IMG/VR virus record: IMGVR_UViG_3300008448_000179
Span: 1-43,986 of that record
Length of the DNA stretch: 43,986 bases
Direction: 5' to 3' (one strand)
DNA from: a virus
Made by a program: the position numbers and the translations under genes. Numbering within the stretch: the stretch's first letter is position 1; the number at the start of each line of letters is the position of its first letter. The notes under the pieces were generated by a model. It ran no database searches. It saw nothing but the letters and a program-made list of their open reading frames with translations, and was not told where the DNA came from. Positions 1 to 43,986 of this stretch are shown here, in pieces.

Positions 1-675
1 CCTTGCTTCGTCTTCCTCAAGATGATTCACATACCTACTAGGCCAACGCCTAGGTTCATACCCTCGCCTTTCGAGATTGATGTACACAGAGTCCGTACTC
101 TGTGGTGTATTCAGAAATACCAACTCTCCGCCGGGATTCAGGATATCTTCCAGTTCAAAGATCTGTCGTAACAGCCATTCTCGCTTCTCGACGGTATCTG
201 AGTTCTCAGGTGTCTCAATATCGTCACAGATAATCAACGGGGCGTGATGCCCTGTCTTACTTGTGCCGATACCGCAGGACCACACGGTGGGATCTTTCTG
301 CGGTCTGCTTCTTGCTCGGGACACGAACTGAAAGGCTCCGTCCTTGTCCCACTCACCCGGTCTCAGGTGTTGGCAGATGTCCATCGAATCCAGCATCTTG
401 CGGCTCAGACCAATAAAGTCCTGAGCAAGATTAGCGACACCCGATACAACGATAATTGAGATATCGGGATCTTTGTACAACCTCCAGTTGGCGTAGGCCG
501 CCGTGATGTAGGACTTGCCTACGCCACGCATACCTCGTACCTGTCGCTTTGCGGGGCCGTTGGCCAACCAGTCAGCGATGTCGTATTGAATGTAATCAGG
601 CTCAGGCAGACCCATGGCCTGCCAAGCCAGATACAGAAAGTTTCTAAAGTCACCAGTAATTTCAGGAATAATCAT
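1..675 (-). CDS. terL: Terminase large subunit (T7 gp19-like), 3' end cut off by window
   Basis: ATPase-nuclease motor that packages concatemeric DNA through the portal. The frame is open for 225 codons from ATG at 675 down to base 1 with no stop, so only the N-terminal ATPase part is present; T7 gp19 is about 586 residues. Walker A is GMRGVGKS (lysine 54) followed by YITAAYANW, and Walker B is LIICDDIE near residue 147; both match T7 gp19 closely, as does the TSKTGHHAP stretch before Walker B. It is the last gene of the late operon, just after the small terminase, as in T7. The start is set by an AGGA Shine-Dalgarno (706-709) separated from the ATG by a hairpin, described separately. The missing C-terminus should carry the nuclease. 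Confidence 0.93.
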   Translation of the reverse strand, partial: MIIPEITGDFRNFLYLAWQAMGLPEPDYIQYDIADWLANGPAKRQVRGMRGVGKSYITAAYANWRLYKDPDISIIVVSGVANLAQDFIGLSRKMLDSMDICQHLRPGEWDKDGAFQFVSRARSRPQKDPTVWSCGIGTSKTGHHAPLIICDDIETPENSDTVEKREWLLRQIFELEDILNPGGELVFLNTPQSTDSVYINLERRGYEPRRWPSRYVNHLEEDEAR

Positions 676-709
676 AAAGAGGCATTCGATCTTTCGACCG
701 AATGCTCCT
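676..709 (-). promoter_or_regulatory. Structured ribosome binding site of terminase gene
   Basis: On the minus strand AGGA (709-706) is followed directly by a 10-bp stem (705-696 with 691-682, one G.U pair) closed by a GAAA tetraloop, then CTCTTT and the ATG at 675. Linear spacing from AGGA to ATG is 30 nt, too long for normal initiation, but with the hairpin folded it is 6 nt. Similar structured spacers are known in some phage T4 genes; applying that mechanism here is inference. Confidence 0.5.
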
Positions 710-713
710 GTGT

Positions 714-1004
714 TTACTTGAATGGGAGTTGAGAGGCGATCTCAGCCACTCTAGCTCCCGGAACCATGGGCTGATCAATCATGGCGGTATCCTCGCCAAG
801 CAGACGCAATGCCGCTTGGTACAGGCCAGGGGTACACTTCTCGGGATCGTCAAGATCTCGAATGATGTTACCCACCAACTTCCGCCTCAGGGTGTCGTTC
901 TGTGAACCGTCGAACTTACGCAGACGCATCTGCAGCAACGGCAACATTGACACACACTGATCGTCAGACAACATGTCAATCAATTCATTAACTTCCGGCA
1001 ACAA
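714..1004 (-). CDS. terS: Terminase small subunit-like protein (T7 gp18 position)
   Basis: DNA-recognition subunit of the packaging machine, assigned from position (between the holin-like gene and the large terminase, as T7 gp18), size (96 aa; gp18 is 89) and a helical N-terminus followed by a TPGLYQAALRLL stretch typical of podophage small terminases. The listed start is TTG at 1004, preceded by GGGGTGA, and overlaps the previous stop by 17 nt. An in-frame ATG at 974 (starting MLSDDQCV) is an alternative with a weaker ribosome site. There is no catalytic motif, as expected. Confidence 0.72.
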   Translation of the reverse strand: MLPEVNELIDMLSDDQCVSMLPLLQMRLRKFDGSQNDTLRRKLVGNIIRDLDDPEKCTPGLYQAALRLLGEDTAMIDQPMVPGARVAEIASQLPFK

Positions 1005-1185
1005 GTTTCACCCCAAGTGCAATACATCCTGTGGCAAACATACCGATAGCCACGGACAAGATATGGTTCTTCGTGTTGTTGACCGCCATTTGATTGGTGA
1101 GACACTTAACGTCTCTGGTCAACTCCTCAAGGGTATGCACCACCCACTTACGATGTGATTCCCAACTGTCAGGCCCCTGTTCCAT
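988..1185 (-). CDS. Holin-like membrane protein, XhlA-type (T7 gp17.5 position)
   Basis: 65-aa protein with an amphipathic helical N-terminal half (about residues 8-35, HTLEELTRDVKCLTNQM) and one C-terminal membrane segment (about 42-62, ILSVAIGMFATGCIALGVKLV). This layout resembles XhlA/haemolysin-type small lysis proteins. It lies between the tail-fibre/lipoprotein genes and the small terminase, where T7 has its holin gp17.5. The start is ATG at 1185 behind GGAGG with 5 nt spacing, overlapping the lipoprotein stop by 17 nt; a longer upstream frame is not needed. Likely role: inner-membrane lesion that releases or activates the lysozyme. Holin function is inferred from topology and position. 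Confidence 0.65.
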   Translation of the reverse strand: MEQGPDSWESHRKWVVHTLEELTRDVKCLTNQMAVNNTKNHILSVAIGMFATGCIALGVKLVAGS

Positions 1186-1879
1186 CTTTGCCTCCGGTCT
1201 TGCTGAACGAGCGATTAAGACCGGGTACTGCGGACCTGAGCGCGGCAATGCCTTCATTGACCTTGCCTTCTTTGATCAACTTCACGGGACCGTCATACTT
1301 GGCGTAGAACCAATTGCTGACAACCATGATGCCCTTGGAGACAAATCCAAGAACGGACTTGACCAATGTATCCAGACCGAACCGCCAACCGACAATGACC
1401 ACAAGAGCCAGCGTCAACAGGGTAACGACCTTACGGATACCTGAACCCAGGGATTCCCAGAACCCGACGACATCTTGCACATTGTTAGCCGCCTTGCCAA
1501 CCTCCTTGGCGGACACCGTAACCTCCTTGGTAACCCCAAGGATGGCATCCGTAGATTGCTTGGCCGCCTGCAGGTCCACCAGAATGTCCGCATTTGCCTT
1601 TAGAGACGTTTTGAGCGATTCCTGGACCTGGGGGCTACCCACGGCAGGGGTCACCAGCAGAACGCTGCTAATGGCATTGTAGGCCGTCTGGGACGATTCC
1701 TCGATCTTGTCCAACTTCACAGACACATTGGTAGCTTGCTCTTTGGCCTGCACCATAGCCTGCTGAATGTTATCGGACTCCTTGTAAAGCGAGTTCTGAT
1801 ACTTGCCGACCGAGGATGACTTACAGCCAACCGCAATAACGGCAAGGACAATACACAGAATATTTACAAATTTATTCAT
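1169..1879 (-). CDS. Lipoprotein with coiled coil and membrane anchor, possible unimolecular spanin
   Basis: 236 aa. The N-terminus is a lipoprotein signal (MNKFVNIL... to AVGC, modified cysteine 19). Residues 30-148 are mostly helical and coiled-coil-like (KEQATNVSVKLDKIEE; SAKEVGKAANNV), then a membrane segment about 151-165 (VVTLLTLALVVIVGW) and about 70 more residues with a basic, mildly hydrophobic stretch. An outer-membrane lipid anchor and an inner-membrane segment in one chain is the u-spanin plan (phage T1 gp11 type), although this protein is longer and has a C-terminal extension. It lies between tail fibre and holin-like gene, consistent with a lysis role. A virion or adsorption-exclusion lipoprotein is the alternative. 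Start: ATG 1879 behind AAAGG. Confidence 0.6.
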   Translation of the reverse strand: MNKFVNILCIVLAVIAVGCKSSSVGKYQNSLYKESDNIQQAMVQAKEQATNVSVKLDKIEESSQTAYNAISSVLLVTPAVGSPQVQESLKTSLKANADILVDLQAAKQSTDAILGVTKEVTVSAKEVGKAANNVQDVVGFWESLGSGIRKVVTLLTLALVVIVGWRFGLDTLVKSVLGFVSKGIMVVSNWFYAKYDGPVKLIKEGKVNEGIAALRSAVPGLNRSFSKTGGKDGTGA

Positions 1880-1891
1880 ATTACCTTTCTA

Positions 1892-3379
1892 TCAGATGGC
1901 AATAGGATTGCCGCCACGACTGGCCAAGATTTGAATAGCTCCAGGATTGTTTCCATCAACAGTGCCGGATACTTGACTGTAGTTTCTAAATACCATTGTT
2001 TTATATCTAGTAGCAACATCACTATCCATATGTCGAATTATAACCCAAACTCGGTATGATCCACCTTGTTCAATGTATAATGATCCTTTAGGATATGTCC
2101 AAGTCCAGCTACCGCTATCTGGATAAGCAATAGCTACCTGTCCGGGATTACTGCTACTTGCATTCTTTTTACCGATTTGTATTGGTTCATCAAAATAATA
2201 TTGACGTACTTTAATTCCTGGAGCATCGGTAATGGTGACAGGACTTTCATTTACCACATCGTAAGTTTCAAATCCATTGCATTCTTCAAGAATAAGTTTA
2301 TCAAATATATAGTAATATTGAGTTGAAGAAAGTTCAACAACTAGGTTTTGTTGGTTAGGAACATTTGCTGCACCTTGTTTTTTAGCAAAGACACCTGCAA
2401 GAATCAAACGAATAGATCTCGGAAAGAATCCAAGTTTTGCCAAACAGTTGCTGTCATCTAAAATCGGCTGCGTTTGATCGAACTCAACCAAACGAGGAAC
2501 AGTACCAGCAACACTGTCGTTAAGATTTGAGCCAGTCGATGTTCTCGAACCGCCGGATGCGGTGGTTTGATTTGTGTTAAAGTAATAATCAGGAGCAGCA
2601 CCTGAGCCGTTCGGAGGTTCTCCGTATCGAATTCTATTTGTAATTGACGGCAAACTGGTGTTAATAATGCTGCTGATTTGTCCGTAGTTAACAGCATCAG
2701 TACTAGAAGTTCCTGCTTGAACATTGATAATCTTTTGATTATTCATGTTCACACTAAGCGTAGGAACTGCCATCAGATCGAGTCTGTTAGTACGAACTGA
2801 AGCATTAAAGCCTCGAATAAAACTAGCATCAATAAGATCAAGTCTTACTGATCCATCTTGATTAATAACAATAAGATTGCCTGCTTCTGCGGGCCAGACC
2901 GTGCTGTTGGCTGAGTTATCGTACCGTCGATACTCATCGCCGACAAAGTTCAAATGTTTCTTTTTGATTGCATTGTCCGCAATTTCATCAGATCCAACAC
3001 TTCCGAGTTCAGCTTGAACTGCGACTGTTCCAATAAGTTGTCGAACACAAATAGATGATCCAAGCGGAGGTGCAGATGTAAATGTCAGCATCTTACTTGT
3101 TCCGGTATAGGAATATCTAAACGATGTGCCTTCAAGTCTGTGCCATGTTACTGACAAACTAATTGTTTGCGTGTTCTCCCAAGATTCAATTTCATCGTAA
3201 CATTCTTGATATGTACCATAGAATGTTGAAACGGGAGGATTTTGTCCATTACTAGCGGTAACATTAAGCTTGTAGATAACAACAATGCCGGGATAGTTGG
3301 CACTGTTTGCACCCAAAATAGCCTCTACTGCTGTTTTTTGACTGGTCAATGGCACAAGCCAAGATGGATTTTGTGGCAT
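1892..3379 (-). CDS. Tail fibre protein, distal part
   Basis: 495 aa, no enzyme motif. The N-terminal third contains short beta-rich segments and a GSDEIADNAIKKKHL motif typical of phage fibre connectors; near residues 205-230 there is NMNNQKIINV followed by DAVNYGQ, the recurring collar motif of T7-type fibres just before a trimeric shaft. The C-terminal half (about 300-495) is Ser/Thr/Asn/Gly-rich beta structure likely to contact the receptor. It directly follows the fibre N-terminal gene, so the T7 gp17 function appears split over two genes. DNA is visibly more A+T-rich than the replication genes, as is common for exchangeable host-range genes. Start ATG 3379 after GAGAGAA. Confidence 0.85.
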   Translation of the reverse strand: MPQNPSWLVPLTSQKTAVEAILGANSANYPGIVVIYKLNVTASNGQNPPVSTFYGTYQECYDEIESWENTQTISLSVTWHRLEGTSFRYSYTGTSKMLTFTSAPPLGSSICVRQLIGTVAVQAELGSVGSDEIADNAIKKKHLNFVGDEYRRYDNSANSTVWPAEAGNLIVINQDGSVRLDLIDASFIRGFNASVRTNRLDLMAVPTLSVNMNNQKIINVQAGTSSTDAVNYGQISSIINTSLPSITNRIRYGEPPNGSGAAPDYYFNTNQTTASGGSRTSTGSNLNDSVAGTVPRLVEFDQTQPILDDSNCLAKLGFFPRSIRLILAGVFAKKQGAANVPNQQNLVVELSSTQYYYIFDKLILEECNGFETYDVVNESPVTITDAPGIKVRQYYFDEPIQIGKKNASSSNPGQVAIAYPDSGSWTWTYPKGSLYIEQGGSYRVWVIIRHMDSDVATRYKTMVFRNYSQVSGTVDGNNPGAIQILASRGGNPIAI

Positions 3380-3393
3380 AAATATTCTCTCAA

Positions 3394-4152
3394 TTAGGAA
3401 ATTACACTACCCGTAGATGAGACACTGCTAGCCGCAATTGCTCCGTTTTGCAGGGCGGCTGTGGCTCGTTCCAGAAGCTGACTAAATGGTACACCTTCAC
3501 CCGGATCAGTGTCACACGGACAAAGTGTAAGACCATCAATGCTGACAAACAGATTGTTTGCGGTTGTTGACGATGGCGCACCGTTCAAATAGAAATCTAC
3601 TTGAGATCCAGTTCCATCAAAGCACCACTGATTTGTCGTGGTAACGGTAGCGGTATCAAGTCCGGCAATCAGATTGTTGACTTGATCCAAGGTTGTCCAA
3701 CCAGATCCTTCAACAGCCGGACCGCAGTTGATACTAGAAATGTTTTCACCATCCCATCGAGTTTCGGATGGAGTTTTTCTTAATGCTGTATTTGATTCAT
3801 CAATCGCTTCTTGAGCAATAAACAAAAGTTGATCGCCTTCGAGATCAAGATCGCTTTCGTCAATACCTGCGTTATTAGTCCAATCGACGTAACGATCATC
3901 TTTCTTAGTATCTCGTTCGATTGCAACAATATCTCCGGCAGCCATAGCATTGGCAACGAATCCAATAATTGTGATTGTATTCGTTGTAGTGTTAATGGTA
4001 TAGTCTGTAAGATACGTCAACAACTGTGAGTTCAAATAAACCTTAAGCTGCTGCTCTTCAGGGTCGGCTCCTGCTCCAAGCATTTGAATATTAGAATATA
4101 CAAATTGCTTTGCTCCTGATTGCCAAACATATTTAATTCTACTGTAAGCCAT
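3394..4152 (-). CDS. Tail fibre N-terminal/adaptor protein (T7 gp17 N-domain-like)
   Basis: 252 aa. Residues about 10-130 match the T7 gp17 N-terminal domain that docks on the tail tube: a beta fold ending in GDIVAIERDT, then DWTN, DESDLDLEGDQ and LLFIAQEAIDES, a very recognisable block. The C-terminal part (about 150-252) holds TNQWCFDGTGSQVDFYLNG and resembles the small adaptor domains that carry further fibre proteins. The next gene supplies the distal fibre. Start ATG 4152 with GGAG 8 nt upstream. It is the first gene downstream of the terminator at 4184-4213 and of the promoter-like element at 4209-4244, so the fibre and lysis genes may form their own transcription unit. Confidence 0.88.
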   Translation of the reverse strand: MAYSRIKYVWQSGAKQFVYSNIQMLGAGADPEEQQLKVYLNSQLLTYLTDYTINTTTNTITIIGFVANAMAAGDIVAIERDTKKDDRYVDWTNNAGIDESDLDLEGDQLLFIAQEAIDESNTALRKTPSETRWDGENISSINCGPAVEGSGWTTLDQVNNLIAGLDTATVTTTNQWCFDGTGSQVDFYLNGAPSSTTANNLFVSIDGLTLCPCDTDPGEGVPFSQLLERATAALQNGAIAASSVSSTGSVIS

Positions 4153-4183
4153 ACTAAAGTCTCCATAAATGGTAACGGGAAAA

Positions 4184-4213
4184 GATCCCCCAGTAATGTC
4201 TTACTGAGGGATC
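4184..4213 (-). terminator. Intrinsic terminator after the large internal virion protein gene
   Basis: A 13-bp stem (GATCCCTCAGTAA pairing with TTACTGGGGGATC, one G.U pair) and a 4-nt loop are followed on the minus strand by TTTT. It lies between the stop at 4232 and the fibre start at 4152. Its first arm overlaps the end of the bipartite element at 4209-4244, so a transcript starting in that element would carry this hairpin near its 5' end. Confidence 0.85.
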
Positions 4214-4244
4214 GGAAGCGCAATGTTCCTATTAGTTCGCAGGC
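4209..4244 (-). promoter_or_regulatory. Bipartite conserved element, copy C (candidate phage promoter)
   Basis: Minus strand: GCCTGCGAACTAA, 9 nt, then TGCGCTTCCGATCC. It matches copies at 22380-22416 and 37179-37214 (consensus GCCTGCGANYTRA - 9/10 nt - TGCGCTTYCGAYCC). It covers the stop codon of the upstream gene and precedes the tail-fibre and lysis genes. A promoter for the phage RNA polymerase is the preferred reading, by position; no known promoter consensus is recognised. Confidence 0.5.
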
Positions 4245-7200
4245 TTGAATTCGTCAGGATTTTTACCAAACATGTAGTCAGAAATTCCGTTGTATCCTGT
4301 GGCTTCCGTAATGGACTTCATCCACCAGGCATTGAACAAAGGAATGTTACTTTCAACACGTTGAGCATCCTTAACATCTATTTGTTCTGTAGAAGAAACT
4401 GAGTCCTTCATTATGTTTGCAATAGACTTGAAAGTTCTTGCTGTTGAACTGATTGGGTAAATACTCGATGCACTGACTTGTCCCGCAGGACGATCAGACA
4501 TAACTTCCATAACTGTCATTGGAATGATGTTCGTTGTTCCAATGAGGTTTGAACGTCCGACTGTCAACATCATGTTCTTAACCGGACTTTCTGCCCAGTC
4601 CTGAAGAACATCCTCGGCTGATTCGTCTCCATACAGAGTACGAAGGGAAACGTTGTACAATGTTTCACCGAACAAGGCGACACTGACCAAGAACAAACCA
4701 TACGCCAATTTTTCATTTGCAATATTATTAAGCATGATGTTATTAAACCATGCTCGTGCAAATCCTGTAAACTGGTTCTTCAATTTGCTGAATGGATCAA
4801 TGCCACCCATAGGCATATTGACATCCTGAACACCAGGAGTGACAACATGTCTAGTCAATTCAGTTTCTTTGTACGAGTTGATGATATCAACAGCGTCCGT
4901 GTATTCCGGATTCTTCAGTTTGAGTTCTTCGAGAAGATCGTAATCCAACGCACCGTTGTCTTTATCAAGAAGTCTGCCGCCTGTTTTGAGATCCATCTCA
5001 CGAATTTTCTGGATGATATCAGGATTCAATAGACCTGCTTGGTTAAACCTAGCAGCCAATGAGATATCTTCACCAAACCCGTGATCGCTTGCCATCTTTC
5101 TGAAGACCGCCTCAGGATCGACTTCATTGGCCCAGTTATAAGCCGCATGAGTCTTGGCCAACGCTTCAAGATTGTCGAACAAACGAATCAGACGTACCGA
5201 GGATGCGTGTACAGCCATCGCAGAAGCAAAGCCCTGCAACAGATCTTCACCCGCAATGCCACTGGTAGCGTGATGCAACCATGCAACAACGGACTTGGTT
5301 TTGTTCATCAGTCCTTCCGAGCCAAGAACGACTCGTGTCGGATTGATAAACGTACGCTCAAGCCAGTTACGATTGATTGTAACTGAATCAACAGAAGATG
5401 CCAAAGTGTGAGGCAGTCTATTACGCATCCACAGGTATCCTGCGGTAATGCCCTTCAACTGATCCTTTGTCATACCTCTCAGTGTGTCTCGAACCAGCCG
5501 TGAAAATCCGTGCGCTCCGTCTTTGACGGCGGTATTCAACAAGATCATGGGAACTTCGGTCACGCCTGTTGCTACGGCACTGCGAGCAGACACGGGAATT
5601 CGTGCCGCTGTTCCAATGATATCCGCAAGATCGTCTGTGATTCCTTGCTTTCTGGTGATATCAGAATACGATGAATCTCTCAAAGCATTGAACTGATTGC
5701 GAAGGTACTGTGTACTATTTTTAATTGCTTCTCGGGCTTTCTCATCAAGATCAGCCTGTCTCAGTAACATGTCCTCAATACCGTCAATCAGTTCCAAAGC
5801 ACCGATATCTCGTCGTGAAACACCAAGCAATTGTTTGACAAAGGCATTGATGGCTTCTTGTTCAGAGATTCGATACACGGTTCTAGTATATTGGTTGAGT
5901 CCTTCACCGGGACGGAAGTCAATAAACTTAGACACTTCAGGATGAAACCATGCGTCAACCTGGACGGCACGTTCCAAAGTAGCGTCTGCCCTAGCCAACG
6001 CCAAATCTTGTTTGGCCTTGTCAATAGGCATTCCAAGTTTGTTTCTAGCCGCAAGGTGTGCTTCTCTCAAAAGACCCTCAACAGGAACTCCATCGGTATC
6101 AACCTTGGTTGAACGCAGGATTTCAAAGTATCTGATCTTATCAGCAGGCAACAGATCGTTCACGTTCTTCGGTTCTGCTGAATATCCTCGACCTAAACCA
6201 GCAAATGTATACTCACTAGTAGCGGGATTCCAAACCCACATACCTTCAATAGATCGAAGTGTCTTCTTGTGCAAGACCGCAGTAGGTCCGCTAAATTGTT
6301 CATCAAAGAATTTAAACAGACCATCTGTAAGCCCTTGTAAATCACGACGATCACTTCTAACTACGAACGTTCCTGAGTACGCATCAAGCGTTCCCTTGAA
6401 GTGTCCTGATGCAATTCCTCGACGTTCCATTTCTTTATACAGTCCCGACAGAATCGGAACCACCTGATCTGCTAGTCTCTGAATCTGAGGACCAGTAGAC
6501 GTAGGCAATGTAACGTTATTGATTTGAGCCAGCGATACTTTCATCACCAGTTCTCGTGTTGCATCGTCAACGTTATTCAGAACAGTATTGATCTTATCAA
6601 TCGTACGGCTGATTTGAGTCACAGCCAACTGTTTACGCTGGCTAAGACCAGGACCAACCAAAGTGTTGTATCCAAAGGACGATGTGTAGAGATTGTGAGA
6701 AGAGACCAACTGACTCATTCTGGCGATAATCGGAATAGCGGAACCGACCGTGGCCAAAGAGCCTTGGTCAAACACGCCACCAACCTTTCGCAATGTACGA
6801 ACAGAATCTGAAGAGGCGTACACAAGCCAGTTGTTGTTGCCCTTGTTCAGTGTTCCATCTTCAGCAGCATTGACAAGAATACGTCCAACTTCATTAGAGT
6901 CGGCTTTTTCACCGGAAAGTTTTTCTGGAACTCCGAACTCAAAGATCTTTTCACGAGTAGCAGGAACCTCTTTCATTCCTTTGCTGTTGGCAGGAGCATA
7001 GTTTCTGTTGAACACTTCGTGCAATTTTCTAAGAGATCTGCGTATTTCAGTTCGGGCTGCGCGTATCTCTTCCAGATTGCCACCTGCGTCTGCCTTGTCT
7101 CGTGCCACTCGTGCTGCTTCCACGGATTTAACGGCTCTGGCATAAGCACTGGTGGGATTGTTAAAGTCATTAACAGGAACGACCAACTTCTGAAGTTCTT

Positions 7201-10200
7201 TGTTGGACGGAAGAATCAACGGTTCAAGATCGTCACCACGGACAACAACCTTGGGTGCTTGTCCCGGCGCATAAACCACACCCTCAACAGGTTGGTTCGG
7301 GAACTCAGGATCAAGATCTGCCCAAGTCTTTTGACTGTCTGTAAGATGATTCTCAAATCCGTAGTACATCTTGTTCAATGTTCTATTGAACTCAGCCTCA
7401 GACATGATGTAATACTTCGCTATCTGTTCAAGTTCCTTTCTCATGTCCCTTGAAAGACGTTTCTTCAGTATTTTTGTAATGAATTCAGAAGTATTTCCGA
7501 TCTTCTTTTTCTTTCTCAGTTGATCGGCGATCTCTTCATAGATCCACGACATACTAGTGGACTCGGGAAGAAGATCGAGTTCGCTGAACTTAATGAGTGC
7601 ATTGTAACGTGCGTAGATACGCTGGGCAAGAATATCCAAAGCATACGCATTCTTCTTAGCCAAAGCCTTAGCACGAGCGGTCATTTCTCCATCGACTTTT
7701 GTCTTAGGAGCCATGCCTGTTGCATCGGTATACATCAGCAACTTCTCATATTCGTCAACAGAAAGTCTGACAATCGGATTGCGTGCTTGACGTAACTTTT
7801 GCCTACCTTCTCGTACCGCTCTACGAATGCGTTCATTCATTTGAGATGCCATATACATAATTGTGGCATCGTCCATGTTTGCATTTTCACGAAGGAACTG
7901 CATCATAGCAACACGTTCTTCGTGATCTGAAGCATTCATCAATTTAATCAAAGCACGGTTAATAATACCATCAACCTGAACTTCAACGTAACCTGCACGA
8001 GAGTTTGTTCCGATAGACGCTGAGATAGAATCAACGTCTATGTTTTCTGGTATCTCAGGTTTAACCGTATAATCATAAGTAATACCATCTTTTACAACCG
8101 TAATAGGTCTCGGTGTAAACATCGTGTCCATGATCTTGATAATGTCGTCACTGAGGACAATATCTGGACTTGATGTGGTAATGGTCTGGTATAGATTGGC
8201 CAACCAGAATCGCATCTTCGCAAAGATAGACCGAAGTCCTTCACTGGGAACTCGGCCCTGTTCGACATAGGCAAGGAAGGAATCCGCAAATTTGTCCTTG
8301 GAGATCTGGGACCATGTTTCCATGTCCTCAGTTCCTGCCCACTTAGCCAACTTCTTCTTTTGAGACGAAGGAAGATCTTTGTAGAATATGGTGGACAGTT
8401 CTTTGACCAAAGACTTAAAGTCTGTTTTGTCTTTAAAGGCATAGATGATTGTCTTGCCTTTGGAGGTGTCTGCCCACGCTTCTCGCATCTTGGGATCGAC
8501 CTTCATCTTCTCCAGTGCCGCCGTTCTAAAGTCAGGCGACTTGGGATCAATAATAAAGTCACCAATTCGTCTGGCAATGTATTGATCCGTTGTCAATCCA
8601 AGTGCGCTGGCTCTGTGAGCCACCAACGTCAACAAGGTAATCGCCTGCTCGTCAAGCAGTTTCTCATCGACAGCAGTAATCTTGGGTCGCATGTCTGAAA
8701 CAACACCCATGACCTTTGTGCTGTCTCCGGCTGCATTGACAACAACACCAACGAGATTCTCGTCAGGCGTTGTCGAGTAGATGAAATCTTTGCTTTCTCT
8801 GGTAACAACACCTTCCGACAACATGGCCTTACCGTTAAGGCGATTCAAAGCATCTGCCTCTTCTTTGAGAACAAAGATAAGACGTGCCTCGTTGCCGAAC
8901 AACTGTTCAACAGTTGCGGTTGTACCATCTTTCATTGTAAAGGCTTTAGTTGAATCGTCATAAGATGTAGCACCGATATCGGAGACAACATCTTTACCAA
9001 TAGCCATCGTAGTCGGCTTGCCTGCTGACAATGCCTGTCGGATGTTAGCCAAGAACCACGCACTATTTCGTTTGGGATTGGAGGACGCTCCAAATGAAAT
9101 CGGAACTCCATCAATGATCAAATCATTTTCAATGAACATGTCGAACTTTTCTTCAAGAGACGGAATACGTCCCTCATTCAGTTCTTTGTTCTTGTTGTAT
9201 TTAGCAAGTTCCTCGATATCAACAGCCATCCTGGAGATTTCAACTTCGTTTGGATTACTCTTAACAATCCAATCTAAGAACATTGCCTGATCAATACCGG
9301 AATCATCAACGCTGTCCCACCAGTTCTGGTTCAGAATACGTTCTGTGTGGTAGAACGCACTGCTCCACGGATCTTTGGTAAGACGTTGCAACTGAAACGC
9401 AAGTTCTTCAGCCAGTTCTGCACGTTTCTCAATCTTTACAAACTCAGGTATTTCCAGTTTGGGATCGACGCGCTTTACTGGAGGCGTAACGATTCCAGAT
9501 ATTTTGGATACTGTGTCCGCAACAACCTTGGGTACAGGAACCTTTTCTCGAATCTTAGGAATAACGTACTTAGATCCGGCAAATACTCCAGCCAAGAACG
9601 CACCAAATCCTGCACCTGCCACGGCTCCGTAGACCAACTCCTGAGCCTGTTGACTAGGGGTGTAGGTAGATCCTGCTTCTTCTAGATATGTAGATGTATA
9701 CGGAGTTGATAGAATATTCTGAGCAACAACCGTGCCTGCACCTGAAGCCAACGATGTTGTCAAGTTTTTGTTTGTCAGATTGAATAAATCGTCAGCAAAT
9801 TTTGCGGCATTGTCTGTGTGTTCAGCAACAAACATTAACGCATTTGCGCCTCGACGTGCTGCAAATCCAGAGGCTCCTCTAACAAATGCAAGTTTTCCTG
9901 CTGCAGTAGACAGGCCTCGTGCCGATTTTGTTACAAGACCTGTGCCAAGGTATGTAGTAGGATCTCCTAATACGTTCGTGGCAAGAGCAATTGTTCCTGA
10001 AATCGGAGACCACCATGTCTCGAATACGCCTACGTTGTCTTCAATTGCATTAAGAGTTCCAAACACTTCCAGAAGTTTATCAGTCGCTTCATCTGCTGTT
10101 TGATTGAATCCAGTAAAATTATATCCGTATCCTTTGATACGTTCCATAACTTCCGCAGGAACGGCTTTGGCTACTTCTTCACCGCTGTTGAATTTTCTCC

Positions 10201-10678
10201 AGTCATCGGGATCAATGTTATATCCGTTCTTGAAGACATCATAAGCGTTGGATCGAGCAGTCGCTTCAGCACCAAATCGAAACACGTTGATGACATTGAA
10301 GCCGCCGCCACCGATAATCGTATTCTGAGTAACAAACGCATTTGACACATCGTTAGCAAACGACACCGTAGGGTTACTGAATCCTCGATCTGTAGAGAAC
10401 TGAGGCAATGTAGGAGTAAAGTCTTTTGCTCCCATTGCATATCTAGGAGATATGGCGGGTCCATACACTCGTTCAACAGGAGCAAAAGTAGCCTGCGGTT
10501 GGCTTCCTGATTCTTCAGGAAGAGGAATGTCTGTGGTCGCTTCCGTATACAAAGGCGTTTCCGGAACTGGAAAATCTTCCTTTGTAGATTGCTTAAGTCG
10601 ATTGAACAACTTATAAGCCTTGGTCATGGTTTCAGATCCACCTGCAAGAGATCCGTCTTGCGTACTATCAGTAGGCAT
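4232..10678 (-). CDS. Large internal virion protein (T7 gp16-like) with polyvalent-protein domain
   Basis: 2148 aa, much longer than T7 gp16 (1318), last of the three internal core genes. The role expected from gp16 is ejection with the DNA and forming a channel across the cell envelope. Hydrophobic segments occur near residues 310-375 and in the C-terminal quarter (AYGLFLVSVALFGETL), fitting membrane insertion. No lytic transglycosylase motif was found. Around residues 740-840 is a block like phage polyvalent proteins (DKFADSFLAYVEQGRVPSEG, then FAKMRFWLANLYQ); where relatives have a metallopeptidase HExGH, this protein has KELST (lysine 759), so that site looks dead. Start ATG 10678 behind AAAGGAGG. 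Ends at a strong terminator. Confidence 0.85.
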   Translation of the reverse strand: MPTDSTQDGSLAGGSETMTKAYKLFNRLKQSTKEDFPVPETPLYTEATTDIPLPEESGSQPQATFAPVERVYGPAISPRYAMGAKDFTPTLPQFSTDRGFSNPTVSFANDVSNAFVTQNTIIGGGGFNVINVFRFGAEATARSNAYDVFKNGYNIDPDDWRKFNSGEEVAKAVPAEVMERIKGYGYNFTGFNQTADEATDKLLEVFGTLNAIEDNVGVFETWWSPISGTIALATNVLGDPTTYLGTGLVTKSARGLSTAAGKLAFVRGASGFAARRGANALMFVAEHTDNAAKFADDLFNLTNKNLTTSLASGAGTVVAQNILSTPYTSTYLEEAGSTYTPSQQAQELVYGAVAGAGFGAFLAGVFAGSKYVIPKIREKVPVPKVVADTVSKISGIVTPPVKRVDPKLEIPEFVKIEKRAELAEELAFQLQRLTKDPWSSAFYHTERILNQNWWDSVDDSGIDQAMFLDWIVKSNPNEVEISRMAVDIEELAKYNKNKELNEGRIPSLEEKFDMFIENDLIIDGVPISFGASSNPKRNSAWFLANIRQALSAGKPTTMAIGKDVVSDIGATSYDDSTKAFTMKDGTTATVEQLFGNEARLIFVLKEEADALNRLNGKAMLSEGVVTRESKDFIYSTTPDENLVGVVVNAAGDSTKVMGVVSDMRPKITAVDEKLLDEQAITLLTLVAHRASALGLTTDQYIARRIGDFIIDPKSPDFRTAALEKMKVDPKMREAWADTSKGKTIIYAFKDKTDFKSLVKELSTIFYKDLPSSQKKKLAKWAGTEDMETWSQISKDKFADSFLAYVEQGRVPSEGLRSIFAKMRFWLANLYQTITTSSPDIVLSDDIIKIMDTMFTPRPITVVKDGITYDYTVKPEIPENIDVDSISASIGTNSRAGYVEVQVDGIINRALIKLMNASDHEERVAMMQFLRENANMDDATIMYMASQMNERIRRAVREGRQKLRQARNPIVRLSVDEYEKLLMYTDATGMAPKTKVDGEMTARAKALAKKNAYALDILAQRIYARYNALIKFSELDLLPESTSMSWIYEEIADQLRKKKKIGNTSEFITKILKKRLSRDMRKELEQIAKYYIMSEAEFNRTLNKMYYGFENHLTDSQKTWADLDPEFPNQPVEGVVYAPGQAPKVVVRGDDLEPLILPSNKELQKLVVPVNDFNNPTSAYARAVKSVEAARVARDKADAGGNLEEIRAARTEIRRSLRKLHEVFNRNYAPANSKGMKEVPATREKIFEFGVPEKLSGEKADSNEVGRILVNAAEDGTLNKGNNNWLVYASSDSVRTLRKVGGVFDQGSLATVGSAIPIIARMSQLVSSHNLYTSSFGYNTLVGPGLSQRKQLAVTQISRTIDKINTVLNNVDDATRELVMKVSLAQINNVTLPTSTGPQIQRLADQVVPILSGLYKEMERRGIASGHFKGTLDAYSGTFVVRSDRRDLQGLTDGLFKFFDEQFSGPTAVLHKKTLRSIEGMWVWNPATSEYTFAGLGRGYSAEPKNVNDLLPADKIRYFEILRSTKVDTDGVPVEGLLREAHLAARNKLGMPIDKAKQDLALARADATLERAVQVDAWFHPEVSKFIDFRPGEGLNQYTRTVYRISEQEAINAFVKQLLGVSRRDIGALELIDGIEDMLLRQADLDEKAREAIKNSTQYLRNQFNALRDSSYSDITRKQGITDDLADIIGTAARIPVSARSAVATGVTEVPMILLNTAVKDGAHGFSRLVRDTLRGMTKDQLKGITAGYLWMRNRLPHTLASSVDSVTINRNWLERTFINPTRVVLGSEGLMNKTKSVVAWLHHATSGIAGEDLLQGFASAMAVHASSVRLIRLFDNLEALAKTHAAYNWANEVDPEAVFRKMASDHGFGEDISLAARFNQAGLLNPDIIQKIREMDLKTGGRLLDKDNGALDYDLLEELKLKNPEYTDAVDIINSYKETELTRHVVTPGVQDVNMPMGGIDPFSKLKNQFTGFARAWFNNIMLNNIANEKLAYGLFLVSVALFGETLYNVSLRTLYGDESAEDVLQDWAESPVKNMMLTVGRSNLIGTTNIIPMTVMEVMSDRPAGQVSASSIYPISSTARTFKSIANIMKDSVSSTEQIDVKDAQRVESNIPLFNAWWMKSITEATGYNGISDYMFGKNPDEFKPAN

Positions 10679-10699
10679 GATGCCTCCTTTCTAAATTGC

Positions 10700-10721
10700 C
10701 GAACGACATTTCTATCGTTCG
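10700..10721 (-). terminator. Hairpin between internal virion protein genes
   Basis: 7-bp perfect stem (CGAACGA at 10700-10706 with TCGTTCG at 10715-10721) with an 8-nt loop in the 52-nt gap after the stop at 10731. On the minus strand the stem is followed by GCAATTTAG, not a clean U-tract, so it may be a weak terminator or an mRNA processing/stability hairpin. Confidence 0.45.
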
Positions 10722-10730
10722 ACAGTGTGA

Positions 10731-13652
10731 TTATCGTGAACGTGTTCCAACATTAACAACCGGACGCATTGGGCGATTTATACGATCATAGATTGGCTTT
10801 GCTGCCATTCGTTCTTGTGCTGACATTGCTACGAATGGAGGACCGCCTGTAGGTTGCTCACTGAGTGTCGGGAATTGAAGACTGTCATTAGTCAATCTGA
10901 TTTCGGTCAAACCGTCTTTGGCATAGATGGTTTTCCAAACAGACTGTCGCTCATCCCAATACTGTAATGCACCACCTCGTGCAAGTTGGTAATCTGGACT
11001 CATGTTACCAGGAGCCGTGTTAAAGAACGTCAGCATGTTGTCTTCATCGAACGACAAGTTCCATGTAAGATCATACATTTCTTGTGCAGTAACACCTGCC
11101 TTGGCGAATTCGATCTCTAGTAAATCCCCAAACGTATTGAACTTCACGTTAGAGTTTACTCCAAAGTGTTTGCGGTACGCTTCTTTGTAGCGTTCTGGTA
11201 TCTGTTTATTGAATACACTGGTGAGCAGATCTTGACGTTTATCGTCTTTGACATAATAACCATAAGGATCAACAAACAAATTCTTGCTACCGTCCGGCTG
11301 ATAGACAACGGCAAATCCGTTCTTGTCTAACATTGCCTTGGTTACAGCAGTGGCATCAGCCTTAGGATACAATGCCTTTGTAGACTCATAGGCTGTTTTA
11401 ATAAAGTCAACTTCTCGTTTAGATAGATTAATATTTATCATATCCAACTTATTAAGAACGTCTTTGAATTCTGTTGCACCTGCCGTCTGTCTTGCTGAAC
11501 CATCGGGATCGGCAGCCATAGCCACATTCTGAAGATATTGAGTAATTGTCATACCATTCGGTACGGACACCTTACCAGTGTCATCAACAATGTTTTGGAC
11601 ATGAGCAAGTTGGATTAACTGAATATCTGTAAGTTGACTCTCTTTTGAATTGCGAAGATAGGATCTGATACTCGGATTCTCAAATCCATTCCAAGACCTG
11701 AACAAAGCAATTCCTCTCATCACCTCAAAAGGACTGCTTGAAGAAAGGTCTTTAGCAATCTCTTCAACATAGTTCAGAGTTGGATTTTCTCCGTTCATTG
11801 TTTGCTTGTCTCGCATGGCCATTGCACTAGCAAGACGCAACTGTTCGTTCTGGTCTCCTGGTTCTCTGCTGTTTACCAACTGTTTGATTCGATCAGAAGA
11901 AAACCCTAGAGATTCATAGCCACGAATACCGTCACTGATTATCGTTGGATTTCTAGTTTCTTGACTGGGAAGAACAAGTTTGTCCACAAGTTGTCCGATT
12001 TTAACACCGCTTCTTTGTGCTTGCATAATCTGATCAACGGTAACCCCTTTCTTTGGTTTACCGTCTTTGTCAGTATTGTCTTTAGTTCTAAAAGACTTGC
12101 TGACATCAATAGCAGCCTGAAGAATCATGTCTTTGGCATCGTCTTGTCCGAACGTCAATGCCGTAGAAAAGTCACCTGTCACAAGAATCTTATTGAGTTC
12201 GTCTTCAGAGAATAACGGACTGCCGTCAGTCGGATTCATCATACTTCGGAGTTGATCAACAAGAACAAAATCTCCGACTGTACTGTTTGATGGTGTACCG
12301 TCTGTGTTCATCAGCCATTCTTTGGCATGTTCGGATGGCTGTGCGCCCGTAAACGAACGTGCAACAGAAGAAAGTGCAATATTTTCTAGTGCTTTTGTTC
12401 CATTGCTTTGAACTCGATTCAATGCTTCAGACGTTCCGGCTGTTCGTGTAAAGAATGGAGTTGCCTTAAATATCTGATTCATGTTGTAGGCAACTTCAGC
12501 CAATTCTTGAGGATTACTGGTAGAGGAAATATCAGAAGACAATCCCGTAATGGCCTGATTAACAGCCTGTTCGATCTTGCTTTTGAAGGATATTTGATCG
12601 GTAGGACTGAGCGTCTTTGCAAACTCTTCTGCGTTAGTTAGTGAATCGACAAAGTATTGTGCGCCAAACTTAATTGATTTTTCAATGTTGTCTACGCGCA
12701 TTTTGATTTGGGCCTGTTGAGTTTCGTCTTGAATCTTGATCCCAAATTTCTGTGCAGTTATAATACCTTGTTTTTCGATAGATTCTTTTAGAATCGGATC
12801 ATTCGTAGGAAGACCAGTTTCATTGTTCCATATGATTCTAGGGTCTAGATTTGTATCTCTGATATTGAAACCAATCAACTGAATTACACCATTGACACCA
12901 TTAGTAGCAACGAAATCTCGTGTGCCTTTATCAACGTCAAACTTATCTGATATAATACCAGAACTTACACTCGACAGTTCGTTTGCTTTTTTGCGCAAAT
13001 CCAGGACTTCAGTCCTTTTCTGTTCTATTTGTTTCTGGATTAGATCTTTTTGTGTCACTCCAAAACGAGTTTGAGCGGCAATGATTTTTTCTTGTGCTTT
13101 AAGATTGCCTTCGTATTGTTTAGAGAGTTGTTCCAAGTTCTGTGCAGCAACAACAAAGTTTCCGTCAACTTCGTATGTATATTTGACGGCCTCTAGGTTT
13201 ACATCCAGCAGTTGAAGAGCGGTCTCAGATTGTCTCTTGAGATAGTCCTCTCGTTCTTTTGCTGCAGTCTTCTGGAGTTCTTCGTTATATTTGCTGATGG
13301 TTTGCTTTACACCAACAAGACCTTCAGTCGCTGCGGTACGAATAGCAGGAGGAAGAGCACCTGTAGTGCTCATCTCTGTCTGATAAAAGTCTTCAAGAAT
13401 ACCGAGATCGTTATTGTTTGTAGCCTCCAGTTTGGCGGCTGCTTCTCGTTCTTGGTATGACTGAATCTTTGATTTTGTTTGCAGATTGATCACGTCAGAC
13501 GCAGCACCTGCAACAGCAGGAACAAGTCCGGCGATCTGAGCGAACAAAGACTGCTTCTGCTCGACCTGTACGGTCGGTTGCATAGCAGGATTAAACGTGG
13601 TCTGGCTTTGGTATTGACCAGGGCCTGGACCAAATGTGGGCATTCGTGACAT
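10731..13652 (-). CDS. Internal virion protein (T7 gp15-like)
   Basis: 973 aa, between the gp14-like and gp16-like genes; T7 gp15 is 747 aa. Soluble, helical and Gln/Lys/Glu-rich, with a long coiled-coil-like N-terminal part (about residues 60-230, e.g. NEELQKTAAKEREDYLKRQS), as in gp15 proteins that form the periplasmic part of the ejection channel. No signal peptide or membrane helix. N-terminus begins MSRMPTFGPGPGQYQ. Start ATG 13652 with AGGAG 7 nt upstream. Assignment rests on gene order, size and helical character rather than a catalytic motif. Confidence 0.82.
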   Translation of the reverse strand: MSRMPTFGPGPGQYQSQTTFNPAMQPTVQVEQKQSLFAQIAGLVPAVAGAASDVINLQTKSKIQSYQEREAAAKLEATNNNDLGILEDFYQTEMSTTGALPPAIRTAATEGLVGVKQTISKYNEELQKTAAKEREDYLKRQSETALQLLDVNLEAVKYTYEVDGNFVVAAQNLEQLSKQYEGNLKAQEKIIAAQTRFGVTQKDLIQKQIEQKRTEVLDLRKKANELSSVSSGIISDKFDVDKGTRDFVATNGVNGVIQLIGFNIRDTNLDPRIIWNNETGLPTNDPILKESIEKQGIITAQKFGIKIQDETQQAQIKMRVDNIEKSIKFGAQYFVDSLTNAEEFAKTLSPTDQISFKSKIEQAVNQAITGLSSDISSTSNPQELAEVAYNMNQIFKATPFFTRTAGTSEALNRVQSNGTKALENIALSSVARSFTGAQPSEHAKEWLMNTDGTPSNSTVGDFVLVDQLRSMMNPTDGSPLFSEDELNKILVTGDFSTALTFGQDDAKDMILQAAIDVSKSFRTKDNTDKDGKPKKGVTVDQIMQAQRSGVKIGQLVDKLVLPSQETRNPTIISDGIRGYESLGFSSDRIKQLVNSREPGDQNEQLRLASAMAMRDKQTMNGENPTLNYVEEIAKDLSSSSPFEVMRGIALFRSWNGFENPSIRSYLRNSKESQLTDIQLIQLAHVQNIVDDTGKVSVPNGMTITQYLQNVAMAADPDGSARQTAGATEFKDVLNKLDMININLSKREVDFIKTAYESTKALYPKADATAVTKAMLDKNGFAVVYQPDGSKNLFVDPYGYYVKDDKRQDLLTSVFNKQIPERYKEAYRKHFGVNSNVKFNTFGDLLEIEFAKAGVTAQEMYDLTWNLSFDEDNMLTFFNTAPGNMSPDYQLARGGALQYWDERQSVWKTIYAKDGLTEIRLTNDSLQFPTLSEQPTGGPPFVAMSAQERMAAKPIYDRINRPMRPVVNVGTRSR

Positions 13653-13664
13653 GTTGTCTCCTAT

Positions 13665-14258
13665 TTAGGCTAGTCTAAAATTACCAATACTTTGTGCAGT
13701 AGGAGAACTGAATCCTGAAGATCCGGCAGTGGAGGACATTGCTGTTCCTGTTCCTAAAGAACCAGCACCTCCACCAATACCCGCAGCACTGAGAGAACTA
13801 CCAAGGGCAAGTCCTGCTTGCAGTCCCTGAAGACCTCCTCCGATACCTGCCATCCATGGGTTTTGAATCATGGATCTTGCTCGGTTGATTTCACTGGCTG
13901 CGTTGGCCCAGATATTGACTTCTTGGGACGCGCCTTGCCGTTGAATGTTGGTAACATCTTCCAAAGCAGCGGCAAGAGACGCTCTACGAATTGCTTCGGA
14001 TGCTTGACTTCCAGCAACGTTTCTTACAGCGGAAGAAGTGTCGCTGGCTTTAATGTATTGTGCGTATTGATTAGACAACTTCTGTAGTTGTGAGCGAACT
14101 GATTGATCATTGAGAATGTCATTAGCCTTCGCTGCGGCGGCTGATGCTTTCATTTGTCTCTCGGCATTTCGGTTCTGGGCTGAAGCCTGTGATGCGCTAG
14201 ATGCAGCACCAAAGGCAGCCATACCGATTCCTAGAGTCAGTGATACTGGGTCTGCCAT
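13665..14258 (-). CDS. Internal virion protein (T7 gp14-like)
   Basis: 197 aa, the size of T7 gp14 (196). Ala/Ser/Gly-rich with hydrophobic N-terminal (LTLGIGMAAFGAASSA) and C-terminal (GLQGLQAGLALGSSL) segments around a helical middle (RQMKASAAAAKANDILND). This is the pattern of gp14, which forms the outer-membrane pore of the ejected channel. Directly after tail tubular protein B and before the gp15-like gene, as in T7. Start ATG 14258 behind AAAGAGA. Confidence 0.85.
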   Translation of the reverse strand: MADPVSLTLGIGMAAFGAASSASQASAQNRNAERQMKASAAAAKANDILNDQSVRSQLQKLSNQYAQYIKASDTSSAVRNVAGSQASEAIRRASLAAALEDVTNIQRQGASQEVNIWANAASEINRARSMIQNPWMAGIGGGLQGLQAGLALGSSLSAAGIGGGAGSLGTGTAMSSTAGSSGFSSPTAQSIGNFRLA

Positions 14259-14268
14259 ATGTATCTCT

Positions 14269-16695
14269 TTATTTAGCCGGGTTACGTTTAAGCGGAACGA
14301 ATCTAATTAACATCGTTCCAGAAACCAAACGAGCCGGAAGGTGTGAATCGCTTGTAATTTTGATGGACATATTCTTGGAAGAGACCATGGGCTTGCATGA
14401 GAACTCTCCGTCTTTCTCGATTACGATTGATCCCGCAACAGCGGAACCGACACGCAAGGGATTGAAGACGTGGCTGTTGGTCTCTCTCTTGTATGGTTGC
14501 ACTTCAACTTTATAGTATCCTGTGTTCTTGTGAATCAATCTCAGTCCCATGACAGAGATTGTTCCAGGCACTACTCGGTTGTTCTGATCTTTGACGTATG
14601 GCGGTGTCAATTCTACAACCATGTTGTATGACCTACCAACAAACGAAGATCCCGCAAAGTTACCAGAACACGTCAGGACGGTTACACCACCAACGGTAGT
14701 ATTGGTAACGACTCGCTCAAAGCCTGCCTTGGAACCGAATGCAGATCCAAGGATGACCTTGTTAATGCTAGAGTCAAGAAACGGCAGGGTCCAAGACGTG
14801 ATCTTGGTTGCTGTGTTGTACGTTCCTGTGACTGCAAAGCGTCGATCAAGTCTGTTGGCGAATGAAAGACCAGAGTCGTTGGCCTCTTCACCGATTAACA
14901 ACTTATCAAAGTAGTAACTAGATCCTCGCTTAACCAGGATGTGGACCCACGAGTCAAACGTATTGAACGATTTGATCGTGTCCACTAAGGTCTCTGTTCC
15001 GTTGGGATTGGTAATGACACCGAATCTCCATTTGCACCATGCGGCTTGAACCTTCTCGGTTCCTGTCATCACACAGTAGTGAACATAGATGGTAGAGGGA
15101 TCATCATCGAACGTGGCCATGACCATGTTCTGTGTGCCGATAGACTTCAGTTCCTTAGGCGTATTGGGCAACCATCCCTGAACGTGCAGGGAGATGTCTA
15201 CCGCCGTGTTGCCTGATACGGCATCCGTATAGAAGTATTCATACAGACGAGAAGGATCTTCTTTACTCAGGAAGAACAATCGTCCGCCCATGAAGATAGG
15301 AGGACACGAGTGGTCCACAGAGTGTCTGGTTGTAGAGAACACGTTAACTGAGGTAGGAGTCAAGGCTCCGTCTCCACCGCCTCGTACTTCGTACTGATAC
15401 GAACCAGTACAGAACAGCACGAGACTGAGACCAAAGGACACCATGTGCCTGATCTGTGTGACCGTTGTACCAAAGGTAGCAATGTCAATCGGATCGGAAT
15501 CTCCGACCTGTCTCCAGTTGTCCAAGAAGAAGTTACCGTAGTCGCTGATAGCCGACGACATGGCAAACTCGTCCCACGACAGCCAGAGGCGGTCTTGATG
15601 AAAGGTCATGGATGTCAACTTCTTACCTACGAACTTAGGCGCAGGGTTGGTCAAGGTGTCACCTGAGTATCTAGGAACCCAGGTATAACACGACAAGGTA
15701 AACGTACCATCGGGATTGTAGAACAACTTAACGGGCATCTTAGCCGCATCAAGCGTCCATCCCGCTTCGACGGCAGGTACTCGTGTGTACTTAGGACCAT
15801 CGTTTGCTGTGTTCTGAGTCTTATAGTATCCTGCAGGATGTCCTACAGAATCTCCTACAGCGTACCAATACTGATTATCGGCTGTAGGTTTCTCAGGAAA
15901 GTCTAGATAAGAATCACGATACCTGTAGTTTTCTGGAGAACTGATATCCGTATTCAGAAATCTAATCTTATCTGTAGCAGTAGGATTGTGACTTGCTCCT
16001 GTATCGAGAACGTATTTAAGAACAATATGATCCTCTGTTTCATTTGCATACGCATCGTGCGTTGTCTTAAATGTTCCGCCTTGTTGCACTGCAGCATTAT
16101 TGAATATCTGGAACTTTGTTCCAACAGGCACAAACCTATTTGGACCGACATTACTTACTGTAATCGTTCCAGAGCCTGTTGCATCAATTTCATGTTCACT
16201 AGTAAAGACATAGGTAGAACTATTCGCAGATCCGGAAGTGGCAACCGTAACATCTGTATTCAACAGAAACGTGGTGTCTCCGAAACTGATGCACTTGATC
16301 GTAGAGGTACTTGAGTTTGTAGTCAGGTACGTTCTCGGATTACCATTTGAAGTATCATAGGTAATCGTCTTCTTATCTCCGGTCAAGGCATCAAAGATCT
16401 GAACGACATTGGCATCGTTTGCCGCCTTGTCGGTGCTGATTACAACCATGAAGCGTCTGCTTGTGTCTCGATCAATCCAGTGGTAGTACATCTTCGTACC
16501 TTCACTTAGATCGAGGCTGTGGTTGGCACGTCCTGTAGGAACAATAGGAACCGTTCCGTTACGCTTGGACAGTCCCTTTTCAATCGGAAGAACGGTGTTC
16601 AGAGACTCTGAGGTCTGTCCCATGACACGCTGAGACTCGGGCTGTGTTGACACACCACCGATAAAGGACGGGATAGGAAATGGATTAGTAGCCAT
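14269..16695 (-). CDS. Tail tubular protein B (T7 gp12-like, nozzle)
   Basis: 808 aa, near T7 gp12 (794). Forms the tail nozzle beneath gp11 and carries the fibres. Typical N-terminus: IPSFIGGVSTQPESQRV, then ESLNTVLPIEKGLSKRNGT, a signature of gp12-type proteins. Other family landmarks are LTSMTFHQDRLWLSW and the STTRHSVDHSCPPIFMGGR region. ATG at 16695 is preferred over TTG at 16701 (AGGGG 10 nt upstream); it overlaps the tail tubular A stop by 11 nt, indicating coupled translation. Confidence 0.93.
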   Translation of the reverse strand: MATNPFPIPSFIGGVSTQPESQRVMGQTSESLNTVLPIEKGLSKRNGTVPIVPTGRANHSLDLSEGTKMYYHWIDRDTSRRFMVVISTDKAANDANVVQIFDALTGDKKTITYDTSNGNPRTYLTTNSSTSTIKCISFGDTTFLLNTDVTVATSGSANSSTYVFTSEHEIDATGSGTITVSNVGPNRFVPVGTKFQIFNNAAVQQGGTFKTTHDAYANETEDHIVLKYVLDTGASHNPTATDKIRFLNTDISSPENYRYRDSYLDFPEKPTADNQYWYAVGDSVGHPAGYYKTQNTANDGPKYTRVPAVEAGWTLDAAKMPVKLFYNPDGTFTLSCYTWVPRYSGDTLTNPAPKFVGKKLTSMTFHQDRLWLSWDEFAMSSAISDYGNFFLDNWRQVGDSDPIDIATFGTTVTQIRHMVSFGLSLVLFCTGSYQYEVRGGGDGALTPTSVNVFSTTRHSVDHSCPPIFMGGRLFFLSKEDPSRLYEYFYTDAVSGNTAVDISLHVQGWLPNTPKELKSIGTQNMVMATFDDDPSTIYVHYCVMTGTEKVQAAWCKWRFGVITNPNGTETLVDTIKSFNTFDSWVHILVKRGSSYYFDKLLIGEEANDSGLSFANRLDRRFAVTGTYNTATKITSWTLPFLDSSINKVILGSAFGSKAGFERVVTNTTVGGVTVLTCSGNFAGSSFVGRSYNMVVELTPPYVKDQNNRVVPGTISVMGLRLIHKNTGYYKVEVQPYKRETNSHVFNPLRVGSAVAGSIVIEKDGEFSCKPMVSSKNMSIKITSDSHLPARLVSGTMLIRFVPLKRNPAK

Positions 16696-17314
16696 TGTCA
16701 ATCATCCCCTTGTACTTGGCACTGGGTTTACGCAATCTTGTGACAGCCCAGTACGCATTGTTGTTCATGTTCTTGAACAGGTTAAAGTCTCCCTGTTCTT
16801 CGTTGGCACGCATCATACCCATGCGTGATCTCAGTTCCTGTTCGGCCAAGATCTGATCCATGTTGGTGTCGCCAACAGTAATCATCTGATACATTCGTGC
16901 GGCCTTGTCCACGATGGCGAACTGAATGTCCATCGGCAGATCTTCAAAGGCAATACCTACCACGAGATTGATTTCAATCTCCTTCGTGAAGGTAAAGGTA
17001 TTGTTGTCGATATCATACAACCGAGTCGGTTGGTATCCTCGTTGAGTCACGTTACGGTTCAACGTCACAGCATCCACTCTCAGTGTACCCGTAGGAAGGT
17101 AGATGTTACCTTCGGTATCAGGCGAGTAGGTGTGGATCTCCGTGTTGACGGTAAGACCTTCCTTCTGGATTTCTGCGGTACACTGGTCCAAGGCGGCCTC
17201 GGCCAAGGTTGTGTCATTGATACCGTCATCCGACAACGAGTTTACGGGCTGTTCACCTGCAAACATAAGGATACGGTTAACTGCGGTGAGACGTGAGAAT
17301 CTCATGTTAGACAT
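16685..17314 (-). CDS. Tail tubular protein A (T7 gp11-like, adaptor)
   Basis: 209 aa (T7 gp11: 196). Dodecameric adaptor between portal and nozzle. Family signature at the N-terminus: FSRLTAVNRILMFAGEQPVN, followed by an all-helical pattern (TTLAEAALDQCTAEIQKEGL) and DLPMDIQFAIVDKAARMYQ. Between the capsid-region genes and gp12 homologue, as in T7. Start ATG 17314 with AGGAG upstream. Preceded by a strong terminator at 17341-17366 that separates it from the capsid unit. Confidence 0.93.
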   Translation of the reverse strand: MSNMRFSRLTAVNRILMFAGEQPVNSLSDDGINDTTLAEAALDQCTAEIQKEGLTVNTEIHTYSPDTEGNIYLPTGTLRVDAVTLNRNVTQRGYQPTRLYDIDNNTFTFTKEIEINLVVGIAFEDLPMDIQFAIVDKAARMYQMITVGDTNMDQILAEQELRSRMGMMRANEEQGDFNLFKNMNNNAYWAVTRLRKPSAKYKGMIDNGY

Positions 17315-17340
17315 TGTAATCTCCTGATTAAAGAAATAAA

Positions 17341-17366
17341 CCCCACATCCATTTCTGAATGTGGGG
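17341..17366 (-). terminator. Intrinsic terminator after capsid unit
   Basis: Perfect 8-bp stem, CCCCACAT with ATGTGGGG, 10-nt loop, followed on the minus strand by TTTATTTCTTT. It lies between the 142-aa virion gene (stop 17383) and the tail tubular A start. T7 has its main terminator (T-phi) at the equivalent place after gene 10, so capsid messages are probably over-produced relative to tail genes here too. Confidence 0.88.
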
Positions 17367-17382
17367 TCTTGTTGTAATTTAA

Positions 17383-17811
17383 TTACGCCACGCGAGCGAT
17401 CTTGATCTTACCAGCGGCAACGCTAGTGCTATCAAGACGGTTGCAAACGGCGAGATACTTATTGCCATCGGTTCCAGTGAACCAGCCAATGTTCAACTTG
17501 TTGTCGGTCGTGTTGCTGTTACCAGTGGAGGTATCAACAAGAGCCTGACCAGTAGCCGTGGACAACGCGAGACCACCAGCAACCAACGTGCTGATCGTAC
17601 CGTCATCGTTGATCTGAATCGTTCCGGTGTTTGCCACCGTACCGAGGTGCATGATCGCCCACAGAGTACCGAGAACGGCCTTCTGATTGATCTTGGTGAT
17701 ATACAGACCAGATGAGGACGACACGCCGTACTCTCCAGTTGCTGCACCGTTTGTAAAGGACTCATCATCATCAAGAACAAATTCTTGAGCCTTGCTATCG
17801 TAAACTGCCAT
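17383..17811 (-). CDS. Small virion protein next to capsid, probable head decoration protein
   Basis: 142 aa, not recognised as a named family. Beta-rich, with much Gly, Thr, Ser and Ala and acidic; first residues MAVYDSKAQEFVLDDDESF, no signal or membrane segment. It lies directly after the major capsid gene and before the transcription terminator, so it is expected to be made in amounts close to capsid. Position, size and composition suggest a head decoration or fibre protein. Start ATG 17811 with AGGAG 9 nt upstream. Function is inferred only from context. Confidence 0.75.
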   Translation of the reverse strand: MAVYDSKAQEFVLDDDESFTNGAATGEYGVSSSSGLYITKINQKAVLGTLWAIMHLGTVANTGTIQINDDGTISTLVAGGLALSTATGQALVDTSTGNSNTTDNKLNIGWFTGTDGNKYLAVCNRLDSTSVAAGKIKIARVA

Positions 17812-17844
17812 GAGTTATATCTCCTATGTGTTTAAAAATATGAA

Positions 17845-18909
17845 TTAGGTATCGTCGATCAAACGCCATGCGCCTTCGACACGCAGACCGCCACCACCCG
17901 TGTGAATGGAGGACACGAGGAGATCGCTTTGCTTCTCGACAGAACGGCCCGTCTCGACCTTGACACCGCGAACGATGGCAAGACCGACTGAGGACTTCTT
18001 CCAGATCATGCCGACCGTCTTCGTAAAGTTACCGCCCCAAGTGTTCGTGGGTTCGGTAGCCGAAGTATCGGTGTCCGGAATGTTGTTGCTTTGGTAGATG
18101 TGGACACCCTTGTAGATCAGGTAATCCTTGCGGCGCATACCAGCATGGATACCAGGGTTCGGGTTGCTCGGGATCATCGCATCGGATGCCATCGGCGTGC
18201 CGTTGTATCCGTTCGTACCTGCAACGTAGATCACCGAGTTGATGTCACGCATAGCGTGCCACACTGCGGGCTTAACCACGCAGTAGGTTTGCTCACCTTC
18301 GGGCAGGTTGATCGAGTCGGCGTAGACGTTGTAGTTGTCAATCGCCTTCAGGACCAACACAGCGCGATCACGGTTGTTGGTTAAGCCACTCCAACCAGTG
18401 AGGAGGTTACCACCCGAAGCAAGGGCAACGTTGCCGCCGTTGCTGTCGGGGTTACCGCCACGGAAGTCCGTCAGACCACCCGGACGGGTCGTCATAGCGG
18501 CCTTACAGATCAACTTAGCCGTGCGCTTGTCCAACTGACGAGCGAGTTCACGACCATGCTCAAGGGCCACGTTGGAGCGGTATTCCCACTGAGCGAAGAG
18601 TTCATCGACATCATCGAACTCAGCAGCCGTGAACAGCGGACGCTCATCGACGTACACCGAACGCTGGGTCTTGGCGATGCCAGTACCAACGATGGTCGCG
18701 CCGGACTCGTGCGTTTCGCTGGAGGCCGTGCCAAAGTAGTTAAAGAGGAATTCGAGACCCTTTTGCATCACGGGCATGGACACCATGCCACCGAAGATGT
18801 TGTTCTCTTCAAACGCGAGGTAGGTCTCACCCGAGAAGATCGGGAGCCAAAGTTCATTGGGATTCAGATCACCGCTCTTGGTGTCTGAGCCTGGACGAAA
18901 GATTGCCAT
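17845..18909 (-). CDS. Major capsid protein (T7 gp10A-like)
   Basis: 354 aa (T7 gp10A: 345). HK97-fold shell subunit. Landmarks: FAFEENNIFGG-type E-loop region near residues 30-45 (LAFEENNIFGGMVSM), RSVYVDERPL near 83, and the EQTYCVVKPAVWHAM stretch near 205-220, all familiar from T7-like capsids. Downstream of scaffold, upstream of the 142-aa putative decoration gene. Codons are visibly biased and G+C-richer than neighbours, as usual for a highly expressed gene. Start ATG 18909 behind AAGGAAA. It ends in TAA at 17845-17847. Confidence 0.95.
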   Translation of the reverse strand: MAIFRPGSDTKSGDLNPNELWLPIFSGETYLAFEENNIFGGMVSMPVMQKGLEFLFNYFGTASSETHESGATIVGTGIAKTQRSVYVDERPLFTAAEFDDVDELFAQWEYRSNVALEHGRELARQLDKRTAKLICKAAMTTRPGGLTDFRGGNPDSNGGNVALASGGNLLTGWSGLTNNRDRAVLVLKAIDNYNVYADSINLPEGEQTYCVVKPAVWHAMRDINSVIYVAGTNGYNGTPMASDAMIPSNPNPGIHAGMRRKDYLIYKGVHIYQSNNIPDTDTSATEPTNTWGGNFTKTVGMIWKKSSVGLAIVRGVKVETGRSVEKQSDLLVSSIHTGGGGLRVEGAWRLIDDT

Positions 18910-19181
18910 GTGTAATTTCCTTGTCTAATAAAACTTAAAAATAATATAAGTACACAACGGCCTCAGTAGGTTATTGTCATTACGGGTTATTCGTCACGCG
19001 ACGAGCCACAGACAGCCAACATCGGAACCGTCGATAGAGGTCAACCGCCCTCGGGCAGGGACATATCGAGAAACCCACCCAAGGGTTGTGGCACTTGGGT
19101 GAGCGGAGTGTGTCATCGGCGTATACACGCAGATGAATGGTGGTAAATGCACCTGCAGTCGTCAGACCACAGGTGCTTTCT
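18910..19181 (-). other. Non-coding scaffold-capsid gap with two hairpins
   Basis: 272 nt without a credible gene. On the minus strand it holds a hairpin just after the scaffold stop (7-bp arms GCACCTG/CAGGTGC, 19149-19176), a second perfect 8-bp stem (19076-19083 with 19094-19101, CACCCAAG/CTTGGGTG), a short dyad TCGTCGCGTGACGA (18991-19004), and an A+T-rich capsid leader. A 16-base stretch, CCTCGGGCAGGGACAT, occurs both here (19049) and inside the scaffold gene (19463). Likely expression control of capsid: terminator/processing site plus promoter, unproven. Confidence 0.5.
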
Positions 19182-19964
19182 TCATTTCTTTTTATTGCCT
19201 GCATAGAAGCGGTTGCTGGCTTCCACGACCATGTTCTGATAATCGGGATCAGATCGGTATCGGGGATTCGCCATCGCACGCATCAAGTCACTGTGTGACT
19301 TGAAGTCGATACGATTGGCTACAGTGCCAGATGAAGAAGTGACGGCAATGTCTCGGACTGGCTCATTCGACATGTTAGCCACTCGGCGAGATTGAAGACC
19401 ACTCAGTACGGTTGACCAAGCATCGGTCTTCAATGCCTTATTGATTTCTCGACGCTCGGCCTCGGGCAGGGACATGGCATACTTGACGGTGGCTTCGTAG
19501 TTTTCTTGGCCACCAAGCAGTTTGATTGCCTGGTCTTGCTTGGACTTTGCGGCGTAATTCATAACATCTCGGAAGTTATGAATCAAATGATCCGGGACTC
19601 CGGCGGCTTTGAGGTCAGCGGCTGTCTCCTCGGAGATCGTCCCGCTGTCGCGCATGTCGGAGTCAACCTTGTCCCACACGTTTGTCTTGGGAGGGTCTGG
19701 GATCTTCAGACCGTCCATGGGCGGGATACTGGTAGACACAGGCTCGTTCCTTGAGAAGCCCGTTTCCGCTACCTTGTTCTCCGTACCCTGACGTGCTTCG
19801 GTCGAATTCTTTAACTGAGCCAACTCTTGTTTCGTCTTGGTCAGAGTCGATTCAAGATTCTTGTAGGCTTCAGCCGCTTTCTTTGCATCGCCATTGAACT
19901 TAGGTTCCATGGCTTCAGGATTGTTCTTGTAGTAATTCTCAAGTTCTTCTGCACTGATTGACAT
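19182..19964 (-). CDS. Scaffolding (capsid assembly) protein (T7 gp9-like)
   Basis: 260 aa (T7 gp9: 307). Acidic, helical, with a coiled-coil N-terminal region (AAEAYKNLESTLTKTKQELAQL, about residues 30-52) and a basic C-terminus (ASNRFYAGNKKK) that usually binds capsid. Contains ETAADLKAAGVPDHLIHNF and an ALPEAERREI-like helix (MSLPEAERREINKAL). It sits between portal and capsid, overlapping the portal stop by TAATG, so translation is coupled. It is expected to leave the head during maturation. Confidence 0.92.
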   Translation of the reverse strand: MSISAEELENYYKNNPEAMEPKFNGDAKKAAEAYKNLESTLTKTKQELAQLKNSTEARQGTENKVAETGFSRNEPVSTSIPPMDGLKIPDPPKTNVWDKVDSDMRDSGTISEETAADLKAAGVPDHLIHNFRDVMNYAAKSKQDQAIKLLGGQENYEATVKYAMSLPEAERREINKALKTDAWSTVLSGLQSRRVANMSNEPVRDIAVTSSSGTVANRIDFKSHSDLMRAMANPRYRSDPDYQNMVVEASNRFYAGNKKK

Positions 19965-21523
19965 TAAGCAACTCCTTCAGGCGGCGGTGGCTGCTGCATC
20001 ATCTGTTCGCCAGCGGCGACACCTGCTGATGTAGCAGTCTGTTCGGCAACACGCATTTGCATTGCCTGCTGTTGTGCTTGCATCTTCTCTTCTTCGGTAA
20101 GGAGATAACGATCTCCAACGAATCCGAGACCAGCCATCAAGTCAAACACAATATTACGCCATTTGATATCTTGGACTGCAGTCGGGGGCAAGGCTCCAAT
20201 AATTTGAACGCCCTGCATCAGACGCATAGATTGAATTTCACGGTGCAACGCTTCGATACCTGAACGCAACTTCAAGGGGGCGACATCATCGACCACGCCC
20301 TGAGAAAGAACTCTTACGTTCTGGTCTACGTTCTCGTCGTTGGCCATAAGAAACGACAATCGTTTCACCAACGGAACGTGCAACTCCTGGGTGATGGCAC
20401 TCAGGATTCCTGACAGACCACCCTCGATAGATTGGATGGTCGCATTGATTTCTGTAGCCGTAACACGTTCACGGTTCTGTCCCGTGTACGCCAAGTTATA
20501 CAACAACGCCTTCAGGATCGTTGATTCGTACTTGTCTACGGCAGCCATGGTGACCTGTACCTGCACAGGGCTACCGAGTTGCATGACGAACACGTCTTCT
20601 CGACGTGCCGACACCCAATCTCCGTTGGCTGAGTTGGCCATTCTACCTAGGTCCGTAACTCCCGCAGGATTGACGCAGAGGCGGAACTCGGAGTTGGCTG
20701 CACTTCCCTGTAGCAAGGCGAGGGAATGCGCCATAAGCGATCTAATGTCACCCAGAAGGGATTCAATGATGCTCAGGCCGTAGTTGTTACTAGCGGACGT
20801 ACCGTACTTCAGGGCGAAGTATGGCAGCACCGTGTAGGACGAGGACTTGTTAATGGCCTCGCCACGGAATTCGTCCGTCACATCGTACCGCTTCTTGCCT
20901 TCGTTCCACACGCATCGTGTGTACTTGGGTTCGAGCAGTCGGTTGCCTTGCTTGTATGACCCCGAGGGGCCGGGTCTGTTCTTGAGTCGATCAGGAAGAG
21001 TCTCAGGGTCTACCCAAGTACGCACAACCAACTCATAAATCGAGCCGTCTTCCTTACGGATAACGACATAGTTATCGAGTCGGTGCTTCCTGAAGTTACC
21101 GTTTGGCAACAACTCAAGCAATGTGTCTCCAATAATCACCAGATCCAAACATACGTTGTGCAGTTCGGGTCGGAAGTTACTGGACTGAAGTCGATTCATA
21201 ATCTCGGCATCGTACATCGAGATCGTGTTCTGCACCTGCTCATAGGCCGCAGGAGGAACTCCCATCGGGACCATGACATTCGGGGACACAATAGGTGACC
21301 CGTTGGTGGGCAACACAGCGTTGGCAATCTTGGCGGCCAAGGCTGCGGCTCCGATAGCAGGAGCAGAGTTCAAAGGTGTATCGAGTTCGTCTTGCTCGTC
21401 CCAGTTCTCAGGCGGCAGCATGATTGGGAATGTGTATTCAGCACACTCACGCTTGCGATCAAGAAGAATAAGTCGTTCTGATTCGAGGTTGTCAAACCGT
21501 TGTTCTAATGTTTGTTCTGTCAT
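19964..21523 (-). CDS. Portal protein (T7 gp8-like head-tail connector)
   Basis: 519 aa (T7 gp8: 536). Dodecameric ring at the packaging vertex, docking site for terminase and tail. Podophage portal landmarks: ERLILLDRKRECAEYTFP at residues 16-33, DLVIIGDTLLELLPNG near 127-142, and YTGQNRERVTATEINATIQ near 365-385, a close match to the T7 connector family. The C-terminus is Gln- and Pro-rich. First large gene of the structural module. Start ATG 21523, 4 nt after the preceding small gene. Confidence 0.95.
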   Translation of the reverse strand: MTEQTLEQRFDNLESERLILLDRKRECAEYTFPIMLPPENWDEQDELDTPLNSAPAIGAAALAAKIANAVLPTNGSPIVSPNVMVPMGVPPAAYEQVQNTISMYDAEIMNRLQSSNFRPELHNVCLDLVIIGDTLLELLPNGNFRKHRLDNYVVIRKEDGSIYELVVRTWVDPETLPDRLKNRPGPSGSYKQGNRLLEPKYTRCVWNEGKKRYDVTDEFRGEAINKSSSYTVLPYFALKYGTSASNNYGLSIIESLLGDIRSLMAHSLALLQGSAANSEFRLCVNPAGVTDLGRMANSANGDWVSARREDVFVMQLGSPVQVQVTMAAVDKYESTILKALLYNLAYTGQNRERVTATEINATIQSIEGGLSGILSAITQELHVPLVKRLSFLMANDENVDQNVRVLSQGVVDDVAPLKLRSGIEALHREIQSMRLMQGVQIIGALPPTAVQDIKWRNIVFDLMAGLGFVGDRYLLTEEEKMQAQQQAMQMRVAEQTATSAGVAAGEQMMQQPPPPEGVA

Positions 21524-21526
21524 TGC

Positions 21527-21724
21527 TTACTCCGGAATCCCCAGTCCGGGGTTGGTCAATGATTGTCGGCCACGCTCGGCCAACATTTGGTTTCTACTGA
21601 CAGCGGATTCTCTCAGTGACCTGAGTTCCGCTGCTTTCTTTGCATAGTCCTCGGCAGCCAGTTCCTCTCGCTTAGGAGGAGGAGGAACAGGAGGAGGCTT
21701 TGGTGCTTTACCGCCCATGCCCAT
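21527..21724 (-). CDS. Small proline-rich virion protein (T7 gp7.3-like position)
   Basis: 65 aa. The N-terminus is KAPKPPPVPPPPKREE, then a charged helix (LAAEDYAKKAAELRSL) and a QSLTNPGLGIPE tail. T7-like phages carry a short, disordered virion/tail-assembly protein directly before the portal gene (gp7.3), and the tail of this protein is similar in style. Start ATG 21724 with GGAG 7 nt upstream, overlapping the preceding gene by 17 nt. Function by position only. Confidence 0.7.
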   Translation of the reverse strand: MGMGGKAPKPPPVPPPPKREELAAEDYAKKAAELRSLRESAVSRNQMLAERGRQSLTNPGLGIPE

Positions 21725-21983
21725 GTTGCTTCTCCACTTCGTTCTCTAGGATACGGACAATCTTGTGTTGTCCTGTGATGAACGCAATGTCTTCGGGAGA
21801 CACCGAGTTCTTGCCGTCTGCTCTGTTCCACTCAAGAGAGTCAACCTTCTTCTGCAGCCACTGCACGAATTCCGGGGTCAACGTCACTGGGCAATCGCTT
21901 TTCGTATCTGCCCCACTCGCCCCGAAGAATCGACTCTTCAATTTGTTCAACTGATTTGAACTTACACCGAAGTTTACAGACAT
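21708..21983 (-). CDS. Small conserved-looking protein overlapping upstream gene
   Basis: 91 aa, function not recognised. N-terminus MSVNFGVSSNQLNKLKSRFF; the middle has LTPEFVQWLQKKVDSLEW, probably helical, and the end is HGHGR. Its start has a good Shine-Dalgarno (AAGGAA, 9 nt), supporting ATG 21983, although this lies inside the upstream gene: the two frames overlap by 143 nt out of phase. It precedes the proline-rich and portal genes, so a head- or tail-assembly role is possible but unproven. Confidence 0.65.
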   Translation of the reverse strand: MSVNFGVSSNQLNKLKSRFFGASGADTKSDCPVTLTPEFVQWLQKKVDSLEWNRADGKNSVSPEDIAFITGQHKIVRILENEVEKQHGHGR

Positions 21984-22419
21984 AATTTGTTTCCTTCGTC
22001 AGCATCATTCGCATGATCATCTCTACCTCAGCGATACAGTTTGTAGGTCGCCGTCCTCGGTAGTTGTTCCACCACCATTTAAGATTCTTCCAAAAGGAAA
22101 TCTCTTTAGGTGTATAAGGAAACTCTTTAAACCAGATGTCATACAGAAGATACTGAACACTCCATGGTCGGTCATCACTATTGGAATACACGGCAAACGA
22201 CATACCGTGGTACGGTGTGTAGTGTGTTGTATTGCAATAGAACGCTTGTACATGAGAATACTTCCAACCAGTAAGTACCTCAATAAGCCTTGCTCGAATC
22301 CACCACCACACCTTGGCAAACAGTCCGATGTCCTTCATCAACAGAAGATCATCGGCTTTGTAAAGCACAATTGTGAGGGGGATCGAAAGCGCAAGGTCGT
22401 TTCTTAAGTCGCAGGCCAT
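21841..22419 (-). CDS. Permuted papain-like (YiiX/NlpC-type) putative cysteine hydrolase
   Basis: 192 aa, rich in tryptophan and tyrosine. Residues 50-60 read TGWKYSHVQAF (histidine 56) and 122-135 read GRRPTNCIAEVEMIM (cysteine 128). A His in a YSHV strand followed about 70 residues later by a Cys at a helix start is the layout of circularly permuted NlpC/P60 (YiiX-like) enzymes, which cut peptides or amides. It could act on peptidoglycan or be a virion peptidase. The sequence before Met28 (PLTIVLYKADDLLL) fits the usual N-terminal strand, supporting ATG 22419 (AGGTGG upstream). The first 13 codons contain promoter-like element copy A. Confidence 0.55.
   Translation of the reverse strand: MACDLRNDLALSIPLTIVLYKADDLLLMKDIGLFAKVWWWIRARLIEVLTGWKYSHVQAFYCNTTHYTPYHGMSFAVYSNSDDRPWSVQYLLYDIWFKEFPYTPKEISFWKNLKWWWNNYRGRRPTNCIAEVEMIMRMMLTKETNYVCKLRCKFKSVEQIEESILRGEWGRYEKRLPSDVDPGIRAVAAEEG
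22380..22416 (-). promoter_or_regulatory. Bipartite conserved element, copy A (candidate phage promoter)
   Basis: Minus strand: GCCTGCGACTTAA, 10 nt, TGCGCTTTCGATCC. It starts immediately after the ATG at 22419, at the boundary between replication genes and the structural module, where a late promoter is expected. Here it is read as MACDL..., whereas in the other two copies the same bases encode Pro-Ala-Ser/Asn-stop, so conservation is not at protein level. The following CACAATTGTG is a perfect 10-bp dyad. Confidence 0.5.
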
Positions 22420-22422
22420 TGT

Positions 22423-23172
22423 TCACCACCTGTATTCGCTTGTGGGTTGCCACGATTGGTACTCGATGGTCGTGTCTACAGGGCCGATGATATGTTGGTT
22501 GTCCAATATCTTGACCAACTGTCCTTGTTGCACGCAGTATTCGTACGAATACCCTGCCTTCTGGTAGGCTTTGAGAACAAGTTCTTCCTTGTCTCCGTCT
22601 TGGTCAAGGATCTTGGCGGCCTTGGCAGGACCGACACGGTACATACCAGGCACACAGTCGGTGGCATCGCCGGTCAGCCACTGTGTCAGGAAGTTGTCGT
22701 ACGCCCGTTCAGGCGATACGGTCTTGGCAATCTTCTTCACAGGGTTGTAGTGTTTGCCAGGGATGGACTGTAGATCTTTGTCCACGGTAACGATCACGGT
22801 CGAATCGTAGGCTGTACCTAGGATGCCCATGATATCGTCAGCCTCAAGACCAACTTGAGATCTGTTGGGATGCCCGATGGTATCGGGATCTTCCAAGATC
22901 TGATACGAAGGAGAAAGATCGTCAGGCAGTGATCGACCTTTGCGGATGTGCTTGTACTGCGGGTACAGTTCGTGTCTGAAGTTAGGTTGCTTGAACTTGG
23001 ACAGACACAAGGTGACTTGTGGGTTCTCAAGATCAAAGGACGACACGATCTCTGTTTGCCATTGGTGGATCGTACCCTGCAGCATGTTCAGTAGATCAAC
23101 ACGGTCACCGATATTAAGGAACGCGCATCGGTAGGCGAGGTAATCTCCGTCAATAAGTATGTGATCAATCAC
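22423..23172 (-). CDS. 5'-3' exonuclease (T7 gp6-like, FEN/PIN fold)
   Basis: 249 aa. Degrades host DNA and removes RNA primers. Acidic metal ligands of the family are visible: ILIDGDYLAYRCAF at the N-terminus, LEADDIMGILG near 128-138, VTVDKDLQSIPG near 148, and LTGDATDCVPGMYRVGPAKAAKIL near 185-208, which is the helix-hairpin-helix with metal site. The start is taken as GTG 23172, so the protein begins at IDHILIDGDY; it overlaps the previous stop by 8 nt and has GGGAG upstream. The longer frame to 23244 only shadows the previous gene. Confidence 0.9.
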   Translation of the reverse strand: MIDHILIDGDYLAYRCAFLNIGDRVDLLNMLQGTIHQWQTEIVSSFDLENPQVTLCLSKFKQPNFRHELYPQYKHIRKGRSLPDDLSPSYQILEDPDTIGHPNRSQVGLEADDIMGILGTAYDSTVIVTVDKDLQSIPGKHYNPVKKIAKTVSPERAYDNFLTQWLTGDATDCVPGMYRVGPAKAAKILDQDGDKEELVLKAYQKAGYSYEYCVQQGQLVKILDNQHIIGPVDTTIEYQSWQPTSEYRW

Positions 23173-23551
23173 AATCTGTACACTCCCACAGGTTCGGTTC
23201 TCGATGGTACTTCGGACGGTCATCAAGTTGACACGGCAACACACCTTGTCGGACCATCTCCTCGGTGTGAACCAACATCATTGCATTAGCCAACATATGC
23301 GCCAAGTGATCTTCATCAGTGTGACCTTCGATGAACTGATCGAGGTGACGCTTGAGAGAGTCGATGTGACGCATCAGGGGAATACCCTTCTCCCAGTTAC
23401 GGTCGCCGTATCGAGCGGCTCCGCGCTCAAGGACAAGAGCCAATCGACGTGTGGCAAACGTAGAGATCAGGTCGTATCGACCCTTGCCTGTCTGTGTACC
23501 ACGAACAGCACCTGACTCGAAAGACTGATTCGGAACATTCTCATTCAACAT
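23165..23551 (-). CDS. dATP/dGTP diphosphohydrolase N-domain-like protein (DUF5664)
   Basis: 128 aa. Recognised by FESGAVRGTQTGKGRYDLIS at 11-30, then RRLALVLERGAARYGDRNWE and EDHLAHMLANAMMLVHTEEM: the family seen in many phages as a dATP/dGTP diphosphohydrolase-type domain related to MazG-like folds. Likely role in nucleotide-pool control beside DNA polymerase, NrdJ and ThyX. The C-terminus WECTDCD has a CxxC-like pair without partners. Start ATG 23551, right after the polymerase stop, with GGAG 10 nt upstream. Confidence 0.8.
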   Translation of the reverse strand: MLNENVPNQSFESGAVRGTQTGKGRYDLISTFATRRLALVLERGAARYGDRNWEKGIPLMRHIDSLKRHLDQFIEGHTDEDHLAHMLANAMMLVHTEEMVRQGVLPCQLDDRPKYHREPNLWECTDCD

Positions 23552-25363
23552 TTAGTGACACTCCGCCCATGATTTGCCGATCTTGTACTCTCCGTCTAGC
23601 GGACATGCCAAGGAGAAGTAAGATCCGGCTGACTTGATTGACTCGACACTTGTTGTGCCAATGAACTTTGCAATGTCTTGTGTTCTTGCTTCGGACTGGT
23701 ACTCGTCATGCACGTTCAGCATGTCTGCCCAGTCTTGGCCATAGACATACGATTCGTTGATTGTTGTGAATCTGAATGTCAAGGCTTGCTTCATCACAAG
23801 CGCACCGCCTGATTGAAGTAGCGTATTCAGTGCGGCATGTTGTGACCTGATAGGAATCTTACGACCATCGAGTCCGACAACAAAGCCCTTGACCACACAA
23901 TCGGAACAGAACTCTTTCAACTCAGCCAAGGCAGGCAGTCCCTCAAGGAACTTTTCTTTGAGACGCTTGCCGTCCTTGGCTGTACCCTTCACGATCTTGC
24001 CGATCTTCTCGTCTCCTGCTCCGTACAGGAAGGCGTAGATAAAGGTCTTGGCTTGATCTCGATTGTCGAGACCTGCCGCTTTCTGGTTATAGGTGTGTAC
24101 GTCACCTTCTGTGACTTGCTTGACGTACTCGCCGTTGTCGTACTGAGCCATATAGTGAGCCAACATACGCAACTCAAGACCACTAGCATCAGCACCAACT
24201 TGTAGCCACGTCTTCCTCGGAGTGAAGCAAGCCCTACACTCATACCCATACTCGCCAGCAAATCCATACAGGATCTCCTTGTTCTTACCCTTGCGTATCT
24301 TTGGACAGTTGACGTTGGGATCGCTGTGTGTCATGCGTCCTGTGACTGCGCCATTGGTATTGACAGAGTGATGCAGTCTGTTTGTGTTGGGTGAGATACC
24401 TGTCATCCACGTCTCTGCAATGTTTGCACGGTTCTGACACATGCGCCAGTCCACGATCATCTGTGCCTCGGGATACTTGTCGGCAAGTTTCTCAAGCACA
24501 TCGCCGTCTGTGCATGGCTTGCCTGAGTCGGTAACAACCTTGGGCTTCCAGTTGTACTTGGCGATCAGGCGTTCGGCAATCTGATCTCCCGATGCTGGGT
24601 TGAACGGAATCTCCTTGAATTTCATCGGACCATCGCCGATGATCGGAGCCTTGATACCGTTCTTCCTGGCCCAGTCCTTTGCATCGGACTTGCGGTCGAA
24701 TTGTTCAGACACACCTTCGATAAAGTAATACTGCGGTGTCTTCATGTACTCGATGGCAGGCGGGAAAGACTCCTGCAGTTTCTGTAGCAACTGCACACGC
24801 TCGTTGTTTGCCAAGGTGTACAGATGTGTAGCGGCATTCGTGTTGATTGACACGCCGTTCCAGTGTTGCTTGGAGATAATCTCGGCAACTTGGTGTTCAA
24901 GTTTGATTGCTTGCTTCCATCCGTTCCATCGCTTGGACAGATACTTGTAGATATGTTTGGTCAGCAGCACATCGTTGCCACAATACTGTGACATCTCTTC
25001 TGAATACTTGGACCAATCCTTGTGGTCGCCCTTGGGGAACTTCAGGAACTTACCCCATTCACCAAGACTGTTACCGCCAACAGGACTTGTATGGCGATCA
25101 GGATACATAAGCCGAGCGATAACCAGAGTATCCAACCGCTTGTTGAAACTAGCGCGGTAAAGACGCTCCAAACAAGGGCAGTCAAACATAATGATATTGT
25201 GGCCAACAACGTAATCGGATTTCGATAACCGCTCAACCGCTTGCTCAATTTCGTCAGGTCCATAGACATCCACTCCTTCTTGTTCAAGATCAGACACGCC
25301 AACACACCACACGTTGTTGGCATCAACACCAAGGCCATCCGTCTCAATGTCAAAGAACACCAT
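23552..25363 (-). CDS. DNA polymerase, family A (T7 gp5-like)
   Basis: 603 aa, shorter than T7 gp5 (704). Proofreading exonuclease motifs: FDIETDG at residues 4-10 and VVGHNIIMFDCP near 52-63. Polymerase motif A DASGLELRMLAHYM near 388; motif B RDQAKTFIYAFLYGAGDEKIG near 430-450 with tyrosine at the position of E. coli Phe762; motif C HDEYQSE near 552. A tyrosine there is the T7 type, linked in the literature with virulent phages. Start ATG 25363 with AGGAG. It follows a small helical gene after the primase-helicase. Confidence 0.97.
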   Translation of the reverse strand: MVFFDIETDGLGVDANNVWCVGVSDLEQEGVDVYGPDEIEQAVERLSKSDYVVGHNIIMFDCPCLERLYRASFNKRLDTLVIARLMYPDRHTSPVGGNSLGEWGKFLKFPKGDHKDWSKYSEEMSQYCGNDVLLTKHIYKYLSKRWNGWKQAIKLEHQVAEIISKQHWNGVSINTNAATHLYTLANNERVQLLQKLQESFPPAIEYMKTPQYYFIEGVSEQFDRKSDAKDWARKNGIKAPIIGDGPMKFKEIPFNPASGDQIAERLIAKYNWKPKVVTDSGKPCTDGDVLEKLADKYPEAQMIVDWRMCQNRANIAETWMTGISPNTNRLHHSVNTNGAVTGRMTHSDPNVNCPKIRKGKNKEILYGFAGEYGYECRACFTPRKTWLQVGADASGLELRMLAHYMAQYDNGEYVKQVTEGDVHTYNQKAAGLDNRDQAKTFIYAFLYGAGDEKIGKIVKGTAKDGKRLKEKFLEGLPALAELKEFCSDCVVKGFVVGLDGRKIPIRSQHAALNTLLQSGGALVMKQALTFRFTTINESYVYGQDWADMLNVHDEYQSEARTQDIAKFIGTTSVESIKSAGSYFSLACPLDGEYKIGKSWAECH

Positions 25364-25381
25364 GTTGACTCCTGTAAACCA

Positions 25382-25405
25382 CCACCGCCCCCGGGGTGAC
25401 GGTGG
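25382..25405 (-). terminator. G+C-rich hairpin before DNA polymerase gene
   Basis: Arms CCACCG (25382-25387) and CGGTGG (25400-25405), with CCCC/GGGG able to pair inside. It fills the 50-nt gap between the 76-aa gene and the polymerase start; the polymerase ribosome site follows immediately. There is no long U-tract, so it may reduce rather than stop transcription, or act in mRNA processing. Confidence 0.45.
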
Positions 25406-25413
25406 CAGTAATC

Positions 25414-25641
25414 TTATTTGGTCTTCTTAGGTGGAACCTTTTCAAGTTCCTGAATCTGCTCGTCTGAGATAGACTGCACCAACTCATCAACCACTTCGGT
25501 CAACTTCAACAGTTGCTTCTGCACCTGTCGAAGATATTCCCGGGTCTCGTGATGTTCCTTGGCGAGACGTGGGATGTGGACCTGCATGGCAGAGATCGGA
25601 GAAGCAGACGGAATCAATTCATCGTTTTCAATATCAGACAT
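25414..25641 (-). CDS. Small helical protein between primase-helicase and DNA polymerase
   Basis: 75 aa, not recognised. The central part (ETREYLRQVQKQLLKLTEVV) is a strong coiled-coil-like helix and the end is basic (PPKKTK). ATG 25641 (MSDIENDEL) is chosen because GGAG lies 7 nt upstream; the frame opens 2 codons earlier at TTG. It overlaps the end of the primase-helicase frame very slightly or abuts it, so it is translated from the same message. Possibly a replication accessory factor; no evidence beyond position. Confidence 0.7.
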   Translation of the reverse strand: MSDIENDELIPSASPISAMQVHIPRLAKEHHETREYLRQVQKQLLKLTEVVDELVQSISDEQIQELEKVPPKKTK

Positions 25642-25643
25642 AA

Positions 25644-27443
25644 TCAATCTCCAAGGATGTCGTCATCGGTCTCGACATCATCTTCGGGCAAAGCATTCTT
25701 AAAAGTCTTACCGACAGAGGGTGCGCCCTCGAAGCACAACTTACCGTCCTCGTCACGGTCCCAAGGAATCTCAGCCAGTCGGCCTGTCTCTTTCGAGAAC
25801 CGAAGGGCGTTGATGATTCCTGTGACACCGCTGAAGCGATCCTTGAGGGATCGTACGGCAATTGTGTTGGCAATGTTGAGATCGGGATTCTGTTGGTCAC
25901 GTTCGTAACCAAGAACACCATCGGCAAGATGGTACAGAGATCCTGATCCACGCAGATCTTTGAGAGAGATCTGTCCGCCTTCCTCGTAGGGCGTGCCGTC
26001 AGGCTTGGTCAGGTGACACACAGCCTCGACACGGCACTGGGTACGTTCAACAAACGATCTCAGGTTCGTCATAAGAACGTCGATGTCCTTACGTTCGTTA
26101 CCTGATTCAAGACCAGAGATCACAATACTGAGGTGGTCAAGGTAGATCACCTTGCATCCCAGTGCCTTGACCATGTACTCCATCTTCTGAATCAGTGCCG
26201 TTGAATCGACAGATCCGAAGTGATCGTACAAGGCAAGGCCCGTGTCTCTCAGTTTCTGAAGCGCGTCTTGGTACTGCTTGTCCGTAAGATCGTCCTTGAC
26301 ATCGAACGGTATCGCCTTCTTGCCTGACTTGAGGCGAGAGGCGTTGACTGCTCGTGCCGCAAGAATCTTTCTTACGGGCTTGTTCAGTTCGAGAGAAATT
26401 AGTGACTGCACAGTCTGAGTAGCGTTCTCTTCCAAGAACATCAGGCCTGGTCTGTTACCTGCGTAGATGTCATAGTGGACCATCTCACGCATGACGGTAG
26501 ACTTACCCATGCCTGATCCGCTGGTGTGAATACACAACTCACCAAAGCGTCTACCAAATAGGGCTGTCGTGTGACAGGCCCACGGGTAGTCCATGATGTC
26601 AGCAACCACAGAGTCATCAGCCTTGACATCGGTCACGCTGATGATGCCGTCAGGTCGATACGGCTGTGAGTTCCACAGTGCCGTACGCAGATCCTGATCG
26701 AGACCTTCTTTGAGGTACTCGTTGGGATCTTTCTTTGACAGGTGTGTGATGTGTGCTTTGCCAGGAGGCAACAACAGGGCCACAGCAATAGCGGCCTTGC
26801 GTCCTGCGTCATCCGAATCAAAGCAGATATCAACACGCTCAAAGGAACTGACGTATTCCAACTGTTGGCGGATAGACTCTTCAGCACCTGCCGCACCGTT
26901 TGGTACGGACACGACAGGCCACTTGTTGTCTTGCACCTGAGAGACGGACATTGCGTCGATCTCACCTTCGGTGATGATCAGACGTTTACCGCCTGCCTTC
27001 CACAGATGCTGACCAAACAGTTCGACACCCTTGGGTGCGCCGATCCAACGGAACTTCTTGTCGGGTGAGCGTATCTTCTGAGCAACCACCTCGCCTTTGA
27101 GCGTGTATGGAGCGACATGATACAGCGCACCGTTCTTCTTGACGACACCGTATCCGAACTTGGTGCATGTGGTCTCACGCAGATTGCGTGTGGGTATTGC
27201 TTTCAGTTCAGGTGTCACCAACTTGGATTGCTTTACTTCAGGCTCTTGTTCAATTTGTTCTTCTCGTACCACCGCTTCTCCTCGTTTGTATTCAGTGTAC
27301 CCACAGGCAAAGCAATATGTACTGTCGTTATCAAAGAGAACAAGGTTGTTACCCTTTTCGTCTCGTCCGTTTTGACGACACTGCGGACACGGTTCTCTTC
27401 CGACTTGCTTGCCGTTTGGTCTCTTTCTTGAAGGCTTCGCCAT
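25644..27443 (-). CDS. Primase-helicase (T7 gp4-like)
   Basis: 599 aa (T7 gp4: 566). Lays primers and unwinds DNA at the fork. N-terminal zinc finger CPQC at 19-22 and CFACGY near 45-50; TOPRIM primase RLIITEGEIDAMSVSQ near 155; RecA-like helicase with Walker A SGSGMGKST near 312-320, Walker B-like KVIYLDHLSIV near 427, and HLTKPDG/LRGSGSLYHLAD motifs near 485-515. The C-terminus is acidic (DDVETDDDILGD), as in T7 gp4, where it contacts the polymerase. Start ATG 27443, AGGA upstream; overlaps the RusA-like gene by 95 nt. Confidence 0.97.
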   Translation of the reverse strand: MAKPSRKRPNGKQVGREPCPQCRQNGRDEKGNNLVLFDNDSTYCFACGYTEYKRGEAVVREEQIEQEPEVKQSKLVTPELKAIPTRNLRETTCTKFGYGVVKKNGALYHVAPYTLKGEVVAQKIRSPDKKFRWIGAPKGVELFGQHLWKAGGKRLIITEGEIDAMSVSQVQDNKWPVVSVPNGAAGAEESIRQQLEYVSSFERVDICFDSDDAGRKAAIAVALLLPPGKAHITHLSKKDPNEYLKEGLDQDLRTALWNSQPYRPDGIISVTDVKADDSVVADIMDYPWACHTTALFGRRFGELCIHTSGSGMGKSTVMREMVHYDIYAGNRPGLMFLEENATQTVQSLISLELNKPVRKILAARAVNASRLKSGKKAIPFDVKDDLTDKQYQDALQKLRDTGLALYDHFGSVDSTALIQKMEYMVKALGCKVIYLDHLSIVISGLESGNERKDIDVLMTNLRSFVERTQCRVEAVCHLTKPDGTPYEEGGQISLKDLRGSGSLYHLADGVLGYERDQQNPDLNIANTIAVRSLKDRFSGVTGIINALRFSKETGRLAEIPWDRDEDGKLCFEGAPSVGKTFKNALPEDDVETDDDILGD

Positions 27444-27873
27444 TGGTTCCTACTTGCATGAACACACCCGGTGGACAGTCTTCACTGGACCACCGCTTGT
27501 GTACTTCGTGCTTGACAATTCGTGAATCATCGTCCCACAACAGACTTGTCAACTGATCGTAGATCGCTTTCTCCAGGTTGTCGATATCACAATCAGGATA
27601 CGACAACGTGGTTGTTCTCGGCTTGTCAAGAATGAAAGCCATGCGAATAACAATCGGCTGATTCACGAACAACGGTTTGTGGATGCCTTCGTCAACGAGA
27701 AGATCCTCGATGAAGTCCGGCATCTCCTTACGATACTTTTCGTATGACCCTGTATAGTAGGCTCCCCATCTCCCGACCCTAGGCCGTGAGGCGGGTACGG
27801 GAGAACGGGGAATCCACAGGGTAAACATCTCGTTCGGATACCAATCAATCCAAATATTAGAAGGGGATTTCAT
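27349..27873 (-). CDS. RusA-like Holliday junction resolvase
   Basis: 174 aa. The RusA signature is clear: PRSPVPASRPRVGRWG near 22-37, Y/K-rich GSYEKYRKEM, then YPDCDIDNLEKAIYDQL near 92-108 with aspartates 94, 96, 98 and lysine 102, and WDDDSRIVKHEVHKRW near 113-128. It resolves branched DNA, the job done by the unrelated endonuclease gp3 in T7. ATG 27873 (MKSPSNIWID) fits a GAGG ribosome site. Its 3' end overlaps the start of the primase-helicase by 95 nt; the basic Lys/Arg-rich C-terminus (KKETKRQASRKRTV) lies mostly in this overlap. Confidence 0.9.
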   Translation of the reverse strand: MKSPSNIWIDWYPNEMFTLWIPRSPVPASRPRVGRWGAYYTGSYEKYRKEMPDFIEDLLVDEGIHKPLFVNQPIVIRMAFILDKPRTTTLSYPDCDIDNLEKAIYDQLTSLLWDDDSRIVKHEVHKRWSSEDCPPGVFMQVGTNGEAFKKETKRQASRKRTVSAVSSKRTRRKG

Positions 27874-28606
27874 CTGAGGATTCCTCGACGCTATCCTCTT
27901 CCTTGACGGAAGGCTTGGGTGTGCCTCGACTCTTGAAAGCCTTGCCTGCACCACCACCGTTGCCTCCGTCTCGGTTCGGTCCTTCCTCGATCAACTGCAC
28001 GGCTCGGAGATATGGCTTGATGCCAGTACCGATGGCCTTGTTGGGCGAGGTGTACGCACCGAGAGAGAACTCAACAACAACCTTGTCGCCCGACCAGATA
28101 GATCCTTCCATCGAGTCAGCGTTGGCATCGAACAGCGGGACAGGGCTGGCGTTACCCTCGTCATCGACTCGTGCCTTGCGTGTGATCAGCATGTAAGAAC
28201 CTGCGGTTCCTCCAGTGATCTTGTTGTATTCGGCTGCGATCTTCTCGTTGGGTTCCTTGATGATGCGAACCTCGGAAGACTCTTCCTTGCCGATGGCGTT
28301 GCGATACGCATTCTCGAACGCAAGCAATCGAGCAGTAAAGGATTCCATGTCAGGTTCGTTTGCATCGAACACAATCGTGATCTTCTGCTGCGGTTCCTTT
28401 TGGAATGCAGTGTCAGCCTTTGTGCCGACCCACGCCCACAGTGCCACACCCATAGGTGTTGCGACAGATCCTGCGGGATCGAACGTAGGCTTGCCCTTCT
28501 CGGCAACCTCGATCTCGTCGTAAGACGGAATCGGATAGGCCGACGACTTGGGGTTGTTCACGGGCTTGGAGGCGGGCTTGGTGTTGTTCTTGTTTACAGT
28601 CTTCAT
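27857..28606 (-). CDS. Single-stranded DNA-binding protein (T7 gp2.5-like)
   Basis: 249 aa (T7 gp2.5: 232). Coats ssDNA and recruits polymerase and helicase. The start is Lys/Asn/Pro-rich; the body is a beta-rich OB-type fold with ITIVFDANEPDMESF and the SGDKVVVEFSLGAYTSPNK strand set, ending in a Gly-rich linker and acidic tail ESSDEIPF. The aromatic-ended acidic tail is the hallmark of gp2.5-type SSBs. Start ATG 28606 overlaps the metallophosphoesterase stop (ATGA), indicating coupling. A DUF2815-like label would be equivalent. Confidence 0.88.
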   Translation of the reverse strand: MKTVNKNNTKPASKPVNNPKSSAYPIPSYDEIEVAEKGKPTFDPAGSVATPMGVALWAWVGTKADTAFQKEPQQKITIVFDANEPDMESFTARLLAFENAYRNAIGKEESSEVRIIKEPNEKIAAEYNKITGGTAGSYMLITRKARVDDEGNASPVPLFDANADSMEGSIWSGDKVVVEFSLGAYTSPNKAIGTGIKPYLRAVQLIEEGPNRDGGNGGGAGKAFKSRGTPKPSVKEEDSVEESSDEIPF

Positions 28607-29361
28607 ACTTCGTATTCACTCCTAAGATCTTCCATCGAAACATATTCATAGGACGGGAGACGCTCCGGTCCTTGTGGGCGAATCAGCGTGATGCCGTACG
28701 CCCACCCAGTAGGTAATCCTGCAGCATAGGGTTCTACATTCCCGTCATTCATAAAGGCGGGAACAGACATCGCCATACGTTGACCAACTCCGTTGATAAA
28801 CGGGATGGTTGCCACGTTCAACGTGTGCGTGTGTCCGAAGATCACGGACTTGGTGGACTGCATCGCCACCGTTCTACAGGCGTTTGCGCCGCCTACAGGC
28901 TTGCCCATGATCGTGTGAGGAACGTGTGTATACATAAGTCCGTCGATCTCTGCCCACGCCTTGTACGGGTGGATGAAATCCCAGTGCTTATTGTACCCGA
29001 GCCATTCCTCAATGTCAACGTGGTCCAAGACTTTCGGGAATCGCTCCTTGAATCTGTCCCATCGTTGTTCGTGGTTGCCCATCAACATGATGCGGTCACC
29101 ACACACAGGATCATACTTGAACATTTTCTGTAAAGCAGTCTCCACTGCGGACTGCTCTGCTCTGAAAGACGGAAGTTCGTGGTCCGTCTTAGAGCCGGGG
29201 TTGTGATGTGTTGACAATGAATCAAGTGATGCAAAGTCACCTATGCAGATAATCTTGGTCGGCTCGATGTCGTTGATCAACTCGGCCAACCAATCAAACC
29301 TGTCTAGATTCTGATCTGCAGTCACATGACAATCACTGATAACAAGGTGTACTTCATTCAC
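28603..29361 (-). CDS. Calcineurin-like metallophosphoesterase
   Basis: 252 aa. Family metal motifs in order: SDCHV (residues 9-13), IGDFASLDSL near 40, MGNHEQRW near 95-101, MYTHVPH near 145 and FGHTHTLNV near 173-181. Such phage enzymes are seen as phosphatases or nucleases; the substrate cannot be told. It lies among nucleotide and replication genes. The start is GTG 29361 (AAGGAG, 6 nt), overlapping the NrdJ stop by 8 nt; its stop overlaps the SSB start. Confidence 0.9.
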   Translation of the reverse strand: MNEVHLVISDCHVTADQNLDRFDWLAELINDIEPTKIICIGDFASLDSLSTHHNPGSKTDHELPSFRAEQSAVETALQKMFKYDPVCGDRIMLMGNHEQRWDRFKERFPKVLDHVDIEEWLGYNKHWDFIHPYKAWAEIDGLMYTHVPHTIMGKPVGGANACRTVAMQSTKSVIFGHTHTLNVATIPFINGVGQRMAMSVPAFMNDGNVEPYAAGLPTGWAYGITLIRPQGPERLPSYEYVSMEDLRSEYEV

Positions 29362-31204
29362 AACTTCTCCTTCCCGTCACGGGATCAAAGGTACAGGAGG
29401 CATCACTGCCGAGTAGCGTATCATCGACATCCTTCAGGATGCCTGCTCTCATGCCACCTGAGTTGAACGTGGTGCAACCACGACAACCATTTTTCCATGC
29501 TCGGATATAGATGTTCTTGAAGTCTTCCCACTTGGTTGTGGACGGGACATTACAAGTCTTACTGACCGCTGAGTCAACCCAGTGACTAGCGACGATCAAC
29601 ACGTTGAGGTGTTCATCGACAGTAACATCTTTGCTGCGCTTGCCCTTGACACCGAACTGTGCATAACCGTAATCAAGGATCTTGACTTCGATCTGTCCGT
29701 TGGGTGTGTTGACCAACCGCTGTTGAGTGTACGAATACACAGGCTCGATTGACGAACTGATGTTGTCAGCCGCAAACGAGATCGTACCAGTCGGAGCGAT
29801 TGATGTAAGGTGAGAGTTTCTAATGCCGTACTTCTTGATGGCATTTCTGGTTCTCTCGGGAAGCGCACGCTTGCAGAATCCGGACTGCACATACAGATCT
29901 CGGTCGAGCGCAGGGAACGCTCCCTTCTCGACGGCGAGACTGATGCTTGCTTCGTAGGCATGGTTCGTAAGGAATTGTAGGATGTTGCCGAGTTGCTTGC
30001 AGAAACTTTCTGAGCCGTACGCATGACCCATCGCCTCAAGCGCGTTGGCAACTCCCGTAACTCCAAGACCCATTCGACGCTTGGCCTTGGCCTCCGCTTC
30101 TTGCTCGGGCAAAGGATAGGTCGTTCGATCAATCACGTTGTCCATCGCACGGACGACAACGGGAATGTCCAAGATGAACTGCTCGTAGTCAAACTGATAG
30201 TTGCTACAGCGATCCATCGTGACGTAGGCTGTCAGGTTGAATGAACCCAACAGACACGCACCATACGGAGGCAGGGGTTGCTCTCCGCACGGATTCGTGG
30301 CGGCGATCTTCTCGCAGTACCACAGGTTGTTGTTGTTGTTGATCGTGTCCAAGAACAACACACCAGGCTCGGCCCAGTCCCAGGTGTTACGCATGATCAT
30401 GTCCCACAGAATCTGCGGATCAATCTCACCGTACGGTGTACCCTTGGGGAACTCGGTCTCGAACCGTGTCCAGCCGTTGGTGACGGCATCCATAAACTTG
30501 TCAGTACATCCGACCGAGATGTTGAACTCGGTCAACTTGAGGGTGCTTTGAAGAGCAGAGTACAACTGCCAGAACCGACCCTCGTCTGGCTCCTTGGATT
30601 CCTTGATCTTCTTCATCTCGTCCATGATCGGCTTGGCCGTATTGGGCGGACACTTAGCATGAACAAAGTCGAAGATGTCGGGATGCCACACAGGAAGCAC
30701 ACCCATCTGTGCGCCACGGCGATTGCCGTACGACGATGTTGCACTGCAGACTCCTGCGAAGATCGGCATGAAGGACACTGGTCCTCCCGCTTGTGACTTG
30801 ATCTTCTTGATTTGTGCGCCCTTGGGTCTCAGAGTACCAAAGTCGTACCCGATACCACCGCCAAGGCGCATCGTTGTGGCGGCTTGCTTGGCCATGTCCA
30901 TGATATTGTTCTCGTCCTCAACGAACGAGTCAGCAATAGTGCCTGAGACATAGCAGTTGAACGCAGTCACCTCGGGTCGTCCTGCTCCTGATTGGATACG
31001 ACCAGCCGCTAGAAAGCGTTGGTTCAACAGGATGTCGAGATATGCTTCGTAGTGCTTCTCGTCATCCGCAAGCCAACGTGCTTCACGCTGCTTTGCTTCG
31101 ACGAATGATTCACCGGGAAGACGATGCTTTGCACCGCCGATTTCCAAACACGCTTGATTTTTAGGCCCGTACAAACAAAGCCTTTCTCTTTGAGATCCAC
31201 TCAT
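29354..31204 (-). CDS. nrdJ: Ribonucleotide reductase, class II (adenosylcobalamin-dependent)
   Basis: 616 aa. Makes deoxyribonucleotides without oxygen or a second subunit, using B12. Motifs: FNCYVSGTIADSF near 82-94, TTMRLGGGIGYDFG near 109-122, the active-site NPCGEQPLPPYGACLLGS near 304-321 (Asn, Cys, Glu triad), SIAPTGTISFAADN near 463 and GCRGCTTFNSGGMRAGIL near 575-592. The end SCTFDPVTGRRSCE has the redox cysteines of the C-terminal tail. Monomeric size fits NrdJ/RTPR-like enzymes. ATG 31204 overlaps the ThyX gene by 44 nt. Confidence 0.93.
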   Translation of the reverse strand: MSGSQRERLCLYGPKNQACLEIGGAKHRLPGESFVEAKQREARWLADDEKHYEAYLDILLNQRFLAAGRIQSGAGRPEVTAFNCYVSGTIADSFVEDENNIMDMAKQAATTMRLGGGIGYDFGTLRPKGAQIKKIKSQAGGPVSFMPIFAGVCSATSSYGNRRGAQMGVLPVWHPDIFDFVHAKCPPNTAKPIMDEMKKIKESKEPDEGRFWQLYSALQSTLKLTEFNISVGCTDKFMDAVTNGWTRFETEFPKGTPYGEIDPQILWDMIMRNTWDWAEPGVLFLDTINNNNNLWYCEKIAATNPCGEQPLPPYGACLLGSFNLTAYVTMDRCSNYQFDYEQFILDIPVVVRAMDNVIDRTTYPLPEQEAEAKAKRRMGLGVTGVANALEAMGHAYGSESFCKQLGNILQFLTNHAYEASISLAVEKGAFPALDRDLYVQSGFCKRALPERTRNAIKKYGIRNSHLTSIAPTGTISFAADNISSSIEPVYSYTQQRLVNTPNGQIEVKILDYGYAQFGVKGKRSKDVTVDEHLNVLIVASHWVDSAVSKTCNVPSTTKWEDFKNIYIRAWKNGCRGCTTFNSGGMRAGILKDVDDTLLGSDASCTFDPVTGRRSCE

Positions 31205-31958
31205 CTTGCTCTCTCTTGTTGTTAGTATCTATGAGTGTTACAGTACCAACAACAGACTCCTTCAGGACATCGCATTCCAACGCTGTCAGTCTGATGGAGT
31301 TCTTCCGATAGTCTTCGTATGCCTCAATCGTGTACGGCACAATCGGTTTGATGATGTCGTAGATTGCGTTGGCATACTGAATGATCTCGTACTGAGCGTT
31401 CGGGTGTGAACGCTTCTCAATGAAGTTGAGCAGGTTATGAAGATCGCACTTCCAAATCCATTCCGTGTACATCGACACGGGCAGGATTGTTCGTGCGACT
31501 TCTCGGGCTACTCCTGCATTCAACGCATCACGGTACGCATGAACCGATGCTTCTGTTACCTCGGCGTACATGTGTGTCAGATGGTCCATTGTTTCTTCTG
31601 ATACACGTTCGTCCGTCGAGCATTGCTTGTTCGTCTTCGATTGTAGACGGAAGTCCGGCTGATAGAACTCGACATCTCCCATGTCCGAGTACCTTGCAGA
31701 GACTTCATTCAGTGACGCTGTTCGGTGTCTCACCCATTGACGAGCGATGAACAACGGCAACTTCACATGAAACACAAACTCCACCATTTCAAACGGCGAT
31801 GTGTGACCATGCCGCATGAGATACCTGAGCAATGTTCGGTTGTCAGACACGGACTTCGTTCCCTTGCCGTACGACACTCGTGCCGCATCGACAACGGTAT
31901 CGTCGTTTCCCATCTGATCAACCAGTTCCACAAACCCATGGTCAAGTACCTTGATCAT
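31161..31958 (-). CDS. thyX: FAD-dependent thymidylate synthase ThyX
   Basis: 265 aa. Methylates dUMP to dTMP with FAD/NADPH. The diagnostic motif RHRTASLNEVSARYS (RHRx7S) is at about residues 77-91, with HTSPFEMVEFVFHVKLP before it and the flavin-binding LPVSMYTEWIWKCDLHNLLNF stretch near 160-180. It supplies thymidine next to NrdJ; the pair can recycle host nucleotides during rapid replication. Start ATG 31958 behind AAAGGA. The C-terminus (ISKRKALFVRA) is encoded over the start of NrdJ. Confidence 0.97.
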   Translation of the reverse strand: MIKVLDHGFVELVDQMGNDDTVVDAARVSYGKGTKSVSDNRTLLRYLMRHGHTSPFEMVEFVFHVKLPLFIARQWVRHRTASLNEVSARYSDMGDVEFYQPDFRLQSKTNKQCSTDERVSEETMDHLTHMYAEVTEASVHAYRDALNAGVAREVARTILPVSMYTEWIWKCDLHNLLNFIEKRSHPNAQYEIIQYANAIYDIIKPIVPYTIEAYEDYRKNSIRLTALECDVLKESVVGTVTLIDTNNKREQDEWISKRKALFVRA

Positions 31959-31959
31959 G

Positions 31960-32193
31960 TTATCCTTTCATAAATGTTCCGGCCTGGTAGTTCTCTGACT
32001 TGCGAACAAGTCGAAGACAACGCTCGGCAAACAACATCTGAATCTCTTCGCACTCGATCTTCAAGTGCTTCAGTGCGGTATCGTTCGAGATGTCGTACTG
32101 TTCCATGATGTCCAAGATCGTTCTCGACAGGAACACGGCCTTGTCAGCAAGACGACGATCAATGGAAGAAATAGTCGGAGCGGTAGACTTCAT
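31960..32193 (-). CDS. Small helical protein after RNA polymerase
   Basis: 77 aa, not recognised. Mostly helical (DRRLADKAVFLSRTILDIME; ALKHLKIECEEIQMLFAERC), charged, no membrane segment. The start is uncertain: ATG 32193 has GGA 5 nt upstream but lies 35 nt inside the RNA polymerase frame; the first in-frame ATG beyond the polymerase is Met30 of this model. It ends 2 nt before ThyX, so it belongs to the polymerase-ThyX-NrdJ message. Possible polymerase or host-RNA-polymerase regulator by position only. Confidence 0.6.
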   Translation of the reverse strand: MKSTAPTISSIDRRLADKAVFLSRTILDIMEQYDISNDTALKHLKIECEEIQMLFAERCLRLVRKSENYQAGTFMKG

Positions 32194-34663
32194 ACAAATC
32201 CAAACTGCCACGAGGTGGCAAAGAGGGCAGTGCAATGCCGTACTTGTTTTCGAGATACGTCTTCATCGTTTCCAACACGGAGTGCTTGTGCATCTCCACG
32301 AACTGGTGACGGATCTCGTAGTTCATCGTGGCCACAAAGCCAGCGTGAACGGCGTACGAGTCATGTACAGGCCCGAAGTTACTAATACCCTTGGCGTTCA
32401 GTGCCAAGATCGTAAGAAACAAATGACTTGCATCGAGCGAGTGTACCACGTTGGGTGCGACTCCTCGCACCTGCTTGGTCACGACAATCTCGGGATCGTC
32501 GTCTGTCGCTTTGTAGTCGATGTTGCCGACAGCGGTGTACACCTGTCGGCGATTCTTGGATGTATAGGCTTGTGACACGATGAAGCCTGCAGGTGTTTGC
32601 CACTCGACAGGCAGGCCGTGTTCACCAAGAATCTTGGCAACATTCTGCAACCAGTCCATGTACTGCCGTGCGGCCACGACAACCTGGGACACCGCATCGT
32701 ACACGACTTGCTTGAGGTAGTTGGCGTTCTTGTACGCCATGCCCTGCAAGCCGTCCGTGTGACGGTCTTGGATAAACTGCCTCAGGATGCCCTGCTTGGT
32801 CACGCCGTACGGGGTGGTCATCACAGCCCTCTTGACGGTCTTGCGTGACACATGGCCCCTCCACGCCCAACAGGGAAGGGTCTGGTCCTCGGTCATCTTG
32901 CAGTCTTGTTCGATCCGTACATTGACGACATCAGCCACCATCGAATAGATGTCTTGTGGCTTAGTGCCATGCACAAGATTGGTAGCCCGACCACCCACAG
33001 GATCAAGACCAATTGCCGAGTAGTGTTGTAGGCCATTACAACTTCCGTCCATAGCGACCGGAGTTCTTGACTGGAAATCCTTGGCGTAAGACTCAAGCCC
33101 AGACTTAGACCAATCACCAGGGACACCGTGGACGGTGAGACAGTCCACGAACTCCAACACTGCGGCAAGTAACTTGAAAGGATCTTCATAGTCCATCCAC
33201 TCCTTGTGGGTCAGTGGGTCTCTTGCCCACCGTTGTAGTTGGTCACAAGCGCACAGGTCTTTGACAACTCGCAGGCGACCTTCGAGGCTGTCCTTGTCGG
33301 CTCCCAACAGGTTAGCCACATGCACAGCCAACCAGTAGAATCCCCAATGGCCAAGCGGCTCGGGCTTGGCGAACTCTAGAAGCGCACGGCCTGAGTCGTC
33401 CGCTTGTGGGTGGACGAACGCAGGGATCGGATACGCACGGCCACGCCAATCGACCTGGTAGGGGAAGTAGATTGCGGGGTACTTGGAGAATCGACGGGCG
33501 ATGTCTAACTTGAACAGCATCTGATATCGAAGTCCGATTGTCTTGTTGTTCCAATCGTGGATCGACTCAGCGTCAGCAAGCCATCGGTCCTTGTCTTCCT
33601 TGGCCACGCCTTCCCACCGCTTCTTGCGCTTGGCCTTGGGGTTGAATCCCTTGGGCTTGGGCGGGATCTTCTTCAGTTCACGGCCAGGGATTCCGGCCTT
33701 GTCGCCGCCTGATTCCCACACGGCCTGCATCACATCAGCGACACGCTTGTTGATGCGCCACTCGGTACGTTGGCAGACATTCAGTGCCGCCATCATCTCT
33801 TGCGAGGGATGCGTCACCATCTGCTCGAACGTACCCTTGACCACGGTGTTCTTCAGGCACAGGTATCCGCCAGTGCCGAAGTCCTTGGTCCATGGTGTCG
33901 GTGGCACGACCATGGGAAGACCGTACGGGTTCATGATCTCCATGTCCGAGTGGTGCTTCTCCATCAACTGCCGTGTCTTGGGCTTCAGCATAACGTGCTT
34001 CGTTGTCTTGTAGCCGAACCCACTGGTCCGGCCACCGTTGCCACGCTCGGTGGACTTGACATACACGATGTCGAATAGATCGGTACACTCGACAGCCAGT
34101 CCGATCAGCGCACATCCAAGTTCGATGCGCCTGCGCTTGGGCCACTCGATGTTAGCGATGCCCATCTTGCGCTTACACATTTGGATACTGGCCTTGTCGA
34201 TACGCTTGCGTTTGGACATCAACATCGTGAGAACGTCACGATCTTGTTTACGCATGGTGTCGAGGTACTTCTGTAACTTGACGTTAGATGCGACATACAG
34301 TGCCGCCGTCAGTACAGGACAGTCATTGGGTTTCTGGGCCACATGAAACAGTGACACCAGCGTGATGTACGCAAGTTTATCAGGGTCCATCGTCAGCATC
34401 ATCAGTTCGTAACTGTCGTTGGATCGGATCTGTCCACTCAGCAGTCGATCTTCGATCTGCTGTTGTTCAAGTTCGATGGCCTTGATCAAGTACGGCATCC
34501 ATCGACTCATCAGTTTCAGATCACCAGGCTTCTCGCCTTGCTTCTTGCGTGTCACCAACTCACGGTATCGTGCAACACCGCGATCAATGGACTCGATCTC
34601 CAATTCTTTCTGAGAGACGAACAACCAGTCCTTCGTTTCCTTGGAGTGAGTATCGAATATCAC
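32159..34663 (-). CDS. Single-subunit DNA-directed RNA polymerase (T7 gp1-like)
   Basis: 834 aa (T7: 883). Transcribes the phage's middle and late genes. Motif A PVAMDGSCNGLQHYSA with catalytic Asp near 539; motif B RKTVKRAVMTTPYGVT near 605-620 with the catalytic Lys and Tyr; motif C GPVHDSYAVHAGF with Asp near 767. The end is SDYFFH, matching the aromatic 'foot' (FAFA) of T7 RNA polymerase. The N-terminal 300 residues are divergent, as expected for the promoter-recognition part, so its promoters cannot be predicted from T7. Start ATG 34663. Overlaps the stop of the previous small gene by 4 nt. Confidence 0.97.
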   Translation of the reverse strand: MIFDTHSKETKDWLFVSQKELEIESIDRGVARYRELVTRKKQGEKPGDLKLMSRWMPYLIKAIELEQQQIEDRLLSGQIRSNDSYELMMLTMDPDKLAYITLVSLFHVAQKPNDCPVLTAALYVASNVKLQKYLDTMRKQDRDVLTMLMSKRKRIDKASIQMCKRKMGIANIEWPKRRRIELGCALIGLAVECTDLFDIVYVKSTERGNGGRTSGFGYKTTKHVMLKPKTRQLMEKHHSDMEIMNPYGLPMVVPPTPWTKDFGTGGYLCLKNTVVKGTFEQMVTHPSQEMMAALNVCQRTEWRINKRVADVMQAVWESGGDKAGIPGRELKKIPPKPKGFNPKAKRKKRWEGVAKEDKDRWLADAESIHDWNNKTIGLRYQMLFKLDIARRFSKYPAIYFPYQVDWRGRAYPIPAFVHPQADDSGRALLEFAKPEPLGHWGFYWLAVHVANLLGADKDSLEGRLRVVKDLCACDQLQRWARDPLTHKEWMDYEDPFKLLAAVLEFVDCLTVHGVPGDWSKSGLESYAKDFQSRTPVAMDGSCNGLQHYSAIGLDPVGGRATNLVHGTKPQDIYSMVADVVNVRIEQDCKMTEDQTLPCWAWRGHVSRKTVKRAVMTTPYGVTKQGILRQFIQDRHTDGLQGMAYKNANYLKQVVYDAVSQVVVAARQYMDWLQNVAKILGEHGLPVEWQTPAGFIVSQAYTSKNRRQVYTAVGNIDYKATDDDPEIVVTKQVRGVAPNVVHSLDASHLFLTILALNAKGISNFGPVHDSYAVHAGFVATMNYEIRHQFVEMHKHSVLETMKTYLENKYGIALPSLPPRGSLDLYEVYRSDYFFH

Positions 34664-34824
34664 TTGCTCTCCTTGATTGATTTGATCAACTTCACCATGT
34701 TCGGTGACAGACGTGAACGCCAGTCGGGGACGTTACGTTTGATATCTTTCACAAGTTCATACGTCTCTGCCATGTACTTCAGTGAACGCTCGTTGGCTGC
34801 TTTGATATCTTTATTCGTCGTCAT
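34660..34824 (-). CDS. Small basic helical protein before RNA polymerase
   Basis: 54 aa, unrecognised. Starts MTTNKDIKAANERSLKYMAE and ends MVKLIKSIKESK; lysine-rich and helical. ATG 34824 is chosen over the upstream ATG because it sits right after the preceding gene's acidic tail with GGATCAAAG upstream; it overlaps that gene by 14 nt. Its stop overlaps the RNA polymerase start by 4 nt, so the two are probably translationally coupled. Confidence 0.6.
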   Translation of the reverse strand: MTTNKDIKAANERSLKYMAETYELVKDIKRNVPDWRSRLSPNMVKLIKSIKESK

Positions 34825-35077
34825 CTTTGATCCTTGGCTGTCCAAAAACCCTCATCTCGTACATCGCCATGCAACACGCTTCGGCATGTTGCAACAACAG
34901 GATGGCGTTGCCTTCCGATCCTCCGAACCTCAGTTTGGTTTCGACTCCTCCTTCTTTGCCATCAGGAACAAGTGCGACCAACGCAAACTCACGAGAGCGG
35001 CGTTGGATCTCCTCACACAACTCGTCAAAGGTAGCCCACTCAAGAGGCGTGTTCATCTTCGATTGCTTCTTCGTCAT
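34811..35077 (-). CDS. Small acidic protein, unknown function
   Basis: 88 aa. MTKKQSKMNTPLEWATFDEL at the start, then a beta-type core (FALVALVPDG; VETKLRFGGSEGNAILLLQH) and an acidic end KDDDE. The pattern suggests a small alpha/beta protein. First gene after the terminator at 35099-35119; AGGAG lies 7-8 nt before ATG 35077. No promoter was seen between terminator and start, so expression may depend on read-through. Confidence 0.7.
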   Translation of the reverse strand: MTKKQSKMNTPLEWATFDELCEEIQRRSREFALVALVPDGKEGGVETKLRFGGSEGNAILLLQHAEACCMAMYEMRVFGQPRIKDDDE

Positions 35078-35098
35078 TGATCACTCCTGTGAAATAAA

Positions 35099-35119
35099 CC
35101 CCGGACGTTAGATCCGGGG
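35099..35119 (-). terminator. Intrinsic terminator after SGNH hydrolase unit
   Basis: Perfect 7-bp G+C-rich stem (CCCCGGA with TCCGGGG), 7-nt loop, then TTTATTT on the minus strand. It directly follows the SGNH gene stop (35127) and precedes the small genes leading to RNA polymerase. Confidence 0.87.
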
Positions 35120-35126
35120 TATTTAG

Positions 35127-36512
35127 TTATAAAAAGTCGTCGATGTTGAACACACTTACGGGTGAAGAAATACCAGGACGAAACAACGTGTTGGATGATG
35201 CGGCAAGGATCTCGGACCACGACAGTGTATCGAGCGCAAGGTATCCCGCTCGTGTCAGGTGAATGGTGTCGCTGAAGTAGCCTGCCGTAACCATGTCACC
35301 AAGTGTAGTGATTTCTGAGTAGTCAACTAAGCACACACGTTGCTCTTGTGCGTTGAATCGAAGTTGACTCTTCAACGCCGAACGATATGTGATCAGCGGG
35401 GACTCGGTGGCGGGTGCGTTGACGGGGTGTGAGCATGTCATTCGGAACGCAATGTTGCTGACATCTCGTCCTGATGCTGTCCACTTCGCCTCGATAATCG
35501 CAACGAGTTGTTGCATGTACCAGACATAGTTGTTGACGTGGGCCGGAGTACCTTGGACGGGTGCGCCTGCCGCAACGTTTGTTTCTGAGGTTTGATTAGA
35601 ACCTTCGTAGATGTCAAACACAGCACAATGATTCGCTTTGGTTGCGCCTTGATACTCAGTCAGCACATCGAAGTAATGATCCCACGATGTTTGTGGAAAC
35701 GCATTGAGACACATGTACATATCGTACGCTGATCGTCCGCCCATCGAGTAGAACGGAGACATGGCAATGCCGTTTGTCTTGTTGGTACGAGCGGCACGCA
35801 TGTAGGTCAAGAACAGCGGACCACTCATCGTCGCAGGATTCCATCCTTCGTGAGTACGAAACTCGATGGGATAGTTTCGAGTTGCAGCCGCTAGGTTGTA
35901 AGTCGTCTTCCTGATCGAGCCAGCCGTTCCCAGGTAGCCGATAGTCGGAAAGTTGTACAGCGATGTGAAGGGCGCGTTGGCCCTTCGCAAGATTGGCTTG
36001 ATAGAGCCGCCAGATTCTGGGTCGTTGTTGACACCCCAGAAGTTGAAGGTAAGCGCATCGTTCACAGGAATGACAGATGACTCGTTGATCTGCAGACCAG
36101 TCGGAGTGGTCAGGCTCTGGCTAGAGGTCACATGCAAAGGCCACACGGGGCCAACATCAGCGGTGGGTGCTGAAGACCAGTTCATGTGCTGTAGCAAGTG
36201 AGCCGCAGCCGTAGTGACTTGACTGCCAGTAGCAGTTCCAAGTCCGGAGTTGGCGATGTACTGTACAACCTTGTTGGATGTACTGGAATCCCAGTAACCG
36301 ACACCTGCGCCTAGTGCCTTGTTCTCAAGGAACGAATAAGCGGCTGTAGCGTACACACCGTAGGTGGTGTTCAGGCTTTCTTGGACAGCGGTGTCCCATC
36401 CGTTGCCTCCTTGAAGACCTTCGGAGTTGTAGATGCCAACAATATCAACACGTTGAGTTGCGGCTTTTTCAACGATGTTCTTCAGAACAGTTCTGTTGTA
36501 AACTTTAGGCAT
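35127..36512 (-). CDS. SGNH/GDSL-type hydrolase, probably virion-associated
   Basis: 461 aa. Block I is altered but recognisable: VDIVGIYNSEGLQGGNGWD with serine 30 as likely nucleophile, in the style of marine phage proteins beginning with a G-D-S-N-type turn followed by GG.G.D. Block V is SDTIHLTRAGYLAL with aspartate 415 and histidine 418. The middle is large and beta-rich, with many aromatics. Such enzymes remove acyl groups from polysaccharide or lipid on the cell surface. It is unusual among early/middle genes: it sits with two small genes between promoter-like element B and a terminator. Start ATG 36512 after GGAGG. Confidence 0.68.
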   Translation of the reverse strand: MPKVYNRTVLKNIVEKAATQRVDIVGIYNSEGLQGGNGWDTAVQESLNTTYGVYATAAYSFLENKALGAGVGYWDSSTSNKVVQYIANSGLGTATGSQVTTAAAHLLQHMNWSSAPTADVGPVWPLHVTSSQSLTTPTGLQINESSVIPVNDALTFNFWGVNNDPESGGSIKPILRRANAPFTSLYNFPTIGYLGTAGSIRKTTYNLAAATRNYPIEFRTHEGWNPATMSGPLFLTYMRAARTNKTNGIAMSPFYSMGGRSAYDMYMCLNAFPQTSWDHYFDVLTEYQGATKANHCAVFDIYEGSNQTSETNVAAGAPVQGTPAHVNNYVWYMQQLVAIIEAKWTASGRDVSNIAFRMTCSHPVNAPATESPLITYRSALKSQLRFNAQEQRVCLVDYSEITTLGDMVTAGYFSDTIHLTRAGYLALDTLSWSEILAASSNTLFRPGISSPVSVFNIDDFL

Positions 36513-36524
36513 TGTTACCTCCGA

Positions 36525-36881
36525 TCAATAACGAACGAGAGGAGTCCAGTTCAGTCCGGCACTGCCGTCACCCGACCACGCAGTGACCTTAGTGATGTAT
36601 CCCATGGAAGGGTTCGTCGGATTACGAAACACAATGTCAACAGGTACATCCCATCGAACAATGGTCTTGTCCCAGGTAGCAGGATCAAGCGGATTAGTCT
36701 TCTTATGAAATCCGTCAATGTGAATATAACAACTCTCAGTAACTCCAGGTACAACTTGAAAGCGCATTGCAGGAGCAGGAGGGTATCCATCTGCCTCTGA
36801 ATCAAAGATAACAACCCCAGCCTGGAGACCAACTTGATCTGGGATACTGTGGGCTACATTATAACCAGTTTGACTAGACAT
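36525..36881 (-). CDS. Beta-rich protein beside SGNH hydrolase, possible virion protein
   Basis: 118 aa, family not recognised. Begins MSSQTGYNVAHSIPDQVGLQ; short beta-type segments with many Pro, Gly, Asp and aromatics (DGYPPAPAMRFQVVPG; TIVRWDVPVDIVFRNP), ending SAGLNWTPLVRY. No signal or membrane helix. Composition is typical of head decoration or fibre domains. It is co-transcribed with the SGNH hydrolase (13-nt gap) and may attach it to the particle; that is inference. Start ATG 36881 behind AAAGGA. Confidence 0.68.
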   Translation of the reverse strand: MSSQTGYNVAHSIPDQVGLQAGVVIFDSEADGYPPAPAMRFQVVPGVTESCYIHIDGFHKKTNPLDPATWDKTIVRWDVPVDIVFRNPTNPSMGYITKVTAWSGDGSAGLNWTPLVRY

Positions 36882-36902
36882 AATCTAAATCCTTTCTAAC
36901 AC

Positions 36903-37058
36903 TCAAATACTTTTTGGATCAATAAGTTCTTCAGACTTTACATTCACATCAGTGAAGTTGTGTGCCTCAACCGATACTGAGTCTTCCTTCAGGGTCATTA
37001 GAATGTACTCCCAGTATTCAGGCGAGTGAATCAACTTCTCCAATGAATCGTCCAACAT
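36903..37058 (-). CDS. Small acidic protein, tail similar to the 52-aa early protein
   Basis: 51 aa, unrecognised. Start ATG 37058 (MLDDSLEKLIHSPEYWEYIL) chosen because GGAG lies 5 nt upstream; the frame runs further up through the A+T-rich patch without a ribosome site. The C-terminal part, VEAHNFTDVNVKSEELIDPK, resembles VDADNFSDVGIVDIIDPKSK of the gene at 41240-41398 (shared A.NF.DV and IDPKS), and both have E-rich WE/YWE segments before it, suggesting paralogues. First gene after element B. Confidence 0.6.
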   Translation of the reverse strand: MLDDSLEKLIHSPEYWEYILMTLKEDSVSVEAHNFTDVNVKSEELIDPKSI

Positions 37059-37083
37059 AACCACTCCGATATATGTGCTACAT

Positions 37084-37178
37084 ACAGACCTCTTTAGTGT
37101 ATACAAGGTATTGGTATATAGTTATTAGTGTATATCAGTGTGTATACTACAATGTATACACTATAAGATATACTTAGT
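37084..37178. other. A+T-rich patch with repeated GTATAC words, candidate replication origin
   Basis: On the plus strand TTAGTGTATA occurs at 37094 and 37125, AGTGTGTATAC at 37137 and TGTATACAC at about 37154, all in a strongly A+T-rich 95-bp stretch. It lies immediately downstream (minus direction) of element B. The T7 primary origin consists of phage promoters followed by an A+T-rich stretch, so the layout is suggestive. No coding sequence is credible here apart from the far upstream end of the next frame. Confidence 0.45.
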
Positions 37179-37214
37179 GGGTCGAAAGCGCACTCACTTT
37201 TTCAACTCGCAGGC
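37179..37214 (-). promoter_or_regulatory. Bipartite conserved element, copy B (candidate phage promoter)
   Basis: Minus strand: GCCTGCGAGTTGA, 9 nt, TGCGCTTTCGACCC. It covers the stop of the preceding gene (codes Pro-Ala-Ser-stop) and precedes the A+T-rich patch and SGNH unit. Shares both halves with copies A and C. It could serve as promoter for the SGNH unit and as primer source for an origin. Confidence 0.5.
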
Positions 37215-37609
37215 CAATCCGGGTGGTAAATGTTGCCGATGGGACACTCCGTATACACCGTAGGCTGTAACCATTCCACAAGTTTTGCACATCCGCTGAC
37301 AATCAACATCGCACCTAACTCTTGGCCACCAATGGGTTTACATCTACGGTGTAGGAAGTGCGAAGTTATGCAGTTCTCAGGCACAGCGATATCCACAGCC
37401 GTGTATCTCAGACCTCGTGGGTCTTGCACGGCCACGTCCACACTGCACTTCACGGAGATTACCCTGCCGTACTCCATCGACCACTCGGACACGTTGGGGT
37501 TGATGCGGTACTCGTGGAGTTCTCCACGGTTGAGATGTTTTACGGCCAGGACACCCCAAGCCCTGGTCTTCCTAGCGTCACTGAACACAAGGTAATACTT
37601 CGGTTTCAT
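37202..37609 (-). CDS. Early protein, unknown function
   Basis: 135 aa, unrecognised. Starts MKPKYYLVFSDARKTRAWGV, beta-rich with SVDVAVQDPRGLRYTAVDIA in the middle and five cysteines spread through the C-terminal half (ENCITSHFLHRRCKPIGG; SGCAKLVEW; TECPIG) that do not form an obvious zinc finger. Last gene of the early block; its stop lies in element B. ATG 37609 directly follows the previous TGA (TGAATG), so translation is probably coupled. Confidence 0.72.
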   Translation of the reverse strand: MKPKYYLVFSDARKTRAWGVLAVKHLNRGELHEYRINPNVSEWSMEYGRVISVKCSVDVAVQDPRGLRYTAVDIAVPENCITSHFLHRRCKPIGGQELGAMLIVSGCAKLVEWLQPTVYTECPIGNIYHPDWPAS

Positions 37610-37852
37610 TCAGCACCCCCATCGCTTTCTAGCGGCCTTGCCACGCTCGCCCTTCCACGACCGAGACCTCGCACAGAATGACTTGTGCCTCGGGTTGTTC
37701 TTGTCCTTGGTCGGTGCTTGCAGGTTGCTACCTGTGGCACGGTTGTACTTGGCCCGGCCCTTGGCCGTCAGCCCTGCTCCCTGTTTCACGGGTAACTTCT
37801 CACCACGACCGACACTGAGGTTGGGTCCACGCTTGCGTTTCTTCTTTGCCAT
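37610..37852 (-). CDS. Small basic DUF6321-like protein
   Basis: 80 aa, very rich in Lys and Arg. The middle, GAGLTAKGRAKYNRATGSNL, then APTKDKNNPRHKSFCARSRS and the end RKRWGC match a protein seen in many marine and freshwater phages (DUF6321; usual pattern GLTAKGRAKYNRATGSNLKAP ... SFCARM ... RKWNC). Function unknown; the basic charge suggests nucleic acid or virion association. Start overlaps the previous stop as TAATG. Confidence 0.85.
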   Translation of the reverse strand: MAKKKRKRGPNLSVGRGEKLPVKQGAGLTAKGRAKYNRATGSNLQAPTKDKNNPRHKSFCARSRSWKGERGKAARKRWGC

Positions 37853-38055
37853 TATTCTTCTTCTCCATTACGCATGATAAGATTGCGAATATCATAATAC
37901 GCCTCACGCCAATACTGAACATCTGTCTCTGCTTTGATCAACTGAGACCGGATGTCCTTGATCTTGTCTTCCAGATCCACATTCTCCATAGTCAACTCGA
38001 TCATCTTCTTGGCGAACTCTGTCAACATCACATCCTTGATGTCGTTGTCTTTCAT
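37852..38055 (-). CDS. Small coiled-coil protein
   Basis: 67 aa, unrecognised. Nearly all helical with heptad-like spacing (AKKMIELTMENVDLEDKIKD, then LIKAETDVQYWREAYYDIRN), acidic end NGEEE. Starts with ATGA overlapping the stop of the 47-aa basic gene and ends TAATG into the DUF6321 gene, so it is in the middle of a tightly coupled set. Confidence 0.72.
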   Translation of the reverse strand: MKDNDIKDVMLTEFAKKMIELTMENVDLEDKIKDIRSQLIKAETDVQYWREAYYDIRNLIMRNGEEE

Positions 38056-38195
38056 TTCTTGCCTTTCTTCTTGCGTGCCTTGCTTGCTTCGACAGCACCG
38101 AGTTGTTTCAGTGCCGCCTTGCGGGTCGTGTGTGTCCCAAGGGTGCGGCCTGAATGAGACATCACCTTATACTTCTTACCTGACTTGCGAATCAT
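38052..38195 (-). CDS. 47-aa basic protein, short early gene
   Basis: MIRKSGKKYKVMSHSGRTLG, then THTTRKAALKQLGAVEASKA, ending RKKKGKK. The pattern 'KYKV.SHSG..LG.H.TR..A.KQL..VE' recurs in small phage and bacterial proteins of unknown role that form a short beta hairpin plus helix. AAGGAG lies 5-6 nt before ATG 38195; start and stop each overlap their neighbours by ATGA, a strong sign that it is real despite its length. Confidence 0.75.
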   Translation of the reverse strand: MIRKSGKKYKVMSHSGRTLGTHTTRKAALKQLGAVEASKARKKKGKK

Positions 38196-38377
38196 ACATT
38201 CTCCTTGACCGGGTACGGTCGTTCACACATACCACACTTACGCCACTGCGTAGTGTGATACATTGCATCCATGAAATCATCGTACTGCTTGAGAACCTCC
38301 TCGTGTGAGAGACTGTTATCAGTAATCAACAACATCCAACGATTGTACAACTGACTAACTAAAGTCTGTGCGTCCAT
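38192..38377 (-). CDS. Small early helical protein with CxxC
   Basis: 61 aa. MDAQTLVSQLYNRWMLLITD, a second helix EEVLKQYDDFMDAMYHTTQ, then WRKCGMCERPYPVKENV. A single CxxC is present; a metal site would need a dimer. The helical half may be a distant relative of the 63-aa and 57-aa neighbours (W...M then D..MD spacing). Start ATG 38377 overlaps the previous stop (TGATG) with AAGGAG upstream; GTG 38380 is also possible. Confidence 0.7.
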   Translation of the reverse strand: MDAQTLVSQLYNRWMLLITDNSLSHEEVLKQYDDFMDAMYHTTQWRKCGMCERPYPVKENV

Positions 38378-38568
38378 CACTTGGTCTCCTTATTCAACAT
38401 ATCCTTGGCCTCGTTATTCAACGCCGTGCGGATCTGATGCAACAGTCCGTCCATCTCGTCGATGAACTGCCCGTCATTCATAAACGGATCGTCCATCGCC
38501 TTGTCCCACATATCAAGTAAGTACCACAACTTGCCGTTGTCTGTCTGCGGAATCTGATACTCTGACAT
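38377..38568 (-). CDS. Small early protein, paralogue of the 57-aa protein at 39195
   Basis: 63 aa, unrecognised. MSEYQIPQTDNGKLWYLLDM, then WDKAMDDPFMNDGQFIDEMD. It shares the frame IP.TDN..L...L..W...M......DG..ID.MD.L with the protein at 39195-39368, so they look like diverged duplicates. First gene after the promoter at 38612-38639; AGGAG lies upstream of ATG 38568. Confidence 0.7.
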   Translation of the reverse strand: MSEYQIPQTDNGKLWYLLDMWDKAMDDPFMNDGQFIDEMDGLLHQIRTALNNEAKDMLNKETK

Positions 38569-38611
38569 TCTTACTCCTAGTAGTGTTTAGAATCAGTCAC
38601 AAAGTTCACAC

Positions 38612-38639
38612 ATGCTACGAACATCTTAGCGATTGTCAA
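38612..38639 (-). promoter_or_regulatory. Sigma70-like promoter
   Basis: Minus strand TTGACA (38639-38634), 16-nt spacer, TAGCAT (38617-38612). The context CGCTTGACA is shared with the promoters at 43408-43435 and 40452-40480. It lies between a hairpin terminator and the next gene start, where a promoter is expected. Confidence 0.55.
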
Positions 38640-38658
38640 GCGTAGTCATGGTACGAAA

Positions 38659-38686
38659 CCTCTACTGTGCTTCACGGAAGCAGAGG
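38659..38686 (-). terminator. Hairpin terminator after beta-solenoid gene
   Basis: Stem CCTCT + GCTTC, loop CGT, GAAGC then a 5-nt bulge and AGAGG, followed by TTTC on the minus strand. About 20 nt after the stop of the beta-solenoid gene and 20 nt before the next promoter. Confidence 0.5.
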
Positions 38687-38706
38687 AAACAGATGATGAC
38701 TGCTGT

Positions 38707-39198
38707 TCATCTCGCCTCGTCAATCGCTCGACAAACAATCGGATTCTTGCGTGCATGGGTGAGACTGTCGCTATGGCGAACAAAGTCCGCTGAAGTCCAG
38801 AACACAACTACAGTATCAGCCAACACACGAATGGCCTCTTCAAGTTCGGCAATCCGTTCTTTTTGGGAAGGGTCGCTCGGCGTTTGTGGTTCATCGCCAT
38901 AGACCTGCTCATTGTCGTAGACCCGTGCTTCGCCGTAGACCCGCGTATTGCCGTAGATCCATGCTTTGCCGCCGACCACCGCATTGCCGCAGACATGCGC
39001 ATTGCCGCAGACATGCGCATTGCCGACGATCATCGCATTGCCGTAGACATGCGCATTGTCGTAGACCCGCGCAGTGCGTCCGACATATGCCGTATCCGCA
39101 ACAGTCGCAGTGTCAGCAACCCAACCGCCGCCGTTGGGGTGTTGATGCGCCGGGACCAGACCGTTGCCGTCGTTGAAATCGTAAGTGGTTTCGCTCAT
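38707..39198 (-). CDS. Beta-solenoid repeat protein (YdcK-like)
   Basis: 163 aa. After a short N-terminus (MSETTYDFNDGNGLVPAHQH) there are about a dozen six-residue turns of the type [VI]-x-G-N-A-x, e.g. VYDNAHVYGNAMIVGNAHV, VCGNAVVGGKAWIYGNTRV, running to about residue 100: a left-handed or YdcK-type beta solenoid. A charged helix follows (KERIAELEEAIRVLADTVV) and a short tail. Such repeat domains act in trimeric or surface proteins; the role in a phage early region is unknown. The DNA shows 18-bp repeats. ATG 39198 is chosen because it follows the repeated GGAGAACAAGCG ribosome site. Confidence 0.8.
   Translation of the reverse strand: MSETTYDFNDGNGLVPAHQHPNGGGWVADTATVADTAYVGRTARVYDNAHVYGNAMIVGNAHVCGNAHVCGNAVVGGKAWIYGNTRVYGEARVYDNEQVYGDEPQTPSDPSQKERIAELEEAIRVLADTVVVFWTSADFVRHSDSLTHARKNPIVCRAIDEAR
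38900..39085. repeat. Tandem 18-bp repeats coding the beta-solenoid turns
   Basis: Imperfect units such as ATTGCCGCAGACATGCGC on the plus strand, two of them identical and adjacent near 38986-39021. Each unit is one six-residue turn. Such repeats can expand or contract by slippage. Confidence 0.8.
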
Positions 39199-39368
39199 CG
39201 CTTGTTCTCCATTGCGTCCTCGGTTCGCATCACAAGAGTGTCCATCATGTCGATGATGGTTCCGTCGTAAATCGTTTCGTTCGCCATCAACTCGTTCCAC
39301 ACACTCAACACGAGTTGCAGTCGTTCGTTATCGGTGGTGGGAATCTCAACTGTTTTGGTGTTGGTCAC
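39195..39368 (-). CDS. Small early protein, paralogue of the 63-aa protein at 38377
   Basis: 57 aa from GTG 39368 (GGAG 7 nt upstream): starts VTNTKTVEIPTTDNERLQLV, then LSVWNELMANETIYDGTIID and MMDTLVMRTEDAMENKR. Same spaced residues as the 38377-38568 protein (IP.TDN..L, W...M, DG..ID.MD). The tail EDAMENKR is identical to the tail of the lysozyme, because the junction repeat supplies the last codons. Function unknown. Confidence 0.6.
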   Translation of the reverse strand: MTNTKTVEIPTTDNERLQLVLSVWNELMANETIYDGTIIDMMDTLVMRTEDAMENKR

Positions 39369-39390
39369 GGTCTGTCTCCACTGGTGATGC

Positions 39391-39423
39391 TCATCGCTTG
39401 TTCTCCACCACAATCGTGTCCAT
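39391..39423 (-). CDS. Possible 10-aa mini-gene ending in ENKR
   Basis: ATG 39423 codes MDTIVVENKR and stops at the second copy of the junction repeat. It is followed by another mini frame, MSITSGDRP (39394-39365), that overlaps the GTG start of the 57-aa gene by GTGA. These look like remnants of duplicated genes or coupling leaders; translation is unproven. Confidence 0.25.
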   Translation of the reverse strand: MDTIVVENKR

Positions 39424-39426
39424 ATT

Positions 39427-39675
39427 TCATTGCTTCTCCAAAGCATTTGCCGAGTCGGTGGCTTTTCTCATTTCGTTTACTTTCAACACCGCCGCATATC
39501 TTTCAGGTTGTCCGGGGAATGTGTTTTGAAACACGGCCTGTTGTTCCCGCCAAGCCTTCACCTCAGCGCGAAGAATCGCAGTCTCATAGCGAAGCCGTTC
39601 GTACTGCTTACGCATGGTTTCCAAGTCATGCGCTACAAACTCAACGCCGTCATAGATGCTGTTGTCATAACTCAT
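39427..39675 (-). CDS. Small early coiled-coil protein
   Basis: 82 aa, unrecognised. MSYDNSIYDGVEFVAHDLET, then a long charged helix (MRKQYERLRYETAILRAEVK, AWREQQAVFQ) and a second helix at the end. The start ATG 39675 lies in the first junction repeat and overlaps the lysozyme stop (ATGA), so the pair is translationally coupled. A lysis-regulating role is conceivable because of that coupling, but there is no direct evidence. Confidence 0.7.
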   Translation of the reverse strand: MSYDNSIYDGVEFVAHDLETMRKQYERLRYETAILRAEVKAWREQQAVFQNTFPGQPERYAAVLKVNEMRKATDSANALEKQ

Positions 39676-40079
39676 CGCTTGTTCTCCATTGCATCTTCGA
39701 TCTTGTTCCAGTAAGACTTGGTTGCCGCCTTGCGATGGCCGGACGGACCACCGTTGTGAATCCGAGCAAGTTGCTCGGCATTCTTGCCCTTGCCGTACCT
39801 TGTCAGGTATGCCACCACAACCCTACGGGCATAAGCTTCCTCGAAGCAGGCATAGTACGGACGGCTGGCCAACGTGGGATCATAAGCGCACGCATCGGAC
39901 CAGTAACTTCGGTGGATCTGATAAGGCCCGATGGCCTTGCCGCCGTCACCGATGGCATCGCAGTCCCCGCCGGACTCGACCTGCTTGATGGCATCGAGCA
40001 ACTGCTGACTTGGTTGGGCCTGGGCCTGAGGCTCACCATAACAGAGAATCGCAAGGTAGTACACAAAGAAACGTTTCAT
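39672..40079 (-). CDS. Invertebrate-type (i-type, destabilase) lysozyme with signal peptide
   Basis: 135 aa. N-terminal export signal MKRFFVYYLAILCYGEPQAQAQ with likely cleavage near residue 21. The mature part is the i-type lysozyme fold: AIKQVESGGDC with glutamate 35, GDGGKAIGPYQIHRSYW with aspartate 45, YARRVVVAYLTRYGKG, and the diagnostic LARIHNGGPSG near 105-115. It cleaves peptidoglycan glycan chains. With a signal peptide it can reach the periplasm by host secretion, so lysis would depend less on a holin for release. T7 uses an amidase (gp3.5) instead. Start ATG 40079 with AAGGAG. It lies in the early block, far from the late lysis genes. Confidence 0.88.
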   Translation of the reverse strand: MKRFFVYYLAILCYGEPQAQAQPSQQLLDAIKQVESGGDCDAIGDGGKAIGPYQIHRSYWSDACAYDPTLASRPYYACFEEAYARRVVVAYLTRYGKGKNAEQLARIHNGGPSGHRKAATKSYWNKIEDAMENKR

Positions 40080-40088
40080 AATGTCTCC

Positions 40089-40385
40089 TTAGTTGGTTCT
40101 CAGGCAGAACGCTTGCTTGCCGTACACACGGATAGCGAACACCGTCTTGTTGATCTCGATGTCGATCTCATTGACCCACGCCTCGACCATCAGGCGGGAC
40201 ACGGGATTGGGGTTGTCGAACGACAGCCAGTTCTTGGGGTACGTCAACGTGCGCTCGTCGCACTCGTTGCCCAGATACAGCACCTGAGTGTCCTGCCACG
40301 GGTTGTACACCAACATACAGTCATCGACCTTGCGAACAGAGTGAAACAAGTTGTACAACTTCTCAGCCAGTTCTCGATACGTCAT
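40089..40385 (-). CDS. Early protein, unknown function
   Basis: 98 aa. MTYRELAEKLYNLFHSVRKV at the start, then DDCMLVYNPWQDTQVLYLGN and NEIDIEINKTVFAIRVYGKQ. Mixed alpha/beta, no motif recognised. ATG 40385 has AGGAG 9 nt upstream; GTG 40391 is the alternative. First gene after the promoter at 40452-40480, 10 nt before the lysozyme gene. Confidence 0.68.
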   Translation of the reverse strand: MTYRELAEKLYNLFHSVRKVDDCMLVYNPWQDTQVLYLGNECDERTLTYPKNWLSFDNPNPVSRLMVEAWVNEIDIEINKTVFAIRVYGKQAFCLRTN

Positions 40386-40405
40386 ATCCACATACTCCTA
40401 GTAGG

Positions 40406-40436
40406 CGTACACCCTAGGCACACCCTAGTGTGTACG
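40406..40436. repeat. Two direct CTAGGGTGT repeats in early leader
   Basis: The minus strand reads CACTAGGGTGTGCCTAGGGTGTACG, two nine-base repeats spaced about 11 bp apart (one helical turn), between the promoter at 40452-40480 and the 98-aa gene. A related pair, TAGGGTATTCG twice, lies at about 42864-42887. Possible operator pairs. Confidence 0.4.
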
Positions 40437-40450
40437 GCCAAAGCACCGCA

Positions 40451-40475
40451 CATGGTATTCCACACGCACGGCACT
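40451..40475 (-). repeat. 25-base repeat/stem-loop, copy 1
   Basis: Identical to 41462-41486. The minus-strand repeat plus its flank can fold with the core TGG-AATA-CCA; outer arm bases differ between copies (TGCGGTGC here, CACGGTAC there) but pairing with the constant arm CCGTGC is kept, using G.U pairs here. Confidence 0.6.
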
Positions 40476-40480
40476 GTCAA
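40452..40480 (-). promoter_or_regulatory. Sigma70-like early promoter overlapping the 25-base repeat
   Basis: Minus strand TTGACA (40480-40475), 17-nt spacer, TACCAT (40457-40452), with CGCTTGACA context as in two other early promoters. Consensus -35, good spacing and a moderate -10. Confidence 0.6.
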
Positions 40481-40485
40481 GCGTG

Positions 40486-40704
40486 TCACTTGATTGAAAC
40501 CAACACACCGTTCACCAGTTTACCTGTACCGTACCACCGATGAGGCTCGGGGTAGTGCGGTCCTTCTAGGGCGATCTCCCCGTTGGTAGGCAACTTGACA
40601 CCGAACAGGTCGCCGTTTGGTTGGAACACCTCGACCTTCTCACCCGAGGCGATGGCCTCACGAATAGCCTTCTTACTCTTGAAGTTCTTCACAGTGTACG
40701 CCAT
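40486..40704 (-). CDS. Small early protein of a common phage family, function unknown
   Basis: 72 aa. MAYTVKNFKSKKAIREAIAS, GEKVEVFQPNGDLFGVKLPT, NGEIALEGPHYPEPHRWYGT, ending KLVNGVLVSIK. The EGPHYP.PH.WY signature recurs in many tailed-phage proteins of unknown role: a helix followed by a small beta barrel. Start ATG 40704 overlaps the previous stop (TAATG), AAGGAG upstream; the apparent upstream ATG has no ribosome site. Possibly involved in host takeover given its early place, but that is a guess. Confidence 0.78.
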   Translation of the reverse strand: MAYTVKNFKSKKAIREAIASGEKVEVFQPNGDLFGVKLPTNGEIALEGPHYPEPHRWYGTGKLVNGVLVSIK

Positions 40705-41030
40705 TATGCAAACTCCTTGTTGATCCAATCTTCCGCCGCCTGAGACAGCACATTATGAAACCCACGCTTGGTCATTTGCTCGCCGTCCCACCACACATAC
40801 CCGTCCGCCGTGTTGACGGACTCGGGTTCCTCCGAGGCGCAGTAGTCAACGAACTCCGCCCACAGGTCGTCGATGTTGACGACCTCCACGTCTTCACACC
40901 ATCTGCCGTCAGCCACACCCGCATCCTGCGGATGCCACGAACCACCATGAACAGTCGCCTTGACTGTCACGTTCTGAAAGTCCATGCCAAGCTTGGCGCA
41001 GGGCAACCAGTCGATATCAACACTGCTCAT
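40704..41030 (-). CDS. Early acidic protein, unknown function
   Basis: 108 aa. MSSVDIDWLPCAKLGMDFQN, then TVKATVHGGSWHPQDAGVAD with an aromatic/acidic middle (DDLWAEFVDYCASEEPES) and a C-terminal helix (NVLSQAAEDWINKEFA). Strongly acidic, as seen in phage anti-defence and DNA-mimic proteins, but no specific family is recognised. Start ATG 41030 behind AAGGAG; overlaps its neighbours on both sides. Confidence 0.7.
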   Translation of the reverse strand: MSSVDIDWLPCAKLGMDFQNVTVKATVHGGSWHPQDAGVADGRWCEDVEVVNIDDLWAEFVDYCASEEPESVNTADGYVWWDGEQMTKRGFHNVLSQAAEDWINKEFA

Positions 41031-41247
41031 AACATCTCCTTATGATTGTGATGCACAAACAGCCGACTTCGATGGCGGCGATGTACGTCACATTATACCC
41101 ACGAGATTCGCACTCCTCGTTCAACGACACGAGGTCGTCGAACGCAACCACACCGTACACGGTAATATGCCATGTGTCCTCAAGGGTCAGACTTTCGGAG
41201 ACCTCGCCGAACGAGGCCTCAATATATCTTTGCAACCAGTTATCCAC
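41017..41247 (-). CDS. Small early protein, unknown function
   Basis: 76 aa from GTG 41247, preceded by a near-perfect AAGGAGGT five nt upstream, which decides the start. Sequence begins VDNWLQRYIEASFGEVSESL, then TLEDTWHITVYGVVAFDDLV and a hydrophobic stretch YIAAIEVGCLCITIIRRCYE near the end. The last 20 residues could be a strand pair or a weak membrane segment. Start overlaps the previous gene by 8 nt; its stop overlaps the next by 14 nt. Confidence 0.7.
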   Translation of the reverse strand: MDNWLQRYIEASFGEVSESLTLEDTWHITVYGVVAFDDLVSLNEECESRGYNVTYIAAIEVGCLCITIIRRCYEQC

Positions 41248-41398
41248 GGTAGACCTCCTTCGACTTGGGGTCGATGATATCAACAATGCCAACATCCGAG
41301 AAGTTATCCGCATCCACGGAGTTCTGCGTCTCGCAGTCAACCAACACGCTCTCCCAATCCTCGAAATACAGACCGACCTCGACCTCAGTATATCTCAT
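41240..41398 (-). CDS. Small early acidic protein, paralogue-like to 36903-37058
   Basis: 52 aa from ATG 41398 (GGAG 9 nt upstream): MRYTEVEVGLYFEDWESVLV, then DCETQNSVDADNFSDVGIVD and IIDPKSKEVYRG. The A.NF.DV ... IDPKS end matches the 36903-37058 protein. The frame continues upstream without a ribosome site. First gene after the second copy of the 25-base repeat and the leader hairpin. Confidence 0.68.
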   Translation of the reverse strand: MRYTEVEVGLYFEDWESVLVDCETQNSVDADNFSDVGIVDIIDPKSKEVYRG

Positions 41399-41429
41399 AA
41401 CAAACACTCCAATACTGACACACGAACCA

Positions 41430-41448
41430 CGGACACACGGCGTGTCCG
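41430..41448 (-). promoter_or_regulatory. Leader hairpin, copy 1
   Basis: Perfect 7-bp dyad CGGACAC/GTGTCCG with a 5-nt loop, identical over 19 bases to 41914-41932. It would begin about 8 nt after the predicted start of a transcript from the -10 at 41463-41468. Likely a 5' stability hairpin or RNase III-type site. Confidence 0.5.
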
Positions 41449-41461
41449 CAAATGTACCGTG

Positions 41462-41486
41462 CATGGTATTCCACACGCACGGCACT
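41462..41486 (-). repeat. 25-base repeat/stem-loop, copy 2, with -10-like TACCAT
   Basis: Same 25 bases as 40451-40475. The -10-like TACCAT (41468-41463) is kept but the -35 is poor (CTTCCA). The flanking arm CACGG/CCGTG makes a stronger stem than copy 1. Lies 64 nt upstream of the 52-aa gene. Confidence 0.5.
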
Positions 41487-41493
41487 GGAAGAA

Positions 41494-41883
41494 TCAACAA
41501 CAAATCACCGAACCTGATGCAGTCCAATCCCAGATTGCTTTCTGTTTGTTGATGTGGGCAAACCGCGCCGCCTCCTCAGCATCGTCAACAAACAAACTTA
41601 GATCCAGACAATATTCCGATGTGCTGGTGTCAAACCACAAACCAACGGAAAAACGAGACTCTTCGGGATATGGCCCATCAAAGAATCCACGTTCAACGTT
41701 GTCCAGCCAGGCGCATATCTCGAACACTGTCATCGGGTCCAACTCAGAGAACCTCAACTCATATCCGTACAGACCGACCTGATACCCACGTCCGTACCGC
41801 ACGGTATTACCCGCATGGTCGAACGTACCTCCAGCCTTTTTAGATTGTACAACCTGAATCAACTTCGCAAACAAATGACGCAT
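41494..41883 (-). CDS. Early protein, unknown function
   Basis: 129 aa from ATG 41883 (GGAG 8 nt upstream). MRHLFAKLIQVVQSKKAGGT, then FDHAGNTVRYGRGYQVGLYG, an acidic aromatic middle (FSELDPMTVFEICAWLDNVE) and LCLDLSLFVDDAEEAARFAH-like strand-helix (CLDLSLFVDDAEEAARFAHI), ending in SVICC. No known family recognised. The frame extends upstream through the leader hairpin without a ribosome site. It stands alone between a terminator and a promoter-like repeat. Confidence 0.7.
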   Translation of the reverse strand: MRHLFAKLIQVVQSKKAGGTFDHAGNTVRYGRGYQVGLYGYELRFSELDPMTVFEICAWLDNVERGFFDGPYPEESRFSVGLWFDTSTSEYCLDLSLFVDDAEEAARFAHINKQKAIWDWTASGSVICC

Positions 41884-41913
41884 GACAATACTCCACAACC
41901 GTACACATAAACA

Positions 41914-41932
41914 CGGACACACGGCGTGTCCG
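41914..41932 (-). promoter_or_regulatory. Leader hairpin, copy 2
   Basis: Identical 19-base dyad to 41430-41448, 31 nt upstream of the 129-aa gene and just after the terminator at 41939-41969. Same proposed role. Confidence 0.5.
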
Positions 41933-41938
41933 TTGAAA

Positions 41939-41969
41939 CCCGAGACAAGGCTATTCACCTTGTCCCGAG
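41939..41969 (-). terminator. Intrinsic terminator after the 176-aa early gene
   Basis: 12-bp stem CTCGGGACAAGG with CCTTGTCTCGGG (two G.U pairs) and 7-nt loop, then TTTC on the minus strand, 17 nt after the stop at 41986. Confidence 0.75.
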
Positions 41970-41985
41970 CGTAGTGGAGTCTGGT

Positions 41986-42516
41986 TTAGATCACCAAGTC
42001 GGCGGGAGTCCGACCCACCGACCGAATGTAGCCGCACCACAAGGCGGCCTGTGTTTGCGCGGGAGTCAGCCCGCACATCCGTGCGAGTTCCCGCATGACC
42101 TCGGTGTACTGGCGTACACCCTTCTTCGTTCCAAAAAGTTTCTGGTCAACACCAAAGCACTTGGCCATCCAAGTGTCGAGAACAACCGCCTCCTCATCGC
42201 CCTCAAGGGCCTTGGCGAAAGGCCCCGTCTTGAGACCGCGAATGCGGTTGTGGACGACGAAGTTTACCAACGCCGTAAATGTACCTTTCATCATGCCGTC
42301 CACCTTGCCCGTCTCGATAAACGCACGAGCAAGCCGCACGTTCCGTGTGACCTGGACACGGGGAGACGTCACAGACAGCACGCCGCAGACGTACTCCGTT
42401 GACACCTTGTGTCGTCGGGCGTACGCCCGCACCCTACGCCCCGCACGGGCGTACCACAGGTGACCATCATTCTCCATGCCCGAACGAACCAACGCCAACA
42501 ATGTCACATAATCCAT
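41986..42516 (-). CDS. Helix-hairpin-helix DNA glycosylase-like early protein
   Basis: 176 aa. All-helical: HLWYARAGRRVRAYARRHKV, VCGVLSVTSPRVQVTRNVRL, then IRGLKTGPFAKALEGDEEAV and VVLDTWMAKCFGVDQ. The order 'SP...N...A', 'G.KTG.F...L.GD', 'LDTWM.K.FGV' is that of a phage/plasmid family with an HhH-DNA-glycosylase-like fold; the DTWM aspartate would be at the catalytic site. Whether it repairs, protects or attacks DNA is unknown. Start ATG 42516 with GGAG 8 nt upstream. Follows a long regulatory gap. Confidence 0.62.
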   Translation of the reverse strand: MDYVTLLALVRSGMENDGHLWYARAGRRVRAYARRHKVSTEYVCGVLSVTSPRVQVTRNVRLARAFIETGKVDGMMKGTFTALVNFVVHNRIRGLKTGPFAKALEGDEEAVVLDTWMAKCFGVDQKLFGTKKGVRQYTEVMRELARMCGLTPAQTQAALWCGYIRSVGRTPADLVI

Positions 42517-43011
42517 GACCTACACTCCGAGACCTACGGCGTGCGACGAAAGTCGCCCAGTCCCCGTAGGAAACGCACGTCCGCACGGTGTCCCGCACGG
42601 ACGTACTACGGCCCATGCGGAGCGAATCCGCACGGGCGCGATATAACCGCACGGATATCCGTGCGGGCGCTATTGTTGTTGGTTGAATGTTCTACGATAT
42701 CGGATACTAAGTCGGTTTGCTATGTCGATTGAATCCGTACGGGTTCGCCGATTGAATCCGCGCCGAATATGGTACAATCCTAAACACGTCCGCCGATATC
42801 GTCCGCGCCTAGAGCTTACACCCCAGGCCGCCGATATCCCGTACGCTTACCATATCCGCCGAATACCCTAGCGAATACCCTACGCGCCGCACTGCGCGCA
42901 TATTGAGTGCGGACGATACCCCTTCCCTAGACCGTATCGGTAGGGTATCGCGTTCTTTACTTGTCAAAGATCAATACCCGCGCGGATATGTTCCAACCCG
43001 CGCGGATGGTA
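42517..43011 (-). other. 495-bp non-coding early region with ATATCG-rich repeats
   Basis: No credible gene. Holds a perfect 20-bp palindrome centred on GGATATCC (42647-42666), CCGCCGATATC at 42790 and 42828 with a variant at 42856, CGATTGAATCCG at 42726 and 42749, paired TAGGGTATTCG (minus strand, about 42887-42864) and TTGACA on the minus strand (42967-42962) without a clear -10. Probably a promoter/operator or replication control region. Confidence 0.6.
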
Positions 43012-43332
43012 TTAGACTACTTCACCCTTTACAATGTCGGCATCCTCACGGATGATAGCCGAAACGATGCGCGCGCCGTTTGCGTCGATCGTCCGACCAT
43101 TGGGCGTGATTATGCGAATGTTCACGGACGCGGGGAACGCGCCGATCTTAGACAATGCGGCGTTTCGGCGGTCGATAGACTCGCGGACACGCGCAGTGTA
43201 TTCGGCTAGAATCGCGTCCGCGTTCAAGTGTCCAACCGCAACCCTATCAAGGGTGAGCGCGTTCAATCCCTTGGGCATGCGGATTGAACGGTATTCGGTG
43301 AATGCTTCGGCCAATGCTTCAGACTTGTTCAT
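43012..43332 (-). CDS. First early protein, unknown function
   Basis: 106 aa from ATG 43332 (GGAG 7 nt upstream). MNKSEALAEAFTEYRSIRMP, then KGLNALTLDRVAVGHLNADA, a charged helix (EYTARVRESIDRRNAALSKI) and a beta-rich end (SVNIRIITPNGRTIDANGAR, IIREDADIVKGEVV). No family recognised. It is the first gene read from the strong sigma70 promoter, the place where T7 has its anti-restriction Ocr; this protein is not Ocr-like (not acidic overall). Confidence 0.72.
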   Translation of the reverse strand: MNKSEALAEAFTEYRSIRMPKGLNALTLDRVAVGHLNADAILAEYTARVRESIDRRNAALSKIGAFPASVNIRIITPNGRTIDANGARIVSAIIREDADIVKGEVV

Positions 43333-43358
43333 GATACGCTCCAAACTGTCAAACCTTC

Positions 43359-43400
43359 TCGGGATTCGGTCGGCAAACCGTTTGCAAACTCGAATCCCGA
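43359..43400 (-). promoter_or_regulatory. Nested inverted repeats at the 5' end of the first early transcript
   Basis: 10-bp perfect arms TCGGGATTCG (43359-43368) and CGAATCCCGA (43391-43400); the loop holds a further 6-bp dyad GCAAAC/GTTTGC (43373-43385). The predicted transcription start is at about 43401, so the mRNA would begin with this structure: stability hairpin or operator. Confidence 0.6.
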
Positions 43401-43407
43401 CACCACA

Positions 43408-43435
43408 AGTATACCCTCTCTATCGGCGTTGTCAA
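43408..43435 (-). promoter_or_regulatory. Strong sigma70 promoter for early genes
   Basis: Minus strand TTGACA (43435-43430), 16-nt spacer, TATACT (43413-43408). Best host-type promoter seen in the window, about 75 nt upstream of the first early gene and pointing along the genome. Preceded by an A-rich stretch (GAAAAAAGAAAAAAAG) that resembles an UP element. Confidence 0.82.
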
Positions 43436-43483
43436 GCGGTTTGCGCATCTTTTTTTCTTTTTTCGATCAGATTTGTGAATAAA

Positions 43484-43515
43484 ACCCGAACGGATTTGAC
43501 CTAATACCCGAACGG
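43484..43515. repeat. Paired direct repeats upstream of the early promoter
   Basis: ACCCGAACGG occurs at 43484-43493 and 43506-43515, 22 bp apart, two helical turns, 50-80 bp upstream of the -35. Suggests a regulator binding as a pair. Confidence 0.5.
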
Positions 43516-43610
43516 CTACGATCCCTCTGTACGCGTTCCAACGCGTCACCCATACCCTCGGCCACCCCCACGAACGGACGCGCCTAGGGGCATCCAGACG
43601 CGACCACGGC

Positions 43611-43945
43611 AAATCGGACAAGCGCATCCGATTTGGACTCGTCAAATCGGACAACCCTATCCGATATTCGGATCAAATCGGACAAGTATATCCGAAAATG
43701 GCGACAAATCGGACAATCGTATCCGAAAAGGGCAGGTATCCCGATATTTGGATCTTTTTATCCAGAATAGGCGGTATTGCGGACAATGTTATCCGATTTG
43801 ACCCTGGACGACCCGAATACTGGACAAGGTTGTCCGATTTGGGGTGTCATTGCGGACAAATCTATCCGATTTGATCGGCGATAGTGGACAAGGTTGTCCG
43901 ATTTGAACGGGATACTGGAGAGAGTTATCCGATTTGCTCGCGGGG
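43611..43945. repeat. Array of about ten dyad iterons at the early end
   Basis: Each unit is a dyad: [AAATC or variant]GGACAA, 2-5 nt, T(A/G)TCCGATTT. Cores GGACAA start at 43616, 43649, 43680, 43711, 43781, 43822, 43854 and 43886, with degenerate units at 43750 and 43917. Steps are mostly 31-33 bp (three helical turns). No coding frame explains it. The right edge (43940-43986) is G-rich non-repeat. Confidence 0.88.
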
Positions 43946-43986
43946 TAGGTGGCCAGGGGGGTTCCAGGATCGCGCTATAGTTCAGT

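Follow-up and report, generated by a model that had tools for sequence, protein, structure and literature searches.

A destabilase-type lysozyme with a predicted export signal, the probable endolysin of a T7-like phage

The gene at positions 39672-40079 (minus strand) of a T7-like virus of bacteria encodes a 135-residue lysozyme of the destabilase family (i-type-like), and this protein is probably the endolysin of the phage: we infer that it is made early, exported by Sec and active in the periplasm, where it would cut the glycan strands of the wall. The window, that is, the whole stretch of DNA analysed, is a 43,986-base record. The destabilase family is best known from leeches and clams. The viral and bacterial branch to which the phage protein belongs is widespread and little studied, and the following sections describe its fold, its predicted export and its place in the genome.

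An i-type fold with few cysteines

The product belongs to the destabilase family both by profile and by fold. The open reading frame, running from ATG to TGA, scores 43.4 bits against the Pfam profile Destabilase (PF05497, cut-off 26.2, E 4.7e-11), and 15.4 bits against the SLT profile, under the cut-off of 21.3, which leaves it outside GH23 and the SLT domains. A phmmer search of the PDB returned i-type lysozymes only, namely leech destabilase (8bbu, E 7.7e-12) and the clam lysozymes (E 4.7e-9 to 7e-8). The AlphaFold2 model, built on a 73-sequence alignment, has a mean pLDDT of 96.7 and a pTM of 0.90. According to VIA-align, its best match is leech destabilase (8bbw, Z 18.1, rmsd 1.7 over 108 residues), with the clam lysozymes second (Z 16.6-16.8) and lytic transglycosylases as the next structural neighbours (Z 13.1 or less). 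Foldseek pairs the model with 8bbu at E 2.6e-6, and the top structural match among viral models is UniProt A0A6J5P067, a "Destabilase" from an uncultured Caudovirales phage. The preliminary description of this DNA had proposed an i-type lysozyme, and profile, PDB search and fold all point there. Its proposed check for another lysozyme or SLT family gave the same answer: all 73 aligned members match PF05497, and just nine also match SLT.

The two catalytic acids and the ARIHNGGP signature that it named are all present. Glu35 (39975-39977, minus strand, as for all residues given here) is the putative general acid and the counterpart of Glu18 in the clam enzyme; it is kept in 93/93 relatives and in the three animal sequences. 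Asp45 (39945-39947), the putative general base in a GD-G hairpin, is kept in 92/93. The signature spans residues 105-112 (39744-39767), and its ARxHNGGP form is conserved in relatives and animals alike, with H108 in 91 relatives and N109 and G111 in all 93. Cys78 (39846-39848), the only cysteine that the family keeps widely, is found in 83/93 relatives and 3/3 animals. These counts refer to distinct domains, the 93 being what was left of 106 once identical ones had been collapsed.

The phage protein thus shares with leech destabilase (8bbu, 8bbw) and the clam lysozymes (2dqa, 3ab6, 4pj2) the fold, the glutamate, the HNGGP motif and the cysteine at 78, but its hairpin loop is shorter by one residue. 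The spacing between Asp45 and the invariant Gly51 is 6 in 92/92 relatives, against 7 in the animal sequences. Because of this shorter loop, the alignment sets Asp45 one residue off the animal general base (Asp30 of the clam enzyme), so that Asp45 is likely, though not proven, to be its counterpart. In the clam i-type lysozyme, Asp30 is accompanied by the hairpin residue Ser35 (PMC2976769), which would position water; at that place the phage protein has Ala49. Alanine is found there in 69 of the 73 viral members, and serine in the other 4 and in 10 of the 20 bacterial ones. In leech destabilase, Ser49 and Ser51, the latter equivalent to clam Ser35, have been proposed for the isopeptidase activity (PMC10126035). 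They correspond to Gly47 and Ala49 in the phage protein, which is therefore not expected to have that activity. With a shorter loop and alanine in place of serine, both hydrolysis and transglycosylation are possible as the chemistry of the enzyme.

The scarcity of the family's disulphide cysteines, also pointed out in the preliminary description, is pronounced. The protein has four cysteines, one in the signal peptide and three in the mature domain, as against 13-14 in each of the three animal domains. A canonical animal i-type lysozyme (GH22i) has 12-14 disulphide cysteines, a definition that does not cover the phage protein. This poverty is general to the viral and bacterial members (0-3 cysteines per domain), and rooting the tree with SLT domains does not settle where the animals branch; a loss, as first proposed, is one possible direction of the change.

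The closest relative, 79% identical, is found in a sister phage. A protein scan brought 7 viral loci with relatives. A profile scan of viral contigs gave 276 matching stretches (tblastn E <= 1e-3), and further work drew on the best 80 among them. The 20 bacterial relatives come mostly from Planctomycetota MAGs, through a scan with two short patterns in which absences carry little meaning. Planctomycetota were considered as hosts, but PF05497 occurs in just 3/294 genomes of the phylum, and therefore no host is inferred. In the tree, the phage lysozyme pairs with its sister-phage homologue inside a viral group, and the three animal sequences form one side of a branch, apart from the viral and bacterial members. 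When SLT domains serve as outgroup, the destabilases split from them with good support and the position of the animals is left open. The phylogeny proposed in the preliminary description thus sets the protein in a viral clade, and a recent capture of an animal gene, as judged with these three animal sequences, finds no support.

Are phage versions rarely described, as was first stated? This is right for the literature but wrong for the databases, where relatives are common and some viral members already bear the name Destabilase (UniProt and GenBank). One of them, gp55 of Cellulophaga phage Calle_1, annotated "lysozyme (Destabilise-like protein)", is 36% identical to the phage lysozyme. The protein resembles the viral and bacterial PF05497 branch in profile, size, export signal, acids and NGGP signature, and is set apart by its place in the early operon of a T7-like phage.

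Early operon and predicted export

The recognised genes of the window all lie on the minus strand. They include a T7-type RNA polymerase (32159-34663, PF00940, E 3.7e-103), a DNA polymerase, a primase-helicase and a terminase large subunit cut by the window end (1-675, phrog_38, E 5.9e-37), which is complete in the sister phage (580 aa). A T7-type tail fibre, a weak gp14-like match, and connector, capsid and tail proteins are further T7-like features. The lysozyme gene is found upstream of the RNA polymerase, among other small early genes. Nine bases before it ends a gene for a 100-residue protein of the same operon (40089-40391, minus strand), with no family match and not conserved in the sister phage. 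Upstream of this gene pair, a promoter scan found a sigma70-like promoter, TTGACA-N17-TACCAT (40452-40480, minus strand), to which TTGACT-17-TACCAT corresponds at this place of the operon in the sister phage. Taken as a whole the scan gave 7 promoters for 5.9 expected, that is, no excess; a looser search for TTGACA gave 6 sites where 2.15 were expected, and half of the 6 lie on the coding strand of the early region. Gene order and promoter agree with the early placement first proposed.

Several other details of this region were recorded. A perfect 24-base repeat, GTGCCGTGCGTGTGGAATACCATG, occurs on the minus strand at 40451-40474, where it makes up the main part of the sigma70-like promoter that precedes the lysozyme operon, and at 41462-41485, with none expected by chance. 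An identical 17-base string, GGAGAACAAGCGATGAG, lies at three successive gene junctions (39194-39210, 39390-39406 and 39671-39687, minus strand; 0.15 expected) and carries a ribosome-binding site, a stop and a start; codons for DAMENKR are repeated ahead of it in two genes. The early region also encodes a YdcK-like beta-solenoid protein (38707-39300, minus strand; below the cut-off in Pfam, and matching phrog_5070 at E 2.7e-24), with relatives in the two nearest phages, and a DUF7178 protein (41986-42516, minus strand; PF23802, E 1.1e-21), 76% identical in the sister phage.

The lysozyme begins with a predicted export signal (residues 1-21; 40017-40079, minus strand), assigned by eye and by hydropathy. 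Its N-terminus, MKRFFVYYLAILCYGEPQAQA-Q, reads as a basic start, a hydrophobic core and an AQA motif before Gln22, which by eye suggests that the signal is cleaved and not kept as an anchor of the SAR type. The peak 9-residue hydropathy is 2.34. A peak of at least 2.0 was found in 103 of 104 relatives and, among the other N-termini of these loci, taken as background, in 61 of 757, starts having been picked by their ribosome-binding site (104 of 105 N-termini were used, L010 being without a scored start). The predicted signal, part of the first description, is therefore a trait of the family. Both Sec-exported and SAR endolysins likewise carry their own export signal, and a destabilase-type enzyme was not found among them in the literature searched.

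The probable endolysin role and its rivals

The lysozyme is the only recognisable wall-cutting enzyme among the window proteins scanned, and the four endolysin families tested are absent from the phage. Across 36 virus records that bear a destabilase (33 of the 80 best viral loci, on long contigs but not on every long one, plus the window, Calle_1 and phi40:1), Amidase_2, Phage_lysozyme and Peptidase_M15_3 each gave no match; SLT gave matches in 10 records, and by their coordinates all of these fall on the destabilase gene. For comparison, 31 T7-like genomes without a destabilase were taken, these being all loci on contigs of at least 37 kb among the matches listed (31/80); the destabilase profile, which does match the window, has no match in any of them. 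Amidase_2 was present in 23/31 and GH24 over the cut-off in 4, together 24/31, in a comparison covering these two families, with M15_3 and SLT outside it. Amidase_2 in 23 of 31 genomes and 0 of 36 is what would be expected if the destabilase takes the place of the T7-type amidase that most T7-like phages have. T7-like records number only 3 among the 36, so that like for like 3 are compared with 31. In the sister phage (G001), whose genes follow the order of the window and whose TerL is complete, no matched or large open reading frame separates TerL from the first early gene; the part cut off at the window end therefore hides no obvious endolysin. Elsewhere in the genome there may be a muralytic domain of an undescribed family, the 2148-aa virion protein being one place for it.

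No lysis cassette was found around the lysozyme, and the candidate holin and spanin genes are about 38 kb away. Among viral loci, a one-segment membrane protein lies right beside the lysozyme in 1/47 by a crude gene caller, which missed the lysozyme gene in the other 20 of 67 distinct loci. The two late membrane-protein genes of the window lie between the tail fibre and the terminase. The first (1169-1879, minus strand) encodes 236 residues. Its product has a lipobox-like VGC close to the N-terminus and, in the C-terminal part, another hydrophobic segment, a layout like that of a unimolecular spanin; it is 99% identical in the sister phage, where other genes are more diverged, and has no Pfam or NCBIfam match over the cut-off. 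The second (988-1185, minus strand), between the lipoprotein gene and TerS, encodes 65 residues, or 89 if an upstream start is used; its product has a single hydrophobic segment, which is C-terminal, and no family match. Their place matches that of the T7 lysis genes, and on this likeness they are a candidate spanin and a candidate holin.

According to the preferred reading, the lysozyme would be transcribed early, probably from the host-type promoter, and its N-terminal signal would direct it to Sec for export. Once in the periplasm, the mature domain of 114 residues would cut the glycan strands of the peptidoglycan, Glu35 serving as the acid and Asp45 probably as the base. The timing of lysis would then come from the late membrane proteins, the candidate holin and the spanin-like lipoprotein, by collapse of the membrane potential, or else the enzyme would simply build up slowly. 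T7 lysozyme, the gp3.5 amidase, has the same presumed job with a different fold and a different bond cut. It is cytoplasmic and waits for the holin, whereas the phage destabilase-type lysozyme has an export signal; the T7 gene, like the one described here, has an early-to-middle placement away from the late membrane genes.

Would an enzyme exported so early really be kept for lysis? It might instead loosen or remodel the peptidoglycan, or block superinfecting phages or competitors, with an unrecognised protein performing lysis. The early operon and its promoter would suit such a role, free export at that stage would be harmful unless the activity were held back, and in other phages the gene adjoins AdoMet decarboxylase, DNA polymerase B and AAA genes and not holins, metabolic and replication neighbours which make a task outside lysis possible. 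This reading is nevertheless unlikely: the 36 records hold no second wall-cutting family, and separation of endolysin and holin genes is normal in the T7 group, T7 itself keeping the one away from the other. Far less probable still is the idea of a toxin-like lysozyme restrained by the coiled-coil protein encoded next to it. This downstream gene (39427-39675, minus strand; 82 aa) is indeed coupled to the lysozyme as first described, its start overlapping the lysozyme stop as ATGA at 39672-39675, and in L018 and L019, two near-identical contigs which are the only loci of this kind, the gene after the lysozyme is a weak homologue that likewise overlaps it by 4 bases. But in the sister phage, the closest relative, the next gene is unrelated, and over 83 viral loci the genes after the lysozyme fall into 34 unrelated clusters, the largest of 19, including AdoMet decarboxylase, DNA polymerase B and an AAA ATPase. 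The 82-aa protein has no evident export signal by eye, and its C-terminal stretch also ends a beta-solenoid protein of the sister phage and is therefore a module found in more than one protein. It is thus no dedicated partner of the lysozyme, and the restraint first suggested for it is abandoned. The 19 loci of the largest cluster are L022, where the gene after the lysozyme lies at 6387-6782, and 18 further loci with homologues of that gene; it often overlaps the lysozyme gene by 4 bases, and the member tested matches S-adenosylmethionine decarboxylase.

A further alternative concerns the chemistry and is compatible with the endolysin role: the protein could be a lytic transglycosylase in an i-type-like fold, releasing anhydromuropeptides instead of hydrolysing. 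The alanine (Ala49) that most viral members have in place of the putative water-positioning serine, the shorter hairpin, the nine of 73 members that also match SLT and the proximity of lytic transglycosylases in structure (Z up to 13.1) all speak for it. Asp45 would be dispensable for such an enzyme but is nearly invariant, the destabilase chains score clearly higher (Z 16.6-18.1), and SLT domains form a separate group in the tree. Transglycosylation is thus a real but somewhat doubtful prospect, and the endolysin reading is compatible with either chemistry.

Viral and bacterial destabilases

That destabilases form a family and are present in phages was already in the databases; what is new here is the link with the missing amidase, the conserved predicted export signal, the difference in the catalytic loop and the gap in PHROGs. 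PHROGs is a common phage library, and it has no match for the phage lysozyme and at most 4 of the 73 relatives in any one family, so that phages using destabilases can look as if they had no endolysin. PhaLP 2.0, the only paper on phage lysins that the search brought up, names destabilase once, among the rare domains of predicted lysins (PMC13237592), and a 2023 phylogeny of the family left aside its bacterial and viral branch (PMC10126035). The literature searched, outside which most subscription journals lay, yielded no description of a phage destabilase.

Naming the destabilase family fills the gap in PHROGs, and its viral and bacterial members make up a natural set of disulphide-poor i-type-like lysozymes which should be easily made in bacteria. 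On a wider view, which is offered tentatively and is rather doubtful as a whole, these cysteine-poor proteins may be a widespread and so far unrecognised class of self-exporting endolysins, used by many environmental phages instead of the common amidases and lysozymes, and the animal i-type lysozymes may descend from them, having gained their disulphides on the way. In any case, they provide sequences for studying the origin of the animal enzymes.

Follow-up and report, generated by a model that had tools for sequence, protein, structure and literature searches.

A conserved array of opposed dyad repeats in the concatemer junction of a T7-like phage, possibly a counterpart of the T7 left-end repeats

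The window and its early end

The virus record IMGVR_UViG_3300008448_000179 is linear, comprises 43,986 bp without end repeats (this whole stretch is called the window below) and encodes a T7-like RNA polymerase, a primase-helicase, a DNA polymerase, a head-tail adaptor and head and tail proteins. Because all of its main genes are found on the minus strand, the early end is the right side of the window. A close cultured phage was not found: the best RNA polymerase matches, mostly from phages of Alpha-, Beta- and Gammaproteobacteria, reach ~33% identity, and a megablast search with the window returned a sole match of 120 bp. Its near relative in IMG/VR is UViG 3300032296_001139 (44,980 bp; loci L005, L055, L315 and L318), with an RNA polymerase 93% identical to that of the window and with early genes near the array described below that diverge to ~74%. 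Searches for further relatives via the DNA polymerase and the first gene yielded only short or partial contigs besides this one.

The following features flank the early end, with the terminase genes at the opposite edge of the window:

1 to 675, minus strand: terminase large subunit, start only, cut by the window edge (the gene end and ~300 bp of non-coding DNA are absent)
714 to 992, minus strand: terminase small subunit-like gene (phrog_1351, E 3e-5), on the opposite side of the junction
43012 to 43332, minus strand: first early gene; its 106-aa product shares 91% identity with the relative and has neither a known family nor a known fold
43360 to 43399, minus strand: leader hairpin at the 5' end of the first early transcript (43320-43405 folds at -28.7 kcal/mol, z -2.6)
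43408 to 43435, minus strand: early promoter, sigma-70-type TTGACA-N16-TATACT (11/12 matches; hexamers kept in the relative)

Upstream of the early promoter, a T-rich stretch at ~43449-43466 (an A-tract on the minus strand) is likewise kept in the relative. The window starts within the terminase gene and stops just beyond the array, so that ~1.4 kb between its two ends are absent, while the contig of the relative spans the junction and reads terminase large subunit, terminator-like hairpin, non-coding DNA, array, early promoter and first gene, with ~300 bp of non-coding DNA between the array and the terminase. Since the relative has the array between the terminase and the first early promoter, we place it at the concatemer junction, which bears out the early-end position proposed in an initial annotation of this DNA. 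The right edge of the window itself need not be a physical genome end.

Ten dyads in two opposed blocks

The array at 43610-43936 comprises ten copies of a 26-bp dyad, nine of them good and one degenerate, with the consensus CAAATCGGACAA-N3-T(A/G)TCCGATTTG, in agreement with the initial annotation, which had described about ten copies at 43611-43945:

43610 to 43635, plus strand: unit 1, CAAATCGGACAAGCGCATCCGATTTG, extended arm at both sides
43643 to 43668, plus strand: unit 2, extended arm at left
43674 to 43699, plus strand: unit 3, extended arm at left
43705 to 43730, plus strand: unit 4, extended arm at left
43744 to 43769, no strand assigned: unit 5, degenerate central dyad GGATCTTTTTATCC
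43775 to 43800, minus strand: unit 6, extended arm at right
43816 to 43841, minus strand: unit 7, extended arm at right
43848 to 43873, minus strand: unit 8, extended arm at right
43880 to 43905, minus strand: unit 9, extended arm at right
43911 to 43936, minus strand: unit 10, left arm weak, extended arm at right

The 18-mers within these units start at 43614, 43647, 43678, 43709, 43748 (degenerate), 43779, 43820, 43852, 43884 and 43915. Nine sites in the array fall within 4 mismatches of TCGGACAANNNTATCCGA, whereas 1000 dinucleotide shuffles yield 0.12 on average and never more than 2, so that the repeats pass the comparison with shuffled sequence on which the initial annotation had made them depend. 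A pattern-free count gives the same picture, with 9-mer pairs numbering 74 (direct) and 62 (inverted) where shuffles yield 0.5 and 1.1, and no second comparable cluster was found elsewhere in the window.

Several other accounts of the repeats were rejected. Coding repeats are incompatible with a 31-bp period, which cannot stay in frame, and with the lack of any ORF across the array; an RNA element or tRNA is contradicted by the lack of any Rfam or tRNA match; and an array of promoters for the phage RNA polymerase finds no common promoter word in the intergenic regions. The whole array folds strongly as single-stranded DNA (z -6.9) because the dyad units pair mutually, though a C opposite A in most stems speaks against a selected single-stranded hairpin element.

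From unit 1 to unit 10, the centre-to-centre steps are 33, 31, 31, 39, 31, 41, 32, 32 and 31 bp. The spacing of 31-33 bp that had been reported for most copies thus holds for seven steps and is broken by two of 39 and 41 bp. This matters for helical phasing. At 10.5 bp per turn, units 1-4 are strongly coherent (R 0.94), and so are units 5-10 (R 0.96), yet coherence over all ten units is poor (R 0.39, p 0.24), since the steps of 39 and 41 bp turn the second block by ~85-140 degrees. The earlier proposal that all units face one side of the helix therefore stands for each block taken separately and not for the array as a whole. Each single unit is asymmetric, with a five-base extension CAAAT on one side that lies at the left in units 1-4, at the right in units 6-10 and at both sides in unit 1. 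Overall, the units mirror one another around the degenerate unit 5 and do not form a simple tandem.

The strong promoter lies downstream of the array at a distance of ~170 bp and is directly followed by a conserved first gene, so a phage-encoded early regulator might bind these sites and tune this single strong early promoter. We consider this improbable: the sites lie off the promoter and none are found at other genes, a scan of early proteins turned up no DNA-binding family, neither helix-turn-helix nor ribbon-helix-helix, and the model of the first gene product (pLDDT 84) matches no DNA-binding fold. The first early protein itself, whose predicted structure has no recognised fold, was rejected as the binder of the array.

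Arms are retained while units turn over

The array is also present in UViG 3300032296_001139, with two units fewer. Comparing the units common to these two genomes, with units 5 and 9 counted separately, changes affect 1/90 arm sites, 2/64 sites in the flanking four bases, 3/18 sites in the three-base spacers and 9/46 linker sites (Fisher p 0.014 for arms vs spacers and 4e-5 for arms and flanks vs spacers and linkers), though most of the linker changes go back to a single event. This is not what had been claimed at the outset, namely that the arms vary together more than the linkers do. Unit 5 with its flanks (43735-43776) has no change at 41 sites, and unit 9 has decayed in the relative, with 3/15 arm changes.

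Units 6 and 7 form a 73-bp pair that is missing from the relative. The single event behind most linker changes concerns the 7-bp linker that joins unit 1 to unit 2 (43636-43642), which reads GACTCGT in the window and is exactly inverted (ACGAGTC) in the relative (L055). An inversion between inverted arms would be a sign of a hairpin-mediated event. Both the lost or gained pair and the inverted linker point to repeat-driven rearrangement, as a neutral expansion of tandem or inverted repeats would produce, but we find a purely neutral origin hard to credit, since the arms are conserved far more than the spacers and linkers and the array has been kept overall though the adjacent early genes diverge to ~74%. 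Judging from the two sequences, units turn over by repeat-driven events with their arms retained, as expected of protein-binding sites under selection, and we regard the array as a genuine, selected cluster of putative binding dyads at the concatemer junction.

Dyads of the same class beside hicAB and inside phage genes

The core TCGGACAA-N3-TATCCGA occurs exactly, in pairs with a spacing of 31 bp, across the hicA promoter in Brucella and related prophages, and a dyad GGACA-N4-T(A/G)TCC with pairs at 31-33 bp, the core and spacing also found in the array, adjoins hicAB in around two dozen loci; these matches and those to DUF3102 genes below were obtained by querying with the sequence of the array itself, and the collection is large enough for the hit total to lie near chance expectation. 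Across alphaproteobacterial phages and genomes, hicAB operons (L010, L020, L026, L116, L120, L153, L185-L190 and others) carry paired GGACA-N4-T(A/G)TCC dyads 31 bp apart upstream of hicA, with HicB diverging to 33% identity. Such paired dyads would seem to be a general operator layout, and the sites beside hicAB are consistent with the binding of HicB to palindromic operators (PMC10865869, PMC11594946). These operators comprise two sites over the promoter beside hicAB, whereas the array has ten sites and overlaps no promoter; it does not lie at a hicAB promoter, and tblastn finds neither HicA nor HicB in the window.

A pattern search with the extended half-site detected full 26-bp palindromes in other phages, several of them within DUF3102 genes. 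The array resembles these in its 26-bp length, its CAAA/TTTG ends and the half-site CAAATCGGACAA, which is identical to that of perfect 26-bp palindromes in the DUF3102 genes of L326 and L409. Unit 1 of the relative fits all specified positions of the (degenerate) 26-bp CAAA/TTTG palindrome consensus, unit 1 of the window has three mismatched pairs, and the other units are weaker. However, a DUF3102 gene has a single perfect palindrome that usually lies inside its coding sequence, whereas the array is made of many imperfect dyads in non-coding DNA, and no DUF3102 match was obtained for the window proteins scanned with Pfam. The predicted DUF3102 fold was too poor for use (pLDDT 57). We take the hicAB and DUF3102 matches as leads to the kind of protein that may bind the array, not as proof.

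The DUF3102 palindromes merit a description of their own. Phage genes of this family (PF11300) each carry one perfect palindrome of 22-28 bp, mostly at homologous codons, where shuffles reach 14-16 bp. The palindromes differ in sequence with both arms changing together (e.g., CAAAACGGACAACGTTGTCCGTTTTG, CCAAAACGCTCAGCGCTGAGCGTTTTGG and AAATCTGACAACGTTGTCAGATTT) and were located at 10475-10500 of L326, 2405-2430 of L391, 2996-3021 of L409 and 1501-1526 of phage B3 (L425), and the set also covers L430-L434, L426, L428 and L437; in phiSHP3, PM105 and Javan310, the palindrome is shorter or absent. Each looks like a DNA site inside a gene that is perhaps bound by the product of that same gene. Related palindromes cluster on the Pseudomonas aeruginosa plasmid pBT2101 (NZ_CP039991.1 164260-166517; L429 and L442), where a 2.2-kb intergenic stretch next to Mor-activator and phage-protease genes contains 11 distinct palindromes, 18-30 bp long, where shuffles average 2.5. 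Several of these match sites of different P. aeruginosa Mu-like phages, including B3 (27/27 bp), JBD18, the DUF3102 genes of Fc22/Ps59 and the repressor of Ps60 (37 bp, E 1e-4). The stretch resembles a bank of phage sites.

Based on likenesses of this kind, the array could offer operators to, or act as a sponge for, a dimeric regulator from the host or a resident prophage; its place near the early end would bring it into the cell with the leading DNA, where it would bind the regulator before phage gene expression. This is our second choice and on balance doubtful. Besides the exact core at hicA promoters, the dyads of the same class beside hicAB and the half-site shared with in-gene DUF3102 palindromes, it can draw on the P. 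aeruginosa megaplasmid, whose intergenic palindrome cluster of the same class matches several Mu-like phages, and a changing copy number fits a sponge. The dyad match is weak evidence, however, because GGACA-N4-TGTCC recurs in settings as unrelated as hicAB, arrays inside putative phage initiator genes and dispersed repeats. Paired TCGGAYA operators occur in only 1/385 alphaproteobacterial genomes, which led us to reject a common alphaproteobacterial regulator as the binder, no recognised HicB or DUF3102 is encoded in the window, and the array stands clear of the early promoter. A more specific idea is unlikely, namely that a decoy array on the DNA which is probably first into the cell titrates a regulator of the HicB/DUF3102-palindrome class, made by the host or a prophage, by DNA alone and before expression; if true, it would mean protein-free interference with the cell or a resident element by an incoming lytic T7-like phage.

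Arrays of GGACA-N4-TGTCC were also seen within putative replication initiator genes of Paenibacillus/Bacillus-type phages (L212, L215, L202, L193 and L196), where they have 22/31-34 bp spacing, encode a DKNVQS-like peptide repeat and form helically phased iterons within the gene. The phased repeats of the window are iteron-like as well, and same-core dyads at 22/32/33 bp inside these putative initiator genes of Paenibacillus-type phages would agree with a replication origin. We nevertheless rate an origin as a poor candidate, given that a T7-type primase-helicase and DNA polymerase are present, that no initiator gene was recognised among the proteins scanned and that the array has no A+T-rich melting stretch within it; a site at the extreme end of a linear genome would also be unusual.

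Left ends of T7-like phages and a possible role in genome-end processing

The order of terminase, array, promoter and first gene in the relative is that of the left-end repeats of T7-type phages (SRL), which in T7 itself are CCTAAAG repeats (~175-355) between the terminal repeat and promoter A1. Like the SRL of T7 and T3, the array consists of multi-copy repeats beside the genome end and upstream of the first host-type early promoter. The two differ in form: the T7 words are 7 bp long, directly oriented and mostly ~13 bp apart, as opposed to 26-bp dyads of unrelated sequence, mostly 31-33 bp apart and in two opposed blocks, a contrast that had been drawn correctly from the start. To our knowledge, the function of the T7 left-end repeats has never been settled.

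Regularly spaced short repeats of unrelated sequence were detected in the left-end regions of T7, LUZ100, Lo5R7ANS, S2B and RHEph21 (0/60 shuffles as good, with 1/4 control regions also positive), whereas the same test was negative for RHEph01 and BB8. This is suggestive only, by analogy, of a left-end repeat zone as a recurring T7-like feature with fast-changing sequence. The repeats of LUZ100 fall inside its annotated terminal repeat (188-237, L226), and short repeats with 11-13 bp steps were noted for this phage as well as for Mesorhizobium phage Lo5R7ANS (1-500, L227) and S2B (11315-11510, L229). The dyad array itself was absent from 80 terminase-bearing loci, six annotated phage ends and one distant relative with a DNA polymerase 43% identical; as many of the loci are short, this absence carries little weight. 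Of the search in related phages that the initial annotation had suggested, the sole close relative covering this end thus has the array, and more distant T7-like phages lack the sequence, several of them carrying other repeats at that end.

The phage P1 pac and lambda cosB sites are packaging sites with clustered protein boxes. The array, as far as its sequence tells, is similar in that its boxes fall into two groups about a fixed centre in a genome-end region.

We favour the reading that the array is a lineage-specific version of the left-end repeats of T7, in the form of long opposed dyads, and serves in end recognition or processing, with a probability of about 0.38; operators or a decoy come second, and the phage-encoded regulator, the replication origin and a neutral expansion rank lower. 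It would provide nine to ten sites for a dimeric DNA-binding protein in the junction between the terminase and the first host-type early promoter, load this protein (of phage or host) onto the concatemer junction and thereby help to mark, shape or cut the genome end. We infer dimer binding that is cooperative within each block, and likewise the purpose in end recognition or processing. This reading is preferred because the array lies at the junction and unrelated repeats occupy the same place in T7 and three or four other T7-like phages. The window has no second copy, as expected of a one-place signal, the arms are kept against changing spacers and linkers, and two blocks oppose each other around an unchanged centre. 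Conversely, most T7-like relatives with a homologous terminase have no dyad array, and a copy difference of two units together with one decayed unit between close relatives is loose for a cleavage signal. The sites of this lineage are clear, symmetric and countable, which would allow the protein that binds them to be isolated directly.

Other features of the window

Directly upstream of the RNA polymerase gene, the window encodes a 461-aa protein without known family (35127-36512, minus strand) that appears SGNH-hydrolase-like by eye; near the matching position, LUZ100, RHEph01, Lo5R7ANS, S2B and BB8 have a tyrosine integrase. An early gene for a YdcK-like beta-solenoid protein contains tandem repeats (38892-39077, minus strand), and the contig of the relative breaks at this same place.
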